DNA of 64,000 bases from Prevotella dentasini JCM 15908 (GTDB lineage: Bacteria > Bacteroidota > Bacteroidia > Bacteroidales > Bacteroidaceae), in NCBI RefSeq assembly GCF_000614065.1, contig NZ_BAKG01000005.1:82100-146099 (forward strand), read 5' to 3'. A model generated the notes under the pieces. That model worked only from the letters and a program-made list of their open reading frames with translations, made no database searches and was not told the origin of the DNA. Of the stretch, positions 1 to 64,000 are shown piece by piece. Both the position numbers and the translations under genes were made by a program. Each line of letters starts with the position of its first letter. Within the stretch, counting starts at the first letter, position 1.

Positions 1-462
1 GGCATCGAACGAACCGACCTTTGGCCCCGTCTGCCCGAAGATGGCATTGTCTGAGGCGATGGAGAGATCGCACATGACATGGAGCACGTGTCCGCCTCCG
101 ATGGCATATCCGTTGACCATGGCGATGACGGGTTTCGGCAGTCTCCGAATCTGCATCTGTACGTCAAGGACATTCAGGCGGGGCACTCCGTCGCCGCCGA
201 CATAGCCTCCGCGCCCTTTCACGTGCATGTCTCCGCCGGAGCAGAAAGCCTTGTCACCGGCACCTGTGAGAAGAACCACGCGTATGTCGAGGGCTTCGCG
301 GCAATAGCTGAACGCCTGCGACATCTCCCAGACGGTACGGGGTGTGAAGGCGTTTCGGTAACGTGGGCGGTTGATGGTAATCTTTGCGATATGGTTAAAC
401 TCTTCAAAGAGGATTTCCTGAAAGTCGAAACCCTCAATCGTTTTCCATTCTCTATTGGTCAT
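1..462 (-). CDS. menB: 1,4-dihydroxy-2-naphthoyl-CoA synthase, partial (C-terminus outside window)
   Basis: Crotonase-family enzyme that closes the second ring of the menaquinone head group, converting o-succinylbenzoyl-CoA to 1,4-dihydroxy-2-naphthoyl-CoA in the cytoplasm. Only the first 154 codons are present; the frame runs off base 1. The start is the ATG at 462, giving an N-terminus [17 protein letters not shown] typical of MenB. CSGGD lies at residues 74-78 and GYAIGGGH at 118-125, which form the crotonase oxyanion region; [20 protein letters not shown] follows, as expected for MenB. It is the last visible gene of the thioesterase-menF-menD-menB operon and is separated from menD by a strong hairpin. 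Family members are about 270-285 residues, so a little under half is missing. Confidence 0.93.
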
Positions 463-494
463 AATCTTTTGTTTTTGGGAATTTATTAAACGAT

Positions 495-538
495 AATAGG
501 CGTTCATAAGCAACTGCATGTGCTTATGAACGCCTATT
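495..538. terminator. 18-bp perfect hairpin between menD and menB
   Basis: Arms 495-512 and 521-538 are perfectly complementary around an 8-base loop. It occupies half of the 86-bp gap between menD and menB. Read on the minus strand it is followed by AUUAUCGUUUAAU, a weak U tract; on the plus strand by UUUUCUC. It could be a partial terminator that lowers menB expression, or an mRNA-stabilising hairpin. Confidence 0.7.
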
Positions 539-548
539 TTCTCATTGA

Positions 549-2222
549 TTAAAATTGTGATTTGCAGCTCTGATAATATTCTTTCAGTATGCGTGCGTCT
601 TCCTCCGGGTTGGTGAAAACCTCCAAGAGAACTGGTCCCTCTTCGGAGTTGAACATCTCGTGCAGCCCTTTTTGCAGTTCCTCGGCATCGTGGGCGGAGA
701 GGTAGACTACGTCGTTCGCCTCGCAGATTCCCTTTGCAGAGGTTTCGTGAGCGGCTGCCACCATCTTGTTTCTGAACGGACTCTTCTCCAGACCGGACAA
801 TTGCCGGAAGATGCCGCCGCCTCCGTTGTTGAGCAAAAGGATGGATAGGTTGCTGTCAAGGTTTTGGTTCCACAGGGCGTTTTGGTCGTAGAAGAAGCTC
901 AGGTCTCCTATGACGCAGTAGACATCTTCGGTTTCCCGGCTTGCCACGGAGTAGCCGACAGCTGTCGAGAGTGTTCCTTCAATGCCGTTGACTCCACGGT
1001 TTACGTAGATGTACTGGTCGGAATAGATGTTTCCTAAGCGCACGGCGGTGCTGTTGCCATAGACCAGTTCGCCGTCCATATTGTCTTTCCGCATCATTTG
1101 GTGGAACATTTTCACGGCCAGAAGCTGCGAGTAGGCAGGTTGGAAAGCCCGTGCGTGTTTCTCCGCCTTGTCCATTGCGTGTTGCCAGAGTTTGCTGTAG
1201 GCTGACGGTTTCGCCTCTTTGGCTTCCTCGGAAAGAATGTCCAAGGCATCGACAGGGCAGCCATGGAAAAGGCAGGTCATGTTTTTGAATGTATCGTGAA
1301 CCTCTCCCCATTCGTCTATGAGTACGGATGGGATGTCCTTGCAGCCGCGCAGAAAGTTCTTCAGCTGCTTGCTGACAATGCTTCCTCCCATATATATGAT
1401 GTAGTCCGGGCGGTAGCGGTCGTCAGATTCTACTACAGAAAGAATCTCGTCAATGTGTTGCGACGGGCAGATATCGTCGTCGGCAAGTTTCTCCTGCAAG
1501 ACAGCAGCCTTGCCTTTGATTTGATCCAGTTGCCCCAGTACGTCTCCTGCTATCTCCGGCTTCATCTGTCCGAGTACCAACATGGGCTTTTTAGCTTGGA
1601 AGAATTGTGTTGCCACGTCTTGCATGGCAATATCATCGATGAAGGATTCCAATAGTTCTATTTTTCGTTCGTCGGGCAATGACAGGACGGAATAGTCGAA
1701 CAGCGGTTCTGAAATGGGCACGTTGATGTGGACGGGGCCTCCTCCTCCGCTGATGGCAGCGTTCAGTGCTTCGTTGACCAAGCGGTTGCAATACCATCGT
1801 TCCTCGTCGTTGTGGGGTTCAGGAAGGCTGACGCTCTTGCGCACATTGGGGGAAAGTGCTCCCTGTTGCAAGATGGTCTGCCCGTCAGACTGACCTATCC
1901 ACTGTTCCGGGCGGTCTGCGGAGACAATGATTAGCGGACGATTCTGATAGTAGGCTTCGGCAGTGGCAGGGGCAACATTGAGCAATGCCGAGCCTGAAGT
2001 AACACAGACAACCACCGGTTCGTCGTCGGCGGCTATCATGCCGAGGGCAGTAAAGCCTGCCGAACGCTCGTCGGTAACGGGGAAACACTCTATGCCGGGA
2101 CAGGCACAGAGGTTATGTACGATGGAAGAATTGCGGGAACCGGGACATACTACTGCCTTGCTGATTCTGAATTTCAGAAGTAGTGCCGTGAGAATGTTTA
2201 CGTTTTCTTTATTGCTGTACAT
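549..2222 (-). CDS. menD: SEPHCHC synthase (menaquinone biosynthesis, thiamine-diphosphate enzyme)
   Basis: 557-residue cytoplasmic ThDP enzyme joining isochorismate and 2-oxoglutarate to give 2-succinyl-5-enolpyruvyl-6-hydroxy-3-cyclohexene-1-carboxylate. The N-terminus has CPGSRNSS and the [13 protein letters not shown] segment with the ThDP-activating Glu. Further on are [14 protein letters not shown] and [19 protein letters not shown], all characteristic of MenD. The C-terminal third carries the ThDP/Mg motif [14 protein letters not shown] and [11 protein letters not shown]. Length equals the family norm and the frame is intact. It lies 90 bp downstream of menF; that spacer (2223-2312) holds a degenerate TTGTCTGATG repeat and no gene. 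Confidence 0.95.
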
Positions 2223-2312
2223 TGTGGATGTTGTCTGATGGGTGTTGTCTGATGATGAGAATAAGGAGAGATGATGAGGCTGATTGGGCCTTTCGGGCAG
2301 ACAGGAACGATG

Positions 2313-3356
2313 TTACAATAATAGCCGCCTCATGGTCTGGAGCTTGGCCTCTGTCTCTTTCCACTCGTTATCTTCCGTGCTTTCTTTCAGTAGTCCGCCA
2401 CCGGCAAATAGCCGGTACGAACATCTGCCCATCTGCATACAGCGCAATGTAACATAGAGCCGGCAGGAACCATCTTTGGAAACCGGGCCAGTGAATCCGC
2501 TGTAATATCTTCTCCGCGTATGCTCATGGGCGAGGATAAATTTCCGTGCAGCCTCTTTCGGCATGCCGCAGACGGCAGGGGTGGGGTGGAAGGTATCAAG
2601 GAAATGTCCGAGATGGATGTTGTCGTTGAGACAGAAGCGGAAATCGGTCCGCAAATGTGCCAGTCCGGCTGCCTGTACCGTGTAGGGTCCTTGCTCTTCT
2701 ATGCGGTCGGCAATGGGCTGCAGGCGTTCCCTTACGTAGTCGGCCACCCACTTTTGTTCCTCCCTGTTCTTCTCCGACCAGTCAAGGCTTCCCTCTCTAT
2801 ATGGCATGGTTCCTGCCAACGCCATTGTTCTGTACCGTCCCTGTCTGCCCTCCAAGAGTATTTCAGGGCTTGCCATCAGCCACATCCCCGTCTGCGGAGT
2901 ATAGAACAGGGCTATGTACTGGTGTGGATAGCAATGGCAGGCACGTACGAAAATCTCCCGGGGCGACAGCCGTCCCGTCTTCATCTCTACGAAAGAGCGG
3001 GCCAGAACGAGTTTGCCGAACATGCCGTTTCCCAGTTCCTGCTGGAAACGGAGGAAGTCCTGCCGATATGCCTCACGCTCTTCGGTAACCCGGGACTTGA
3101 AATCGGTCGTGTCGCTCTCGTCTGGCAACAGGCTGAGACCCTCTTCGTCGTTCATGGAAAAATCTCCCCCCTCTGCCTTTTTGCTGCCCAATAACAGGAT
3201 AGGACTATCATCGGAAGGAGCAAAGGGAGCTATGACGAACCCTTCACTTTCGTTGATTTCAGCCATCGAAGCAAGGATGCGGGGTGCAACCGGCAGGGAA
3301 ACGACGTGGTAGCTCTTCTCGTCGGGAAAGCGATAGACGGCAAACGGCTTCATCAT
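2313..3356 (-). CDS. menF: isochorismate synthase
   Basis: 347-residue chorismate-utilising enzyme that isomerises chorismate to isochorismate, the entry step of the menaquinone branch. Visible family blocks are LMASPEILLEGRQG with the following MALAGTMPY, HEHTRRRYYSGFTGPV, and the C-terminal LFAGGGLLKESTEDNEWKET containing the Mg-binding acidic residues. It is shorter than E. coli MenF mainly at the N-terminus, common in Bacteroidetes. Two ATGs are adjacent (3356 and 3353); the first overlaps the stop of the upstream thioesterase in an ATGA arrangement, implying translational coupling. Its place before menD favours menaquinone over siderophore synthesis. Confidence 0.92.
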   Translation of the reverse strand: MMKPFAVYRFPDEKSYHVVSLPVAPRILASMAEINESEGFVIAPFAPSDDSPILLLGSKKAEGGDFSMNDEEGLSLLPDESDTTDFKSRVTEEREAYRQDFLRFQQELGNGMFGKLVLARSFVEMKTGRLSPREIFVRACHCYPHQYIALFYTPQTGMWLMASPEILLEGRQGRYRTMALAGTMPYREGSLDWSEKNREEQKWVADYVRERLQPIADRIEEQGPYTVQAAGLAHLRTDFRFCLNDNIHLGHFLDTFHPTPAVCGMPKEAARKFILAHEHTRRRYYSGFTGPVSKDGSCRLYVTLRCMQMGRCSYRLFAGGGLLKESTEDNEWKETEAKLQTMRRLLL

Positions 3357-3789
3357 TCGTCCATTTTCAGAACAGGACTCTTCTGTGGTTCAATCACGTA
3401 GTTGGTAACCTGCACCATTGAAATCAGTTCGCCCTCGTCGTTTTTATCTCTATATGCCATACGTGCAATGTCTTTCCCTTGTGCACCAACCGCCCGTAGG
3501 CCGTAACGGTACCTCCGTAGGGCATAGCCTTAACGTGGTCTCCGCTGACGCTGATGCCCAAAGCCATTTTTCCGGGACAGGCTGCCATCGAACCGACACC
3601 GGCCAGATTTTCTGCCAATGCCAGCGATGCACCGCCCGACAAGAAGCCGAACGGCTGCTTGTTGCGGTCGTCTACTGCCATCTTTGCCATCAGCGTGTCA
3701 GGTTCCGGGGTCGAAATGAACTCCATGCCGAGCGTCCGGCTCAGTCCGTCCTCATTCTCCAGAAGTTGCTTCTGTATTTCTATGTCCAT
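3353..3789 (-). CDS. PaaI-type hotdog thioesterase, probable DHNA-CoA hydrolase (one frameshift)
   Basis: Hotdog-fold acyl-CoA thioesterase. The body shows GMEFISTPEPDTLMAKMAV, QPFGFLSGGASLALAENLAG (active-site helix) and GDHVKAMPYGGTVTAYG, typical of the PaaI/DHNA-CoA thioesterase group. The straightforward reading stops early after WHIEIK. Adding one A in the T-run at 3441-3445 (plus strand) restores a normal ending with NDEGELISMVQVTNYVI and a 145-residue protein whose stop overlaps menF by four bases. As first gene of a men operon, hydrolysis of 1,4-dihydroxy-2-naphthoyl-CoA is the likely job; this is inference from context. The shift is more likely a sequencing error than a real lesion. 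Confidence 0.82.
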
Positions 3790-3878
3790 AATATTATATA
3801 TAAATAGGTGTGCCGCTACCCGATGGACAAGCCGCAGGAAGTCTCTGCGTGTCTCTCCGGCCTATGCGAAGCACTTTG

Positions 3879-3909
3879 CAAAGATACTAAAAAACAAACT
3901 CAAATCCAA
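3879..3909 (-). promoter_or_regulatory. promoter of the men operon
   Basis: On the minus strand TATCTTTG (3879-3886) matches the Bacteroidetes -7 box TAnnTTTG, with TTG at 3907-3909 twenty bases upstream as the -33 element. It lies 90 bp before the thioesterase start. Confidence 0.7.
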
Positions 3910-3947
3910 GTCTTTCGTGTGGTTATCCCCTCTTTATTATGCCTAAA

Positions 3948-3979
3948 ACTCCCCTTTCGGATAATTCCGAAAGGGGAGT
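3948..3979 (-). terminator. intrinsic terminator of the metalloprotease gene
   Basis: A perfect 14-bp stem (3948-3961 with 3966-3979, loop TAAT) is followed on the minus strand by TTTTAGG. It sits 40 bp past the metalloprotease stop and before the men operon promoter. Confidence 0.85.
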
Positions 3980-4019
3980 CTTGGGTTATGGTTGGTTCAG
4001 AACCGGGTTCCGAAACCTT

Positions 4020-6835
4020 TTATTTAAGTACGACCTTCTTGCCGTTCTTGATGTATATGCCGTGTACAGGACGAACCACCCTGCGGCCTTGCAAGTCGTA
4101 GTACACGTCGTCTTCGGTCTCGACTGTCTTCAGTTCGCTGATTCCCAATGCTACATTTACGAACTTCTTCCAGTACTGGTCGGCTGCATAAGCCTCCTTG
4201 CTGCCTTCTGGAACAAACAGTTTGCAAGTCTCCGAATTGGTCTCTGTGAATGGGTCGGAGGTTGCGGTGGCAGGAATCTTGGTCTTGGCAACAAGACTGG
4301 TCAGGCTGGAAGAGCTGATAGAGTTTGCACCGAGGGCCTTCAGGGAGTCGGAGAGCACAATCTCGTTGAGCGATGTTCCCTCGAAGGCATAATCGCCAAT
4401 GCGCGTAACCTTGACGGGCAGGGTATAGCTACCCTTCTTTGCAGCAGGATAATAGAGCAGTGCAGCCTCGTTCTCTCCGGAAGAGATGAACTTGACAACG
4501 ATAGAGTCTATGAGGTTGGCACCTGTTGCCGTGAACTTGATGCTGTTGGTGTTTCCAGTCCATTCCTTTTCTTTGAGAGTGCCTTCACCGGCTGTCAGTT
4601 TCGGGGTAGCACCCATGCCTAAGATGACATTGGTAATAGTAGAGCCTTCAGGAACACTGAATGTGAGCGTTGCCCCGGTGTAGCAGCGGAATGAAACCTT
4701 TGCACCAGAATCCCAGAGACGGGTGATGGTAGACCCATCGGTCGTGGTAAGAGTAACTTCTCCCATCTCGATGGGGGCAGTGATATGCCCTCCGTTGACA
4801 TTTCCGTTGCGTGAAGTAGGAAGATCCCATGAGTTTTTGTTGAAGTTGAAGTTTTCTTCCATATTCCTCAAGATGGGGCCTCCACTCTGTCCGTAGTCGT
4901 TGCTGCGGGTATAGAGAGCCTCGTCAAGCGACTGATAGGTGTTGTTCTCTCCTGCTACCTGAATTTTCTCTATTGCCTTGCTTCCGCGGAAAGAGTTGGC
5001 AGCAATGGCAGTAACGGTGGCAGGGAGAGACACGGAGATCAGGTTGTCGCAGTTGGCAAAGGCGTCGTCTGCAACACCTACGACGGTATAGGTAACGTCG
5101 TCCTTGGTGAATGTCTCCGGTACGACCACTTCGCTTCATATTTTCCTTCTGCCTTCGGGATGACTATCCATGTGCGCTTGTTGTTGTACTGATAGGTAAT
5201 GCCGTTGATGGTCTCCTTGTCTCCCACGGTGTAAGGAACTGACTTGCCGTCCTCTGAGATGAAGTTGAAGGTGATGGTTGCGTCGTCGTGCTTCTCTATC
5301 TTGTAGATAGGGGCTGTTGTGAGTCCTCCGCCGCTGTAGAGTGGCAGCGAGGTAATCTCATCCACGCCGTTTCCATAGAGGTTGTCCTGTGAAGCAGTGT
5401 AGCTCAGTTTCTTCTTGTTGGCAGTAATAATCAATGCACGTTTCCTTGTCTGTACGTTGTTGAGGTTGTTCGAGCTCCACGCATTGGCATCGTAGGTAAC
5501 GTGGGTCATCATCAGGCCGCTTCCGAAATGGTGTCCTTCAGAGTCGGTGTTGGGATACCATGTGCCCGGCTGGCGGTTCTCGAAGAGGAAATACTCTTTA
5601 TTCGTACCTGGCTTGCGTACCATGACCGCGTAGGTTCCGTTGACGGAGTCGGCAGGATTCAGCGTTACCGTCTGTGCTTCAGTTATCTCCTTGATGTCGA
5701 GCCAGCCCATGTAGGAACGCTCGTAGGCAGTGTAGCCGATAGGAGCACGGCTGTTGTTGACGTAGGCACCGGCATCCATGATGGACCAGTAGCTGAAAGC
5801 GTCGTCATTGCCATAGTTGTAATTCGTGCAGTAGAAGTCGGGCAGGCCGAGTGCGTGTCCGAACTCGTGGCAGAATACGCCCATGCCCATCAGGCTACCG
5901 TCGTTGCCCAGCTCGTTGCCGACAAAGAAGGAGTTGAAGTGGAAGCCTGCAATATCGCTGTCGATGTCGTATTCGCAGGGCCATACATAGTCGGCACCGT
6001 TTCGCTCGGTAGCCTCACCGCGGCTGCATAGAGAACGCTGACCAGCTCGATGTTACCCTCTTCGTCCTTGAACTGGGCGAAGTCCACGCCCTGTTCCTTG
6101 GCAGCCTTTATGGCATCGGTAACCAATCCCGTTACGTCCTTGTCGTTTCCGTAATAGTCGTTGGCTCCGTAGGCCTTGTAGCTCTTGTCGAGCGTAACTA
6201 TGCCTACAACGTGAAAGTCGGGCCGGAACATTCCCCGGCTCTGCGAGATGAAGTAGTCGCGTGCCGAGCCTACACAATGCTGCTCGTCCTTATAGCCCTT
6301 CTCGTTGTAGAAGCGGTTCATCTTCTCCTGCGTCGTGGTAGCCTTGAACTTCAGGTCGGAGAACTGCACCATGATAACGGGAATCTTCCGATCGCCGATG
6401 CTCTTCACTGCGCCCTTGCTTGGCGTGCCATATTTGCCCAGACCGTCTTCGGTTGAGGCTATGATGGCCTTGCGTGCCTTGTGCTGGGGAGCCTCCATGG
6501 CGGCCAGTTCGTCAATGCGCGACTCTATGTCGTTGGCGGTGATGAATTCCTTTTCGGCCTCCGAGCGCAGGTTGGCTTCGTGGGCAACGAACTTTGAGGC
6601 AACAAGCCGGCCGTTTTCCATTTGTGCGTAGCAGAGGTCGCCTGCCTGATTCAGTACTAAGATTTTCCCGTCAAGAGAGGTGTAGAAGGCAAAGTGCCCA
6701 TCACCGTTCTTGTAGCACATCATGGTTGTCCCGTCACTCTGCTTGAACTCCCAAGCCTTCGGGATGGGGCGGATGGCCTGTACTTGCAGCGATATGGCAA
6801 GAGACAGCATCGCCAGTGTAAGAACTTTTTTTCAT
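4020..6835 (-). CDS. secreted M6-type metalloprotease with leucine-rich-like and sorting C-terminus (three frameshifts)
   Basis: Extracellular zinc protease of the immune-inhibitor-A type (peptidase M6). The ATG at 6835 with a corrected A-run encodes the signal peptide MKKVLTLAMLSLAISLQVQA. The catalytic motif CHEFGHALGLPD (HExxHxxGxxD) lies around base 5860. The C-terminal third holds BspA-like repeat segments (ADDAFANCDNLISVSLPATV, GDYAFEGTSLNEIVLSDSLK). It ends YYDLQGRRV..HGIYIKNGKKVVLK, resembling Prevotella cell-surface sorting tails. The frame breaks in the T-run at 6826-6832 (one T too many or two too few) and by one missing base near 6022 and near 5130. Correcting these gives about 938 residues. 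Probably intact in the organism; a degraded protease gene cannot be excluded from this sequence alone. Confidence 0.82.
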
Positions 6836-7570
6836 TAGAATGTTTGCTTTTAATTATTGATTTGTATCTATTTTTGTTTTTGCCAAAAGAAGCTCACAAA
6901 TTTAATATTTTTCGCTATAATACTCAAATAATAGAGGTGTAAATATTGTTTTTTAACATGTAAGAGGCGGTTCTGCCATGTCTGTGGCATGGGTCGGGTG
7001 GGCAGAATGATAAATTTCTCCTAATTGTGCGAGGTGGAATATCGGCCAAGGGGCATGCAGCTTTTGGGAAAGAATGACATGAAGGCATATTTCTATGCAA
7101 AGATGCTTTGGTAGAAGGATGGCGGATGATGGTATCGGGCTATGGACGAACGGGGACGGGAGGGGCACAATAAGCTGCTTTGGGTATGTGTCTTGAAGTT
7201 ATAAATGTTTACAAAAAAGATAGATGACCGTCGTGTGTTATGGTTTCCGGTCGTTAGTCTCAATGGGTTGACAATCAGAAATTTAACGAATGTATTGATG
7301 AAACGTCCCCTGCGGTGTTCCGAAACAGCCGTTCTGACGATGCCGGAAAGGCTTCCCGGTGCAGCGAAAGTGCCGCTTTCGTTGCATGGGGAAGCCGTGG
7401 CGGATGAGCGATTACGAAATAGTTTTACAGAAATTGCGGGTCTCCTGACCGACGATGGAGGGCTGCCTCTGGTGCGAATGTATGAAATCGAAGCCTGTTT
7501 CCCCACTCGTTCAGGTCATGAGCCGTCGCCTTGATTCATCGGTACAGGAGGGTTTCCCGCTCCCGATGCC
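6836..7570. other. intergenic region between metalloprotease and mfd
   Basis: About 735 bp without a convincing gene. The only ORFs are short, overlapping on both strands and lack family features or a promoter. It contains one copy of the dispersed CGAAAG/CTTTCG palindrome at 7365-7381. Confidence 0.6.
7365..7381. repeat. dispersed palindrome CGAAAGTGCCGCTTTCG, copy 1
   Basis: Six-base arms CGAAAG and CTTTCG flank TGCCG. The identical 17-mer recurs at 33727-33743, with variants near 28655, 45379 and 53538. Confidence 0.75.
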
Positions 7571-7600
7571 TTGCCGTGTCGCATAAAAGTTGTACCTTTG
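7571..7600 (+). promoter_or_regulatory. promoter of mfd
   Basis: TTG (7571-7573), a 19-base spacer and TACCTTTG (7593-7600) match the Bacteroidetes vegetative promoter. It lies about 90 bp before the mfd ATG. Confidence 0.75.
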
Positions 7601-7690
7601 CAGAGGCAAGACCGCACAGGGCAATGGGGCGATGAGCCTCTGCCGTCCTTCGCAATAGGCTCTATGCCATTCTCAACGCAAATCAATGCG

Positions 7691-10600
7691 ATGAACATAC
7701 AGGATATTCAAAAAATCTACGCTGCCTTGCCGCAGGCAGGAGCGTTGCTGAAAATGCTGGAAGACAAGTCGGTGAAGACGGTTTTCCTGCAAGGACTCGT
7801 GGCGTCGTCTGCCCCGATGCTTTTCGCCTCGATAGCCGGGAGGTGGGGCAGAACCATCCTCTTCGTGCTCAACGACAACGATGAAGCAGGCTATTTCTAT
7901 AACGATCTGAAGACCCTTGCCGCTTCAGCAGACGGCGAGGACGCGGCGGCAGAGGTGCTGTTCTTCCTTCTTCCTACCGCCGTGCGGTGAAATACGCCCA
8001 GCGCGATGCCGGAAACGAGATTCTGCGGACGGAAGTCTTGTCGCGGTTGTCTGTCGCCCATAAGAGGAAGGCGCGTCTGCCGCTGCTTATCGTTACCGAG
8101 CCGGCAGCCCTTTCGGAACTCGTCGTGTCTAAAAAGAGGCTCGACGAGCGCACGCTCTCCCTGCAGACGGGTCAGAAAATTGACATCACCGACGTGGAGA
8201 AGACCCTCATAGCCTTCGGGTTCAAGCAGATGGACTATGTCTACGAGCCGGGGCAGTTTGCTGTCCGTGGCAGTATTCTCGACGTGTATTCCTTTTCGAG
8301 CGAGCTGCCGTTCCGCATAGACTTCTTCGGCGACGAGATAGACACCATCCGAACCTTTGAGGTGGAGACGCAGCTCTCGCACGAAAAACGGGAGAGGGTG
8401 GAGGTTGTACCCGAGCTGGCAACGGTGTCGGAAGAGAAAATCCCCTTCCTCCAGTTCCTGCCCGACGACGCCCTGCTGGCGACAAAGGATTTCCTGTTTG
8501 TCCATGATGCCATAGAGAGAATATATAAGGAGGGTTTCTTGAAACAGGCTCTGACCGAGCAGCTCGAAGGGAAAACCGAAGTGGAGCAGCAGGAGCTTCG
8601 GCTCGGGCTGCAGCGCGACCTGCAACTGGTGTCCGAAAGGCAATTTACCGATGATGCCCTCCGCTTTCGCCGGATAGAGTTCGGTGCAGGCCGCACGCCC
8701 GAAGCTGCCGGGATAGGCAAGACGGAAGGGCGTGCCGCTATCCATTTCCATACCGTGGCGCAGCCCCTCTTCCACAAGAATTTCGACCTGCTCATGCAGA
8801 CTCTCGCCGACTATCTCGTACAAGGCTACAAGCTGTATATCCTTGCCGACAGCGAGAAACAGACCGCCCGGCTGAGAGACATCTTTGACAATGGACAATG
8901 GACGGTTGACAATGGCCGGCTGACAACGGACAATGAAGGACGCGGCGGGGAGGATTTTTCCGCTGTTCATCGTCCGTTGTCCGTTGCCTTCACTCCCGTC
9001 AACCGCACCATTCACGAGGGATTCGTGGACCATAACCTGAAAGCCTGCTTCTTCACCGACCACCAGATATTCGACCGTTTCCACAAATACAGCCTCAAGT
9101 CGGACAAGGCCCGTCAGGGCAAGATGGCTCTGACGATGAAGGAGTTGCAGGAGATGGAGCCGGGCGACTTCCTTGTTCATGTAGACTTTGGCATCGGCAA
9201 GTTTGCCGGACTTGTCCGTGTACCGGCAGGAGACTCCTATCAGGAGATGATACGGCTGGTCTATCAGCACAACGACATTGTGGACGTCTCTATCCATTCG
9301 CTCTATAAAATCAGCAAGTACCGCCGTGCCGGCAGCGGCGAGCAGCCCCGGCTGTCTGTTCTCGGCTCCGGGGCGTGGGACCGGCTGAAGGAGAAAACCA
9401 AGAAGCGCATCAAGGACATAGCACGCGACCTCATCAAGCTCTATGCCAAGCGCAGGCATGAAAAGGGCTTCGCCTTCTCGCCCGACTCGTTCATGCAGCA
9501 CGAACTGGAGGCTTCGTTCCTCTACGAGGATACGCCCGACCAGCTGAAGGCTACGCAAGAACTGAAGCGCGACATGGAGAGTGCGCGTCCGATGGACCGC
9601 CTCGTCTGTGGCGACGTGGGCTTCGGAAAGACCGAGGTGGCAGTGCGGGCCGCCTTCAAGGCTGCTGCCGACAGCAAGCAGGTAGCAGTGCTCGTGCCCA
9701 CGACGGTACTCGCCTTTCAGCATTTCAAGACCTTTTCCAAGCGTCTGAAGGGGATGCCCGTCAGGGTGGACTATCTCTCGCGTGCCCGTTCGGCAAAGCA
9801 GACGCGGCAGGTTCTGACAGACTTGGAGGAGGGAAGAATAGACATTCTCGTAGGTACGCACAAGCTGATAGGCAAGAGCGTGAAGTGGAAGGACCTTGGC
9901 CTGCTTATCATTGACGAGGAGCAGAAGTTCGGTGTCTCTACCAAGGAGAAGCTGCGGCAGCTGAAGTCGAACGTCGACACGCTCACCATGTCGGCGACTC
10001 CGATACCCCGGACGCTCCAGTTTTCGCTGATGGGCGCGCGCGACATGAGCATCATGCGCACGCCGCCACCCAACCGCTATCCCATACAGACGGAGATACA
10101 TACTTTTTCGCCCGAGGTCATCACCGATGCCATTAACTTTGAGATGAGCCGCAACGGACAAGTCTATTTTGTCAACGACCGTATCTCTAACCTGACGGAA
10201 ATCGGAAATATGATAAGGAAATATGTACCCGACTGCCGGGTGGCCATCGGCCACGGACAGATGAAGCCCGAGGACTTGGAGGAAATAGTGATGGGATTCA
10301 TGAACTACGACTACGACGTGTTGTTGTCTACGACCATCGTGGAGAACGGCATAGACATTTCCAATGCCAATACCATCATCGTCAACGATGCCCACCGCTT
10401 CGGTCTGTCGGACTTGCACCAGATGCGGGGACGTGTGGGGCGGTCGAACAAGAAGGCGTTCTGCTATCTCCTCGCTCCGCCTTTGGCAGCTCTCAACCCC
10501 GAGGCGCGACGGAGACTGGAGGCCTTGGAAACCTTCTCCGACCTCGGAAGTGGTTTCAGCCTCGCCATGCAGGACCTTGACATTCGTGGTGCGGGCAATT

Positions 10601-11217
10601 TACTCGGGGCGGAACAGAGTGGTTTTATGGAAGACTTGGGGTATGAAACCTATCAGAAAATCCTCTCGCAGGCGGTAACGGAGCTGAAAAACGACGAGTT
10701 TCAGGATTTCTATGCCGATGAAATAGCCGGGGGTAAGGAACTGACGGGCGACGATTTCGTGGACGATTGCGCCATTGAGAGCGATTTGGAAATGTATTTC
10801 CCCGACAATTACGTACCCGGAAGCAGTGAGCGCATGCTCCTCTACCGTGAGCTGGACAACATAGAGCGCGACGAGGAACTCGATGCTTACAAGCTGCGCC
10901 TCGAAGACCGCTTCGGCCCCGTACCGCGGCAGGGTGAGGAGCTGATGCAGGTCGTTGCCTTACGGCGTGTCGGAAAGCGGCTCGGCTGCGAGAAGATAAT
11001 GCTCAAGCAGGGGCAGATGCAGATGCAGTTCGTCTCCAATCCCAATAGTGCCTACTACAAGAGCCGTGCCTTCGACAAGCTGCTCGGCTATATAGGCAGG
11101 CATCCTCGCCGCTGCAATATCAGGGAGAAGAACGGCAAGCGTTCGATGGTGGTCAGCGAAGTGAAAAGTGTTGGTAGTGCCGTAATGATATTGAGGGAGA
11201 TTGAGAAAGGGGAGTAA
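7691..11217 (+). CDS. mfd: transcription-repair coupling factor Mfd (one frameshift)
   Basis: SF2 translocase that removes RNA polymerase stalled at DNA lesions and recruits UvrA. The start is the ATG at 7691 (MNIQDIQKIYAALPQ). One missing C in the pyrimidine run near 7965 splits the frame; restored, the text reads FFPSSYRRAVKYAQRDAGNEILRTEVLSRL and the protein is about 1175 residues, the family length. The UvrB-homology region comes first. The RNAP-interaction region begins around FLVHVDFGIGKFAGLVRV. The helicase core has Walker A GDVGFGKTE (about residue 640), DEEQKFG, TMSATPIPRTL, and QMRGRVGRSNKKAFCYL, followed by a C-terminal TRCF domain. An in-frame palindromic repeat inserts about 34 residues at roughly residue 399. 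Confidence 0.93.
8886..8988 (+). repeat. palindromic GACAATGG-type repeat inserted in frame in mfd
   Basis: Degenerate GACAATGG units (8887-8894, 8907-8914, 8921-8935) are followed by an inverted copy; CAACGGACAA (8924-8933) pairs perfectly with TTGTCCGTTG (8977-8986). The translated segment (DNGQWTVDNGRLTTDNEG then PLSV) is low complexity, unlike the conserved Mfd sequence on both sides (RLRDIF before, TIHEGFVDH after). It behaves like an intergenic mobile palindrome that landed in a permissive loop. Confidence 0.7.
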
Positions 11218-11223
11218 GCCGGT

Positions 11224-12660
11224 TTATACCCGTATTTTACGAATGGTGTTGCCGATACGGACAACGTAGATACCTCTTGACGGCATTTGGATGGAATAGG
11301 AAGAGATGAGGCTTCCTTGTTCTATTGTCGTCCCGTCTATGGCATAAACAGAATAGGGGACAGGAGAAGAAAGGCTTTCTGCCACCTCAATGACAAGCAT
11401 GCCGTCTTTTCCATATACTTTGTATTTCCCAACATCATCCGCCTGAGGTGTTTCTATCCCGGATGGGAACTTGTCCGTCTCAATGATATTGGTGAAGTAG
11501 TTCCAGCCGAAAGCCTGACGGTACTTCTCGCCCGAGCCGATGGGGACATAGACAGGTATATCGTTGGGGGTAAAGCCGTGGAATGGTCCAAGACCGGGAT
11601 TCGCATGGTCTTCTGTGCAAATAGGAGGTGTTTGAGCAAGGGAGTATATCTTTTGCAGATAACGCAAATCTCTAAAAGCCCCACCTTCAATATATTCCAC
11701 AGTAGAGGGGAAAACTATCGAATCAAGAGCGCAATAATCAAAAGAGTCCCATCCTATCCAACTCAAATTCTGTGGAAGTTCGGTTTTAAGTTTATAGCAT
11801 AATTGAAAAGCATTCCTGCCTATTTTTGTTACAGATGTAGGAATATCTATTTCGTTTAAGTTATGACATAAACAACATAGTCTTTGAGGAATCCCTGTAA
11901 GTCCTTCTGGCAAGACAACTTTCTTTAATCTCCTATTGTCAGCAAAAGCCGCATTTCCTATCTTTTTTACCGTATTGGGTACTACTATCTCAGTAAGATG
12001 CGTACCATATATGGCAGAAAATCCGATACTGTCCAAGCCTTCGGGAAAATTCATCTCCTCTACTCTGGTATAGAAAAATGCGAGCATGTCTATGGTTTTG
12101 AGAGTGGACGGCAGAACAATCTTTTTAAGGCTGTCACACCATTGAAAACATCGGACTGGGATTTCCGTAATCCCCTCTGGGATTATCAAAGGATTTACTT
12201 GAAGCCATCTGTTGTCCTCAAAACTGCTCTCTCCCAGTTTTCTCAGTGAAGAGGGTATATTGATGGTTCTCAATGTCAATCCTAAAAATGCACAAAAACC
12301 GAACTCCGTAATATCATCGGGAAGAATAATGCGGCGAATATCCAAAAAGTGCCCGGAAGTGTACAAATCCCCATCAACAAAACCGTAATCTGGAATTTTA
12401 TTGTTCTCAACCTGTGCATATTGCAAATTGACAATCCGCATAGAACCGTCTTTTGCACATCGAACGATTGTCTTGAAATCAGTGGCATTGATAGGTCCAT
12501 GCACGACCAATGAATCTATGGTGTTCCATTTGTCGCCAAGAACTTGCTCCAGCTGCCCGTACTCGCTCACCCTCGCATCATAGAAACTGACTTGTCCCCA
12601 CGTCTTTTGGGAACAGAAGAATATAAGAGACAGTAATAGAAGTGTTATTTTTCTCATCAT
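11224..12660 (-). CDS. BspA-type leucine-rich repeat surface protein
   Basis: 478-residue secreted protein. A signal peptide (MMRKITLLLLSLIFFCSQKTWG) is followed by a conserved block VSFYDARVSEYGQLEQVLGD. Several 22-25-residue BspA-type leucine-rich repeats follow, of the form I.lPssLrkLGesSFedn and IVLPSTLKTIDMLAFFYT. The C-terminus RGIYVVRIGNTIRKIRV looks like a type IX secretion sorting tail, so the protein is probably displayed on the surface or released. Such proteins commonly mediate adhesion; the ligand here is unknown. It is 77 bp downstream of a paralog (12738-14204) with nearly identical terminal regions and a different repeat core. Confidence 0.88.
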   Translation of the reverse strand: MMRKITLLLLSLIFFCSQKTWGQVSFYDARVSEYGQLEQVLGDKWNTIDSLVVHGPINATDFKTIVRCAKDGSMRIVNLQYAQVENNKIPDYGFVDGDLYTSGHFLDIRRIILPDDITEFGFCAFLGLTLRTINIPSSLRKLGESSFEDNRWLQVNPLIIPEGITEIPVRCFQWCDSLKKIVLPSTLKTIDMLAFFYTRVEEMNFPEGLDSIGFSAIYGTHLTEIVVPNTVKKIGNAAFADNRRLKKVVLPEGLTGIPQRLCCLCHNLNEIDIPTSVTKIGRNAFQLCYKLKTELPQNLSWIGWDSFDYCALDSIVFPSTVEYIEGGAFRDLRYLQKIYSLAQTPPICTEDHANPGLGPFHGFTPNDIPVYVPIGSGEKYRQAFGWNYFTNIIETDKFPSGIETPQADDVGKYKVYGKDGMLVIEVAESLSSPVPYSVYAIDGTTIEQGSLISSYSIQMPSRGIYVVRIGNTIRKIRV

Positions 12661-12737
12661 GATTTCACATATAATTGTTAGTATCTTGTGCTTAAGAAGT
12701 TTATATATCGTTGGTTTCCCATCAAGTTGGTGAGGAC

Positions 12738-14204
12738 TTACAGGTGAATCTTGTGCAGGGTGTTGCCGACACGGACAATATAGATGCCTCTTGATGGTAT
12801 TTGGATAGAATGGGAGGAAGTTAGGCTTCCATGATCTATCATCTCCCCGGCTATGGAATAAACAGAATAGCGGACAGGAGATGAAAGGCTTTTTGCCACC
12901 TCAATGATAAGCATGTCCTCTCTTCCATATATTTTATATTCTTCTGCATCATCCGCCTGAGGTGTTTCTATCCCGGATGGGAACTTGTCCGTCTCGATGA
13001 TATTGGTGAAGTAGTTCCAGCCGAAAGCCTGACGGTACTTCTCGCCCGAGCCGATGGGGACATAGACAGGTATATCGTTGAGGATGAAGCCGTGGAAAGT
13101 TTCATGTTTTCCTTCTTCGTCAGCATCACAACAAGGAGGATTAGGAGAGAGGGAATATATTTTTTTTACATTTACCCAATTCGCACAACTCCCTGCTCCC
13201 AAGTACTCAAGTGAATTTGGGAATACGATAGAATCAACCGCAATATACCAAAGAGCATCCCTTTCTATACGTTTTAATCCGTTGGGCAAGTTTATCGGAT
13301 TGAGCATCACATCACCTTCAAAGGCATACTCATCTATTATTGTTACGCTCTTTGGAATATTCACAGTCTCCAATAAAGGACACCAAGACGCAAGAGAAGC
13401 AGGTATCGTATCAATATTCTCTGGTAACTGGATTTTCTTTAATGCTGGGCACATAGAAAAAATGCTCTCCCCCAATTCTTTGACTGTGTTAGGAAGTATT
13501 GCTTCTATGAGGTCGCTTCCACAAAAAGCTGCAAGTTTGATTTGTTCTAACCCCTCTGGAAAGTTTACTTCTACCACTCTTGTGTTGTAGAAAGCAGATA
13601 TGCCAATGCTTTTAAGTGTAGAGGGAAGAACCAGCTTACCAAAGCATTGACAATTACCAAAGCATTGGGTGGGAATGTCCGTAATCCCTTCTGGGATAAT
13701 CAAAGGCTCGGTACTCAACCAATGGCAATTTGAAAAACATGAACGCCCCAGCTTCCTTAGACTCTTGGGTAGATTCACCTGTTCTAACCTCATTCGTGAA
13801 AAAGCATAATCACCTATTTCCCGGATACCATCAGGAAGAATAAGATGACGAATAGGGAGATAGACCACCCCTTGATACGCTCTCGGATCATCGATTATCT
13901 GTTTGTCTTTTTTCCAAAGTGCATATTCAGGTATCTTCCCGTTCTTCACTTGTGCATATTCCAAGTTCAGCACGGTGAGTTTTCCCTCGAAACTGCATTT
14001 CCACATGGTTGTAAAATCGGCTTCGTTGACAGGACCATGCACCACCAGTGAGTCTATCGTGTTCCACTTGTCGCCCAGCACTTGCTCCAACTGTCCGTAC
14101 TCGCTTACCCTCGCATCATAGAAACTGACTTGCCCCCACGCTTTTTGGGGAAAAGTGGAAACAAGAATCCAAAACATAAACAAAAGAAAAGTTCTTCCCA
14201 TCAT
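12738..14204 (-). CDS. BspA-type leucine-rich repeat surface protein, paralog of its downstream neighbour
   Basis: 488 residues: signal peptide ending in AWGQ, the same VSFYDARVSEYGQLEQVLGD block as the neighbouring gene, then leucine-rich repeats (for example LRKLGRSCFSNCHWLSTEPL and IIPEGITDIPTQCFGNCQC). The sorting-like end is RGIYIVRVGNTLHKIHL. The two genes share terminal sequences almost base for base, notably 12953-13079 against 11444-11570, while the repeat cores have diverged. This points to tandem duplication followed by core diversification or gene conversion. The gene is more AT-rich than mfd nearby. No individual promoter is obvious, and the region 14205-14428 shows no gene. Confidence 0.88.
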   Translation of the reverse strand: MMGRTFLLFMFWILVSTFPQKAWGQVSFYDARVSEYGQLEQVLGDKWNTIDSLVVHGPVNEADFTTMWKCSFEGKLTVLNLEYAQVKNGKIPEYALWKKDKQIIDDPRAYQGVVYLPIRHLILPDGIREIGDYAFSRMRLEQVNLPKSLRKLGRSCFSNCHWLSTEPLIIPEGITDIPTQCFGNCQCFGKLVLPSTLKSIGISAFYNTRVVEVNFPEGLEQIKLAAFCGSDLIEAILPNTVKELGESIFSMCPALKKIQLPENIDTIPASLASWCPLLETVNIPKSVTIIDEYAFEGDVMLNPINLPNGLKRIERDALWYIAVDSIVFPNSLEYLGAGSCANWVNVKKIYSLSPNPPCCDADEEGKHETFHGFILNDIPVYVPIGSGEKYRQAFGWNYFTNIIETDKFPSGIETPQADDAEEYKIYGREDMLIIEVAKSLSSPVRYSVYSIAGEMIDHGSLTSSHSIQIPSRGIYIVRVGNTLHKIHL

Positions 14205-14428
14205 CGTTCCAAAGTTTTACTTTATAATAAAAAGTGGTAGCAGGAAAAGAGTTTCCCAATTGCTCAAAATAATCATGTCTTATTAAACTTCTTGTTGTCA
14301 ACGATTTGACCATCTGCTGAACAGTTACTGCTGATTCTTCCTATATAATCCTTGATTTCCTCATTCCCTGCGGACATGTTGGAAAGATACGGAGCCACCT
14401 GATTAACAGATACTGCCTTTTCCACAAT

Positions 14429-15052
14429 CTATCTCTTTATTAAGTTATAGATGAAAGCAACAGAATCTCTCAATTCGGCAATGGAAAGAGCACCTAATAA
14501 AGAGGTTTTATATGATAATCCTACATAAGAGTTGTAGAAGGCGGAAAATACTTTCTCGCTGTCAGCCTCAGGGGAAATTTCCCCGCATTTCTTGGCCTGC
14601 TCAATGTGTCTTTTCCATACTTCCTTCTCCTGTCTCATATATATCGCAAACTTTTCGTCCCATGAGGGATAATTGTCTTTTAGATAAAGAATGAATCCCA
14701 TGAAATTGGCGGCAGTAACCTTACCGGCGGTTTCACGAAAGAAAGATCTCATGCGAATTTCTACCCGCGTCAGCCAACTATCAAGAAATTCTTTCAATGG
14801 AGTCTCGGACTCATCCGAACGGAAATCCTCCTTATCCTTCAAAAATTCAAAAACGAACCTGTCTGCAACCTTTATAAAGATGTCCTCCTTATTCTTGAAA
14901 TGGTGGAACATGTCGCCACGGGAAACGTTGGTCGCTGCTACCAAGTCTGCAAATGTAACTGCGGAATACCCTTTTGCAAGAAACAGCTTGAAAGCCTCCT
15001 GCAACACGATTTCCTTTCTGCTGGGTTTTTCTATTTTGGTCTTATTATTCAT
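14429..15052 (-). CDS. TetR/AcrR-family transcriptional regulator
   Basis: 207 residues from the ATG at 15052 (MNNKTKIEKPSRKEIVLQEA). The N-terminal TetR DNA-binding domain is clear: EAFKLFLAKGYSAVTFADLVAATNVSRGDMFHHFKNKEDIF. The C-terminal ligand-binding half is unassigned. An upstream extension to 15106 is possible but would begin inside the promoter, so the internal ATG is preferred. The gene is divergent from the outer-membrane protein starting at 15462. A GAAC-GCTT-GTTC palindrome lies between its promoter and start, consistent with autorepression. Effector and target are unknown; the divergent neighbour is the natural candidate. Confidence 0.88.
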   Translation of the reverse strand: MNNKTKIEKPSRKEIVLQEAFKLFLAKGYSAVTFADLVAATNVSRGDMFHHFKNKEDIFIKVADRFVFEFLKDKEDFRSDESETPLKEFLDSWLTRVEIRMRSFFRETAGKVTAANFMGFILYLKDNYPSWDEKFAIYMRQEKEVWKRHIEQAKKCGEISPEADSEKVFSAFYNSYVGLSYKTSLLGALSIAELRDSVAFIYNLIKR

Positions 15053-15081
15053 TGTGTTTATTAGGTTGTTACTATTAAACG

Positions 15082-15135
15082 GAACGCTTGTTCTGTTTGT
15101 CTGCAAAGCTAAGAATTAAAAAGCATAATACCAAA
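15082..15135 (-). promoter_or_regulatory. promoter and putative operator of the tetR gene
   Basis: On the minus strand TTTG (15132-15135), a 20-base spacer and TAGCTTTG (15104-15111) form a good Bacteroidetes promoter. The palindrome GAACGCTTGTTC (15082-15093) lies just downstream of the -7 box, where a TetR dimer would block transcription. Confidence 0.7.
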
Positions 15136-15461
15136 TATTTTGCGACCTTTTCCAAAGAAATCTGTATTATTCCTATCAACTGACAGTTTGCGGCCTCAAA
15201 ATCTGTCTTTGTATTTCTTTTTTATTTAGAGTTTGATTACCTTTGTACGGAGAATGGCACTAACTAGCTGTTAGCAACAGAGTGTTAACGGAAAGTTGGT
15301 GTCAGCCTGTCATCGATTTTAACATTCCAGCTATTGTAAATCAATACATTGCAAAGGTTGACAGACTGACAGGAAAAATGGAAAACTAAATAAAGGAGAA
15401 TATGGCACTCCGTTCTGCAAGTATTAAATCAAGGTATCGTTCAACTAAAATTTGATTATCA

Positions 15462-17860
15462 ATGAGAATCTTTAGTAGAATTACTTTAAGAACATATAAA
15501 GTTTTGCGAAGAAAGAGCTTAAGCTTTACTATAAAAGATGTCTGTGGCAACATCTTTTCATTGTTTTTCTATTTTCTTTTATTCCCTTCAAATTTGTCTG
15601 CACAAATATCAGGCAGGTTGTTGATAACACAGGGAAACCTATTGGGTATGCCAACGTTGTAATGTTTGTTTTGCCGGATAGCACTTTTGTTTGTGGAACA
15701 ACAACTAATGAGCAAGGAAAATTCCGTTTGGAAAACATTTTTATTCCCGACAAGACATTCTTGCGAGTATCTTATATCGGCTACCAAATCACATATATAA
15801 AAGCATTTGAAAACAATGAGAAGATAGTCTTGCTGCCCAATAGTATAGAGATGAATGGAGTGACTGTTGTGGCACATCGTCAAATGTTTAAGTCGCGTGG
15901 TACTGATGTAATTGTTGATATTCAACATTCGTTGCTGAAAGATTTTGGGATGGCTGACGACATACTCGGCAAGTTGCCAATGGTTTCGGGAAGTAATGGT
16001 CAGTATTCTGTTTTTGCGAAGGTTAACACTGCGGTCTATGTAAATCGTCGACGTATTACAGATGCCTCGGAATTAAGTCGCTTGCAATCAAAAGATATTG
16101 CAACAATCGAAGTGATAAGCAATCCGGGAGCAGGCTACGATGCTGATATAGACGCTGTCATAAAAATTAATTTAAAGCGAAATACCGATATTGGGTTGGG
16201 CGGAATGGCAAGTGTAATGAACGCGCAGGGCAGACGAGTTTTAGATTCTGAGCAGGTGCAGCTTACATATAACACCAGTATCGCCAACTCTTTCCTTACA
16301 TTCAGCAATTCTTCGTCGCGATATTCTGCTGACCAAACAAACTTAGAACGTTTCTCAACCGATACAAGCGAATGGCTTTTCAAGAGTAATATGCCACATT
16401 GGAAATCTAATTATTATAACTTTAACCTCTCAGCTGGTTCCAGTTTGTATTTTTCTAATGGCGGTATTTTTGGTGGTCAGCTTTCTTTATCGAAAGAAAC
16501 TGGCCAAAACGGAGGCTATAGTATGAGCCAAATGATGAGAGACAACGTGATGTTTGAATGGCTTTCATCCGATATTCATTCACGTTCTAATTACGACCAA
16601 TGGCTTGCAAATATTTACTATGAAACCAAAATAGGCAAGAAGCTGCAATTAAACTTCAACGGCGACTATTTGCACCGCAAGGCTTCTGGCAACAGAATGA
16701 ATGGTGAAAGCGGCAGTTTGACAGCATTGCATACAGTGAGAACTGATAACTCGATGACGCATAGCATTTATGCTGGGTTACTTACGCTGAATTATGCAGT
16801 AAAAGATAGACTATCGTTAATCTTTGGAACAAACTTCAGCTATGTGAAAGACAATAAAGATAATAACGGTTTCGACAATGAGAATCAAACTTATCGCTCT
16901 TTGCTTTCATCAAAAGAAAACAAGTATGCTGTCTTTACGGAGTGCAATTTTAGCATCAACAAGCTAAACGCGCAAATAGGTTTACGCTACGAAATATTTA
17001 AAATGTTATATGAAAATCCACTCGCAAATGCGATACTTGAAGACCGGAGCTATCACCGCCTTTAGCCGTTTGTCTTTTGCACATTCCCTGTCAGCGTAGT
17101 AAAAATGGGTATAAGTCTATCTACAAAAGTGCGGCGTCCGTCTTACTATGAACTTAGAAATAGTGAAGAATATTTTAATCGTTATGAAATTGAGGCAGGC
17201 AATCCGCTGTTATTGCCACAATATACGACTGATTTATCTTATTCGCTGCAATACAAACGATTCCGTTTCGGCATGAATTACCAATGGATTAAAGATTATG
17301 TAATGAGCAATAACCTTGTATTGCAAGGCAATCCACTCATAGTCAAGTCGCAACCATTTAATAAACCACATTATTCTGCCTTTGGTGCCAACGTGTCTTA
17401 TAATGCCACGATAGGTTTTTGGGAGCCTTACTGCTATGCGAGTATCATGCAAACATTTTTAGATATTCACGATATGAATGGCATGAGGGTGAATGGGCAA
17501 AAACCATACGTTGAGGTTTCAGTCAACAATTATTTCAACTTAAAGAATGATTTTATGCCCTATGTCTTCATGGCTTATAATACAACAGGCGATTTGCGAG
17601 AATATAATGTAAAAGAAAAGTTTCTTTTGAGTTTTGGCATTGGCAAACATTTCCTTAAAAACTCACTTTATTTGCGCCTGAACGTAAATAATGTCTTGGG
17701 GATAAAAGAAATAGAAACACGTTATGGCAGTAATTATTTTTTTGAAAAGGAAAGATTTAAGGATAACAGGAATATTAGCCTGATGCTACGCTATGTCTTT
17801 AATAATAAAAAGAAATATAAGGGAAATTCAGCAGCAAGTGAAGAAATAAACCGTTTATAA
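15462..17860 (+). CDS. outer-membrane beta-barrel protein with carboxypeptidase-like N-domain (interrupted)
   Basis: TonB-receptor-like outer-membrane protein of the OMP_b-brl_3 kind. After a signal sequence (LFYFLLFPSNLSAQ) comes a carboxypeptidase-regulatory-like beta-sandwich (GKPIGYANVV, GKFRLENI). A plug-like segment follows (DDILGKLPMVSGSNGQYSVF; IEVISNPGAGYDADIDAVIKI), then a long barrel ending in LMLRYVFNNKKKYKG. One missing G near 15616 breaks the N-terminal frame. An in-frame TAG at 17063-17065 interrupts the barrel, although bases 17064-17096 read more like the family in another frame (SRLSFAHSLS), suggesting two compensating indels. Corrected length is about 799 residues. The gene is clearly AT-richer than its surroundings and is divergent from tetR. 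It could be a pseudogene; substrate unknown. Confidence 0.75.
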
Positions 17861-18192
17861 TATAACGGTCTGAGAAAAAGGGGAGTTCTGACAATTTACC
17901 CATTTGGTAGCTTGTTGGGACTTTTCTTATTTTTCTACATTCTATCTTGCAACTACATAATAGTTTTTCGGGTTCTTTTGCTATTTACCGGCTGAACTCG
18001 AAAAATATCTTAAAAAGATTTGGTTCGTTAAGATTAAATTTGTACATTTGGCGCATCTGTTGTACAATTTTGCTTGTTTTTTATTTGCAGCACGATATAA
18101 AAGCAAAACTTACGGCACAGGGAGTGCCTCCACCATCGGCACACCACTATTGATGAAACGAAAGATTAGTGCTGCAGAAACTTAATTTATTT
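17861..18192 (+). promoter_or_regulatory. intergenic region with promoter TTTG-N20-TACATTTG
   Basis: The only clear signal in this 330-bp gap is TTTG (18019-18022), 20 bases, TACATTTG (18043-18050), a near-consensus Bacteroidetes promoter about 140 bp before the next start. The long leader that results (about 18057-18192) shows no recognised riboswitch. Confidence 0.7.
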
Positions 18193-21100
18193 ATGATGAA
18201 AAAATTATTATTAATCTTTGCAGCATTGTTCTTCGTCTGTACGATGAAAGCAGACGAAGTAGAAGTCATGCCGGATTATTCCTATGCCATGGCTGTTTCG
18301 CCCAATGGGCGGTATCTTGTGGGCTACAATCCCTCCACGGCCGTATCGGGCGTCGGGACGGAAAGTTTCCTCTATGATGCCGAAACTGCATCTTTCACAT
18401 GGATGACAAGTTTCACCGGGGAAGACTGGAGCAAGGCTGGTTATTTCAAGGACGTGAACGACGCAGGGACCATCTGCGGTTCTGTCAAGGACATGGACCA
18501 TGTCGTTACCTTCGAAGGAGTGGACGCGCCCACCAACATTGCCGCTGTGTTTGAAAAGGGAAAAGTCTTCAAACTCCCGTACGGCGACTTGGACCTCGGC
18601 AAGATAAAGCAGCATGAGGACGGAACCTTCGCACGTTCTATCTCGAATGACGGCAAGGTGGTCGTGGGATATTGCACCTGTTCCCACTCGGCCTACAACT
18701 ATCCCTGTCTGTGGACAAGGGACGGAAGCGGCCAGTGGACTTTCAGCAGGCTGGCACTGCCTGAAGGATACGACAACGGCGTGGCCATCAACGTGTCGGC
18801 AGACGGGCGCACCATCGTGGGACTGGCCATCAAGGGAATGGAATCCACAGCCTGCTATTGGATAGACGGAACCTGCCATCTGGTAGCATGTACGGCGGAG
18901 GATGCTCCGATATTGGCCTATTCGGGGCAGATGCGCGTGATAGACATGAGTCCCAACGGCAGATTCTTCATCTTCTCCATCAGCAGCTACTACGGCTACC
19001 GCATCTTCGACATTCAGAAAGGCTCTTACCGCCCGCTGCCTTCATTCGATGACAGCGGCATGTCGCAGCTGCCGTCCATTACGAACGACGGGGACGTGTT
19101 CGGCGCAGAGAAGTGCAACTCCGTCGGCAACGAGGAAAAAACCTTCTACAAGAACTATTGGTACCAGTATTCTTCGGGCCGCATCTTCGACTTCACCTAC
19201 TATCTCCAGCTTTTCAATCCATCGCTGGGCATGCCGTTCTCCCTCAGCTATGAGGACAAGACGCAGGCTTTCCCCTGCGCGGTATCGGGCGACGGCAACG
19301 TGGTGGCAGGCAACAAGGACGTCATGACCATCTTGGGAGAGATACCGAAGGCATGGATGCTGAACGTGAACAGGAAAGACGTGTTCATCCCTGCCACGCC
19401 GGGCCGCGTTACGGGCAAGTCTACCGGATTCCGGCAGGCAGCTATCTCGTGGAAGGCCGACAAGACTTCCTACGAGTCTCTGCGCCTGACGGGCTACAAC
19501 GTATATCAGGACGGCAAGAAGATTGCCACGCTCAACACCGTTACCGACGAGATGTCGCTGGCCTGCAAGGACCTGCCTGCCGGCTATCTCCACTTCTCCG
19601 TGGAGGGAATCTATCAGGACGCACAGGGCAAGCCGATGCTCTCGCCCCGTTCCGCCCCGGCGGTGATTGCGATTCCCGAGAACTATTCGCTGCCGCTCTT
19701 CGAGGATTTCGAGCAGGCATCGCTGACGGCCAACTACTGGACAATGGAGAAGGACTACGGCGAGGACGCCGACTCGCAGTGGGCGGTAGGCCCCTATCTC
19801 GGATATGGAGGGAGCATCGGTGCCGTCAGCGGCGCCATTTCGCTCAAGCCGTACTCGGCGAGCTTGGTCAGCCGTCCGTTCGACGCTGCCAAGCTGGACA
19901 AGGTGAAGTGCTCGTTCATCTTCCTCGGGCTGCAGGAAATGTCGGACGACGGCAAGCCTCAGGACCTCTCCAAGACACGCTCAGCCTTGAGTATTCGCTG
20001 GATCAGGGAGAGACATGGACGTCGGCAAAGGACTGGACCATCGGCAGATGCCTCCGATGGAAGGCGTCATGGCCGTAGACCTGACCGAGGCCGTGGCCGG
20101 GCATCTGTTCCAAATCAGACTCCACAAGCACGGCGAGGGTGCGGCGAAGTTCTATTTCTACATTGACAACATCACGGTAGGCTCCGGCGGCGGAGCCGGC
20201 GCGCCGGAGGGATTCATGGCCAAGGCCACGCAGAACCATGAGGTGGCACTGGCTTGGAAGAACTGCCGGAAGAGCTATCCGCTCAGCTATCTTGCCGAAA
20301 GGCCCGGTGCGGGACTCACCTTGGGCAACGAGGGCAAGGAGCTTATCGGTGCAAACAAGTTCACTGCGGAGGAGCTGGACATGTATCACGGCAAGTACCT
20401 CACGTCGGTAACGACCTACATCAACTTCGCCGAAGACGAGGAAGAAGAGGAAATAACCGGGGAGGAAGTACATGCCGCAGTCGTCATCTTCGAGGACGGG
20501 AAGCTCATCCGCGAGCAGGAGATAGAGAACCTGAGCTACAACGAGAACACTACCCAGAGGCTGAGCCAGCCCGTGCTTATCGACAGCAGCAAGGAACTCA
20601 TCGTCGGCATCAGGATACACGACTACGACGCTGAGCAGATGCCGCTGACCTATGAGCTTTCAAAGGCGTGCGTACCGGGCAAGAGCGACCTCTTCTCAGA
20701 GGACAACGGTGCTACGTGGCAGACCGTCTGGGACTTCTATGCCGGCGACCCGTACACGGCCGCATGCTGCTGGGACATCACGGCCAACATCACCGACCGC
20801 CCCGACGACGCCACGGGACAGGACCAGACCGGCATCATCGGCTACAACGTCTTCCGCGACGGCCTGCAGCTCAACGGTGCCTGCATACCCGAGGAGGGAA
20901 CGCGCTATCTCGACAAGCAGCCGCTACCCAAGGCTACCTACCATGTCATAGCCTACTATGCCGACGGGAAGGAGTCAGAACCCTCGGAGGCAGTCGTCGT
21001 GGAGCTGGCTGACGGCATATCCGCACCGGCCTTCGACAGCTCTCTCCTGCACTGGGACGGCACGTCGGTCAGCCTCAGGGAAAAGGGCACGCTGACCGTC

Positions 21101-21238
21101 CTTTCCGCTGACGGGCGCGTGGTGGCCCGGAGTGCCGCAGGGCGTCTTCCGCTTGCAGGCCTGCCTGCCGGTATCTATATCGTATCGGCAGAGTGCGGCC
21201 ATCAGAACTACAGCATGAAGATAGCCGTCAGACGCTGA
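18193..21238 (+). CDS. large secreted protein with repeat N-half, jelly-roll-like module and sorting tail (two frameshifts)
   Basis: Function not recognised. A signal peptide (MMKKLLLIFAALFFVCTMKA) precedes repeated segments of the form AMAVSPNGRYLVGY, SISNDGKVVVGYC, NVSADGRTIVGLA and MSPNGRFFIF, which look like beta-propeller or HAF-type repeats. Next come Ig/fibronectin-like modules (YNVYQDGKKIATLN) and a MAM or choice-of-anchor-J-like domain starting PLFEDFEQASLTANYWT. The end is a type IX-like sorting domain (VLSADGRVVARSAAGRLPLA, GIYIVSAECG). Single missing bases near 19974 and 20045 break the frame; corrected, the segment reads LSLEYSLDQGETWTSAKDWT and the total is about 1015 residues. 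It has its own promoter and terminator and is probably surface-exposed or released. Confidence 0.8.
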
Positions 21239-21279
21239 CGGCAGGGCAGCCGGTGCACTGGCTGACCAACCACGATACA

Positions 21280-21322
21280 AGAGATGATGCCGGGCAGGGC
21301 CTTGGCGTCATCTCTTTTTTTT
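21280..21322 (+). terminator. intrinsic terminator after the secreted protein
   Basis: AGAGATGATGCC (21280-21291) pairs with GGCGTCATCTCT (21304-21315) through one G-U pair and runs into eight Ts. Confidence 0.9.
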
Positions 21323-21584
21323 CTGCCCCCGTAAGGCTTCGCCGGCAGGGGGCGCAGTGTATGATTGTCCGCATATTCGTCTGATTCCGGCAGGCTGTAA
21401 AACCCTCTTTCGGGGGGCTTTCCGGCCGGGACGGCTGTGCGGGAGTCCGTCGGAATCGTGCCGTTCCGCAGGCCCGGAAGCCTGTTTTCAGGAGAAGCCG
21501 TGATAGGTTAGTGTCCGGCAGATTATATCTTTTCAAAAAAACGAAGCTACTTTTTATCTGAAACGAAGGTACTTTTTTCAGAAA

Positions 21585-21975
21585 AAGTACCTTGTTTTTA
21601 TAGAAACTATAATTATAGATTTGAAATTTATAATTATAGTTTTATGAAAAAGTACGGATATTTTCTGAAAATCTATAATTATAATTCCCATGACTTGTAA
21701 TTACAAATTTCAAATCTATAATTATAAATTTCCAAAAAGGTATATAGCTTTTTGGTGAAACTTATATACTTTTTTCTGAAAAGTACCTTGCTTTTATAGA
21801 AATTATAATTATAGATTTGAAATTTATAATTATGTTTTTACGAAAAAGTACGGATGTTTTCTGAAATCTATAATTACAATTTCTATAACTTATAATTACA
21901 AATTTCAAATCTATAATTATAAATCTCTAAAAAGGTATATGGCTTTTTGATGAAAGGTATATGTCTTTTTTCTGA
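21585..21975. repeat. AT-rich tandem repeat, two units of 196 bp, each with a 22-bp inverted repeat
   Basis: AAGTACCTTG recurs at 21585 and 21781, defining a 196-bp period; the two units are similar along their whole length. Inside each unit a perfect 22-bp inverted repeat occurs (21608-21629 with 21705-21726; 21804-21825 with 21900-21921), so each could form a cruciform. No coding potential is seen. The sequence is extremely A+T-rich beside GC-richer genes. Confidence 0.85.
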
Positions 21976-22202
21976 AGGATATAATATTCTTCTGAAAAAG
22001 ACACCATTGTTCTTCTGAAAAGCGATTGCCGGGTCAGGATAAAGGCAGCATGGTCTTGTATGAATGTGCGGCATCCTCTTTCCTCTTCCTGCGGCAGAAT
22101 TGCGCTGCAGGGCTGAGGGATTGCGGCAGCCGGATGGCCGCGGCCCGTGGCGTTCCGGGGATATTCCCTTTGCTTTTCCGTCCTTTTCTCCTTTTTTATT
22201 TA

Positions 22203-22210
22203 TATCTTTG
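22203..22210 (+). promoter_or_regulatory. -7 promoter box before the patatin gene
   Basis: TATCTTTG fits TAnnTTTG and is 82 bp before the ATG at 22293. No good -33 element is visible at the usual spacing. Confidence 0.5.
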
Positions 22211-22292
22211 CAGGCAGGAGGCGGATAGGCCGGCGCGGAAGGCTGCGCACGGGGAAGCTGCCCGAATCATCTCATTACCATACACCACTAAC

Positions 22293-24618
22293 ATGAAAGT
22301 AAGCACATTTAGGACGCGTCCCGGACGGGGGCTGCTGCAACAGATGCTTGTTGCCTTGTTTTTTCTGTCGTCGTACTCTTTGAACCTGTCTGCGCAGACG
22401 CCGGAGAGGAAGAAGGTGGCCGTCGTCCTCTGTGGCGGCGGAGCCAAGGGAGTGGCGCACATCGGTGTCCTGAAGGTTTTGGAAAAGGCCGGAATACCCA
22501 TCGACATGATTACGGGCACGTCGATGGGCAGCCTCGTAGGCGGACTCTATGCCATCGGATACGATGCCGGACAGCTCGACTCCATCGTGCAGATGCAGGA
22601 CTGGGGGATGCTGCTGTCGGACAAGGCGGACCTCACCCATCAGAGCATCGACGACCGGAGGAAGCAGAATACCTACATCATCTCGCGCGAGCTGTCGTTC
22701 CGCGGCAATTCCCTTGCCGAGACGGGCGGAATCATTCAGGGGAAGAATCTGTCGCTCCTCTTCGACAAGCTGACGGCAGGCTACCGCGACTCCGTGGATT
22801 TCAACCGGCTGCCCATTCCCTTTGCCTGCGTGGCGACGGACATTGTGGACAATTCGGAGGTGGTCTGGCACAGCGGCATCCTCGCGCAGGCCATGAGGTC
22901 GTCGATGTCCATCCCTGCCGCCTTCGCCCCGGTGCGCGTCGGCGACAGGGTGCTCGTCGACGGCGGACTGCGGAACAACTTCCCCGTCGACGTCGCCCGG
23001 CAGATGGGGGCCGACTACGTGATAGGCGTAACCCTGTCGGGCCGCGGACGCACGGCCGACGAACTGAGCAACGGAGCTTCGGTGCTGGGGCAGATAATAG
23101 ACGTCAACTGCAAGAACAAATACGACGAGAACATAGCCGCGACGGACATTCTGATACAGTGCAATACCGAGGGCTACAGTGCGGCGAGCTTCTTTCCGAG
23201 GGCGATAGACACCCTCATGGTGCGCGGCGAGCAGGAGGCGATGAAGCACTGGGACAAGCTGATGGCGCTGAAGCGTCTGCTCGGTCTGCCCGACGACTAT
23301 TCTCCCGTCGTGCGGCAGCCCGCCGGTCGCCGGTCTGCCCGGGGTGATGCGGCTGCGGAAGCTCGTCTTCGAGAATGTGGAGCCGGGAGACCGGCGGTTC
23401 TTGCAGAGAAAGTTCCGCCTGCCGTCCAAGAAGACGATAACGGCAGACGAGGTGGGGCAGATAGCGGCGGCGATGAGGGTCAGCCTCTTCTATTCCGATG
23501 CCGACAGCTACTACCTCCCCGTACCCGACTCTGCCGGACTTTACGACGTCCGCATCGTCGCCAAGGAGAAGAAGCGCAGTCAGATAAACCTCGGAGTACG
23601 GTTCGACAGCGAGGAGATAGTTACGTTGCAGGCCAACGGGGGCATCCAGTTCCACAGCCGGATGCCGATGAACGCGGAGCTGACGCTGCGCCTCGGAAAG
23701 CGCATCATGGCACGCGGCGACCTGAACATGACCCCGTGGACGTTCGGCCGTATGTCGTTCTCGTATGTTTTCCGCCACAACGACATCAACATCTACGAAC
23801 GGGCGAGCCGCCAGTCCAACGTTACCTACAATCAGCACACGCTGAACCTCAACCTCTTCGACTTCAATCTGCGTAACTTCAACTTCAAGATTGGTACGCG
23901 ATTCGATTACTACAACTACAACGCCCTCTTGGTCGGGGTACATTCCGAATACAGCAGCACGCCGCCAAGCGACCGCCACTACTTCGACTATCACGCCGAA
24001 ACCGACTATAACTCCGAGGACAAATGGTACTTTCCCTCGTCGGGCGCGTGCTTCAATGCTTCGTACCGGTACGTTACGAGCAACTACGTCAGCTATAACG
24101 GACATATAGGATTCTCTGTCGTAGGGGCTTCGTGGCGGATGAACTTCCCCCTGAACAAGCGGCTGACCTTCCAGCCCATGGTGTACGGAAGGCTGATAAT
24201 GGGACACCGCGGCGAGCAGGCGGAGGCAGCATCTTCGCCTGATGCTCCTGCCACAGGCTATCTCACCCCGTCTGCCCTCCGCAATTTCGTGGGAGGAGAC
24301 TGGTTCAATCATTATTTTGAGAATCAGCAGCTGCCTTTTGCCGGAATAGGATTCATAGAGGCGGTGAGCGACAAGTTCGTAGCCGTACAGCTCCGCCTGC
24401 AGCAGCGGATAACACAAAACAACTATCTGCTGCTTAAGTTCGCCACCTACGAGGACGGCCACGACTTCAGCAATCTGCTGGATCACGGCCCGAAGATTGG
24501 TGTGCAGGCGGCATGGTATTATAACGTCAGCTTCCTCGGCCCGGTCGGTGCAAGTATCGGCTACTCGTCGAGGACACACTCGCCCTATGCCTTCGTAAAC
24601 ATCGGCTACGAGTTCTGA
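22293..24618 (+). CDS. patatin-like phospholipase fused to an outer-membrane barrel (one frameshift)
   Basis: The start at 22293 gives a signal peptide (LLQQMLVALFFLSSYSLNLS). A patatin domain follows: CGGGAKGVAHIGVLKVLEKA (oxyanion glycines), GTSMGSLVGG (Ser nucleophile) and DGGLRNNFPVDVARQ (catalytic Asp). A POTRA-like linker (MRLRKLVFENVEPGDRRFLQ) and a 16-stranded-type barrel ending YAFVNIGYEF come next, matching the surface-antigen/BamA family. This patatin-POTRA-barrel order is that of type Vd autotransporters such as PlpD and FplA. The frame shifts near 23322 (one extra base or two missing); corrected length is about 774 residues. The lipase is likely delivered to the surface; the substrate is inferred to be phospholipid. 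Confidence 0.85.
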
Positions 24619-24642
24619 GATGGCCGTCCCGTCCGCCTGCCG

Positions 24643-25695
24643 TCAGGGCTTTATCTCCCTGATGACGCGGCACGGGTTTCCGGCTGCGACCACATTGCCG
24701 GGAATGTCGTGCGTAACGACCGAGCCGGCACCGATGGTGGTGTTGTCTCCTATCGTTACGCCGGGCAGCACGACCACGTTTCCGCCTATCCACACATTGT
24801 TGCCTATGCGGATAGGCAGCGCGTAGCCGATGTCGGCGTTGCGCTGGACGACATTCAGCGGATGGCCGGCAGTGTAGAAACTGCAGTTGGGAGCAATGTA
24901 GACGTTGTCTCCGAACGTTACCTTTGCCTCGTCGAGAATCACCATGTTGGTGTTGGCAAAGAAGTCTTCGCCCACCTCTATGTTATATCCGTAGTCGCAG
25001 AAGAAGGGTGCGATAATCTTGAAGTTGCTTCCAGTCTTGCCCAACAGGCGTCGCAGGCGTTTCGTGCGCTCTTCCGTGAGCAGCGGAGAGAGCCTGTTCA
25101 GCTGGAAGCACTCTTCCTCGCAGGGCTTCAGGTCGGCCAGTACCTCCGGGTCGCAGGCTAAGTAGGGCAGTCCCGCAGCCTGTTTCTCGCGTTCCGTCAT
25201 ACTGGTTATCAGCTGATAGGCGAGCCTCGGCGCGCCATCGTCAAGATGGATGACGCCGCAGAGAATATAGCCCAGACGCGACAGGGCCTTTTGCATGGGA
25301 AGGTTGTCGGCATGTGTGTCGATGCGGATATTGTCGGTATGGCGTGCGCAGAACCGCGTTATCTCTGCCACGACGCCGCGTGTTCCGTCTGCCGAGGCCA
25401 CCCGGTGAACGACTCCGTATGGCTCGGTATTGAGCCAGTCGCCCTGCTCTATGTGGGCGTAGGTAGGCTCTTTGCCGAGAATGAAGGCAAAGGTGGCGAC
25501 GGGAGCCGGGTCGTCGGTCTCCGGCAGCAGGAGGTAGGAATTGCCCCTCCTGATGTCGTTCTCTATACATTCACGGCCGGGATGTCCGTCCGTCCACTGA
25601 TGAAGGTTGCCCGAAGCCTTCATCTTCTTCCTGCCGTTTTCTATCAGCCGCAGAACGGTGTCAAGGTCAGCGGCTGTTGCCTTGCGTACTTTCAT
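24643..25695 (-). CDS. two-domain acetyltransferase: GNAT fused to maltose/galactoside O-acetyltransferase
   Basis: 350 residues in one intact frame. Residues 1 to about 165 are a GNAT N-acetyltransferase (MKVRKATAADLDTVLRLIE, VVHRVASADGTRGVVAEITR, IRIDTHADNLPMQKALSRLG). From about residue 166, MTEREKQAAGLPYLACDPEV begins a complete Maa/LacA-type O-acetyltransferase with left-handed beta-helix hexapeptides (FANTNMVILDEAKVTFGDNV, IRIGNNVWIGGNVVVLPGVT) and the catalytic His in TAGHPLN. The internal MTEREK looks like a former start codon, so this is a gene fusion. It starts six bases after the aguB stop and must be cotranscribed with aguAB. A role in polyamine or sugar acetylation is possible but not shown. 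Confidence 0.88.
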   Translation of the reverse strand: MKVRKATAADLDTVLRLIENGRKKMKASGNLHQWTDGHPGRECIENDIRRGNSYLLLPETDDPAPVATFAFILGKEPTYAHIEQGDWLNTEPYGVVHRVASADGTRGVVAEITRFCARHTDNIRIDTHADNLPMQKALSRLGYILCGVIHLDDGAPRLAYQLITSMTEREKQAAGLPYLACDPEVLADLKPCEEECFQLNRLSPLLTEERTKRLRRLLGKTGSNFKIIAPFFCDYGYNIEVGEDFFANTNMVILDEAKVTFGDNVYIAPNCSFYTAGHPLNVVQRNADIGYALPIRIGNNVWIGGNVVVLPGVTIGDNTTIGAGSVVTHDIPGNVVAAGNPCRVIREIKP

Positions 25696-25701
25696 AAGTC
25701 C

Positions 25702-26584
25702 TTAGTCTATAAACCGGCGTGTGATGTCGGTGTACTTGTCTATGCGGCGGTCGCGCAGGAACGGCCACCATCGGCGTACCTGTTCGCTGTGGTGCAGGTC
25801 TATGCTGACGATGGTGCTTTCCTCGTCGTCGTCGCAGGCGCGGTAGAGCAGCTCGCCCTGCGGCCCGGCAACGAAACTGCTTCCCCAGAACTGTATGCCG
25901 TTGGTCTGGCCGCTCGGGTCTGGCTCGTGTCCGATGCGGTTGACGGCCACGACCGGCAGTCCGTTGGCGACGGCATGACCGCGCATGACGGTCGTCCACG
26001 CTTCGCGCTGCCGCTGCTGTTCGTCGCTGCTGTCGCTGCTCTCGTACCGATGGCAGTAGGATAGATGAGAATTTCTGCCCCCTGCAGGGCCATCAGCCGG
26101 GCAGCCTCGGGATACCACTGGTCCCAGCAGACAAGCACGCCGAGCCGTCCCACGCTCGTGTCGATGGGATGGAAGCCGAGGTCGCCGGGCGTAAAGTAGA
26201 ATTTCTCGTAGTAGGCCGGGTCGTCGGGAATGTGCATCTTGCGGTACTTTCCGGCTATGCTGCCGTCTTTCTCGAATACGACGGCCGTGTTATGGTAGAG
26301 TCCCGGAGCGCGACGCTCAAACAGCGAGGCGACGATGACAACCTTCAGCTCGCGTGCCAGTGCCCCATAGTGTCGGTAGACGGCCCGGGTACGGGTTCGG
26401 CAAGGTCGAAGTTGCCGACCTCCTCTACCTGACAGAAGTAGAGAGAGTTGTGAAGCTCTTGCAGTACGATGAGTTCTGCGCCCCGCTGTGCAAGGTCGGT
26501 GATGCCCTCGGTGAGCCGCTTGATGTTATTGGCAACGTCTGCCGTATTGTGCAGTTGCAGGAATCCTATTTTCAGTTCTTTCAT
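25702..26584 (-). CDS. aguB: N-carbamoylputrescine amidase (two frameshifts)
   Basis: Nitrilase-superfamily enzyme that hydrolyses N-carbamoylputrescine to putrescine, CO2 and ammonia. The start is MKELKIGFLQLHNTA at 26584. The catalytic triad is visible as the Glu in LIVLQELHNSLYF, the Lys in KYRKMHIPDDP and the Cys in VLVCWDQWYPEAARLMALQG. Single missing bases near 26371 (restoring STDTYGALARELKVV) and near 26047 (restoring YPTAIGYESSD) break the frame. Corrected length is 294 residues, the AguB norm. It follows aguA by 74 bp and precedes the acetyltransferase by 6 bp. The spacer 26585-26658 is a low-complexity CCCATCATC/ACAACA-type sequence. Confidence 0.92.
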
Positions 26585-26658
26585 TGTTGGGTGATGGTTG
26601 TTGGATGATGGGTGTGGATGAATGGGTGGACGGCGGGCCGGTGCCGTCGTCTCGTCGG

Positions 26659-27701
26659 TCAGGCGAGACAGCCTTTCGGCAGCTGCATGGTCAGGCAGTG
26701 GAGCGAGCCGTGCTGCCTGACGACGGTTGTAGCGTCTATTCCGATGATGTCCCGGTCGGGGAAGGCCTGCGCGATGGTGTCCATGGCGCGTTGGTCGTGC
26801 CCGGGTTGCCCGTAGGTCGGCACGATGACGGCCCCGTTGATGACGAGATAGTTGGCATAGGTAGCCGGAAGCCGGTCGCCGTCGTCGTAGATGGGCGACG
26901 GGATTGGGAGCTTCAGGCAGCGGTAGGGCTTCCCGTCGAGGGTGCGCAGGCCGTGTGCCTGCTTGTCGAGGGCGCACAGGTCGTCGTAGTGTGGGTCGGA
27001 AGGGTCGTCGCAGCTTATATATAATAAGGTGTCGTTGGGCGCGCACCGCATGATGGTATCTATGTGTCCGTCGGTGTCGTCGCCCTGCAGTTCGCCGTGG
27101 TCTATCCATACGACGCGTTCGAGATGGGGGAACAGCAGCAGCAGACGCTTTTCCAGTTCGTCCTTTCCGAGGGGTTGGTTGCGGTGGGGAGCCGTCAGGC
27201 AGGCGGTGGTGGTGAAGAGCGACCTTGCCCCGTCGCTCTCTATGGACCCTCCTTCGAGCACAAAGTCCTTGTGATTCTCCAAAGGAGCGTTGAAGGCTCC
27301 TGCCCTGTAGAGCTGTCGGTTGACGGCATTGTCCTTGTCGGCAGCGAACTTCTTGCCCCAGCCGTTGAAGCAGAAGTCCATCAGGTGGATTGGGGCGAAG
27401 ACGCCTGCCGCATCGTTTTCCGCCACGACGGCAACGGGCGCGACGTCCCGTGCCAAGTGTCGTTGTTGTCGCAGGCGTAAATCCGTATCCTGTCCATCTG
27501 GCCGGCGTCGAGCCGCCGTGCCATCAGCGACCGTACATGCCCGGGATTTCTTGCTGCAATCAGGAGCTTCTCGTATCGCGTAATGGCGTCTGCCATCTGC
27601 AGGTAGGTCTCGGTAATCTCTTCCAGATAGGGTTTCCAGTCGGTCTCCTCGTGTGGCCATATTATCATTACGCCACTCTGCTCCTCCCATTCGGCAGACA
27701 T
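26659..27701 (-). CDS. aguA: agmatine deiminase (one frameshift)
   Basis: Converts agmatine to N-carbamoylputrescine and ammonia, supplying AguB. It belongs to the peptidyl-arginine-deiminase-like family: MSAEWEEQSGVMIIWPHEET at the start, DNDTWARDVAPV, FCFNGWGKKF, VLEGGSIESDG, HIDTIMRCAPN and the C-terminal HGSLHCLTMQLP with the catalytic Cys. One missing base near 27453 breaks DTWARDVAPV; corrected, the protein has 347 residues, the normal length. The ATG at 27701 is chosen; an in-frame GTG at 27731 would add ten residues. It is the first gene of the aguA-aguB-acetyltransferase operon. Its promoter lies beside an array of CRP/FNR-like palindromes. Confidence 0.92.
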
Positions 27702-27802
27702 TCTGAATGTGTATGGATTGTTTCTGTTCACTTTCTTTTCCGTATAATAAGATGATAGCCGTCCATTCGCCGGTTTTCGGAGGCGGATGGCCGGTGTGTC
27801 TG

Positions 27803-27833
27803 CAAAGTTATGAAAAAAGATTGTTATTGGCAA
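27803..27833 (-). promoter_or_regulatory. promoter of the aguAB operon
   Basis: Minus strand: TTG (27831-27833), 20 bases, TAACTTTG (27803-27810). The aguA start is about 100 bp downstream. Confidence 0.75.
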
Positions 27834-27894
27834 TGAACGGTGGTCTTTTTACAGAGAAGACTCCAGAATAGGGTGGCAGCAGGTTCCGTGGGGC

Positions 27895-27994
27895 TTGATG
27901 CAGGTCAATCCGGGGGACGTACAGGCGTCAGGGAAGGCTTGACTTGTGTCAATCCGGAGTGTTGACGCAGGTCAAAATGCTTGATGGGAGTCAA
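27895..27994. promoter_or_regulatory. array of four TTGA-N6-TCAA palindromes (CRP/FNR-type operators)
   Basis: TTGATGCAGGTCAA (27895-27908), TTGACTTGTGTCAA (27939-27952), TTGACGCAGGTCAA (27962-27975) and TTGATGGGAGTCAA (27981-27994) share the 14-bp spacing and half-sites of FNR/DNR-type regulators. They lie between the aguA promoter and the divergent promoter at 28032-28063. The nearest is about 38 bp before that promoter's -33 box, a plausible activator position. Confidence 0.75.
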
Positions 27995-28031
27995 AAATAG
28001 GCGGATTTTCGGCTTATATCGGTGATTGAAT

Positions 28032-28063
28032 TTTGTGGCGAATAGGAAAAGATGCTAACTTTG
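28032..28063 (+). promoter_or_regulatory. consensus promoter TTTG-N20-TAACTTTG
   Basis: TTTG (28032-28035) and TAACTTTG (28056-28063) are separated by exactly 20 bases. Transcription would begin near 28070 and run to the terminator at 28443-28477, giving an RNA of about 410 nt. Confidence 0.8.
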
Positions 28064-28249
28064 CAAGCGTAAAACGAAGAGGAAATTTTCAGGATAACAA
28101 GCCGTCGCGACAAGGGCACGCCCCGTTCAGCAGGGTAGGAATAAGGCTCAATAAAGGCAGGGTCGGATAGTCAGGGCACCAGTCTCAATAGGACACACGA
28201 GTTTAGGTAAGAAGATTGTATAACAAAAGAACAAGAAAGGAACACTATT

Positions 28250-28354
28250 ATGAAGACGAGAATGACAAGAAAGGAGACAACCAAGAACATCCTCCGCTAT
28301 CTGGTCAATGTTCTTCGGATGTATAATGAAGGTCGCATGAATTGTCCGGCATAG
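28250..28354 (+). CDS. 34-codon small ORF inside a short regulated transcript
   Basis: Not recognised. The ATG at 28250 opens a 34-residue basic peptide (MKTRMTRKETTKNILRYLVN, ending RMNCPA) with a possible amphipathic centre ILRYLVNVLRMY. It is preceded by a strong promoter 190 bp upstream and followed by an intrinsic terminator 90 bp downstream, so it is the only plausible product of that transcript unless the RNA itself is the product. There is no signal peptide and no homologous neighbour. It could be a membrane-active small protein, a leader peptide without a following gene, or chance coding inside an sRNA. Confidence 0.45.
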   Translation: MKTRMTRKETTKNILRYLVNVLRMYNEGRMNCPA

Positions 28355-28442
28355 TCCGGGACAGCCGTCCGGAAGCAAGCAACGGTGCTTCGGGCGACAT
28401 TCAGACAGGAAAAGTATAGAATTTAGAGAGAATAAAAAAGGT

Positions 28443-28477
28443 ATCGGACCATAGCTTCTGGGCTTTGGTCCGATTTT
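28443..28477 (+). terminator. intrinsic terminator of the small transcript
   Basis: Stem 28443-28455 with 28462-28474 (outer eight pairs ATCGGACC/GGTCCGAT perfect, one inner mismatch) followed by TTTTC. Confidence 0.85.
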
Positions 28478-28654
28478 CGTTAGATTGTCCTGAGGTTGCA
28501 GGAGGAGGATTTTATTATGATGAAATAAGTTTACAAGACCATTGCCTGTAGGCGGATGGGCAGCCTGTTGCCTTATAATCAGTGTGAGGAAACTATATTG
28601 CTGTTATTCAGGTAGTTATGCTTTATGTTTTGAAATAGTTGCTTTGATGTTGCT

Positions 28655-28737
28655 AAAGTGCCGCTTTCAGTGTCTGGAAAAGCCGCTTTCGCATGCTCAA
28701 AGTGGCTTGTTGGCAGGGTGAAGGTGGCACTTTGGCC
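28655..28737. repeat. cluster of GTGCCGCTTTC-type repeats, copy 2
   Basis: AAAGTGCCGCTTTC (28655-28668), GAAAAGCCGCTTTCGC (28677-28692), CTCAAAGTGGCTTG (28697-28710) and GGTGGCACTTTGG (28723-28735) are variants, in both orientations, of the dispersed palindrome. They lie in the 630-bp gap before pepT, which shows no gene. Confidence 0.65.
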
Positions 28738-28993
28738 TGTAGGCGGTGTCGGAGTTGATGAAAAAGATTTACACTTCAGGAGTACGGGCTGGGTAGGACG
28801 GCCGGCCGGACAGGCATGGGCAGACAGACCCGGTTCCTATGCAGCGGTATGAGAGTGTGTGCCCGGGGGTGGCATCCATAGTTGCCTGTGCAGCGGCAGA
28901 CGGCAGGCAGTATTGTGTCTGTGGCAGGAGCGGTAATCCTGTTTGTTTGTTAAATATTGTAGGGAAACCTGTGTTTATTTCGGAGAATAATCG

Positions 28994-29001
28994 TATCTTT
29001 G
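28994..29001 (+). promoter_or_regulatory. -7 promoter box before pepT
   Basis: TATCTTTG fits TAnnTTTG and lies about 110 bp before the ATG. The -33 element is not convincing. Confidence 0.5.
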
Positions 29002-29109
29002 CCATTGATAGTACATGTGTGGCGGTTCTGGCGGCGGCTTGCCCCGCCGGGACAACCATCAGCGGCATGACAGAAAACCAAAAACAAATATCTAAATTCC
29101 AATAGCAAT

Positions 29110-30332
29110 ATGGAAATAGCAGAGAGATTTATTAACTATACTAAGTTTGACACACAGTCGGCTGAAGATTCGCAGACTGTGCCAAGTACCCCCAAGCAGC
29201 TCATCTTCGCAAAATACCTGAAGGAAGAACTCGAGCGCGAGGAGCTGAAAGATGTAGAAATGGACGAGATGGGCTACATTTACGCCACTCTGCCGTCCAA
29301 TTCAAAGAAGAAAATTCCTACTATCGGATTCATTTCTCATTACGATACGGCACTTGATGCGAGCGGAGCTAACATCAAGGCACGCATTGTAAGGAACTAT
29401 GACGGGGGAGACATACAGCTCAATCCCAATATGGTATCGTCTCCGGCGATGTTCCCCGAACTGCTGGAGCATAAGGGCGAAGACCTCATCGTTACCGACG
29501 GTACGACCCTGTTGGGCGCAGACGACAAGGCAGGCATTGCCGAAATAGTGCAGGCTATGTGCTATCTGCGCGACCATCCCGAAATAGAGCACGGCGATAT
29601 ACGCGTAGGTTTCAATCCCGATGAGGAGATTGGAATGGGTGCCCACCACTTCGACGTAGAGAAGTTTGGCTGCGACTGGGGCTACACCATTGACGGCGGC
29701 GACCTCGGCGAACTGGAATACGAGAACTTCAATGCCGCAGGGGCAAAGGTGTTCATTCATGGCGTCAGCGTCCATACGGGCTACGCAAAGGGCAAGATGG
29801 TCAACGCAAGCCGTCTGGCATGTGAGTTCAATGCCATGATTCCCGATACCGAGATTCCCGAAGCTACCGAAGGATATCAGGCTTCTACCATCTGCTCGGG
29901 ATAGACAGCCGCTGCGAGGAGGCCAAGCTGAGCTATATCATCCGCGACCACGACCGCGACCGCTTCGAAGACCGCAAGCGGTTCATGCAGAACTGCGTCA
30001 GCCAGATGAACGAGAAGTATGGCGAGGGTACCGTAGAACTGAAGATGAACGACCAGTACTACAACATGAAGGAGAAGATAGACCCGAACATGCACGTCAT
30101 AGAGCTTGTGCTGAAGGCCATGCAGCAGTGTGCCATTGCCCCGAAGGTACAGCCTATCCGCGGCGGTACGGACGGCGCGCAGCTCTCTTTCAAGGGTCTG
30201 CCCTGTCCGAACATCTTTGCCGGTGGTGTCAACTTCCACGGCCCGTATGAGTTTGTGTCCATTCAGGTGATGGAAAAGGCCATGCAGGTCATCATAAACA
30301 TTTGTCAGCTGACGGCGGAGTTTAACGATTGA
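29110..30332 (+). CDS. pepT: peptidase T, tripeptide aminopeptidase (one frameshift)
   Basis: Cytoplasmic dizinc M20 aminopeptidase that removes the N-terminal residue from tripeptides. Metal-site motifs are visible: [15 protein letters not shown] (His and Asp), [14 protein letters not shown] (bridging Asp), [14 protein letters not shown] (general-base Glu and metal Glu), YTIDGG, and [20 protein letters not shown] near the end with the last ligand His in [11 protein letters not shown]. One missing G near 29880 breaks [12 protein letters not shown]; corrected length is 407 residues, the PepT norm. A strong terminator follows directly, so it is probably monocistronic. Confidence 0.93.
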
Positions 30333-30360
30333 GTGAGAAGCTAAGGAAGTTTAGAACTAA

Positions 30361-30419
30361 AAAGGAGTTAGGACAATAGCCCTGCAGCAAGGAGCCGGAT
30401 AGTTGTCTTAACTCCTTTT
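30361..30419 (+). terminator. terminator of pepT
   Basis: AAAGGAGTTAGGACAA (30361-30376) pairs with TTGTCTTAACTCCTTT (30403-30418) through one G-U pair and ends in a short T run. Confidence 0.75.
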
Positions 30420-30532
30420 CGCTCCTTAATGTGTTTTCTTTTCTCGGCTTCCTTGGTTTTTTCCATGCGCCGGCTTCTTTAATTCCCTTTATTTCCGTAA
30501 CTTTCCTAACTACTCTAACTCCTTTAATAAGT

Positions 30533-32800
30533 ATGTCCGAACTTCCTCCCCTCGTCCAAGACCTTGCTCTCATACTTGTCGTGGCAGGCTTCGTAACGCT
30601 GCTGTTCAAGAAGCTGCGGCAACCATTGGTACTGGGCTACATCGTGGCAGGCTTCCTCGTGTCGCCCCACATGCCCTATCTGATGAGCGTAGTAGACAAA
30701 TCCGACATACAGACGTGGGCCGACATTGGCGTCATCTTCCTGCTTTTCTCGTTGGGACTCGACTTCTCCATCAAGAAAATCCTCAAGATGGGGGCATCGC
30801 CGATTATTGCTGCCAGTACCATTATCTTTTGTATGATGGGCTTGGGTGTCGTTGTCGGGCACGGATTCGGGTGGAAACAGATGGACTGCATCTTCCTTGG
30901 AGGCATGCTGGCAATGAGTTCGACCACCATTATCTATAAGGCGTTCAACGATATGAGCCTTTCCCAGCAGGGATTTGCCTCTACCGTGATGAGCGTTCTG
31001 ATACTTGAGGACATCCTCGCCATTGTGATGATGGTCATGCTGAGTGCCATTGCGAGCGGTTCAAGCCCTGACGGCGGACAGATTGTGGGAAGCCTGCTGA
31101 AGATAGGGTTCTTCCTCGTGCTGTGGTTCGTTATCGGTCTCTTTGCCATACCGCTCTTTTTGCGTTCAGTAAGGAAGATTCTCAACAGCGAGACACTGCT
31201 CATTGTCGCCCTCGGTTTCTGTTGCCTGATGGCTGTAATCTCCACGGAGGTAGGTTTCAGTGCTGCCTTTGGCTCGTTCGTCATGGGCAGTATTCTTGCT
31301 GAAACGATTGAGGCTGACAAGATTATACGGCTTGTCGAACCTGTCAAGAACCTTTTCGGGGCAGTTTTCTTTGTCTCTGTGGGTATGTTGGTCGACCCGA
31401 ACATCCTTGTCGGCTACGCTGTTCCCATCCTCATTCTCGTCCTTACCATCCTCGTAGGGCAGGCTTTCTTCGGCACATTGGGCTACCTTCTGGGCGGACA
31501 GTCGCTTAAGAACGCCATGCGCTGCGGCTTTTCGATGGCTCAGGTAGGCGAGTTCGCTTTCATTATCGCCTCGCTCGGCCTGTCGTTGGGGGTTATCGGC
31601 GAGTTTCTCTACCCCGTCGTGGTGGCCGTGTCGGTGATAACGACTTTCCTGACACCCTATATGATACGGGCTGCAGAGCCATGCTACAATATCCTCCTCA
31701 ACCGTTTGCCGAAGCGGTGGGTGCGCCGTCTCAGCCACATTCAGACGGGTGCACCCGACAATACGGCTTCGGACAACCAGTGGAAGTCGCTCATTAAGGC
31801 CATGATGCTGAATACCTTGATATACAGTATCCTTTCTACGGCAGTCATAGCCCTTATGTTCTCGCTGGCATTGCCGCTTTTCCGCAGGATTTCCGTTGAG
31901 CTGACAGGTTCCCATTGGATGGGAAATGCTGTGTGCGGATTGCTTACCATCCTTATTATCTCGCCTTTCCTGCGCTCCATAGTGATGAAGAAGAACCACT
32001 CGGAGGAGTTCAAGTATCTCTGGACCGTGCGCCGGCTGAATCGCCTTCCGCTTGTTTTCACGGTTCTTGCCCGTGTCCTCGTGGCGATAGGTTTTATCTT
32101 TTATGTCTGCAACTACCTCACCCGGTTCAAAAATGCACTTATCATCGCCATTGCGGTAGGCGTACTTGTGCTGATGATTCTTTCGCGCAGCCTGAAGAAA
32201 CGGAGCATCACGCTTGAGCGTCTCTTCGTTCAGAACCTGCGGGGGCGCGATATTCAGGCGCAGGTAAGCGGCAGGAAGAAACCGCTCTTTGCCGGACATC
32301 TGCTCGACAGGGACATCCACATCGGCTGTTTCGACGTGCCCGAAAGTTCGTTGTGGGCAGGCCAGACGCTCCGTCAGCTGCAGCTGCGCAACCGTTTCGG
32401 TGTCCATGTGAGCAGCATCCTCCGTGGCGCGCTCCGAATGAACATCCCCAACGGCAGCACCATTTTGTTTCCGGGCGACAAGATACAGGTTATCGGAAAC
32501 GACGAACAGCTTTCGGTCTTCTCGGCTGCCGTCCGCGACGAATTGCAGGAGGAAGACACGGAGATAGAGAAGCGCGAGATGAAGCTCCGGCAGATTGTAC
32601 TCACCGCCCGGAGTCCCTTTATAGGCAAGACGTTGAAGGAGAGCGGCATCCGCGATAAGTACAACTGCATGGTTGTAGGTGTGGACGAGGGGCAGCAGAA
32701 CCTTACCCTCATCACCCCGTCGCGTTGTCTCGAGGCAGGCGACGTGCTGTGGGTAGTGGGAGAGCAGACCGACTTGGACAGGATTCTTGCCCTCCATTAG
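30533..32800 (+). CDS. Kef-type K+/H+ antiporter with regulatory TrkA-C domains
   Basis: Inner-membrane CPA2 monovalent cation:proton antiporter. The start MSELPPLVQDLALILVVAGF at 30533 is preferred; the frame is open further upstream but lacks homologous features. About twelve hydrophobic segments span residues 1-400, with family blocks QPLVLGYIVAGFLVSPH, LGLDFSIKKI, MSSTTIIYKAFND, FGSFVMGSILAETIEA and AQVGEFAFIIASLGLS. Extra membrane segments follow around residues 440-560. Two RCK/TrkA-C-like domains close the protein (DIHIGCFDVPESSLWAGQTL; RQIVLTARSPFIGKTLKESG). Total 755 residues. Likely role: pH or K+ homeostasis gated by a cytosolic ligand. The upstream leader is a degenerate TAACT/CTCC-rich tract. 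Confidence 0.9.
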   Translation: MSELPPLVQDLALILVVAGFVTLLFKKLRQPLVLGYIVAGFLVSPHMPYLMSVVDKSDIQTWADIGVIFLLFSLGLDFSIKKILKMGASPIIAASTIIFCMMGLGVVVGHGFGWKQMDCIFLGGMLAMSSTTIIYKAFNDMSLSQQGFASTVMSVLILEDILAIVMMVMLSAIASGSSPDGGQIVGSLLKIGFFLVLWFVIGLFAIPLFLRSVRKILNSETLLIVALGFCCLMAVISTEVGFSAAFGSFVMGSILAETIEADKIIRLVEPVKNLFGAVFFVSVGMLVDPNILVGYAVPILILVLTILVGQAFFGTLGYLLGGQSLKNAMRCGFSMAQVGEFAFIIASLGLSLGVIGEFLYPVVVAVSVITTFLTPYMIRAAEPCYNILLNRLPKRWVRRLSHIQTGAPDNTASDNQWKSLIKAMMLNTLIYSILSTAVIALMFSLALPLFRRISVELTGSHWMGNAVCGLLTILIISPFLRSIVMKKNHSEEFKYLWTVRRLNRLPLVFTVLARVLVAIGFIFYVCNYLTRFKNALIIAIAVGVLVLMILSRSLKKRSITLERLFVQNLRGRDIQAQVSGRKKPLFAGHLLDRDIHIGCFDVPESSLWAGQTLRQLQLRNRFGVHVSSILRGALRMNIPNGSTILFPGDKIQVIGNDEQLSVFSAAVRDELQEEDTEIEKREMKLRQIVLTARSPFIGKTLKESGIRDKYNCMVVGVDEGQQNLTLITPSRCLEAGDVLWVVGEQTDLDRILALH

Positions 32801-32972
32801 ACCGGGAGACGGCAATGCCGACGGCTCCGGGCCGTTGGCGTCGTGCCCTTATCGTTCTATGCCGTCTTTTTCATACTTCCTTTCTTCTGTCCTCGGTGAT
32901 GTTCTGCCGGTATTCCGTAAAGTGCTACGGCTGTAGGCAGATTGTCGGTGGCATGCCGTCATGGTACGACAA

Positions 32973-33008
32973 CAGGGAAACAGGACAATGTGCTTGCCTG
33001 TTTCCCTG
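32973..33008. terminator. 12-bp hairpin between antiporter and nitroreductase
   Basis: CAGGGAAACAGG (32973-32984) pairs perfectly with CCTGTTTCCCTG (32997-33008). It lies just past the nitroreductase stop on the minus strand. Neither side has a strong T tract, so terminator function is tentative. Confidence 0.55.
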
Positions 33009-33028
33009 CAGTCGTTCTGCGGCTTGTC

Positions 33029-33544
33029 CTATCCGACGTAGAACACGCGCCCGTCCTTGCGCGGTGCCGTCTTTCCCTCGCGCTGTGCATAGCCGAGGAT
33101 ACAGAAGCCAATGCCCTCGTAGTCGCCGCCGACTCCCCATTCGGCAAGCATCTTCTTGCCGTCCTCGCGCTCGAAGGTTTCCCGCGCACGGTTAATCCAG
33201 CAGCTGCCCAGTCCCACGGCATGGGCGGCGTTCAGCAGATTGCCCATCATCAGTGCCCCGTCATAGACATGGTTCGGACTCTCTTTGCGGGCCAATACCG
33301 CCAGTACGACAGGCGCACCATAGAAGGGGTCGCTCTTCGTCCCCATGATTTCACCGTTTATTTCCGACAGGCGGTCGCGGACGGCCTTGTCGGTAATCTC
33401 CACGACGATGGCGGTCTGCATCCCCATTCCGCTTGGGGCATACAATCCTGCTTCTATGACTTTGTCTATGAGTTCCTGTCCGGGTTTTCTTGACTCAAAT
33501 GCGCGTACACTTCGGCGCGTCTTCATTGTTTCTAATGCTTCCAT
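33029..33544 (-). CDS. nitroreductase-family FMN protein
   Basis: 171-residue NAD(P)H-dependent flavoprotein of the nitroreductase family. The N-terminal FMN-binding block is MKTRRSVRAFESRKPGQELI, followed by GLYAPSGMGMQTAIVVEITD. The central DGALMMGNLLNAAHAVGLGS and the ending GIGFCILGYAQREGK complete the family pattern. Physiological substrate unknown; members reduce quinones, nitro compounds or act as generic oxidoreductases. It stands alone, with the dispersed repeat and then the mobile element upstream. Confidence 0.9.
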   Translation of the reverse strand: MEALETMKTRRSVRAFESRKPGQELIDKVIEAGLYAPSGMGMQTAIVVEITDKAVRDRLSEINGEIMGTKSDPFYGAPVVLAVLARKESPNHVYDGALMMGNLLNAAHAVGLGSCWINRARETFEREDGKKMLAEWGVGGDYEGIGFCILGYAQREGKTAPRKDGRVFYVG

Positions 33545-33726
33545 ATTGTCTTTTATTTACTTGATAATCTTATCTGACACGGATGATAAAACAAAAAATG
33601 TACCAAAACAGGAGGGTCATTTCTTCCGAAAAATGATGTGTTTGCGGTCTGTTCTTATATAGAAATACAATGTTTTATTATCCTGCATGTAAGGCGTTGA
33701 TATTCAGTGTTTTGTAAATGAGCTTG

Positions 33727-33743
33727 CGAAAGTGCCGCTTTCG
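33727..33743. repeat. dispersed palindrome CGAAAGTGCCGCTTTCG, copy 3
   Basis: Identical 17-mer to copy 1, followed by the related CCGCGAAACGGGCTTG. It lies about 135 bp outside the left end of the mobile element. Confidence 0.75.
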
Positions 33744-33877
33744 TACCGCGAAACGGGCTTGTTCGCACCGTAAGATAATTCCTAAAATACAACTTGTTGA
33801 AAATAAAGAAGTTACCTTGTTGGCATAACTAAACAGGTAACGATTTGGAAACGAGCGAGCTACTTGGCTTCGCTGTT

Positions 33878-33887
33878 TTCTGCCTAA
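33878..33887. other. candidate attachment site, left
   Basis: TTCTGCCTAA is repeated at the right end in the same orientation. Upstream of both copies are GTTACCT and GGTAACGNTTTGG in the same order (33811, 33836 here; 45204, 45223 at the right). Confidence 0.45.
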
Positions 33888-33892
33888 CAAAG

Positions 33893-33947
33893 AACGCTTG
33901 TTATTCTGTCTGCAAAGATAATACTTTGTTACCGAATAACAAGCGTT
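33893..33947. repeat. 14-bp inverted repeat around a promoter-like box at the element's left end
   Basis: Perfect arms 33893-33906 and 33934-33947 enclose 27 bp. These contain TATCTTTG on the minus strand (33913-33920), and GTTACCGAATA (33928-33938), which recurs at 45183-45193 near the integrase end. It may be an integrase arm site or a terminal hairpin. Confidence 0.6.
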
Positions 33948-34004
33948 TTCGATGAAATATTCACGTTTCTGCATTATCTAATGCTGTTTGTCGTTGGAAT
34001 AGGG

Positions 34005-35065
34005 CTATAACCCTCGTCCTCTTTTCTTCTTTTTGTTGGCTTGGTTTCTAAGTTTACGCTGCCACGCAGCTTCGGCATAGTCATTGCCTTGTGAGGTTGG
34101 TGTAATCAATTCGCCCAACCCTTCCATTACTTCATCGGCTGCGCTAACAATGGTGTCTGCCACTGCACCAATGGAATTCTGCACTCGTGGGCTGTCATTG
34201 TCTCGTGAGATTGAGGAACGACTTGGAGGTACAAGCTGATAACCTGTATCAGACTGTTCATTCCTTTCTGTTGCCTCCTGTATTGTTTGGTGTGGCATCT
34301 TTGATTCTTCCTTGTTGGTTGCTTCAAAGCTCTTCTGCAAGGAACGGTATCCGAATTCCCTACCGATTTCGGAAGCCTTGAAGGACTGTCTTGTGTATGA
34401 GAACCTCAAGCCATAGACCTTGCCCTGCTTGTTTTTCATGCGCTCTATGGTAATGCCGTTCTTGTTCAACTCATAGAGGAACATGGAATGCCCTGTAATG
34501 CCTGTTTCTTTGTACTTCTCAAGCAGGGTGTAGCAGATATTCTGTACTTGTTGCTTTGTTTGCTCTCTTGTGGGATTAGCCTTTGTTTTTTGGTGTTTCC
34601 TTTCCGCCTTGACCTCCTTTGCGATGGTCAAGCCTTTCTCCCTGCTGATTTCCTCCGCCACTCTCGCTGCCCTGTTGCTTACAAAAGTCGTGTCATAGAC
34701 CTCCCCATACAGGCTGATGCGGTTGGCAATGATATGGATATGCCTGTTATCGGTGTCCTTATGCGTTACCGCTACCCATTGGTGGTTGTCAAGTCCCATT
34801 TGCTTGGCAAACAGATGGGCTATCCGCATGAGTTCAGATACGGGCAACTTCTTCTCGTCCTGCGGTGCGATGCCTATTTCGATACGGAGAAACTTGTTCC
34901 TGCAACGGCTGTTATAGTCGCTGACCACCTTCATTTCCTCATAGACAGTCTTTGGCTCCCTGCTGCAAAGATTGTGGAAGGCAAGCCGGCTACCGAGCTT
35001 GCCTTCCCTAAATATATAGTCCAAAGCCGTACTTCCGTGGCTATCGCCTTACATTTTCCTATCAT
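34005..35065 (-). CDS. relaxase / mobilization nuclease (one frameshift)
   Basis: MOBP-type relaxase (relaxase/mobilisation nuclease domain, PF03432 type) that would nick oriT and lead the strand into the recipient. The normal Bacteroides-type N-terminus MIGKCKAIAHGSTALDYIFR is recovered by starting at 35065 and adding one base near 35039. The histidine cluster HKDTDNRHIHIIANRIS carries the metal-binding HxHxxxNR motif. The C-terminal third is basic and low in complexity (NQANKKKKRGRGL). Corrected length is 353 residues. The start overlaps the end of mobC, showing coupling. Confidence 0.9.
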
Positions 35066-35480
35066 CTTTTGTCATATTTAAGACTATATATATCTCATCG
35101 TCCACACGAAAATGGGGGTCGTAAAATCGCTTAAATGCTTCTTTGGCACATAGCGAAAGGTTCTTTGTGGTATGTACCCATCTTTCATCCTTGACCTTGA
35201 TGAGGTTGGAAACCTGCCCGTAGAACCTTCCTGTATGCTGAAGAATGGCAATGGCTTCCCTCTCATTGTCGGTCATCTTGGGGACGGCTGTTACCTCTCC
35301 GTTAAGGAGTATCTCACGGCAGTAATCGGAGAACTTCCGCCCTGCGCTTTCCGCCCTTGATTTGATACGCAGCTTTTCCTCTAAGGTGCATCTAACCTTG
35401 ATGAACTCCGTCTTGTTCTTCCGCTGTTCTTCTCTATCCTGTTGCTGCCATCGGGCAGAATTTCCTTTGTATCTGCTCAT
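35049..35480 (-). CDS. mobC: MobC-like relaxosome accessory protein
   Basis: 143-residue basic protein. KTEFIKVRCTLEEKLRIKSR looks like a ribbon-helix-helix DNA-binding start, and FSDYCREILLNGEV, ILQHTGRFYGQVSNLIK and AKEAFKRFYDP match the plasmid mobilization MobC family. It would bind oriT and assist the relaxase, whose gene overlaps its 3' end by 17 bases. The candidate oriT lies directly upstream. Confidence 0.82.
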   Translation of the reverse strand: MSRYKGNSARWQQQDREEQRKNKTEFIKVRCTLEEKLRIKSRAESAGRKFSDYCREILLNGEVTAVPKMTDNEREAIAILQHTGRFYGQVSNLIKVKDERWVHTTKNLSLCAKEAFKRFYDPHFRVDDEIYIVLNMTKDDRKM

Positions 35481-35573
35481 ATAAGTTTCCTTGAAAGTTA
35501 ATCATTGAATATAATTTGTTGTTGTTTAATTTCTGAACACTGACCGATGAGAACGGAGTGATTACGGTCTAAT

Positions 35574-35641
35574 CTCCCCGATAATCGAACGAGGGGAGCA
35601 AGAGCAGTTTGTGGGTACAAACTGACGTCTTGCAATGTCAG
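35574..35641. other. candidate origin of transfer (three short hairpins)
   Basis: Between mobC and the DUF3408 gene three inverted repeats are packed together: CTCCCC/GGGGAG (35574-35579, 35593-35598), CAGTTTGT-GGGT-ACAAACTG (35605-35624) and CTGAC/GTCAG (35622-35626, 35637-35641). Position beside the relaxosome genes and hairpin structure fit an oriT. The nick site cannot be assigned. Confidence 0.5.
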
Positions 35642-35841
35642 CTAACGAAACGTTTACGCACAAGGCGTTTTGTAGCCTAAAAATGAATGCCGTGCATTCC
35701 GTGCCTGCCTGCGTTCGTGAAACTCTCATCGTTCTCTTTATTCAGCAAATGTCCGTTACTCTGTTCTCTGAAAGGGGTCGAGGGGTTTGAGTGGAAAGGT
35801 TGTCCCTTTTCAGGAATACCCTTGACCCTTTTCCTGTGGGT

Positions 35842-36276
35842 TCAAAGCTTCCTCCATTTTTCTATGTCCTCACCATATTCCTCCAAGTGCCGGACTATAA
35901 TGTTCTCTACGAAGCTGGACAGGTTGCTGCCCCTGTCGCCCAACCTACGCACGATGAAGTCCGCACGCTCCTGTGTTTCCCTGCTCAGATAGACCGCCTT
36001 TCGGTCGTTCAGTCTGGTTGGCACAAGATAGGCTTGCTTGTAGGCGGTGAGCGTTTCTTTTCTCATCTTGGCACTGACGCGTCTCTGAACGGGCATATTC
36101 CCTGTGTTCCGTGCAGGCTCCGAGTGCGTGGTATTCTCTGTGTTCTGTTCGTCTGTTGGTCTTCCCGTTTCAGGAACCGCAGTCGCTTCTTGTGAAGTAG
36201 ATTCGTCCTCTGCTTCATCTTCCACGCCCAAATATCTTAAAAAATCTTTGTCTGTTATCTTTGTCTTCTTTTCCAT
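35842..36276 (-). CDS. DUF3408-family protein of mobilizable elements
   Basis: 144 residues. An acidic, disordered N-terminal half (GVEDEAEDESTSQEATAVPE) precedes a basic helical domain (VSAKMRKETLTAYKQAYLVP, RKAVYLSRETQERADFIVRR, GSNLSSFVENIIVRHLEEYG) typical of DUF3408 proteins found in Bacteroides conjugative and mobilizable elements. The C-terminal part resembles ribbon-helix-helix DNA-binding or partition-like proteins. It lies 4 bp downstream of the primase gene, so it is in the same operon. Precise role unknown. Confidence 0.8.
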   Translation of the reverse strand: MEKKTKITDKDFLRYLGVEDEAEDESTSQEATAVPETGRPTDEQNTENTTHSEPARNTGNMPVQRRVSAKMRKETLTAYKQAYLVPTRLNDRKAVYLSRETQERADFIVRRLGDRGSNLSSFVENIIVRHLEEYGEDIEKWRKL

Positions 36277-36280
36277 ACCC

Positions 36281-37267
36281 TTATCTCATTTTATGTTTGA
36301 CTTGTTTTGATTTATCGATTTGATTTTGCACCAGTGTCTTTACCTGCCATTTCTGTTCCCTCTGCTCACGGACACGGCTGACATGAAAATCGTTGAGGTC
36401 TTTGAAGTCCCTGTAATATCGGGACATGTCCTCCACCTTGAAACCTGCTCTGATAAAATCATTGGTTGCTCTCCGTCCTGCTTCATCATTGTCAAGGAAA
36501 GCACGGATATGCGTTAGGTTGTGGTCATTCAGGTAGCGAACGGTTCTCGTCACGTTGCTCACGGAGTTCATCACAAGGCAGGGGTTGGCAACTTTTTCTT
36601 TCATTGAAAGGATAGATAAAAAGTCCATAAATCCTTCGAATACACAGATTGGTTGTATTCTGTCCGTTATCTTATCCGTGAATATCGGAGTAATGTCCTT
36701 CGGGGCAATCGTTCCCTTGAACGTATTATCGTCCCGAAGCTCATAGCCTCCCGATTGATTGGCGAAGCCGATGGCCTGATAGCGCCTGCCCCTTACCTCA
36801 TAGCAGATACATTTGAGGAAAGGTATTGCCCTGCTAAGGTCGATACAGCGCTTATCGGTAAGATAGGCCTCTAAGTGAGGAGGCAAGGTGTCTGATACCT
36901 CTATCAGTTTCCTTGCCCCACTTGGCTGCCATGGCGTGACTGGACCGGTACCTATGCCTGACCTCTCTTTTGAAAGACCGTACGCTGCATCAAGGGAAGC
37001 GGTCTGTCCCAAACGGCAGATGGCTTCCTGCAGCGTGCAGCCCTCCAAGCGCATACAGAGGTCGATGATGCTGCCGCCCTTGCCCTCTCCATAGTCTATC
37101 CATAGGTTCTTCCGTGTGTCAACCTTGAAGCTCGGATGCGTTTCTTCCCTCAGCGGTGAGCGGTACATGGCATAGGCAGGTGTCCTGCGCACGGGCTTAA
37201 TGCCTTTCCTTTCAAGATACTCCACGATGGGGTATCGCTTGATGAGTGATAAATCTTCTTCTTTCAT
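36281..37267 (-). CDS. toprim-domain primase-like protein
   Basis: 328 residues. The N-terminus SLIKRYPIVEYLERKGIKPV and RSPLREETHPSFKVDTRKNL align with the DnaG-type CHC2 zinc domain, but the usual cysteines of the zinc ribbon are not seen. IDYGEGKGGSIIDLCMRLEG follows. A toprim core comes later: CVFEGFMDFLSIL (catalytic Glu) and RAFLDNDEAGRRATNDFIRA (DxD-like). Likely primes replication of the transferred strand or the excised element. It lies downstream of the VapE-like gene in the same direction. Confidence 0.85.
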   Translation of the reverse strand: MKEEDLSLIKRYPIVEYLERKGIKPVRRTPAYAMYRSPLREETHPSFKVDTRKNLWIDYGEGKGGSIIDLCMRLEGCTLQEAICRLGQTASLDAAYGLSKERSGIGTGPVTPWQPSGARKLIEVSDTLPPHLEAYLTDKRCIDLSRAIPFLKCICYEVRGRRYQAIGFANQSGGYELRDDNTFKGTIAPKDITPIFTDKITDRIQPICVFEGFMDFLSILSMKEKVANPCLVMNSVSNVTRTVRYLNDHNLTHIRAFLDNDEAGRRATNDFIRAGFKVEDMSRYYRDFKDLNDFHVSRVREQREQKWQVKTLVQNQIDKSKQVKHKMR

Positions 37268-37460
37268 TGTCGTGATACTTTAAGTGTTTGAATTATAAAG
37301 GATTGTTTGAACTATATTTGATTGCATTTGAATATTTTGTCCTTTTCCTAAGTTTTCCCCTCCAAACTTTTTTCATCTTTCTTCTTACTACAGACTACTT
37401 TATCCTAAATTATTGATAATCAGGTGTATTTTATTGTTTCTGATATAACTACGCATGCTA

Positions 37461-38747
37461 CTACATTTGGCTACTGCAACTACCCAGCAAAGGACACGGC
37501 AGGATTTTCCTTACCTTGTACACATAGATAGGACTGCCACCATCTCGCCTTCTGCTCACTTTCTCAAAGCCTGCCCTTTTAAGGGCTTCGCCCATACGTT
37601 TGGAGGTCAGGGGCTGCCGGGTATAGATACCCAGATAGGTAAGGATTTCCGTAGTGGTCATATAGGAGCAATGGGGATTATCATCAGTTGGTTTCTCGAA
37701 GCACCTCAACAGAAGTTCCGTTTCTGCGGTCTGCACTTGGAAATCCTCGCTCTCCCTGTATAGTTCCACTATTTCATCATCGTCAAACCAATAGCGGAAA
37801 CCTGCATTTAGCAGGGCTTTGGCTTCCGCATAGACACTGTCCATAGAAATAGCCTTTGCACGTTCTATATCAATGGAAAGCACCTCAAAGGGCAGGAACC
37901 GTCTGCTTCCTGTGGGGTCTGTCAGGAAGTCGTTGCCGTTCACCGATGCCACGAAACTTGCCAAGTGTGGGTGTTCCTCCACATACTTGTCGTAGGGCAT
38001 GCGGTATTTGACCATCGGGCAGGTTATGAGGTTCTTCAGTTCGTTCTCATCCCTCTTGTTGAGTGCTTTGAGCTGGTCGTCGATGTTTACGATAAGGTTC
38101 TGCCCGATATAGGTGAGCGTGTCCTTCTCCTGTGGATATATCTTTCCCGTGTAGCTGTAACCGTACAAGGAAGGAGGACAGAGCAAATCCAAGAATGTAG
38201 TCTTGAACTTTCCCTGCTCGCCTGTCAGCACGAGGCAGGTGTGGTTACGGCACTCGCGGTCGTCCATTGCGTTGGCGACCACTGCCACAAGCCATTTGAT
38301 GAGGTATTGTAACCATTTGTCGGAGTTGCGCACCACAACGCAACTTGCCAGTTCGGGAATGGCTTTCAGTGAAAGGGAGGAGATATTACTATTACCTTCA
38401 TCACAGCCTATATCCACCAATGGCAATGCCTTGAAATATTCCTGTATGGGATTGATGCGTGGTGAGAAGCTACTCTCGGTGATAGAGTACAGGTTATCCG
38501 ATGAGGTTATTATCCCGATGTCGTTGTCTATCTCCCTTCGGAGCGTGTTGATTTCATAGCGACCTACTTTTGAGAAGTGAGCATCGTTCTTGCTTCGGTA
38601 TTCAGTTCTTCCCAATACCGTATTGTATCTGAATTCATAGTAGTTGGAAAGATAGGCTTCTATCTCCGAGTTCTTGGAGGAAGTTTTTCTCGGTCTGAGT
38701 GTGCTGTACCCATCCTCCAATTTGCCTTTATCTGCGCTTGTTTTCAT
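37461..38747 (-). CDS. VapE/VirE-like P-loop ATPase (superfamily 3 helicase-like)
   Basis: 428 residues from the ATG at 38747. The frame is open further upstream to 39101, but the family-like sequence begins about here (NSEIEAYLSNYYEFRYNTVL). A variant Walker A is LTGEQGKFKTTFLDLL; then KDTLTYIGQNLIVNIDDQL (Walker B region), LKNLITCPMVKYRMPYDKYV and ASVNGNDFLTDPTGSRRFLP (sensor/arginine region) match the virulence-associated E family. The C-terminal wing has QPLTSKRMGEALKRAGFEKV. Together with the primase it probably unwinds and replicates the element. The 190-bp gap to the primase (37268-37460) holds no gene. Confidence 0.85.
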   Translation of the reverse strand: MKTSADKGKLEDGYSTLRPRKTSSKNSEIEAYLSNYYEFRYNTVLGRTEYRSKNDAHFSKVGRYEINTLRREIDNDIGIITSSDNLYSITESSFSPRINPIQEYFKALPLVDIGCDEGNSNISSLSLKAIPELASCVVVRNSDKWLQYLIKWLVAVVANAMDDRECRNHTCLVLTGEQGKFKTTFLDLLCPPSLYGYSYTGKIYPQEKDTLTYIGQNLIVNIDDQLKALNKRDENELKNLITCPMVKYRMPYDKYVEEHPHLASFVASVNGNDFLTDPTGSRRFLPFEVLSIDIERAKAISMDSVYAEAKALLNAGFRYWFDDDEIVELYRESEDFQVQTAETELLLRCFEKPTDDNPHCSYMTTTEILTYLGIYTRQPLTSKRMGEALKRAGFEKVSRRRDGGSPIYVYKVRKILPCPLLGSCSSQM

Positions 38748-39304
38748 TATATGCTTGGTTTTGTTTCCAAGATCTAAGTTATCAAGAGAACAGGTAAGTT
38801 CCAAGCATTCGGAGAGTGCTTGCATAATGTTGCGCCCATTGGCAATGAAGTTCGCAGGGATTTTTATGGAGACAGGGAGAGAAAAGACTGATTTAAGCCA
38901 AAACAGGAGGATAAAACAACAAGAGTGGGCAAAGATAGAAGTGTGCCCCTTGCGCACGCTTGCAGTATTCTGCACCGATATTACAAACGACAGAATCAGC
39001 ACAGAAATATGGTAGCGTTTGCCCACATCGAAAGTGCCACAAGCTGCCACCTGAACATAAGCCGATTGAATTGGATATGCACCGCCCTGTCTTTTCACCA
39101 AAAGGCGGTGAAAGAAGAAAACAGGGCAAAAAGATGCATATGTCTGCCAATGGAATGCGTTGCCTTTTCCTTTAAGTTCCCTACATTTCCCTGCTGTTCC
39201 CTCGTGCTTTGAAGTATGGGAAACGCATCCTACTTTTGCAGGCAGAAATGTGCGATAAGGCGCAAAACAAGAATAGGAATTACAAACAAAACAATAATAG
39301 AACT

Positions 39305-39607
39305 ATGGGATATTTTATCATTACGGACACAAATTGGGCAAGGCTGAGGGACGAGATACTCAGTCTTGCCGAGACCTGCCACAAGGCATTCGGGGAACAG
39401 AGCAGGCACACGGATTGGCTACACAACGGTGACGTATGTAAGTTGCTCAACATCAGCAAGCGCACCTTGCAGCACTACCGTGATACGGGTGTACTGCCAT
39501 TCTCCCAAATCGGGCACAAGTGCTACTACAAGCGTGAGGATGTGGAACGATTGTTGGAAACCAAATCAGTGAAATCGAACACAGACAAATCTAAGAACAA
39601 CAAATAA
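39305..39607 (+). CDS. excisionase-like helix-turn-helix protein
   Basis: 100 residues from the ATG at 39305 (MGYFIITDTNWARLRDEILS). The C-terminal half is a winged HTH of the MerR/excisionase type: DWLHNGDVCKLLNISKRTLQ, then HYRDTGVLPFSQIGHKCYYK and REDVERLLE. Such small proteins steer integration and excision in Bacteroides elements. It is divergent from the VapE operon and is followed 12 bp later by a second protein of the same architecture. Confidence 0.85.
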   Translation: MGYFIITDTNWARLRDEILSLAETCHKAFGEQSRHTDWLHNGDVCKLLNISKRTLQHYRDTGVLPFSQIGHKCYYKREDVERLLETKSVKSNTDKSKNNK

Positions 39608-39619
39608 GATAAGAGTTTT

Positions 39620-39907
39620 ATGGAATCAGTAAAGGACTTGAATATGGATGCGGACGACATACAGGTGGTGCTGTCCGCTATCAATAGTGTAAGCAAACGT
39701 ATAAAGGAAGTGGCACAGACACACAAGCCACTATTTGGCGGTAAACATTTCCTTACGGGCAAGGAAGTGTGCGAGCGGCTGTATATCAGCCCCCGCACCT
39801 TGCAAGACTATCGGGACAAAGGGATTATTTCCTATACGCAGTTTGCAGGGAAGATTCTCTATAAGGCCTCGGACTTGGAAAGGATTTTGAAGGATAACTA
39901 TAAATAA
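39620..39907 (+). CDS. second excisionase-like helix-turn-helix protein
   Basis: 95 residues. A helical N-terminus (VVLSAINSVSKRIKEVAQTH) leads into the same HTH wing as the preceding gene: FLTGKEVCERLYISPRTLQD, YRDKGIISYTQFAGKILYKA, SDLERILKD. The two genes are adjacent and probably arose by duplication. They may act as a pair of recombination directionality factors, matching the pair of integrases; that correspondence is inference. Confidence 0.85.
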   Translation: MESVKDLNMDADDIQVVLSAINSVSKRIKEVAQTHKPLFGGKHFLTGKEVCERLYISPRTLQDYRDKGIISYTQFAGKILYKASDLERILKDNYK

Positions 39908-39983
39908 CAAGCATATTCCATCATAATTTTTCTCAATAAGAATGTAACATAAGAAATTATGATTATAATTCTTCAACTACTTG

Positions 39984-40382
39984 ATGCCAAGCAACAAAAA
40001 GCCTTCAAGTAGGAAATGCGGCAGGCCTTTCAAAAAGGCTACGAAGACCGATATGGGGACAGACGGTGAATCTGTACTGCCCATTCAGAATATCGACCGC
40101 TCCTTGCAACCCCAAGGAGCCCAAGCCTACGAAGCTGTGCTCAATGGAACGCGCATTGGCGGTGACGTTATCAATATAGATAAAGAGTACGGTGGTCTTG
40201 ACTTCCTTTATGTTAAGGGGGGCGCTCAGAGTAAAGGTGAGAGTAAAAACACCTGGGTGTGCGTGACTTTCATATCGTGGTATAGTACCACTCTGACCCC
40301 AATATGCCCGACATATTTGCCGAAGACGACGGCATGTTCAGGTTTGAAAAACGGATGGGTGAGGTGTAGTAATGTAGTATAG
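39984..40382 (+). CDS. hypothetical protein, possibly degraded
   Basis: Not recognised. The basic start MPSNKKPSSRKCGRPFKKAT resembles the N-termini of element-encoded DNA-binding proteins. From about codon 85 the sequence loses compositional sense. Another frame of the same DNA (about 40259-40376) reads GVRDFHIVV, a stop, then YHSDPNMPDIFAEDDGMFRF and EKRMGEV, which looks more protein-like. A frameshifted or decayed gene is therefore likely. No Shine-Dalgarno or promoter evidence separates the options. Confidence 0.35.
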   Translation: MPSNKKPSSRKCGRPFKKATKTDMGTDGESVLPIQNIDRSLQPQGAQAYEAVLNGTRIGGDVINIDKEYGGLDFLYVKGGAQSKGESKNTWVCVTFISWYSTTLTPICPTYLPKTTACSGLKNGWVRCSNVV

Positions 40383-40894
40383 ATGACAGAATGATAATTT
40401 ATCTAACTTTCTACATTATAACCCATTCCCTTTCACCGTTTTAACGCTTATTGTAGTAATGTAGTAGGATAATATCAGTGAAAGAAAAAGTAAAACAGTT
40501 ATTAGTTGTATATAAACAGAAATATCGGTGTTGTGGTTGTATAAAATCTAACAGAGGATGAGTGAGATTGACACACCCTCCCGCAATGTGACCAGATTCG
40601 GTTTTACCCTATCTTGTCGCAATTGAAGTACGACCGGTTATTATTATGTTTTACAAATTCTGAGTGCAATCGAGTAGGTTTCCTCCTTTTCGATTTTTGT
40701 AAATGCCCTGCACGTTCTAAATGCAGAATAAGATGGCAAAAATAGGGCAAATGTTTCCTAACAAAGAAGGTCGTGTTCCAAAGAACAGTGCTTATTTTCC
40801 AGAAATTAGAGGACTCAATTTCCTCAAAAATGAGTTTGTTTGGGATAATCTCTTATAAGAAATATTGACATCGCCCAAGACTACCCCTTAGGAA
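40383..40894. other. AT-rich intergenic region inside the element
   Basis: About 510 bp without a supportable gene, promoter or repeat, between the mobilization half and the cargo genes. Confidence 0.5.
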
Positions 40895-40935
40895 AAAAAG
40901 GAGTGAGATGGACATGTTCCAACTCACTCCTTTTT
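40895..40935. terminator. bidirectional terminator after the bacterioferritin-like gene
   Basis: A perfect 13-bp stem, AAAAAGGAGTGAG (40895-40907) with CTCACTCCTTTTT (40923-40935), has A and T runs at its ends, suiting termination in both directions. Confidence 0.85.
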
Positions 40936-40986
40936 ATAATCGTAATGCATTCCTCTCTTTCCTATCGCGGAAACATCCGTTCCTGA

Positions 40987-41430
40987 TTAAATCTGCGTCA
41001 CCAGATAGTTCTGCAGTCCGATGGTGTCAATCATCTTCACCTGACTTTCCAGCCAGCGAAGGTGTTCTTCCTCTGCGGCAATATACTCCGTGAGAATATC
41101 CTGTGTAACAGGATCCATATCATTAGCTTCCTTGAGCATCGTAAGAAATTCATCCACTGCCTTAGACTGCATTTTGGCCTCCTCACGTATCATCTGCTCT
41201 ACATCGTAATAAAGCGGATATGATTCAATCTTGATGTCGAGGTTACCCCCCAAGTCGAGGATGCGCCGAGTCATTGTGGCAACATCCTCCATTTCTTCAT
41301 CATACTCCTCGCGCATTTTCTTGGAAAGTTTGGTAAATCCCTGTCTTTCGCAGATGATAGAGTGGAACAGATGCATTTTGGCACCGTCGAGACCGCCGAT
41401 GATTGATTTTAGAATGTCTATTGTTTTCAT
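40987..41430 (-). CDS. bacterioferritin-like protein
   Basis: 147 residues of ferritin-like four-helix sequence with the bacterioferritin ending: EYIAAEEEHLRWLESQVKMI then DTIGLQNYLVTQI. Iron storage or oxidative-stress protection is the family role. By hand alignment with E. coli Bfr, the EExxH of helix D is present (AEEEHLRW) and the heme-ligand Met is present in EEMEDVATM. The ferroxidase His of helix B is Asp here and the first Glu of helix A appears replaced by Gly, so the dinuclear centre may be altered. It is divergent from an AraC-type gene across an inverted repeat, and lies inside the mobile element as probable cargo. Promoter -7 box TAACTTTG at 41462-41469 (minus). Confidence 0.82.
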   Translation of the reverse strand: MKTIDILKSIIGGLDGAKMHLFHSIICERQGFTKLSKKMREEYDEEMEDVATMTRRILDLGGNLDIKIESYPLYYDVEQMIREEAKMQSKAVDEFLTMLKEANDMDPVTQDILTEYIAAEEEHLRWLESQVKMIDTIGLQNYLVTQI

Positions 41431-41470
41431 TGTTAAATTTATTTTGAATTATTTCCTGTTGCAAAGTTAT

Positions 41471-41527
41471 AGGAAAAATCGCAAAGACTCTATGGTCATT
41501 TTGCTGAAATGTTTTGCGATTTTTCCT
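41471..41527. promoter_or_regulatory. 15-bp inverted repeat between bacterioferritin and araC-type genes
   Basis: AGGAAAAATCGCAAA (41471-41485) and its perfect reverse complement (41513-41527) are 27 bp apart. They lie immediately upstream of the bacterioferritin -7 box, in the divergent promoter region, a natural operator for the neighbouring regulator. Confidence 0.65.
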
Positions 41528-41534
41528 TTTTCTC

Positions 41535-41566
41535 TTGTTATATTAGCTAAAAAAACAGTATATTTG
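41535..41566 (+). promoter_or_regulatory. promoter of the AraC-family gene
   Basis: TTG (41535-41537), 21 bases, TATATTTG (41559-41566), 21 bp before the ATG at 41588. Confidence 0.65.
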
Positions 41567-41587
41567 CAGTCAAAACTACGTGCAATT

Positions 41588-42451
41588 ATGGAAAAGCAGC
41601 CTCCTTTTCATCCTTTCACGGCGCAGGCCGACGAGATTGCCGAGCGCGGTCTTGTGGTTTTCGACGATATCCGCTCGATGCCTCTTTATAATGAGCCTTA
41701 CGTCACTGATCTAATGACAATAGGTCTTACACTAAGCGGATGGGTCAGGATGGAATGTAACATGCAGGCCGTTACGCTTCAGGCTCACGACCTTGTCGTA
41801 TTTATGCCAAGTCACACCCTCTGTTTCAGCGAGACATCGGCCGACTATAAGGCCATGGTTATCGTTATGTCTCGTGCCTTCCAGGAAGAGATGAGGCTAC
41901 GTTACCCTGATGGTTATCGCAACACCAACCACTATCTCTATCGTCAGGACATCAGTCTGACCAACCATCAGTTTCAACGTATCGTTGGCATGTTTCGTCT
42001 GTTGCGCGACATCAGCAGCGAAGACGGCTCATGTCGTACTGCCATGCTTGGTTATCTGCTCGAAGTGATGTTTATGCAGATGGAGGACTACCGCATAGAG
42101 AACGGCATAGAACCCTACATTCCCACACTCCGCGAAGAACTTTTCTACAATTTCTATCACGCCGTAGAGCAGCACTACCGCGAGAGTCGCGAGGTACATT
42201 TCTATGCCGACCTGTTCCACCTCTCGCCAAAGCACTTCGCTGCTGTCATCAAACAGCAGACGAATATCGGAGCACTTCAGTGGATCAATAGTTACGTCAT
42301 TATCCAGGCCAAATTCCTGCTACGTCATCATCGCCAGATGACCATGCAGGAGATTTCCAACCACCTCGGCTTCCCTGACCAAGCCGCATTCAGCCGCTAC
42401 TTCAAAACCAATACAGGACTTTCACCCACAGAATATAGAGAACAGAATTGA
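41588..42451 (+). CDS. AraC-family transcriptional regulator
   Basis: 287 residues from the ATG at 41588 (MEKQPPFHPFTAQADEIAER), chosen because the longer open frame runs through the divergent promoter. The N-terminal cupin-like sensor domain spans about residues 20-150 (LSGWVRMECNMQAVTLQAHD, LVVFMPSHTLCF). The C-terminal AraC HTH is typical: VHFYADLFHLSPKHFAAVIK, then MTMQEISNHLGFPDQAAFSR and YFKTNTGLSPTEYREQ. It is divergent from the bacterioferritin-like gene and probably controls it through the inverted repeat at 41471-41527. The ligand is unknown. Confidence 0.9.
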   Translation: MEKQPPFHPFTAQADEIAERGLVVFDDIRSMPLYNEPYVTDLMTIGLTLSGWVRMECNMQAVTLQAHDLVVFMPSHTLCFSETSADYKAMVIVMSRAFQEEMRLRYPDGYRNTNHYLYRQDISLTNHQFQRIVGMFRLLRDISSEDGSCRTAMLGYLLEVMFMQMEDYRIENGIEPYIPTLREELFYNFYHAVEQHYRESREVHFYADLFHLSPKHFAAVIKQQTNIGALQWINSYVIIQAKFLLRHHRQMTMQEISNHLGFPDQAAFSRYFKTNTGLSPTEYREQN

Positions 42452-42599
42452 ATAATGGAACAGGATAGAAGCACTATGCTCGGAACGGGCAATACTCTCG
42501 TCTCTCGGTGCTACAACTCCTGCTCTATGCTCCATGTTGCTTCGAGCATACTGTTGCTTGTCAATGGTTTTCTTATTGGCTGGTAACAGGCGATATTGC

Positions 42600-43850
42600 C
42601 TATGTCTTGGCAACCGCATCATTCTTATACTTAGCAATGAGTCTGTCCATGTCCTCTGAAATCTTCCTGTCCGTTACCTGTGCATGAATCTGCGTGCTTG
42701 ATATAGAAGCGTGTCCCATCATCTTGGCTATGCTCTCAATGGGGATTCCAGCATTGAGTGTCATGGTGCCGAAAGTGTGCCTTGCCATGTGGAACGACAA
42801 CCTTTCCTTAATGCCGCAAGCCTTGCCTACAATGCTAAGTCTGTCGTTTATCACGCTCCGGCTGCACTCACGGGGAAAGATAAGTGTCTCACCTTTTTCT
42901 TTCACCGCTTTTTGTTTTCCATTCAGATTCTGCTCTTCCAGACAATGGCGGATAATGGCCTCTGCTATCGGATGTAGTGGCACAATGAACTCCATCTTTG
43001 TCTTTTGGCGTTCCTTACGGATATACTTCCTCCCATCCGCTGCCGTTTGGATATGTTTATATTGCAGGTGTTCCATATCGGCGATTGCCAATCCCGTAAA
43101 GCAGGAAAAGACGAACATCAGTCTTGCCTGTTCTGCTTCCCTGTCATTCATCGTCATTGCCATGAGCTTTGCAACATTACTCTTCTGCAGGAAGCGAATC
43201 TTCTTTTCTTCTTTCTCATACTTGGCATGCTCAAAAGGATTGTAGCGGATAATCCTTTGACTTACTGCATGGAACATCAGCCTGCTCAGCCAGCAGAGAT
43301 TGTTGTTGATTGTAGTTCCCTTCAATCCTCGCTTTTTGAGAAAGAAACGGTATTCCTCAAACAAATCCTCCGTAATGGTGGAAATGGGTATGTCCTGCAA
43401 TCCTTTATCTTTGACAAACTCACGGAGATTTCTGTCAGAATGGGACAGGTTCAGAAAAGTTCCCTCCGCTCTTGACCTGCCAATACTTTCCTTGACTGCT
43501 TGCAGTTCCGCCCTGCTCATGGCAAGGAGAGTTGTAGGATGGGTGGCAATGCCTTGCAGGTGGTTCTTGATGAATTCAGCACTTACCACTCCATCCCTTG
43601 TCAGTATATCCTGATAGGTCTTTTCCACAAGTTCCCTGAACTCATGGAGTCTTTGATTGGTCTTTCTGTCAGTTGTCAAGCCCTGCTTCGTGTTCCACTC
43701 GGAGGGCTTACACTCTTCGCCTGTGGTAATGGCTGCGCTTTTTCCGTCTATGGTAATACGGCAGAGAATGGCTGTCCTTCCGTCTGCCTTTGTCTTCTGT
43801 CTGTTGATATAGAATAGTATCTTGAATGTACTTCTCATAATGGTTGTCAT
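42600..43850 (-). CDS. tyrosine recombinase (integrase 2)
   Basis: 416 residues. The Arm-binding and SAM-like N-terminal domains (ILFYINRQKTKADGRTAILC; EFVKDKGLQDIPISTITEDL) precede the catalytic domain. Visible catalytic motifs are FHMARHTFGTMTLNAGIPIE (HxxR) and MGHASISSTQIHAQV, where Tyr is expected near the end but the text reads TQIHAQV, so the nucleophile is not obvious. The box I Arg is also absent (SCFTGLAIADMEHL), as in IntDOT-type enzymes. The start codon immediately follows the stop of integrase 1 (TAAATG), implying coupled translation. It could be a recombination partner or a regulatory paralog. Confidence 0.87.
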   Translation of the reverse strand: MTTIMRSTFKILFYINRQKTKADGRTAILCRITIDGKSAAITTGEECKPSEWNTKQGLTTDRKTNQRLHEFRELVEKTYQDILTRDGVVSAEFIKNHLQGIATHPTTLLAMSRAELQAVKESIGRSRAEGTFLNLSHSDRNLREFVKDKGLQDIPISTITEDLFEEYRFFLKKRGLKGTTINNNLCWLSRLMFHAVSQRIIRYNPFEHAKYEKEEKKIRFLQKSNVAKLMAMTMNDREAEQARLMFVFSCFTGLAIADMEHLQYKHIQTAADGRKYIRKERQKTKMEFIVPLHPIAEAIIRHCLEEQNLNGKQKAVKEKGETLIFPRECSRSVINDRLSIVGKACGIKERLSFHMARHTFGTMTLNAGIPIESIAKMMGHASISSTQIHAQVTDRKISEDMDRLIAKYKNDAVAKT

Positions 43851-45080
43851 TTATATGGTCAAACGTAAATCTTCGGTGAAAGAGAGGAAGCGGTCAAACT
43901 CCTCAAAGAGTTTCTGTGGGGTTACCTTTGCATAGCGTTCAGTCATGCTTATGTTGGAATGTCCCAACATCTTGCTCACTGTCTCTATGGGTACGCCCTG
44001 TTCAAGTGTGATGAGCGTTGCGAAAGTGTGCCTTGCAGTATGCGTGGTAAAGGGAAAGGATATACCTGCACGAAGCCGAAGGGATTTCAGACAGGTCTGA
44101 TAACTCTTGTACTTGATATAGGGAAGCAGCGTTTCCCTTTCATCGCTACGGTACTTCGCTATTAGCCTAACGGCTTCGGGCAGCAGCTTGATACGGCATA
44201 GCACACCTGTCTTCTGGCGGTTGAACCTCAACCACAGACTGCCTTCATCATCACGGACAAGATGGGATTTGTTCAGTTCCATCAAATCGCAATAGGCTGC
44301 ACCGACATAGCAGGCAAAGAGAAAGATGTCCCTTGCTGTTTCCATTTCCTCCTCCAAATCATCAAAGCGGAGAGCCTTTAACTTGTCCAATGCTCCCCTG
44401 TCAAGAGTCTTTGGCAGTTTCTTGTCGCCCTTGCTGATTTTGGCTTTGTCAAATAATAGTACATCGGCTAATCCCTCACGGTAAGCCAGTCTGCATACCG
44501 TCTTCAAATGCGTGGCTACATTATAGAACGTGCTTTCCTGAAAACCACACTCACCTAAGAAATACTGTCGGAACTTATGGATAAAATTCTCTGTAAGTTG
44601 CGAGAATGCCAAGTCTGAAACCTTGTACTTCCGTTGAATAAACTTCTGTAAGTGTATGCGGGTGGAGTGGTAGCCGTGTATGGCTCCTTCTTTGATGTCT
44701 ATACCTACATGGTTTTCCTTTTCCTTGATGAGCATGTCCAGCCTTTCGATGAGCATGCACTGTGTCTGCACGCTGCCCTGAAACTGCTCCTTTATATCGG
44801 TCGCGTCAAATGAGCAACCTTTGGAGAGCAAGGACTGATAAGCAGACTGAACGGATAGCAACAGGTTTTCCAACCTGCCGTTCACTTCCACTGCCTCTCG
44901 GCTCTTACCGTCCATTCGGCTCTCACGTGGATTCCAAAGATTAGGATTGCAGGAGAGCTTACAACTGAACTGCGCAACACTTCTTCCAAGTGTGATTCGC
45001 CCCATAATCGGAGCTTTCCCCGACTTGTCCAGACCGCTCTTTTTGAGGTAGAGCAACACCTTCATTTTCTCTTGTTTCAT
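43851..45080 (-). CDS. tyrosine recombinase (integrase 1)
   Basis: 409 residues. An N-terminal Arm-like domain (KVLLYLKKSGLDKSGKAPIM) and a core-binding domain (LAFSQLTENFIHKFRQYFLG) are followed by the catalytic domain. Motifs are TTHTARHTFATLITLEQGVP (HxxR) and LGHSNISMTERYAKVTPQKL with the nucleophilic Tyr. The box I Arg is replaced (ACYVGAAYCDLMEL), a hallmark of the CTnDOT integrase group, whose members tolerate mismatched crossover sequences. It is the outermost gene of the element on the right, about 165 bp from the candidate attachment site. Its promoter -7 box TAACTTTG is at 45100-45107 (minus), inside an area of repeated GTTACC sequences. Confidence 0.92.
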   Translation of the reverse strand: MKQEKMKVLLYLKKSGLDKSGKAPIMGRITLGRSVAQFSCKLSCNPNLWNPRESRMDGKSREAVEVNGRLENLLLSVQSAYQSLLSKGCSFDATDIKEQFQGSVQTQCMLIERLDMLIKEKENHVGIDIKEGAIHGYHSTRIHLQKFIQRKYKVSDLAFSQLTENFIHKFRQYFLGECGFQESTFYNVATHLKTVCRLAYREGLADVLLFDKAKISKGDKKLPKTLDRGALDKLKALRFDDLEEEMETARDIFLFACYVGAAYCDLMELNKSHLVRDDEGSLWLRFNRQKTGVLCRIKLLPEAVRLIAKYRSDERETLLPYIKYKSYQTCLKSLRLRAGISFPFTTHTARHTFATLITLEQGVPIETVSKMLGHSNISMTERYAKVTPQKLFEEFDRFLSFTEDLRLTI

Positions 45081-45244
45081 ACGCTTTAATATTTGTGGGC
45101 AAAGTTACCCGAATTAAAGCGTTCCTTACTTATGCAGAAAACTGCTGACCGTAGCAACAGCCACACGAGCGAAAATAATTCAGTTACCGAATATTACTTC
45201 ATTGTTACCTATGGCGAAATCGGGTAACGCTTTGGTAACTGAAC

Positions 45245-45254
45245 TTCTGCCTAA
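45245..45254. other. candidate attachment site, right
   Basis: Direct repeat TTCTGCCTAA of the left candidate. GTTACC-type arm repeats lie just inside (45183-45193, 45204-45210, 45223-45235), as expected near an integrase gene. Confidence 0.45.
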
Positions 45255-45378
45255 ATCTGCATATTACTGCCCTTTACGAACAGGGCATTTTTATGCAAAT
45301 CGTTCCGTTTCCCCCTCATTATCAGTTAGTTTGCTCCAACTTCTGCCTTTCTTCTTTTTCAAGGATTAGTTGCACCGT

Positions 45379-45394
45379 GAAAGTGCCGTTTTCG
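45379..45394. repeat. dispersed palindrome variant GAAAGTGCCGTTTTCG, copy 4
   Basis: Differs from copies 1 and 3 by the CGC to CGT change and the lost first C. It lies about 125 bp outside the right end of the mobile element, so the element is bracketed by copies of this repeat. No gene is seen in the surrounding 45255-45648, which ends with the -7 box TATCTTTG at 45617-45624. Confidence 0.65.
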
Positions 45395-45648
45395 CAGAGC
45401 CGTTCCGGCTCTTTCTCTGTTGGATGCCGTTCATGCCGTTCTGTCAGGTATTGCCTTTCCGGTCGGCATCTGTGCTGGCCGGCAGTTGTTTTACGGGGCT
45501 TCGGACAGCCGGATGCAGACAGGGCGATGTGGAAAACCGAAGTGGCAGGCTGGCGGACTGACTGCATACGCCTGTCGAAATCTGCATTAATCCTCTGAAA
45601 ATTCAGAGATTCTTCGTATCTTTGCCGACCTAATCAATAGTTTATATT

Positions 45649-46599
45649 ATGTTACTGAACATTAGTTTCATTCTTGTCGGCATCGTTCTCGTGCTGTGGG
45701 GGGCCGACCGTCTGACCGACGGTGCTGTCGGGATAGCCGAGAAGATGAAGATGCCGCAGATAGTTATCGGCCTGACCATCGTGGCCATGGGGACGAGCAT
45801 GCCCGAATTTTGCGTCAGTCTTGTCTCTGCGCTGAAAGGAACGCCCGACCTTGCCGTGGGCAATATTGTCGGGTCGAATATCTTCAATGCGCTGCTCATC
45901 GTGGGCGTTGCGGCGATGGTTACGCCGATGACCATTCTCAAGACTACCGTCCGCAAGGATATTCCCTTTGCCATGGTGGCTTCGGTGGTGCTGATGATGC
46001 TGTGTTTCGACGGGAAGATAGGCCGTACCGATGCCGCCATCCTCTTTGCCATGTTCCTTGTCTTCATGTATATGACGTTGCAGGGGGCAAAGGCCGATAA
46101 GAGCGAGATGCAGAAGGAGACCCGGCAGATGGTTGCGGCGGAGCAGCCGAAGAAGAGCATGCCGACGGGCATGTCGGTGCTGTGGATTGCCGTCGGTCTG
46201 GCGTGCCTTATCGGAGGCAGTAATCTCTTTGTCGAGGGGGCTACGCAGGTGGCTGCACAACTCGGAGTGTCGGAGGCGGTGATAGGTCTTACCATCGTGG
46301 CAGGCGGCACTTCGCTTCCCGAACTGGCAACGAGCGTCGTTTCTGCACGCAAGGGCAAGAGCGGCATTGCCATAGGCAACGTGCTTGGCTCTAACGTGTT
46401 CAACATTCTGGGCATCCTTGGTGCTACGGGTTTGGTAAGTCCGATGGTCATGCAGGGCATCACTATGAACGACCTTTCGGTGATGGTTGTCTCGATGATT
46501 CTGGTGTGGTTCTTCTCTTTTACCAAATATACTATCGAACGATGGGAAGGAGCCGTGCTGACGGCTGTGTTTGCAGGATATATGTGGTGGCTGATATAG
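45649..46599 (+). CDS. CaCA-family Ca2+/Na+ antiporter
   Basis: 316-residue inner-membrane exchanger related to YrbG. Two inverted homologous halves each hold an alpha-repeat: IVIGLTIVAMGTSMPEFCVS with GNIVGSNIFNALLIVGV in the first, and VIGLTIVAGGTSLPELATSV with GNVLGSNVFNILGILGATG in the second. The TSxPE motifs provide the cation-binding Glu residues. About ten membrane segments with a charged linker (QKETRQMVAAEQPKK) between the halves. Length and frame are normal. The -7 box at 45617-45624 is its likely promoter and the hairpin at 46744-46775 its terminator. Confidence 0.92.
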   Translation: MLLNISFILVGIVLVLWGADRLTDGAVGIAEKMKMPQIVIGLTIVAMGTSMPEFCVSLVSALKGTPDLAVGNIVGSNIFNALLIVGVAAMVTPMTILKTTVRKDIPFAMVASVVLMMLCFDGKIGRTDAAILFAMFLVFMYMTLQGAKADKSEMQKETRQMVAAEQPKKSMPTGMSVLWIAVGLACLIGGSNLFVEGATQVAAQLGVSEAVIGLTIVAGGTSLPELATSVVSARKGKSGIAIGNVLGSNVFNILGILGATGLVSPMVMQGITMNDLSVMVVSMILVWFFSFTKYTIERWEGAVLTAVFAGYMWWLI

Positions 46600-46743
46600 C
46601 GGGGCCTCTCCGCACGCGCTGTGGTTCTGCCATTTTGCCGGGAGTATCTGCGACGGGCGTAAGGTTTTCATGGTTTCCCCACGAATTATCTCCTGTTCAA
46701 TAATAGGACGATAATAGGAAAAGCGGTACGAAGGATAAAAGAA

Positions 46744-46775
46744 AAAGCACCGAAAGTCTTGGCTTTCGGTGCTTT
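46744..46775. terminator. bidirectional terminator between exchanger and thioredoxin genes
   Basis: AAAGCACCGAAAG (46744-46756) and CTTTCGGTGCTTT (46763-46775) form a perfect 13-bp stem with A and T runs. The genes on both sides converge on it. Confidence 0.88.
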
Positions 46776-46832
46776 CTTTATGTTGGGTGCGTTTTGGCTT
46801 CCCAGCCTCGCCATCCTGATGTTGCCGGTGTT

Positions 46833-47669
46833 TTACTTTAAGAGGCTTTCCAGCGTGGTCTGCAACTGCTCTCCGCGTAGGTCGAGGGCAATAATCTTGC
46901 CTTCCGGGTCGAGGAGGATGCTGGCCGGAATACTGCGGATGCCGTAGATGCCGGCTGCGGCAGACTGCCATCCCTTCAAGTCTGACATCTGCGGCCACGT
47001 CATGCCCATCTTCTCAACGGCGGCAGACCACTGCAGCTGTTTGTTGTCGAAGCTCACGCCGACTATTTCCAGACCCTTGTCGTGGAACCGCTTGTAGGCT
47101 TCTACCACGTTCGGCATTTCCTGACGGCAGGGTCCGCACCAGCTTGCCCAGAAGTCAACCAGTACGTATTTGCCCTTGCCTGCCCACTGGCTGAGCTTCA
47201 CCTGCTTTCCGTTGAGGTCGTTCATGGTCAGGTCTTTGTACATCATTCCCGGATGGCGAAGCTCAAAGGCAGCCAAGAGCTGCTTGGGTTTCTCCATTTC
47301 CGGCTCGTTGTAGTAGCCGCTCTTGGGGTCGCAGAGAGCCTTGAGCTGCTCGTATTCAAGATTATACATGACAGCGGCAACGTACTTCGCAGGATATTTG
47401 GTGGCCTTGAACTTGTCGGCAATCTCAAGAGCTGTCTCGGTCTGTATGCGGTCGAGCGAGTCGGCTTTAGCTATGATGGAGCTGACCTGCTGCTTCTCTT
47501 CGTTGCTGAAACTGGCAGGGTCTTTCTTTGCCAGAGCCTTGTAGGCAGTCTCAATACTTTGGAACTCAGTCTCTATCTGGTTCATTTTCTCCTCGTATGG
47601 CTTGATGTCCTGTGCCTGAACGGCAAACGATGCTACTGAGAGCACGGCCATTAAAATAGTTTTCTTCAT
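46833..47669 (-). CDS. TlpA-like thiol-disulfide oxidoreductase
   Basis: 278 residues. A signal peptide (MKKTILMAVLSVASFAVQAQ) exports the protein to the periplasm. Residues 20-140 are a helical, charged DUF4369-like or unassigned domain (SNEEKQQVSSIIAKADSLDR). A thioredoxin fold follows with VLVDFWASWCGPCRQEMPNV (active site WCGPC) and GIYGIRSIPASILLDPEGKI (cis-Pro). Likely reduces or isomerises disulfides, for example during cytochrome maturation; the partner is unknown. Its -7 box TACTTTTG is at 47695-47702 (minus). Confidence 0.9.
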   Translation of the reverse strand: MKKTILMAVLSVASFAVQAQDIKPYEEKMNQIETEFQSIETAYKALAKKDPASFSNEEKQQVSSIIAKADSLDRIQTETALEIADKFKATKYPAKYVAAVMYNLEYEQLKALCDPKSGYYNEPEMEKPKQLLAAFELRHPGMMYKDLTMNDLNGKQVKLSQWAGKGKYVLVDFWASWCGPCRQEMPNVVEAYKRFHDKGLEIVGVSFDNKQLQWSAAVEKMGMTWPQMSDLKGWQSAAAGIYGIRSIPASILLDPEGKIIALDLRGEQLQTTLESLLK

Positions 47670-47841
47670 ATTTCTGTTTCTTTGTTTAAGGGTGCAAAAG
47701 TAGTTATTTTCTTCGTAATTGGTGGGCTAATTAGTTTTTTTTATATGTTTGCAGTGCTGCAATGGACAGAAAAAAACGTTGTGCGGACGAAGTCTTTCCG
47801 TATGCTTCTGTGGCCCTGTGCAAGCTGTCCGAATACGAAAA

Positions 47842-47879
47842 ATCCCCTGTCCGGCCAGTCTGTGGGCCGGACAGGGGAT
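47842..47879 (-). terminator. terminator of the Nif3/zinc-ribbon operon
   Basis: A perfect 15-bp GC-rich stem (47842-47856 with 47865-47879) is followed on the minus strand by TTTTTCG. Confidence 0.92.
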
Positions 47880-47910
47880 ATGCCGTCGCTTTCAGGATAG
47901 GGTCAGGCGG

Positions 47911-48738
47911 CTATTCGCTTGCCTCCTCTTCCTTCTTCTTGCGTGTGCTTCTGCGCTTCTGGGGCTTCTCGTCTGCCGGCTTCTCGGTCTTGATGCCGGC
48001 CAGTTCGGGGTCTATGAGAATACGGCCGCAGTACTCGCAGACGATGATTTTCTTGTGCATCTTGATGTCGAGCTGACGCTGGGGCGGAATTTTGTTGAAG
48101 CAGCCACCGCAGGCATCGCGCTGCACATAGACGATACCGAGGCCGTTGCGTGCTCCTTTCCTGATGCGCTTGAAGCTGCGGAGCAGGCCCGGTTCTATTC
48201 TTGTCTCCAGTTCTGCCGTCCGTTCCTTGAGCTGTTCTTCTTCCTCCCGGGTTTCCTGCATGATTTCGTCCAGTTCGTTGCGCTTCTCTTCGAGTGCCTT
48301 CTTGCGGTCTTCTATCAGGTTCTCCGTCTCTTCGAGGTCGTGCTGACGCTCCTCAATCTTGTACTGTGCTTCCTTTATCTTCTTGTTGCACAGCTCTACT
48401 TCCAGCGTTTGGAACTCTATTTCCTTGGTCAGCGTGTCATACTCGCGGTTGTTGGCCACCATGTCAAGCTGCTTGTTGTAGCGTTCCAGACTGGCCTGTG
48501 CCTCTTCTATGTCGCCCTTCTTTTGGGTGATGGCCTTTTGGAAGTCGTCTATTTCGGAGCGTATTTTCTCCTGTCGGGTGTTCAGTCCTTCCAACTCGTC
48601 TTCCAAGTCGCGCACTTCGAGTGGCAGTTCGCCTCGTAATGCCCGCTTCTCGTCAATGGCCGAGAGGGTTGTCTGCAACTGGTAGAGGTTCTTCAGCTTC
48701 TCCTCTACGGGTAATTCTTTGGGATCTTTCTTTGCCAT
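47911..48738 (-). CDS. coiled-coil C4 zinc-ribbon protein (CdsZ/CT398-like family)
   Basis: 275 residues. A long antiparallel coiled coil occupies about residues 15-190 (LEDELEGLNTRQEKIRSEID, IEERQHDLEETENLIEDRKK). A C4 zinc ribbon follows: VQRDACGGCFNKIPPQ and KIIVCEYCGRILID. The tail is lysine/arginine-rich (KPQKRRSTRKKKEEEASE), suggesting nucleic-acid contact. Members have been linked to late transcription and export in Chlamydia, but the general role is unsettled. It is 48 bp downstream of the Nif3 gene, a pairing common in Bacteroidetes. Confidence 0.85.
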   Translation of the reverse strand: MAKKDPKELPVEEKLKNLYQLQTTLSAIDEKRALRGELPLEVRDLEDELEGLNTRQEKIRSEIDDFQKAITQKKGDIEEAQASLERYNKQLDMVANNREYDTLTKEIEFQTLEVELCNKKIKEAQYKIEERQHDLEETENLIEDRKKALEEKRNELDEIMQETREEEEQLKERTAELETRIEPGLLRSFKRIRKGARNGLGIVYVQRDACGGCFNKIPPQRQLDIKMHKKIIVCEYCGRILIDPELAGIKTEKPADEKPQKRRSTRKKKEEEASE

Positions 48739-48786
48739 AGTTTATTTGTTGTTTTGTTTTCTCTAAGGAATAGTGGGCTGCCGCTT

Positions 48787-49602
48787 TCATAGGTAGATAA
48801 TCGGGTTGGTGTTGATGTCTGTCAGGTGGCAGGTTACGCCCGGGCAGTCTCTCTCTATGATGTCGCGGAAGAGTTCTGCCGTGTATTGCTCGCTTTGGTA
48901 ATGGCCGATGGAGCAAATCTGTATCTCCTGCTCGTGTCCGAAGAATTCGTGGTAGTGCATTTCGCCCGTGATGAATGCATCGGCACCGTTGGCAATGGCT
49001 TCTCCGAGCAGGAACGAGCCTGCACCGCCACAGAGGGCTATCTTGCGGATGCTTCTGCGCAGCAGCTGGTTGGCCTGTATGCACTCTGTTCCGAAACGTT
49101 CCTTGAGCAGGAGGATAAGGTCGTCGGCGGCAATCGGTCCGTGCAATTCTCCGATAACGCCCTCGCTGCCTTCGGCGGTCAGCCCGTCGGCAGTAGCCTG
49201 AACGCTTTGCCGCTTGCCAATCATGCGGAGGTTCTCAAGTCCCAGTTTCTCTGCCATCTTGTAGTTGACGCCTCCTTGAACCGCGTCCATGTTGGTGTGC
49301 ATGGCTACGATGGCTATGTCGTTCTTGACGGCCTTGTACACCGAGCGTTGTACAAAGTCGGTATCGGACAGCCGCGCCAACTTGTGGAAGATGAGCGGAT
49401 GGTGGGCCACAATCAGGTTGCAGCCCTTGCGGATGGCCTCGTCTATGATTTCCTCGGTTACGTCAAGACACAATAAAGCCCCTGATACTTCCGTCTCTGT
49501 CAATCCAACTTGCAGGCCGGCATTGTCGTATCCTTCCTGCAAGGGCAGAGGCGCGAATCGTTCAAGGGCATCAATTACTTCCTTTATTTTCACGCTACGC
49601 AT
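48787..49602 (-). CDS. Nif3-like dinuclear metal-centre protein
   Basis: 271 residues of the Nif3/YbgI (GTP cyclohydrolase I type 2) family. The N-terminus has EGYDNAGLQVGLTETEVSGA, IRKGCNLIVAHHPLIFHKLA (metal-binding HH) and VAMHTNMDAVQGGVNYKMAE. The C-terminal block is ALCGGAGSFLLGEAIANGAD, then FITGEMHYHEF and DIGHYQSEQY-like ICSIGHYQSEQYTAELF with the remaining metal ligands. The protein forms hexamers with a dinuclear site; the substrate is unknown. It is first in an operon with the zinc-ribbon gene. Confidence 0.92.
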   Translation of the reverse strand: MRSVKIKEVIDALERFAPLPLQEGYDNAGLQVGLTETEVSGALLCLDVTEEIIDEAIRKGCNLIVAHHPLIFHKLARLSDTDFVQRSVYKAVKNDIAIVAMHTNMDAVQGGVNYKMAEKLGLENLRMIGKRQSVQATADGLTAEGSEGVIGELHGPIAADDLILLLKERFGTECIQANQLLRRSIRKIALCGGAGSFLLGEAIANGADAFITGEMHYHEFFGHEQEIQICSIGHYQSEQYTAELFRDIIERDCPGVTCHLTDINTNPIIYL

Positions 49603-49616
49603 AAGTTTTTAGGCTG

Positions 49617-49647
49617 CAAAGGTACGAAATATATTCCTCTCTGCCAA
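49617..49647 (-). promoter_or_regulatory. promoter of the Nif3 operon
   Basis: Minus strand: TTG (49645-49647), 20 bases, TACCTTTG (49617-49624), only 15 bp before the Nif3 start. The 49648-49896 stretch holds nothing else recognisable. Confidence 0.72.
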
Positions 49648-49896
49648 TTTCGGGATGCTTATTTTTCGTCAAAATATAGTCAGTGAGCCTTTGCAGGGCT
49701 GAAAATTTGTTGTTTTTATATGTTGATTGTCTGTCTTCGGGATTCCGGCCCGGCTTTTGGGGCTATGTCGGTAATCTGTGGAGGCATCTGCTTTTGCCCG
49801 GATGGTACGGTGCATCCGACTTGGCAGGCTGTTCAACTGGCAGGCAGTGATACGTCAGGATAGGGTAGGGGAGGAATGGGGTAGGAAGTCCAGTCG

Positions 49897-50715
49897 TTAT
49901 TTCTTGATAGTATCCTTGGCTGCCGCTGCCTTTTCCGCCTCCTGCGCCCTGCGGTTTGCCTCCAAGGCATTGGCTTTACGGTGATACTGCATCACTTTCT
50001 TGCCGAACAGGGCAGCCATGGAGTCGGCAGAAAGATAGACCATCGTGCCGTCGTCGTGGCCGACGGAATCGTTCGGGATACGCCTTCCCTTCTCGTCAAT
50101 CGTATCCTTATATATGTAGAGCCACCCGTTGTAGATATGCCAGCTCGTGTAGACCGTAACCTTCGGATACTCCACCGGGCTTTCGTCTTCGAGGGTATTG
50201 GCTTTCATAATATATCCTACAGGCGAGGCCTGATGGTAGCTCTTCAGCGTGAAACCGTATTCGCGGGGAACGAAAAGGGCCTCTTTCATCGAGTCAGTCA
50301 TCTCCGCCATGATTTGCTCCTCGGTCTTGGTGGCACTCGGCTTCAGCTTCGGAATGACCTGAAACGTCCATGTCCCCTTCATCTGCTCCAAGTTAATGAC
50401 CATCGTAGCCTCCTGTTTGTTGCGGGGATTAACCAGTATCGCCAGTTCGTCTCCAATCTCTATGTCGCCGAAGACCTTGTTGTTCTTCATGGCATTGACG
50501 ATGTTGAACTTCACGGGATCGCCTCCTTCGTTGGGCAGGAAGACGATGACCGAGTCGGAACAACCGTCGCATGCCAGTCCGTAGAGCGTGCGGTCGCCTT
50601 TCAGTTTTGTTTCCTTGTCAATGGCACCACGGTCGCCAGAGGCCGCCTGATCGTAGCAGGCGGTCAGCGAGAGAACGGATAGCATGATGAGTAGCAGCCG
50701 GGCTGTTTTCTTCAT
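49897..50715 (-). CDS. hypothetical lipoprotein
   Basis: 272 residues from the ATG at 50715 (MKKTARLLLIMLSVLSLTAC), with lipobox LTAC at residues 17-20, so the mature protein should be membrane-anchored. No known domain recognised. The body has an OB- or beta-rich look (IEIGDELAILVNPRNKQEAT, MVINLEQMKGTWTFQVIPKL), with a vicinal CDGC motif soon after the lipid Cys. The C-terminus is a charged alanine-rich helix (EANRRAQEAEKAAAAKDTIK). It stands alone on the minus strand, divergent from the carboxyltransferase gene. Alternative longer start at 50817 would place the signal sequence internally and is rejected. Confidence 0.75.
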   Translation of the reverse strand: MKKTARLLLIMLSVLSLTACYDQAASGDRGAIDKETKLKGDRTLYGLACDGCSDSVIVFLPNEGGDPVKFNIVNAMKNNKVFGDIEIGDELAILVNPRNKQEATMVINLEQMKGTWTFQVIPKLKPSATKTEEQIMAEMTDSMKEALFVPREYGFTLKSYHQASPVGYIMKANTLEDESPVEYPKVTVYTSWHIYNGWLYIYKDTIDEKGRRIPNDSVGHDDGTMVYLSADSMAALFGKKVMQYHRKANALEANRRAQEAEKAAAAKDTIKK

Positions 50716-50926
50716 TTTAGGATAGTTTTTGAATGTAAGAGGAGAAGCGGCAGTCCGCCCGGAAACCATTGGGAGAGTCTCCGCGGCATTGTCTGTTTCT
50801 TTTGCAAAGATAGTCAATTATTGCAAAAAAGACAGCAGGGCAGCCGTGTTTTGATTTTTTTTATCTAATTTTGCACGATGGATTGCATGTGGGCAATCCT
50901 TTGATTAGTAAAAGAGAACAAGAAAT

Positions 50927-52705
50927 ATGGGAAAGAAAATCAAGTTCAGTCTCATTTATCGAGACATGTGGCAAAGCTCAGGGAAGTTTCAGCCACGCAA
51001 GGATCAGTTGGTACGCATCGCACCTGTCTTCGTTGAGATGGGCTGCTTCGCCCGCGTAGAGACCAATGGTGGTGCTTTCGAGCAGGTAAACCTTTTGGCA
51101 GGCGAGAACCCTAACGACTCTGTGCGTGCCTATACGAAGATTCTGCACGAGGCAGGCATACAGACTCACATGCTTGACCGCGGTTTGAACGCCCTCCGTA
51201 TGTACCCGGTGCCTGACGATGTACGCGCCATGATGTATCGCGTGAAGCATGCACAGGGCGTTGACATTCCCCGTATCTTCGATGGTCTGAACGACATCCG
51301 CAACATAGCTCCGTCCATCAAGTGGGCAAAGGAAGCCGGTATGATTCCGCAGGGTACGCTCTGCATCACCACCTCCCCGGTTCACACGCTCGAATACTAC
51401 AGCAAGCTCGCTGACGAGGAAATCGCTGCCGGTGCAGAGGAAATCTGTCTGAAGGACATGGCCGGTATCGGTCAGCCTGCCTTCTTGGGTCAGCTGACGA
51501 AGATAATCAAGGAGAAACACCCGGACATTCTGCTCGAATATCATGGCCATTCCGGCCCGGGCCTGTCCATGGCATCCATGCTTGAGGTAGCCAAGAACGG
51601 CATTGACATTCTCGACGTAGCCATCGAGCCATTGTCGTGGGGCAAGGTTCATCCTGACGTTATCTCTGTTCAGAGCATGCTGAAGAACGCAGGATTCGAC
51701 GTACCCGAAATAAACATGGACGCATACATGAAGGCCCGTGCCATGACGCAGGAGTTCATAGACGAGTGGTTGGGCTACTTCATCAATCCGCAGAACAAGG
51801 TTATGAGTTCGCTTCTGCTCGGTTGCGGTCTCCCCGGCGGCATGATGGGGTCCATGATGGCCGACCTCGGCGGTATCCGCGCCACCATCAACAACCTCCG
51901 CAAGAAGAAGGGAGAACCTGAACTGAGCGTTGACGACATGCTCGTAAAGCTCTTCGACGAAGTGGCATACGTATGGCCTCGCGTGGGCTATCCTCCATTG
52001 GTAACGCCGTTCTCCCAGTATACCAAGAACATCGCGCTGATGAACCTCCTCACCATCGAACAGGGCAAGGGCCGATTCGTGATGATGGACGACTCCATGT
52101 GGGGTATGATTCTTGGCAAGAGCGGTCGTGTGCCGGGCGAAATCTGTCAGGAACTCAAGGACCTTGCTGCACAGAAGGGTCTCGAATTTACCGATGCCGA
52201 CCCCCATACGCTGCTGCCCAACGCCCTCGACGACTTCCGCAAGGAGATGGACGAGAACGGATGGGACTACGGACAGGACGAGGAAGAACTCTTCGAACTC
52301 GCCATGCACCCCGAGCAGTACCGCAACTACAAGAGCGGACAGGCTAAGAAGAATTTCCTTGCCGACCTTCAGGCCGCCAAGGATGCCAAGCTCGGTGCAA
52401 AGGTAAGCCCCGAAGAGGCTGCTGCCTTCAAGCATGCCAAGGCCGACGCCATCGTCTCGCCCGTCAAGGGACAGATATTCTGGGAGTTCCAAGGCGACGG
52501 TGAGGCTGTGACTGCTACAGAGCCGTTCATCGGCAAGGAATACAAGGAAGGCGACGCTTTCTGCTACGTTCAGGCTCCTTGGGGAGAATTTGTTGAGGTT
52601 CAGGCTGCCCTCGGTGGCAAGCTCGTTGAAATCAACGCCAAGCAAGGCTCTAAGGTCAACAAGGGCGACGTGATTGCCTATATCGAAAGAGAGCACGAGG
52701 CATAG
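50927..52705 (+). CDS. oxaloacetate decarboxylase alpha / pyruvate carboxylase subunit B-like carboxyltransferase
   Basis: 592 residues. The carboxyltransferase TIM barrel occupies residues 1 to about 300: YRDMWQSSGKFQPRKDQLVR, FARVETNGGAFEQVNLL, RIFDGLNDIRNI, EICLKDMAGIGQPAFLG (metal and Lys) and YHGHSGPGLSMASML (metal His pair). The conserved PYC/OADA domain follows (GCGLPGGMMGSMMADL, VAYVWPRVGYPPLVTPFSQY). The last 80 residues fold like a biotinyl domain, but where EAMKM is expected the text reads YVQAPWGEFVEV, with no target lysine. It therefore may act with a separate biotin carrier or be biotin-independent. The -7 box TAATTTTG at 50866-50873 precedes it. No decarboxylase beta or gamma subunit gene is adjacent. 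Confidence 0.88.
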   Translation: MGKKIKFSLIYRDMWQSSGKFQPRKDQLVRIAPVFVEMGCFARVETNGGAFEQVNLLAGENPNDSVRAYTKILHEAGIQTHMLDRGLNALRMYPVPDDVRAMMYRVKHAQGVDIPRIFDGLNDIRNIAPSIKWAKEAGMIPQGTLCITTSPVHTLEYYSKLADEEIAAGAEEICLKDMAGIGQPAFLGQLTKIIKEKHPDILLEYHGHSGPGLSMASMLEVAKNGIDILDVAIEPLSWGKVHPDVISVQSMLKNAGFDVPEINMDAYMKARAMTQEFIDEWLGYFINPQNKVMSSLLLGCGLPGGMMGSMMADLGGIRATINNLRKKKGEPELSVDDMLVKLFDEVAYVWPRVGYPPLVTPFSQYTKNIALMNLLTIEQGKGRFVMMDDSMWGMILGKSGRVPGEICQELKDLAAQKGLEFTDADPHTLLPNALDDFRKEMDENGWDYGQDEEELFELAMHPEQYRNYKSGQAKKNFLADLQAAKDAKLGAKVSPEEAAAFKHAKADAIVSPVKGQIFWEFQGDGEAVTATEPFIGKEYKEGDAFCYVQAPWGEFVEVQAALGGKLVEINAKQGSKVNKGDVIAYIEREHEA

Positions 52706-52727
52706 CTCCAATTCACAATAGAAGAAT

Positions 52728-52794
52728 CATAATTCATAATTGTTGCTGCAAGGGAATACTCTCTGTTGAAGTAACGGTTATGAATTATGCCTTT
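52728..52794 (+). terminator. long inverted repeat with T tail after the carboxyltransferase
   Basis: CATAATTCATAA (52728-52739) pairs with TTATGAATTATG (52778-52789), followed by CCTTTTT. The 38-base loop is long for a terminator; it resembles AATTCATAATT-type intergenic repeats. Confidence 0.55.
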
Positions 52795-52882
52795 TTAGGG
52801 CGATACGGCTACTTCGCAGCTCTCTGCCCGCATGTCCGCCAACCTGTCAATTCGTCATCCAGTCAACCTGTCAGTTATCCCA

Positions 52883-53419
52883 ATGGACTATCAGACTATC
52901 ATCAACCAATACTATCCCGACGACAACGAACTCCGCCGCATACTCTTGCTTCACAGCCGCAGCGTTGCCGATAAGGCTCTGGCCATCCTCGACCGCCACC
53001 CCGGGCTGCACCTCGACCGCCAGTTTGTGGAAGAGGCTGCCATGCTTCACGACATCGGCATCGTCCGCTGCAATGCTCCGGAAATCCAGTGCTTCGGCAC
53101 CGCACCCTATATCTGCCACGGGCGCATCGGGGCAGAGATGCTTCGGGCGGCCGGTTTTCCCCGGCATGCACGGGTCTGCGAACGGCATACGGGAGCAGGA
53201 CTGACCGCACGGGACATTGTCGCCCGGAGTCTTCCCTTGCCCCATCAGGACTTCCTGCCCGAGACAATGGAGGAAAAGCTCGTCTGTTATGCCGATAAGT
53301 TCTTTTCCAAGACGCGGCTCAACCATGAGAAGACCGCCGAACAGGCAGAGCGCAGTCTGGCGAAGTTCGGCGAGGAAGGAGTTGTTCGTTTTCGCGAGTG
53401 GGCAACGTTGTTCGCATAG
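52883..53419 (+). CDS. HD-domain hydrolase
   Basis: 178 residues from the ATG at 52883 (MDYQTIINQYYPDDNELRRI). The HD metal motif is EAAMLHDIGIVRC, preceded by LLLHSRSVADKALAIL (first His). FLPETMEEKLVCYADKFFSK provides the last Asp. The family covers phosphohydrolases acting on nucleotides and related compounds; the substrate is not predictable here. A longer frame from 52832 begins in a CCTGTCA/CAACCTGTC repeat tract and is less likely. Probably cotranscribed with, or just downstream of, the carboxyltransferase. Confidence 0.85.
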   Translation: MDYQTIINQYYPDDNELRRILLLHSRSVADKALAILDRHPGLHLDRQFVEEAAMLHDIGIVRCNAPEIQCFGTAPYICHGRIGAEMLRAAGFPRHARVCERHTGAGLTARDIVARSLPLPHQDFLPETMEEKLVCYADKFFSKTRLNHEKTAEQAERSLAKFGEEGVVRFREWATLFA

Positions 53420-53500
53420 ATTTATTGCACGTCATCCTTGCCTTTGCCGTAAGGATAGTTCGCAGTCGTTTTTCGGGTATGCAGGCTTGAATTTGTGAGG

Positions 53501-53533
53501 AAGCCACTTTCGCCAAACGAAAGTGGCTTTTTC
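53501..53533 (+). terminator. terminator of the HD gene, built from the dispersed repeat
   Basis: AAGCCACTTTCG (53501-53512) and CGAAAGTGGCTT (53518-53529) form a perfect 12-bp stem, loop CCAAA, then TTTTTC. The stem contains the CTTTCG/CGAAAG arms of the dispersed palindrome. Confidence 0.85.
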
Positions 53534-53537
53534 ATGC

Positions 53538-53580
53538 AGTCAAAGTGCCGTTTTCGCTGTGTCAAAGTGTCGTTTTCGTT
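53538..53580. repeat. dispersed repeat, copy 5 (two tandem variants)
   Basis: GTCAAAGTGCCGTTTTCG (53539-53556) and GTCAAAGTGTCGTTTTCG (53561-53578) directly follow the hairpin at 53501-53533. The remaining gap to 53766 has no gene. Confidence 0.7.
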
Positions 53581-53766
53581 ATCCGTCCAGATTCTGTTGC
53601 CGTTCCGTTCAGGTCTGCTGGGCATTACATCCAGACGATTTGTCCTGTCGTGGGGGCTTTCCTTTGCTCCAAAAGCAGCTTGCGTGTAGGGCGAACGAAG
53701 CGGCGAAGGTATGCTGTCGGGAGCTGTGGGAGGGGTGATTGCCGTCTAAGACATTCCCCGCCGCAG

Positions 53767-54873
53767 TCATTGAACATTCTGAACTGAATAAGAAATAGTA
53801 TTCACCATCTTCCATTTGTAGTTCTCATCCAAATCGGATATATCCTCTTGATGGAGGTAAATAGGCAGGAACACGCCCTGAGCATACTCCTTACATTCTA
53901 TATCCTTTCTCCCGTTCTCCTCATAAAGGCTCATCCTATATATCTGCCAGCAGTCTGCATCGACGTGTATTTCGTAATTCTTCGACTTCAGCACGTGAAT
54001 CCTATGCTCATTCTCGGTGTATGTGCCCAAGTATTTCAGTTTGCTGCCTTGTCTGCGCTTATCGTCTGGCTTGTGCTGTTCTTTCTTTAACTTTCTGATG
54101 GTGTCATACAGATAGTCGTATAGGTTCTTGTCCATTTCCCATTTCTTGTCCAAGAATGCTTCCTTCTCCGCCTCGGAAATGCCGCTGCTGCAGTCGGAGA
54201 CCACACGGTCCGCCAACGACAGGCTTCCTTTGTCGAAGCTGACTTCTCCCCTGATGTTAATCATCATGTCGGGATGCGCCTCCATGCACTTGAATATCTT
54301 CTTGTATCCTAACAACGCCGAGGCAAGCCGGAGACCTTTTCGCAATAGCTCCGGATACTCGGCAAGGTTCCCCACAGACTCTATCCTGCAATCTGCAACA
54401 GCGCGGTACGACTTTATTCTACGCTTTAGCTTGGGAGTAGAAGAAAGTTTGTCGAGTATCATGGAAGCCATGTTGCCAGAGACGACCACTACTTCGTCCA
54501 ACGACGTTTCTATCTTTTGGAGTTGGAAATCTATCGGGCCATTGTCCCCTCCCACCTGTACCGTTTTCTTCTGCACGGCATACCCTATCGACGATGCCTG
54601 CAAGGTGTAAGTCCCGGAAGGCAAGTCCTTTATGGCATATTTTCCGGACTTGTCGGCAGACACCGCCCTGCCGGTCTTTCCAATGATGACAGAGGCGAAG
54701 GGCAGTGGCTGTCTTTCCTCGTCTACGATACGGCCTTCAATGCTCTGGGCTTGGGAGACAAGGGTGTGTAGAAAGAGCATTGCGGTGATTATGCCGGTCA
54801 GCCAAACTTGCAGGACAGGAAGTTTCGGGCCTTTCCAGTATTCAGATGGGGATTTGTGTATAAATATATTCAT
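53767..54873 (-). CDS. carboxypeptidase-regulatory-like domain protein (unknown function)
   Basis: 368 residues from the ATG at 54873 (MNIFIHKSPSEYWKGP). A signal-anchor or signal peptide (VWLTGIITAMLFLHTLVSQA) precedes a CarboxypepD_reg-like beta-sandwich (IEGRIVDEERQPLPFASVII; GKYAIKDLPSGTYTLQASSI). A VVVVSGN linker like that before TonB plug domains follows, but no plug or barrel exists. The C-terminal 220 residues are charged and unassigned (KKEQHKPDDKRRQGSKLKYL). It is likely periplasmic or outer-membrane associated. A longer start at 54912 is possible. Confidence 0.75.
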   Translation of the reverse strand: MNIFIHKSPSEYWKGPKLPVLQVWLTGIITAMLFLHTLVSQAQSIEGRIVDEERQPLPFASVIIGKTGRAVSADKSGKYAIKDLPSGTYTLQASSIGYAVQKKTVQVGGDNGPIDFQLQKIETSLDEVVVVSGNMASMILDKLSSTPKLKRRIKSYRAVADCRIESVGNLAEYPELLRKGLRLASALLGYKKIFKCMEAHPDMMINIRGEVSFDKGSLSLADRVVSDCSSGISEAEKEAFLDKKWEMDKNLYDYLYDTIRKLKKEQHKPDDKRRQGSKLKYLGTYTENEHRIHVLKSKNYEIHVDADCWQIYRMSLYEENGRKDIECKEYAQGVFLPIYLHQEDISDLDENYKWKMVNTISYSVQNVQ

Positions 54874-55160
54874 AGTGCAGCCTTGTTTCAGGGATAGCCT
54901 AAACCGCCACAAAAATACTATAATTTCTGCGATTTTCAGCTTTCATAGCCGAATACTTTATGTCGTTCGGAATGGAAATGGTCTTCCGGCCTTAGGTTGC
55001 TGCAAAATCAGGAAGGCAGATAGTTAAGCCTTTTCCGCATGCCCCTGCACGTATTCCCTTGCCCCGGACAAGCTTTGTCATACGATGAGGCAGCCCTGAC
55101 GATTCTGTTCTGAAAACGTTAAAAAGGCGAAAGAGGACAAAAGTTAGCCATTATTTCCTT

Positions 55161-55168
55161 AAATTTGC
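55161..55168 (+). promoter_or_regulatory. -7 promoter box before lptD
   Basis: TAAATTTG fits TAnnTTTG, 14 bp before the ATG at 55183, so the 5' leader is very short. Confidence 0.5.
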
Positions 55169-55182
55169 ACGTCATTAGGTAA

Positions 55183-58016
55183 ATGAGAAGTAAGACTGTC
55201 ATATTCCTGTTGCTTGCCACGTTCGTTTTATCAATAGCAAGCAGCAATACATCTTTATGGAACGGCGCAAGGCGAAGCCCCATAAAGGATAGTGTCATCG
55301 TGTCCGATACCCTTCTGCAACGTGTAAAGACAGGGGAGAACGCTCCCAAGGAAGACATTGACACAACTAATATGGACTCCCTTCAGCTGGCTATCTATCA
55401 CCATAATAAGGCTATAGACGACTCCATCCATGCCGACAGCGTGCAGCGGTCGCGTGCCAACGGAATCACGTCGCCCGTAGTCTATTCGGCAGACGACTCT
55501 CTCGTCTACGACGCTCTGACGGGTACGGCTTATCTCTACGGCTCGTCGAAGGTGGACTATCAGAACATGAAGCTCGCCAGCGACAAGGTGTATCTCAACA
55601 TGGACAGCAGTCTTGTCCGTGCCACAGGCTCTGCCGACTCTACCGAGGAGAACGGACTTCGAGGCAAGCCTACCTTCTCGATGGGGAAGGATTCCTACGA
55701 GAGCGACACGATGGCCTATAACTTCAAGTCGGGCAAGGGCCTTATCAAAGGCGTATATACCGAGCAGCAGGAAGGATTTCTCAGTGGTGAGCGTGCCAAG
55801 CGCGATTCGTCGGGTGTCGTCTATATCGAACACGGACGCTATACTACCTGCGACGCTCCGCATCCTGACTTCTACATTGCCCTTTCGCGTGCCAAGGTAC
55901 GTCCCGGCAAGGACGTTGTCTTCGGACCGGCCTATCTTGTCGTGGCAGACGTACCGTTGCCCTTGGCCATTCCCTACGGCTTTTTCCCATTCTCTAAGAA
56001 ATATTCGAGCGGTCTTATCATGCCGAGCTACGGCGAGGAGCAGGACCGTGGCTTCTATCTGCGCGACGGTGGCTACTATTTCGCCATCAGCGACAAATGG
56101 GACCTGAAGCTCTTGGGCGAGATTTATACCAAAGGCTCGTGGGGTGTCAGCGTGGCAAGCAACTATCGGAGACGCTACAGGCATGCCGGTTCGTTCCTTT
56201 TCAGTTATCAGGACACCCGGATGGGCGACAAGGGTCTGCCCGACTACTCCCGGCAGGAGAGCTTCAAGCTGCAATGGAGCCATCGGCAGGACCCCAAGGC
56301 CAATCCGTTCAGTTCGCTCTCGGCCAGTGTCAACTTTGCCACGTCAAGCTACGAGCGCAACAACCTCAACAGCATGTACAATCCGCAGACGCTAACCCAG
56401 TCTACCCGTACATCGTCCGTCAGTTGGAGCACGAACTTTTCGAGCATAGGACTCTCGCTCAGCACTACGGCCAATCTGGCGCAGAACATGCGCGATTCTA
56501 CCATTCAGCTCACCCTCCCGACCTGAACATCAGCCTCAGCCGTTTCTATCCCTTCAAGCGCAGGAATGGTGTCGGCAAGGAACGGTGGTACGAGAAAATA
56601 TCAATGAGCTATACCGGACAGCTGTCCAATTCCATCAATACGACGGAAGACAAGCTGCTTCACAGCAATCTCATCAAGAACTGGCGAAATGCCTTCCAGC
56701 ACAACATTCCCGTGCAGGGCAACTTCACCTTGTTCAATTATATCAATGTTTCGCCCTCCTTCAACTTTACCGACCGCATGTACTCCAAGAAGGTTTTGCG
56801 TGCGTGGGACAGCAGACTTGGCAAGGAGGTACGCGATACGACCTACGGATTTCATAACGTCTACAACTGGAGTCTGAACCTTTCTGCCAGTACGAAGGTC
56901 TATGGTTTCTGGACACCGAGCCGGAAACTCTTCGGCGACAAGATACAGGCCATCCGACACGTCATCACTCCGACGGTAAGTTTCTCGTATGCACCCAATT
57001 TCGGAGTACGCAGCTATGGATACCACGACAGCTACCAGTACACCGATGCCGACGGCAATGTGAAACTGGTGGAGTATTCACCCTACGAGAACGAGCTGTA
57101 CGGAGTTCCCGGCCGGGGCAAGACGGAGATGATAACGTGGGACGTGAGCAACAACATCGAGATGAAGGTGAAGAGCGACAAGGACTCTACGGGCTTTAGG
57201 AAAATCAGCATCATTGACGAGTTGGGGGCTTCTATGTCTTACAATGCTGCTGCCGACTGGCATCGGTGGAGCGACCTTAGTGTGCGCCTGCGCCTGAAGT
57301 GGTGGAAGAACTACACATTCTCCGTAAACGCCCAGTTCGCCACCTATGCCTACGAGCTTGATGCCAATGGTAAGCCTTACGTGGGCAACCATACCGAATG
57401 GGGCTTCGGCAGGCTGCCGAGATTTCAGGGTATGTCGCAGAACTTCTCGTTCACCCTCAATCCGGAGAAGCTGAAGAAGTGGTTCGGAGGCAAGGACGAT
57501 GAGGAAGACGAGGCTGCCGACGATGGTGAAGGTCCTGATACGGACATTGAGTCTAACATGGACGACGACTTGGAGCGTGGCAAGCATGCTGCCAAAAAGA
57601 AGAAGGGAAATATAGCCGAGACCGACGAAGACGGCTATATGCGCTTCTCCATGCCTTGGTCGCTGACCATCGGCTACGGCATTACCATGCGCGAGAACCA
57701 TGAAGGGAAGTTCAATACCAACACCATGCGCTATCCCTACAAGTTCTCGCAGACACTCAACGTCAGCGGAAATATCCGTATCAGCGACGGATGGAATATC
57801 AACTTCTCTACGGGCTACGATTTCGAGAATCACGCTATGAGCATGACCACGGCAAGTCTGTCGCGCGACCTTCATTGCTTCAACATGAGTGCATCGGTCG
57901 TTCTCGCTCCTTATGCGTCTTATAACTTTACTTTCCGCTGCAACGCATCTACGCTGACAGATGCGCTGAAGTACGACAAGCACAGCGGTATCAGCAATTC
58001 CATATTGTGGTATTAG
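55183..58016 (+). CDS. lptD: LptD-like outer-membrane LPS assembly protein (one frameshift)
   Basis: Outer-membrane barrel that inserts lipopolysaccharide delivered by LptA/E. After the signal peptide (MRSKTVIFLLLATFVLSIAS) an OstA/LptA-like beta-jellyroll is visible: DSLVYDALTGTAYLYGSSKV, MKLASDKVYLNMDSSLVRAT, FLSGERAKRDSSGVVYIEHG and YTTCDAPHPDFYIA. The barrel begins VFGPAYLVVADVPLPLAIPY with FPFSKKYSSGLIMPSYGEEQ. One missing G near 56520 breaks LTLPDLNISLSRFYPF; corrected length is about 944 residues. An acidic insert (DEEDEAADDGEGPDTDIESN) lies in a late loop. The last strands end NFTFRCNASTLTDAL. Confidence 0.88.
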
Positions 58017-58163
58017 TTTTTTTCATGGGCGGGTCTTCGGTTATTTAGAGCCGCAGCTTTCATTTCTTTAGATGTGTGTACCCGCCCGTAAGAAGCAGCC
58101 TTGGCTTTTAGGGTTATTTCTCCCGAGCGGGAATCTCTCTTTGGAGTTATGCTAAAAATATTA

Positions 58164-58171
58164 TATATTTG
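58164..58171 (+). promoter_or_regulatory. -7 promoter box before the truncated paralog and BNR gene
   Basis: TATATTTG at 58164-58171, 50 bp before the ATG at 58221. The pseudogene, BNR-repeat gene and TonB receptor could all be read from it. Confidence 0.5.
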
Positions 58172-58220
58172 CAGTCTTAAGAGCTGTACTTAGAAATTAA
58201 ATTATCATTATTTCATAAAG

Positions 58221-58595
58221 ATGTTACATGGTTTTACAAACCTGCCAAGGAAGTTGGCTTGTATGGGTTTATTAACCGCATTTGTTTCCATTACGGATGC
58301 AAGGGCGCAATCGGAACTGCTGCTTGACCCTTATGCACGCGAGCCGATTCCTGTGGGAGCACCCGTATGGATGCAGGATATAGCGAAAGACCTTACGGGG
58401 GTGAACTATCATAAAATGGACTCGCTGTTCACCCTTTGGCAAGCTGCCGACAACGATGCCCGCGTGAAAACTCTTATAAGCTCAACACGAAGCACTATAA
58501 GTATTTTGGCAAGTTCCTTAAGAGATAAGCAGGCATTATTAAATTATTCATATCAAGTAAAAACAGATATATGCGACACAATATGGATAGAATAA
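58221..58595 (+). pseudogene. truncated paralog of the following BNR-repeat protein
   Basis: The ORF encodes a signal peptide (MGLLTAFVSITDARA) and then LLDPYAREPIPVGAPVWMQD, DLTGVNYHKMDSLFTLWQAA. This parallels the next protein's YHPYAPAGIPKGAPRWMERL and NVNYYAMVDSFEHFKH. At about 58460 the homology moves to another frame (LNTKHYKYFGKFLKR against MTKAVINYFGRW) and then stops. It is thus the first ~90 codons of a duplicated gene, frameshifted and truncated. The remnant supplies the promoter-proximal part of the transcript leading into the intact copy. Confidence 0.75.
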
Positions 58596-61500
58596 AGAAA
58601 TCATTCATTTGTATGGGCTTCTTTCTTTTGGGAGTTCAGGGAATGGCACAAGAAGCCGGTTCTGACAAATATCATCCGTATGCCCCGGCCGGAATACCGA
58701 AAGGAGCACCGCGGTGGATGGAGCGTCTGACCGATGTGGAGAATGTGAACTATTATGCCATGGTTGACTCTTTCGAGCATTTCAAGCACACGCATCCCGA
58801 GATGCAGCGTAAGACGCCCATGACCAAAGCTGTCATCAATTACTTTGGCAGATGGCAACGGACTTATTTGCCCTACGTGGCGAAGGATGGAAGGATAATA
58901 ATGCCTCCGTTCAGCGAGTTCAGAAAGGCTGTGCACGCTGTCAACGCCAAGCACCAGCAGTTGTCTAAAACAAGAGACGCTGTGGCTACATCAAGGTGGG
59001 AGGTCCTTTCTCCGCTCCGCACTTACCACCGGGAAACCAAAGAGATGTATCCCGGACAGGCAAATGTGCAGCGTTTCGACATTGCGCGCACCAATCCTAA
59101 CATCCTTTATAGTGGAACGGAGACAGGTATGGTGTTCAAGACGGTGGACAAGGGTGAGAACTGGATATCCTGTACTCCCGATTTCTTCTTTGGAGGAGCG
59201 ATAAAGGCTGTGGAGATTTCGCAGCAGAATGCCGATAAGGTGCTCATCGCGGCAGGTGCTCTCTTGTGGCTTACCACCGATGGAGGTGCAACTTGGAAAG
59301 ACATTACGCCCCAAGAAACGGGCGGTGCTACTATCCGCGATGCAGTCTTTCACCCCGAAGACGACAACCGCATGCTTGTTGGGACAACAAAAGCCTTGTA
59401 CCAGACCACAGACAATGGCAACAGCTGGACATGGAAACACGATGGCGAGTGTTTCGACATCAAATACAAGCATGGTGATGCTAACACTATATATATAATG
59501 GTGAGAGATATCTATAAGGTTGCTATTTTGAAAGTAAGTACCGACGGCGGCTCTACCTTCGCAGACCGTTCGCCCAAGCTGGGTTACAATCTGGCATGTG
59601 GCCGTATTGGCCTGTCGGAAGCACCCGGTGGCGAGGACTACATTTATATAATAGCCTGTAAAACGGATATGGGAGACTTCTCTTACAGAGTATCCCAATA
59701 TTTCGGCACGCCGGTATTGTTCAAGAGCAAGGACGGTGGTCTGACATGGGAACATCATGACGACATCATCAAGCAGATGCCTACTTATGAAATCCACATG
59801 GGGCAGGGCTATTACGATATGTTGATTTCCGCCTCGTCGAAAGACCCCGAGCAGGTGATGTTCGGCATGCTGGATCTATATTGGTCGAACGATGGCGGTA
59901 AGACGCTGATAAGAAAAGGCGGCTACTCCGGCCAGTTCAATTTGCACTGCGACATGCAGGACATCAAAGTATTGGGCGACGACACATGGGTTTCCTGCGA
60001 TGGGGGTATCATTTACTCTCCCGACTTCTTCGACAAGCAGGCCGAGACGCGCATCAATGGTATTTACGCTTGCGAGTTCTGGGGATTTGACCAAGGCTGG
60101 AACGAAGACGTGATGGTGGGCGGACGCTACCACAACGGTGACATGGCCCAAATGGATAAGTATAATGGTGCCTCCATTCATCTGGGCGGCGGCGAAGCAC
60201 CTACGGGATATGTGCTTTTGAGCAATCCCCGTAAAGTTGCCTTCTCTGACACAAATCCAAAGAATGTGATTCTTCCTGATGACTGGCAGGGTACGTTCGG
60301 GTCTTTCTCCGACTTCTGGACTTACCCCTACGAAGACATCATTGACGGTATGGGGTTGGAGTTCGACCCGCGCTACGCCAAGAGTTTCCTGCTTTTCAAA
60401 GGCTTTTACGATGACGAGACCAGCGTCTTATGGAAAACCGTAGATGACGGACAGAACTTTGTACAGCTTTACAAGTTCCCGACGCCCATCCGGTCGCATG
60501 TTATTTCACGGTCAAACCCAGACAAGATAGTAGTTTCCACATCGGGCAACATTTTCCAGTCCTTGGACGGCGGAAAGAGCTTCAAGGCCTATGATAAGAT
60601 TCCTGACGGCGTGCGCAATGCGTATAAGTCAAAGGTGGCTGTTCATCCGCGCAATGAGAACGAAATCTGGGTAATTGCGTCCGAACCGGGCCAAGTGTAC
60701 AGAACGAAGGACAATGGCCAGACTTGGGAACAGCTGGGCAAGGGATTGATATTCCCCAACAATAACCCGGAGGCGACACAGGACAACGAACCCGTAACCA
60801 TCACCCGTTTGTTCCTGACCGGCAACGAGAAAAATGCGGCCTATGCCATCGGTTTCGTCTCCCGGCCCTTTGGCAGCGAGTTCGGTTTTATGGCACCGCG
60901 CGGCAGAGTGTACTATTGCGATGACACCACCGACGGATGGCAGGACTATTCCGAGGGTCTGCCGGCGGTCATCAGCCTTACGCGCATGCTTCCGTTCTAC
61001 AAAGAAGGCAAAATCCGCATGGCCACCAACAACGGCATTTGGCAGAGAAACCTGAAAGACCCGGAGTTCAAGCCCATAGCACAGCCCTTGATTCTGAACG
61101 CGGGAACATCCGACAATCAGGGCAATGTCGACATGTATTTCGACAGCTATTCTATCGTGAACCAAAAGGATGCCACGTGGGAATGGAAGTTCGATCCCGA
61201 ACCATTGAGCGTATCGAGCAAAACGGTCCGCAACCCCGTTGTGCGCATTGCCGCCGACCAAAGCTACGACGTTACCCTTACCGTTACCACGCCCCAAGGC
61301 TCTGACACCAAGACCATAAAGAAGATGATTGTAGGAAAGAAAGACGTTCCCACGAGCATTGCCGGACAGGAGGTCTTGGCGCACGACGTCGTGCTTTCTG
61401 CCAACACCTGCCCCCGGGGCGGCACAATCACGCTGAAGCCGCAAGGCATCGATGCCGACTGCAAGTGGCAGCTGTTCAGTGCCGGCGGCAAGGAGGTAGC

Positions 61501-61624
61501 CACGCAGACGGTCTCTGCCACGGCAACGACAAGCATCTCTACCGACGCGCTCACACCGGGCATGTATTTCTACCTATTGACTAATAAGACATTCAAGAAG
61601 ACAGGCAGATTAATCATACAATGA
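58583..61624 (+). CDS. secreted BNR/sortilin-like repeat protein with PKD and type IX sorting domains
   Basis: 1013 residues from MDRIKKSFICMGFFLLGVQG (signal peptide, cleavage near GMAQ). Asp-box/BNR signatures repeat through a predicted double beta-propeller: TVDKGENW, TTDGGATWKD, TTDNGNSWTW, STDGGSTF, KDGGLTWEH, SLDGGKSF and KDNGQTWEQ. A PKD-like domain follows (WEWKFDPEPLSVSS, YDVTLTVTTPQGSDTKTIKK). The end is a sorting domain (LTPGMYFYLLTNKTFKKTGR). The stop overlaps the TonB-receptor ATG (ATGA), so the two are translationally coupled and probably cooperate at the surface, for example in ligand capture; the ligand is unknown. No glycosidase active-site set was identified. Confidence 0.88.
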   Translation: MDRIKKSFICMGFFLLGVQGMAQEAGSDKYHPYAPAGIPKGAPRWMERLTDVENVNYYAMVDSFEHFKHTHPEMQRKTPMTKAVINYFGRWQRTYLPYVAKDGRIIMPPFSEFRKAVHAVNAKHQQLSKTRDAVATSRWEVLSPLRTYHRETKEMYPGQANVQRFDIARTNPNILYSGTETGMVFKTVDKGENWISCTPDFFFGGAIKAVEISQQNADKVLIAAGALLWLTTDGGATWKDITPQETGGATIRDAVFHPEDDNRMLVGTTKALYQTTDNGNSWTWKHDGECFDIKYKHGDANTIYIMVRDIYKVAILKVSTDGGSTFADRSPKLGYNLACGRIGLSEAPGGEDYIYIIACKTDMGDFSYRVSQYFGTPVLFKSKDGGLTWEHHDDIIKQMPTYEIHMGQGYYDMLISASSKDPEQVMFGMLDLYWSNDGGKTLIRKGGYSGQFNLHCDMQDIKVLGDDTWVSCDGGIIYSPDFFDKQAETRINGIYACEFWGFDQGWNEDVMVGGRYHNGDMAQMDKYNGASIHLGGGEAPTGYVLLSNPRKVAFSDTNPKNVILPDDWQGTFGSFSDFWTYPYEDIIDGMGLEFDPRYAKSFLLFKGFYDDETSVLWKTVDDGQNFVQLYKFPTPIRSHVISRSNPDKIVVSTSGNIFQSLDGGKSFKAYDKIPDGVRNAYKSKVAVHPRNENEIWVIASEPGQVYRTKDNGQTWEQLGKGLIFPNNNPEATQDNEPVTITRLFLTGNEKNAAYAIGFVSRPFGSEFGFMAPRGRVYYCDDTTDGWQDYSEGLPAVISLTRMLPFYKEGKIRMATNNGIWQRNLKDPEFKPIAQPLILNAGTSDNQGNVDMYFDSYSIVNQKDATWEWKFDPEPLSVSSKTVRNPVVRIAADQSYDVTLTVTTPQGSDTKTIKKMIVGKKDVPTSIAGQEVLAHDVVLSANTCPRGGTITLKPQGIDADCKWQLFSAGGKEVATQTVSATATTSISTDALTPGMYFYLLTNKTFKKTGRLIIQ

Positions 61625-63826
61625 GAAGAACCTTAGTTTTATGTACCGCATTATTGGCAACCACTGCAATGGTTGCCAATAACGAACAGGCCGACACTGC
61701 AGCCGTCAGGCTCGACGAGGTCGTGGTGTCGGCAAGCAAATGGAGACAGAACATCTCGGAACAGCCCAAGCGCATCAGTGTGATAACGCCCGGGGAGTCT
61801 CTGTTCCAGAATCCGCAGACGGCCGCCGACCTCTTGGAACTGTCGGGACAAGTCTATGTGCAGAAAAGCCAGTTGGGCGGCGGAAGCCCCATGATACGCG
61901 GATTTGCCACCAACCGGCTCCTGTACTCAGTAGACGGTATCCGCATGAACACCGCCATCTTCCGCTCGGGCAATTTGCAGAACGTCATCTCCTTGGACCC
62001 CTTCGCCATGGAGCGGACAGAGGTGCTGTTTGGCCCCGGCTCCGTCATTTACGGCAGCGATGCCATGGGCGGCGTGATGAGCTTTACCACCAAGAATCCC
62101 GTCTTCTCGCCGGTAGCCGGCAAGGTAAGGTGGGGGGCAGTGCTACGGCACGCTACTCCTCTGCCAACAACGAGCGCACCGGACATTTCGATGTAAGTGT
62201 GGGAGGCCGCAAATGGGCTTTCCTCACCAGTTTCAGCTCCTTTGACTTCGACGACTTAAAACAAGGCTCGCACGGTCCGGACGACTATCTGAAGCCGTAC
62301 TTGGTAGAGCGTCAGAACAACGAGAAGGATGTTGCCGTCACCAATCCCGACCCTCTGGTGCAGTCGCCTTCGGGCTATTCGCAAGTCAACCTGATGCAGA
62401 AGATAGGCTTCAGCCTACCGGGCAGTGGGACTTGCAGTACGCCTTCCATTATTCTGCGACGTCCAACTATGCCCGGTACGACCGCCACACCCGCATCAAG
62501 AAAGGTCTGCCCCAATATGGCGAATGGAACTACGGCCCGCAGGTGTGGATGCTCAACCAGCTTACCGTGCAGCATCTTGCCGGGAATCTGTTCTACGACC
62601 GCATGGCGGTACGCTTGGGTGTACAGCGGTTTGAGGAAAGCCGCATAGACCGCAAGTTCAACAAGACCGGCAGAACCACGACCAAGGAAATAGTCGATGC
62701 CTATTCCGCAGGCTTCGACTTCACCAAGAACGTGGCCCGCCACTCGCTGTACTACGGCCTTGAGTATGTCTGCAACGACGTGCGCTCCAACGGGACGGAG
62801 ACGAATATCGCCACCGGCGCGACGAAACCGGCCCTTGCCCGTTATCCGCAATCTCATTGGGCTTCGTATGCCGCCTATCTGCAAGCATTGTTCAGACTGT
62901 CAGACAAGCTGAACATAGAGGCAGGCGTGCGCTACAACTACTATCGCCTGTCGGCCGATTTCAGCAACAACGACCTCGAATTGGGCTTCGACCCCAAGCA
63001 GTCCAACCACAAGGGGGCTGTGTCGGGCAGTTTGGGACTTACCTACCGTCCCTCCTCCGACTGGCTCCTCTCCGTCAATGCCGGGCGTGGCTTCCGCACT
63101 CCCAACGTAGACGATATGGGCAAACTCTACGATTCGGTAGACGGTGCAGTGGTAGTGCCCAATCCGGGACTGAAGCCCGAGTACGCCCACAATGTGGAAG
63201 TGGGCATTGCCAAGACGTTCGGCACGTTCCTCAAGCTCGACCTCTCGGCCTATTACACCCATCTCGACAATGCCTTGGTGCGCAGGGACTTCCTCGTGAA
63301 CGGGCAGGACCATATCGTGTATAAGGGAGAAGACGCCAAGGTCCTCGCCATTCAGAACGCAGCCTCTGCCTACGTGTCGGGCTTCCAGTTCGGCTGCTGC
63401 GCCACCCTCCCCATGGGCTTTGGCTGCAACATGCAGCTCAACCTGCAGCATGGCAAGGAAGAGCTGGACAACGGCGAGAGGAGCACCATCCGACACGCCG
63501 CACCTTTCTTCGGGCATGCGGCACTTACCTATCAGCACGACAACCTGACCATGGAGCTGTCCACCCGTTTTCAGGCCGAGCGGACATACGGGGACATGCC
63601 CGAGTCGGAGAAGTCGAAAACCGAAATGTATGCTCTCGACAGCGACGGCCACGTATATGCGCCGGCATGGATTACGCTCAATCTCAAGGCGCAGTACCGG
63701 CAGGGAAAGCACCTCGTGTTGAACGCCGGACTGGAAAACATCACCGACCGGCGATATCGTCATTACAGCTCGGGCATATCGGCACCGGGCCGCAACTTCG
63801 TCGTTTCGGCCACCTGTCTGTTTTAG
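61621..63826 (+). CDS. TonB-dependent outer-membrane receptor (two frameshifts)
   Basis: Active importer. Signal peptide MRRTLVLCTALLATTAMVAN; TonB-box-like VRLDEVVVSASK; plug domain (RISVITPGESLFQNPQTAAD, SPMIRGFATNRLLYSVDGIR, RTEVLFGPGSVIYGSDAMGG). The barrel has RGFRTPNVDDMGKLY followed by NPGLKPEYAHNVEVG, the NPxLKPE pattern of siderophore/heme/cobalamin-type receptors. It ends with an aromatic (FVVSATCLF). Missing single bases near 62134 (in a G-run) and near 62421 break the frame; corrected length is about 735 residues. No carboxypeptidase-like N-domain, so it is not a SusC type. Coupled to the BNR-repeat gene; ligand unknown, heme or a metal complex being reasonable guesses. Confidence 0.88.
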
Positions 63827-63862
63827 CCATCCGGCCGTTGCGTCCGGCATGTTATAAAGGCA

Positions 63863-63897
63863 ACGCTCCGTCCCCGGCATCGGGATGGGGCGTTTTT
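63863..63897 (+). terminator. terminator of the TonB receptor operon
   Basis: A 12-bp stem (63863-63874 with 63882-63893, two G-U pairs) followed by TTTTT. The last 100 bases of the window show nothing further. Confidence 0.85.
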
Positions 63898-64000
63898 GGT
63901 TCTCTGCATAAATACGATACCCCCGATTGCCTCCCCCGGCATGTAGGGACAGCCCCGATTTCCGGCAGGATTGGCCGTTGTTTTCCGGGCTTCAGGGAGC

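Follow-up and report, generated by a model that had tools for sequence, protein, structure and literature searches.

A row of FNR-type operators precedes a conserved 34-residue protein gene in Prevotella, with a lepA-adjacent Crp-family protein as candidate regulator

Organization of the locus

The window analyzed here is a 64,000-nucleotide stretch of Prevotella dentasini JCM 15908 (G000:C37:82100-146099), from a genome of 2.55 Mb that is 86% complete. Four TTGA-N6-TCAA palindromes lie on its forward strand, namely operator 4 (TTGATGCAGGTCAA, 27895..27908), operator 3 (TTGACTTGTGTCAA, 27939..27952), operator 2 (TTGACGCAGGTCAA, 27962..27975) and operator 1 (TTGATGGGAGTCAA, 27981..27994), centered 154.5, 110.5, 87.5 and 68.5 bp, respectively, before the TA of TAACTTTG. 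They are followed on the same strand by a Bacteroidetes -33/-7 promoter, TTTG-N20-TAACTTTG (28032..28063), which has the form of a Bacteroidetes primary-sigma promoter (TTTG and TAnnTTTG, about 20 bp between), so placed that transcription would start a few bases 3' of the -7 element. Downstream, also on the forward strand, are a leader of 186 nt counted from the -7 element (28064..28249), the gene for a 34-residue protein (MKTRMTRKETTKNILRYLVNVLRMYNEGRMNCPA, 28250..28354, stop TAG) and an intrinsic terminator (28444..28477), formed by the hairpin TCGGACCA..TGGTCCGA and then TTTT (-19.9 kcal/mol for a 39-nt stretch containing the hairpin).

The preliminary description of this DNA had reported the four palindromes, the promoter, the 34-codon ORF and the terminator, and all were found at the positions it gave. 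Its statement that this ORF was the only one did not hold, since other short ORFs overlap the interval (for example, 36 aa from TTG); among these, the 34-codon ORF is the conserved one. Several genes of the window did not read in a single frame: aguA (26659-27833, reverse strand), aguB (25800-27109, reverse), pepT (29110-30332, forward) and a patatin/Omp85 gene (22026-24618, forward) were each in at least two frames, as if from assembly frame errors or broken genes.

Conservation of the 34-residue protein

A search with the 34 residues as a single sequence matched 12 of 60 genomes at E<=1, comprising the window's own protein, six convincing matches of the same genus and five that looked like chance. 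The weak matches (L012-L019) were left out after a site scan of all of them and inspection of L013, L015 and L019. With a profile, 42 of 200 genus genomes matched at E<=0.001 and 57 of 200 at E<=0.1, the extra matches between the two thresholds being likely chance; the majority of the genus genomes searched in this way (n=200) gave no peptide match. At the family level, the peptide was present in 6 of 151 genomes, all six among the 10 genomes of the genus. Named or MAG records held 32 of the peptide loci, and the hosts included Prevotella veroralis, P. lacticifex, P. conceptionensis and P. koreensis, Hoylesella saccharolytica, H. loescheii, H. marshii, H. shahii and H. pleuritidis, as well as Xylanibacter rarus, X. 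muris and Marseilla massiliensis. After removal of loci with identical coding and 60-nt upstream sequence, 48 of 62 loci were retained; clades were unevenly sampled, and the 48 loci are therefore not independent.

In a 26-row alignment, Y25, G28 and R29 were invariant, and M1, Y17, N20 and N26 were nearly so. The dN/dS of the peptide was 0.097 (557 pairs, 48 distinct loci of the genus), and the substitutions in these 557 pairs were distributed over the three codon positions as 2874:2429:8034. The peptide is under purifying selection, and the ORF is a real small-protein gene. Where the preliminary description had offered a small protein or an sRNA, the low dN/dS and the third-position excess support the former and speak against an sRNA alone. 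A terminator-like hairpin was found at most 260 nt downstream in 45 of the 48 loci in a scan run without a control.

None of the 26 members scanned matched a curated NCBIfam family at E 0.05, and Pfam gave marginal matches only, to three unlike families, each seen in one or two of the members (the best at E 0.016). The AlphaFold2 model is a single helix spanning residues 2-30 (mean pLDDT 78), and the protein is basic, with a net charge of +4 to +8. An amphipathic helix was rejected, the hydrophobic moment not exceeding that of shuffles in the four members tested; a phage origin was likewise rejected, as no match was obtained in the phage collection.

Operator array in fixed slots

The exact TTGA-N6-TCAA pattern occurred 5 times in the 64-kb window against 1.57 expected, a count reached in 4 of 100 dinucleotide shuffles and, taken alone, weak as evidence. 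Four palindromes within 100 bp were obtained in none of 300 mononucleotide shuffles, in which the largest cluster was 1. Genome-wide, the bare 14-mer was hardly enriched (45 matches vs 38 in the backward control), so single copies mean little unless they are placed at a promoter.

Across the 48 loci, two to five exact copies were present in 41 (one site in 7 loci, two in 30, three in 6, four in 4 and five in 1). Prevotella veroralis DSM 19559 supplied a four-site locus, L229. The main slots lay about 68, 87, 110, 133 and 154 bp before TAnnTTTG. Measured in bp before the TA, the exact sites of the 48 loci numbered 41 at 67.5/68.5, 42 at 86.5/87.5, 5 at 98.5, 11 at 109.5/110.5, 5 at 131.5-133.5 and 2 at 153.5/154.5; the last slot (153.5-154.5), that of operator 4 in the window, was also occupied in L102. 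The two sites nearest the promoter were spaced 19 bp apart in most loci and the next ones 22-23 bp apart. These results demonstrate that the sites of the array are held in fixed slots upstream of the -33/-7 promoter. Array and peptide were both kept when conservation was checked in relatives, and the earlier reading of a short transcript under heavy regulation was borne out.

The same site at other promoters

The slot of operator 1 is common to single-site promoters of the genus. We defined a composite pattern as the site, 56-62 bp and TAnnTTTG. It was found in 24 of 24 genus genomes, with 166 matches vs 1 in the backward control, while 16 genomes of other families gave 5 matches vs 3 (all counts hand-summed). 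When gaps of 45-75 were allowed in 15 genomes, 157 matches were obtained vs 5 in the backward control; among the 150 of these 157 matches that were listed, the gap was 59-61 in 114, 70-71 in 18, 63-64 in 11 and elsewhere in 7.

Other promoters with a site in the 68-bp slot carried it as a single copy in 105 of 107 cases. Composite promoters fetched by pattern from the genus and from other genera had a single exact site in 67 of 68 cases, the sole exception being a locus of the 34-residue peptide. A further 40 composite promoters were taken from six near-complete genomes (the listed promoters with gap 59-61 of G024, G085, G100, G146, G156 and G161, peptide genes excluded); 38 had a single site and 2 had two sites, both of the latter reflecting a single pair of sites that two divergent promoters of G156 share. 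Among the promoters examined, a row of more than two exact sites was therefore seen at the 34-residue gene only.

Transcripts behind the site

We sorted 55 non-peptide promoters from eight near-complete genomes (G024, G085, G100, G146, G156, G161, G010 and G016) by their downstream transcripts, by eye outside Rfam and on a sequence basis. A class was assigned to 45 of the 55: 12 preceded FopS (one below the family cut-off), 15 preceded RNAs with a common AGATTGTTTAGGTT leader, 11 preceded peptides of 25-39 aa, of which several look as if they span the membrane, and 7 preceded proteins of at least 100 aa (secreted-looking, two Lys/Ala-rich, one aldolase-like). FopS also lay behind 9 of the 40 further composite promoters. 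Viewed from the FopS genes, an exact site occupied the 68-bp slot at 11 of 30 loci, 5 of these 30 loci being from outside the genus. Of 20 composite loci from other genera, 17 were scanned with Rfam, which gave one cobalamin riboswitch only and no FopS.

Seven loci with a gap of 68-71 were fetched, and 16S rRNA lay behind three of them (L180, L181 and L185), these being both operons fetched from G156 and one from G026, with the site one helical turn further away (gap 70). The other four (L182, L183, L184 and L186) showed no rRNA within the fetched stretch. The sites with an rRNA-type gap in the P. dentasini genome lie at contig ends, and rRNA may be next to them.

Several groups were observed behind the site. 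Short transcripts with a common AATAGATTGTTTAGGTT, most with AGTAGTAATAGATTTAGGTTTTTAGTTATT and several with a ACCGTGAGGT hairpin, occurred behind a single site at L021, L026, L033, L161, L163-L165, L169, L170, L172, L177 and L179, and at 8 more loci by word match; the three P. dentasini copies scanned had no Rfam match, and these transcripts are a candidate new sRNA family. Membrane-spanning-looking peptides of 25-31 aa, such as MVTLVGILITVAAVVAEILIVSRKINLD, stood behind the site at L162, L167, L176, L035, L264, L265, L269, L277, L287, L295 and L300. L271, L298 and L023 encode Lys/Ala-rich proteins of 95-102 aa that start with MAEKK and are perhaps nucleoid or histone-like. Peptides of 39 aa were present behind single sites at L171 (MKNLTMKMKSVIIKIVKTYKDSMSCYGEGMLNGRGYTCA) and L269 (MKKIVESIRKVIKKIIRGYIIGMKQYGEALLRGGSYGCA), possibly distant counterparts of the 34-residue protein.

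A candidate regulator of the Crp family

We searched eleven genomes for cNMP-binding proteins and aligned all 30 proteins found. One set, group A, was present in all eight genus genomes and ended in LVYIASYLQMTPETLSRVR or nearly so; the P. dentasini member (G000:C22:4814-5068) lies outside the window. The Crp/Fnr sensor domain PF00027 was detected in this protein (E 1.7e-13, over the cut-off) and in 120 homologues among the matches listed. All 8 group A proteins had the FNR-type reading residues E-x-x-S-R (Glu/Ser/Arg, aligned with FNR), and none of the other 22 did. An FNR-like recognition rule (Glu 181, Ser or Pro but not Arg at 180, and Arg 185) was likewise followed by all eight, which read PETLSR. 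In the accessible text of PMC1274295, Ser or Pro at 180 together with Glu at 181 goes with TTGACnnnnGTCAA, and the Pro 180 and Glu 181 of group A agree with this published rule. The FNR-type character of the half-site, as read earlier, was supported. The modelled helices span residues 173-180 and 185-196 with no wing, at low confidence (block pLDDT 53-63); the helix-turn-helix stops after the recognition helix, and it gave no PF13545 match.

The composite pattern was found in 83 of 89 family genomes with a strong group A match (E<=1e-40) vs 13 of 62 without (151 genomes), figures that are inflated by the shared ancestry of the genomes. Eight of these 13 belong to one genus, and 6 of the 8 have a weak match; 6 genomes have a strong match and no composite. 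Genus g54 was represented by eight genomes; the site occurred in two of them, precisely those that carry the regulator. As a control, HTH_Crp_2 proteins were present in 146 of the 151 family genomes. The regulator gene lies after lepA, the two being neighbors in 18 of 19 loci, and an exact TTGAY-N4-RTCAA was absent from the 19 regulator-gene stretches. Because of its reading residues and its co-occurrence with the sites, the group A protein is the candidate regulator, and it is predicted to bind the array.

The first Cys of the P. dentasini group A protein is residue 52. In FNR, the cysteines of the cluster start near the N-terminus. Such FNR-type N-terminal cluster cysteines are absent from the P. 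dentasini protein. The suggestion in the preliminary description that oxygen or NO is sensed here is not supported, in view of this position of the first Cys and of the published Bacteroides HcpR2 motif, which is GTAACnnnnGTTAC and not TTGA.

Proposed mechanism and alternatives

We propose, with a probability of about 0.7 and on sequence grounds, that the operator row before the conserved 34-residue gene is bound by the lepA-adjacent Crp-family regulator, which is predicted to bind there and likely activates the gene. The same protein likely binds at many promoters of small-RNA and miniprotein genes as well. Dimers of the regulator would line the row. The one closest to the promoter would sit about 68 bp before the -7 element, where the site of the single-site promoters lies too, and the bound regulator would recruit RNA polymerase from an upstream position, as class I activators do. 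Extra dimers would add sensitivity or strength, and stacking two to five of them may make this gene the most sensitive or the strongest of the set. The basic single-helix protein might in turn act on RNA, ribosomes or the regulator itself; action on RNA or ribosomes is guessed from its charge and company, and feedback from the long operator row. In a wider version, which we consider possible but doubtful, the lepA-adjacent regulator would govern a regulon mainly of short transcripts (FopS, other sRNAs and proteins of 25-39 residues), with rRNA operons in some species, and the 34-residue protein would be its hub output, with the longest row (up to five) and feeding back on the regulator or ribosomes.

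It is unlikely that a different Crp/Fnr protein, of HcpR, DNR or PgRsp type, binds the array in a nitrosative or redox response. According to the accessible text of PMC1274295, the HcpR motif of delta-proteobacteria and cyanobacteria is TTGACnnnnGTCAA and the DNR motif is TTGATnnnnATCAA, both of which would suit such a protein, and other Crp-family proteins are present in these genomes. However, the Bacteroides HcpR2 motif in the same source is GTAACnnnnGTTAC, Glu at the reading position is missing from all 22 of the remaining Crp-family proteins, and the assigned downstream transcripts are not a redox set. On the motif and the assigned targets, control by HcpR or DNR in response to oxygen, NO or heme is not supported.

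A transcript that is mainly a regulatory RNA, with the peptide secondary as in a dual-function sRNA, seems quite unlikely to us, even though sRNAs (FopS) and leader-family RNAs belong to the set. The length of the leader ranged from 42 to 229 nt across the 48 loci, so conservation does not extend to the entire RNA, and selection acts on codons (dN/dS 0.097); on these two grounds, a purely sRNA reading was rejected. In addition, Rfam gave no match at the gathering score in the window. A small hairpin, GGATGTGAAGATGCATCC, recurs in the 5' leader of 27 of the 48 peptide loci (e.g., L227, L236 and L113), usually with a GAAG loop and with changes that keep the pairing (GG/CC, CG/CG and GAGTG/CACTC; pairing judged by eye), which favors an RNA function; it is, however, absent from the window.

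We regard it as very unlikely that the array controls aguA, and with it polyamine synthesis, whether together with the small gene or in its place. The aguA gene is the divergent neighbor in 29 of the 48 loci, and the preliminary description had suggested that it shares the control. In none of these 29 loci was a site placed 66-69 bp from an aguA-facing TAnnTTTG, 8 of the 29 having no such element. The other distances between a site and the aguA-facing element scattered from 61.5 to 168.5 bp; two were 78.5 bp, a slot used at other promoters. Among the 48 loci, 19 gave no aguA match in the flank that was fetched, a few of these lying on short contigs, and there the array and the peptide gene still occur together. 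Finally, a decoy array that soaks up the regulator and tunes its other promoters, with the peptide as a minor product, would fit the finding that, of all promoters examined, those of this gene alone have a row of more than two exact sites, but is highly improbable given that two to five sites are a small number for titration, that they are locked in register with the promoter and that the peptide is conserved.

Relation to known systems

Regulation by the lepA-adjacent Crp-family protein would resemble several known systems. HcpR1 of delta-proteobacteria, DNR and FNR have the same kind of palindrome, TTGAC/T-N4-G/ATCAA, upstream of promoters, as described in the accessible text of PMC1274295, whereas the HcpR2 regulon of Bacteroides uses GTAACnnnnGTTAC and the sites here are TTGAY-N4-RTCAA. 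FNR has the Glu and Arg reading residues seen in group A; it differs in its N-terminal cysteines, which the candidate lacks. FNR-type regulons target redox enzymes, whereas the assigned targets here are mostly sRNAs and miniproteins, with rRNA in two species.

The Bacteroides master regulator Cur (BT4338) belongs to the Crp family, as does the candidate, and activates the sRNA MasB in B. thetaiotaomicron according to the accessible part of PMC10994844. The Cur motif given in the available portions of PMC6989115 and PMC3878776 is TATGTTnTAnAACATA, which was not seen on reading 27880-28070; Cur was rejected as the regulator of the array, its motif being this and not TTGA-N6-TCAA. SnoA of B. thetaiotaomicron, as far as the accessible text of a preprint goes (PMC13370916), is, like the transcript here, a short Bacteroidales transcript linked to a Crp/Fnr-type regulator, but it lies downstream of hcpR in antisense orientation to the hcp promoter, whereas the present locus adjoins aguA and encodes a conserved protein.

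In the FopS family (RF04319), some genes of the genus have an identical site in the identical slot (11 of 30 loci); FopS is a non-coding RNA, whereas the present gene is protein-coding and has a tandem array. According to the accessible text of PMC11697453, an unknown regulator possibly enhances the transcription of FopS, and group A is a candidate for it; the link would concern part of the FopS genes and this genus only.

Crp-family regulons with a TTGA motif are already known. The literature searched held no account of the 34-residue gene or of a group A regulon, and a tandem operator row before a miniprotein gene atop such a set is, as far as we have seen, new. Regulation has been little mapped in Prevotella, a major genus of the gut, mouth and rumen; for a set of its sRNA and miniprotein promoters, the analysis yields a motif, a spacing rule and a candidate regulator. 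A conserved small protein with neither a Pfam nor an NCBIfam family sits at the most elaborated promoter of the set.

Two further features were observed among the composite promoters listed. An additional palindrome, TGTTTGCGCAAACA or TTGTGTGCGCACACAA, frequently overlaps the -33 region, and in genus g27 a Cur-like TATGTTATAAAACATA stands in place of this -33-overlapping palindrome at several composite promoters.
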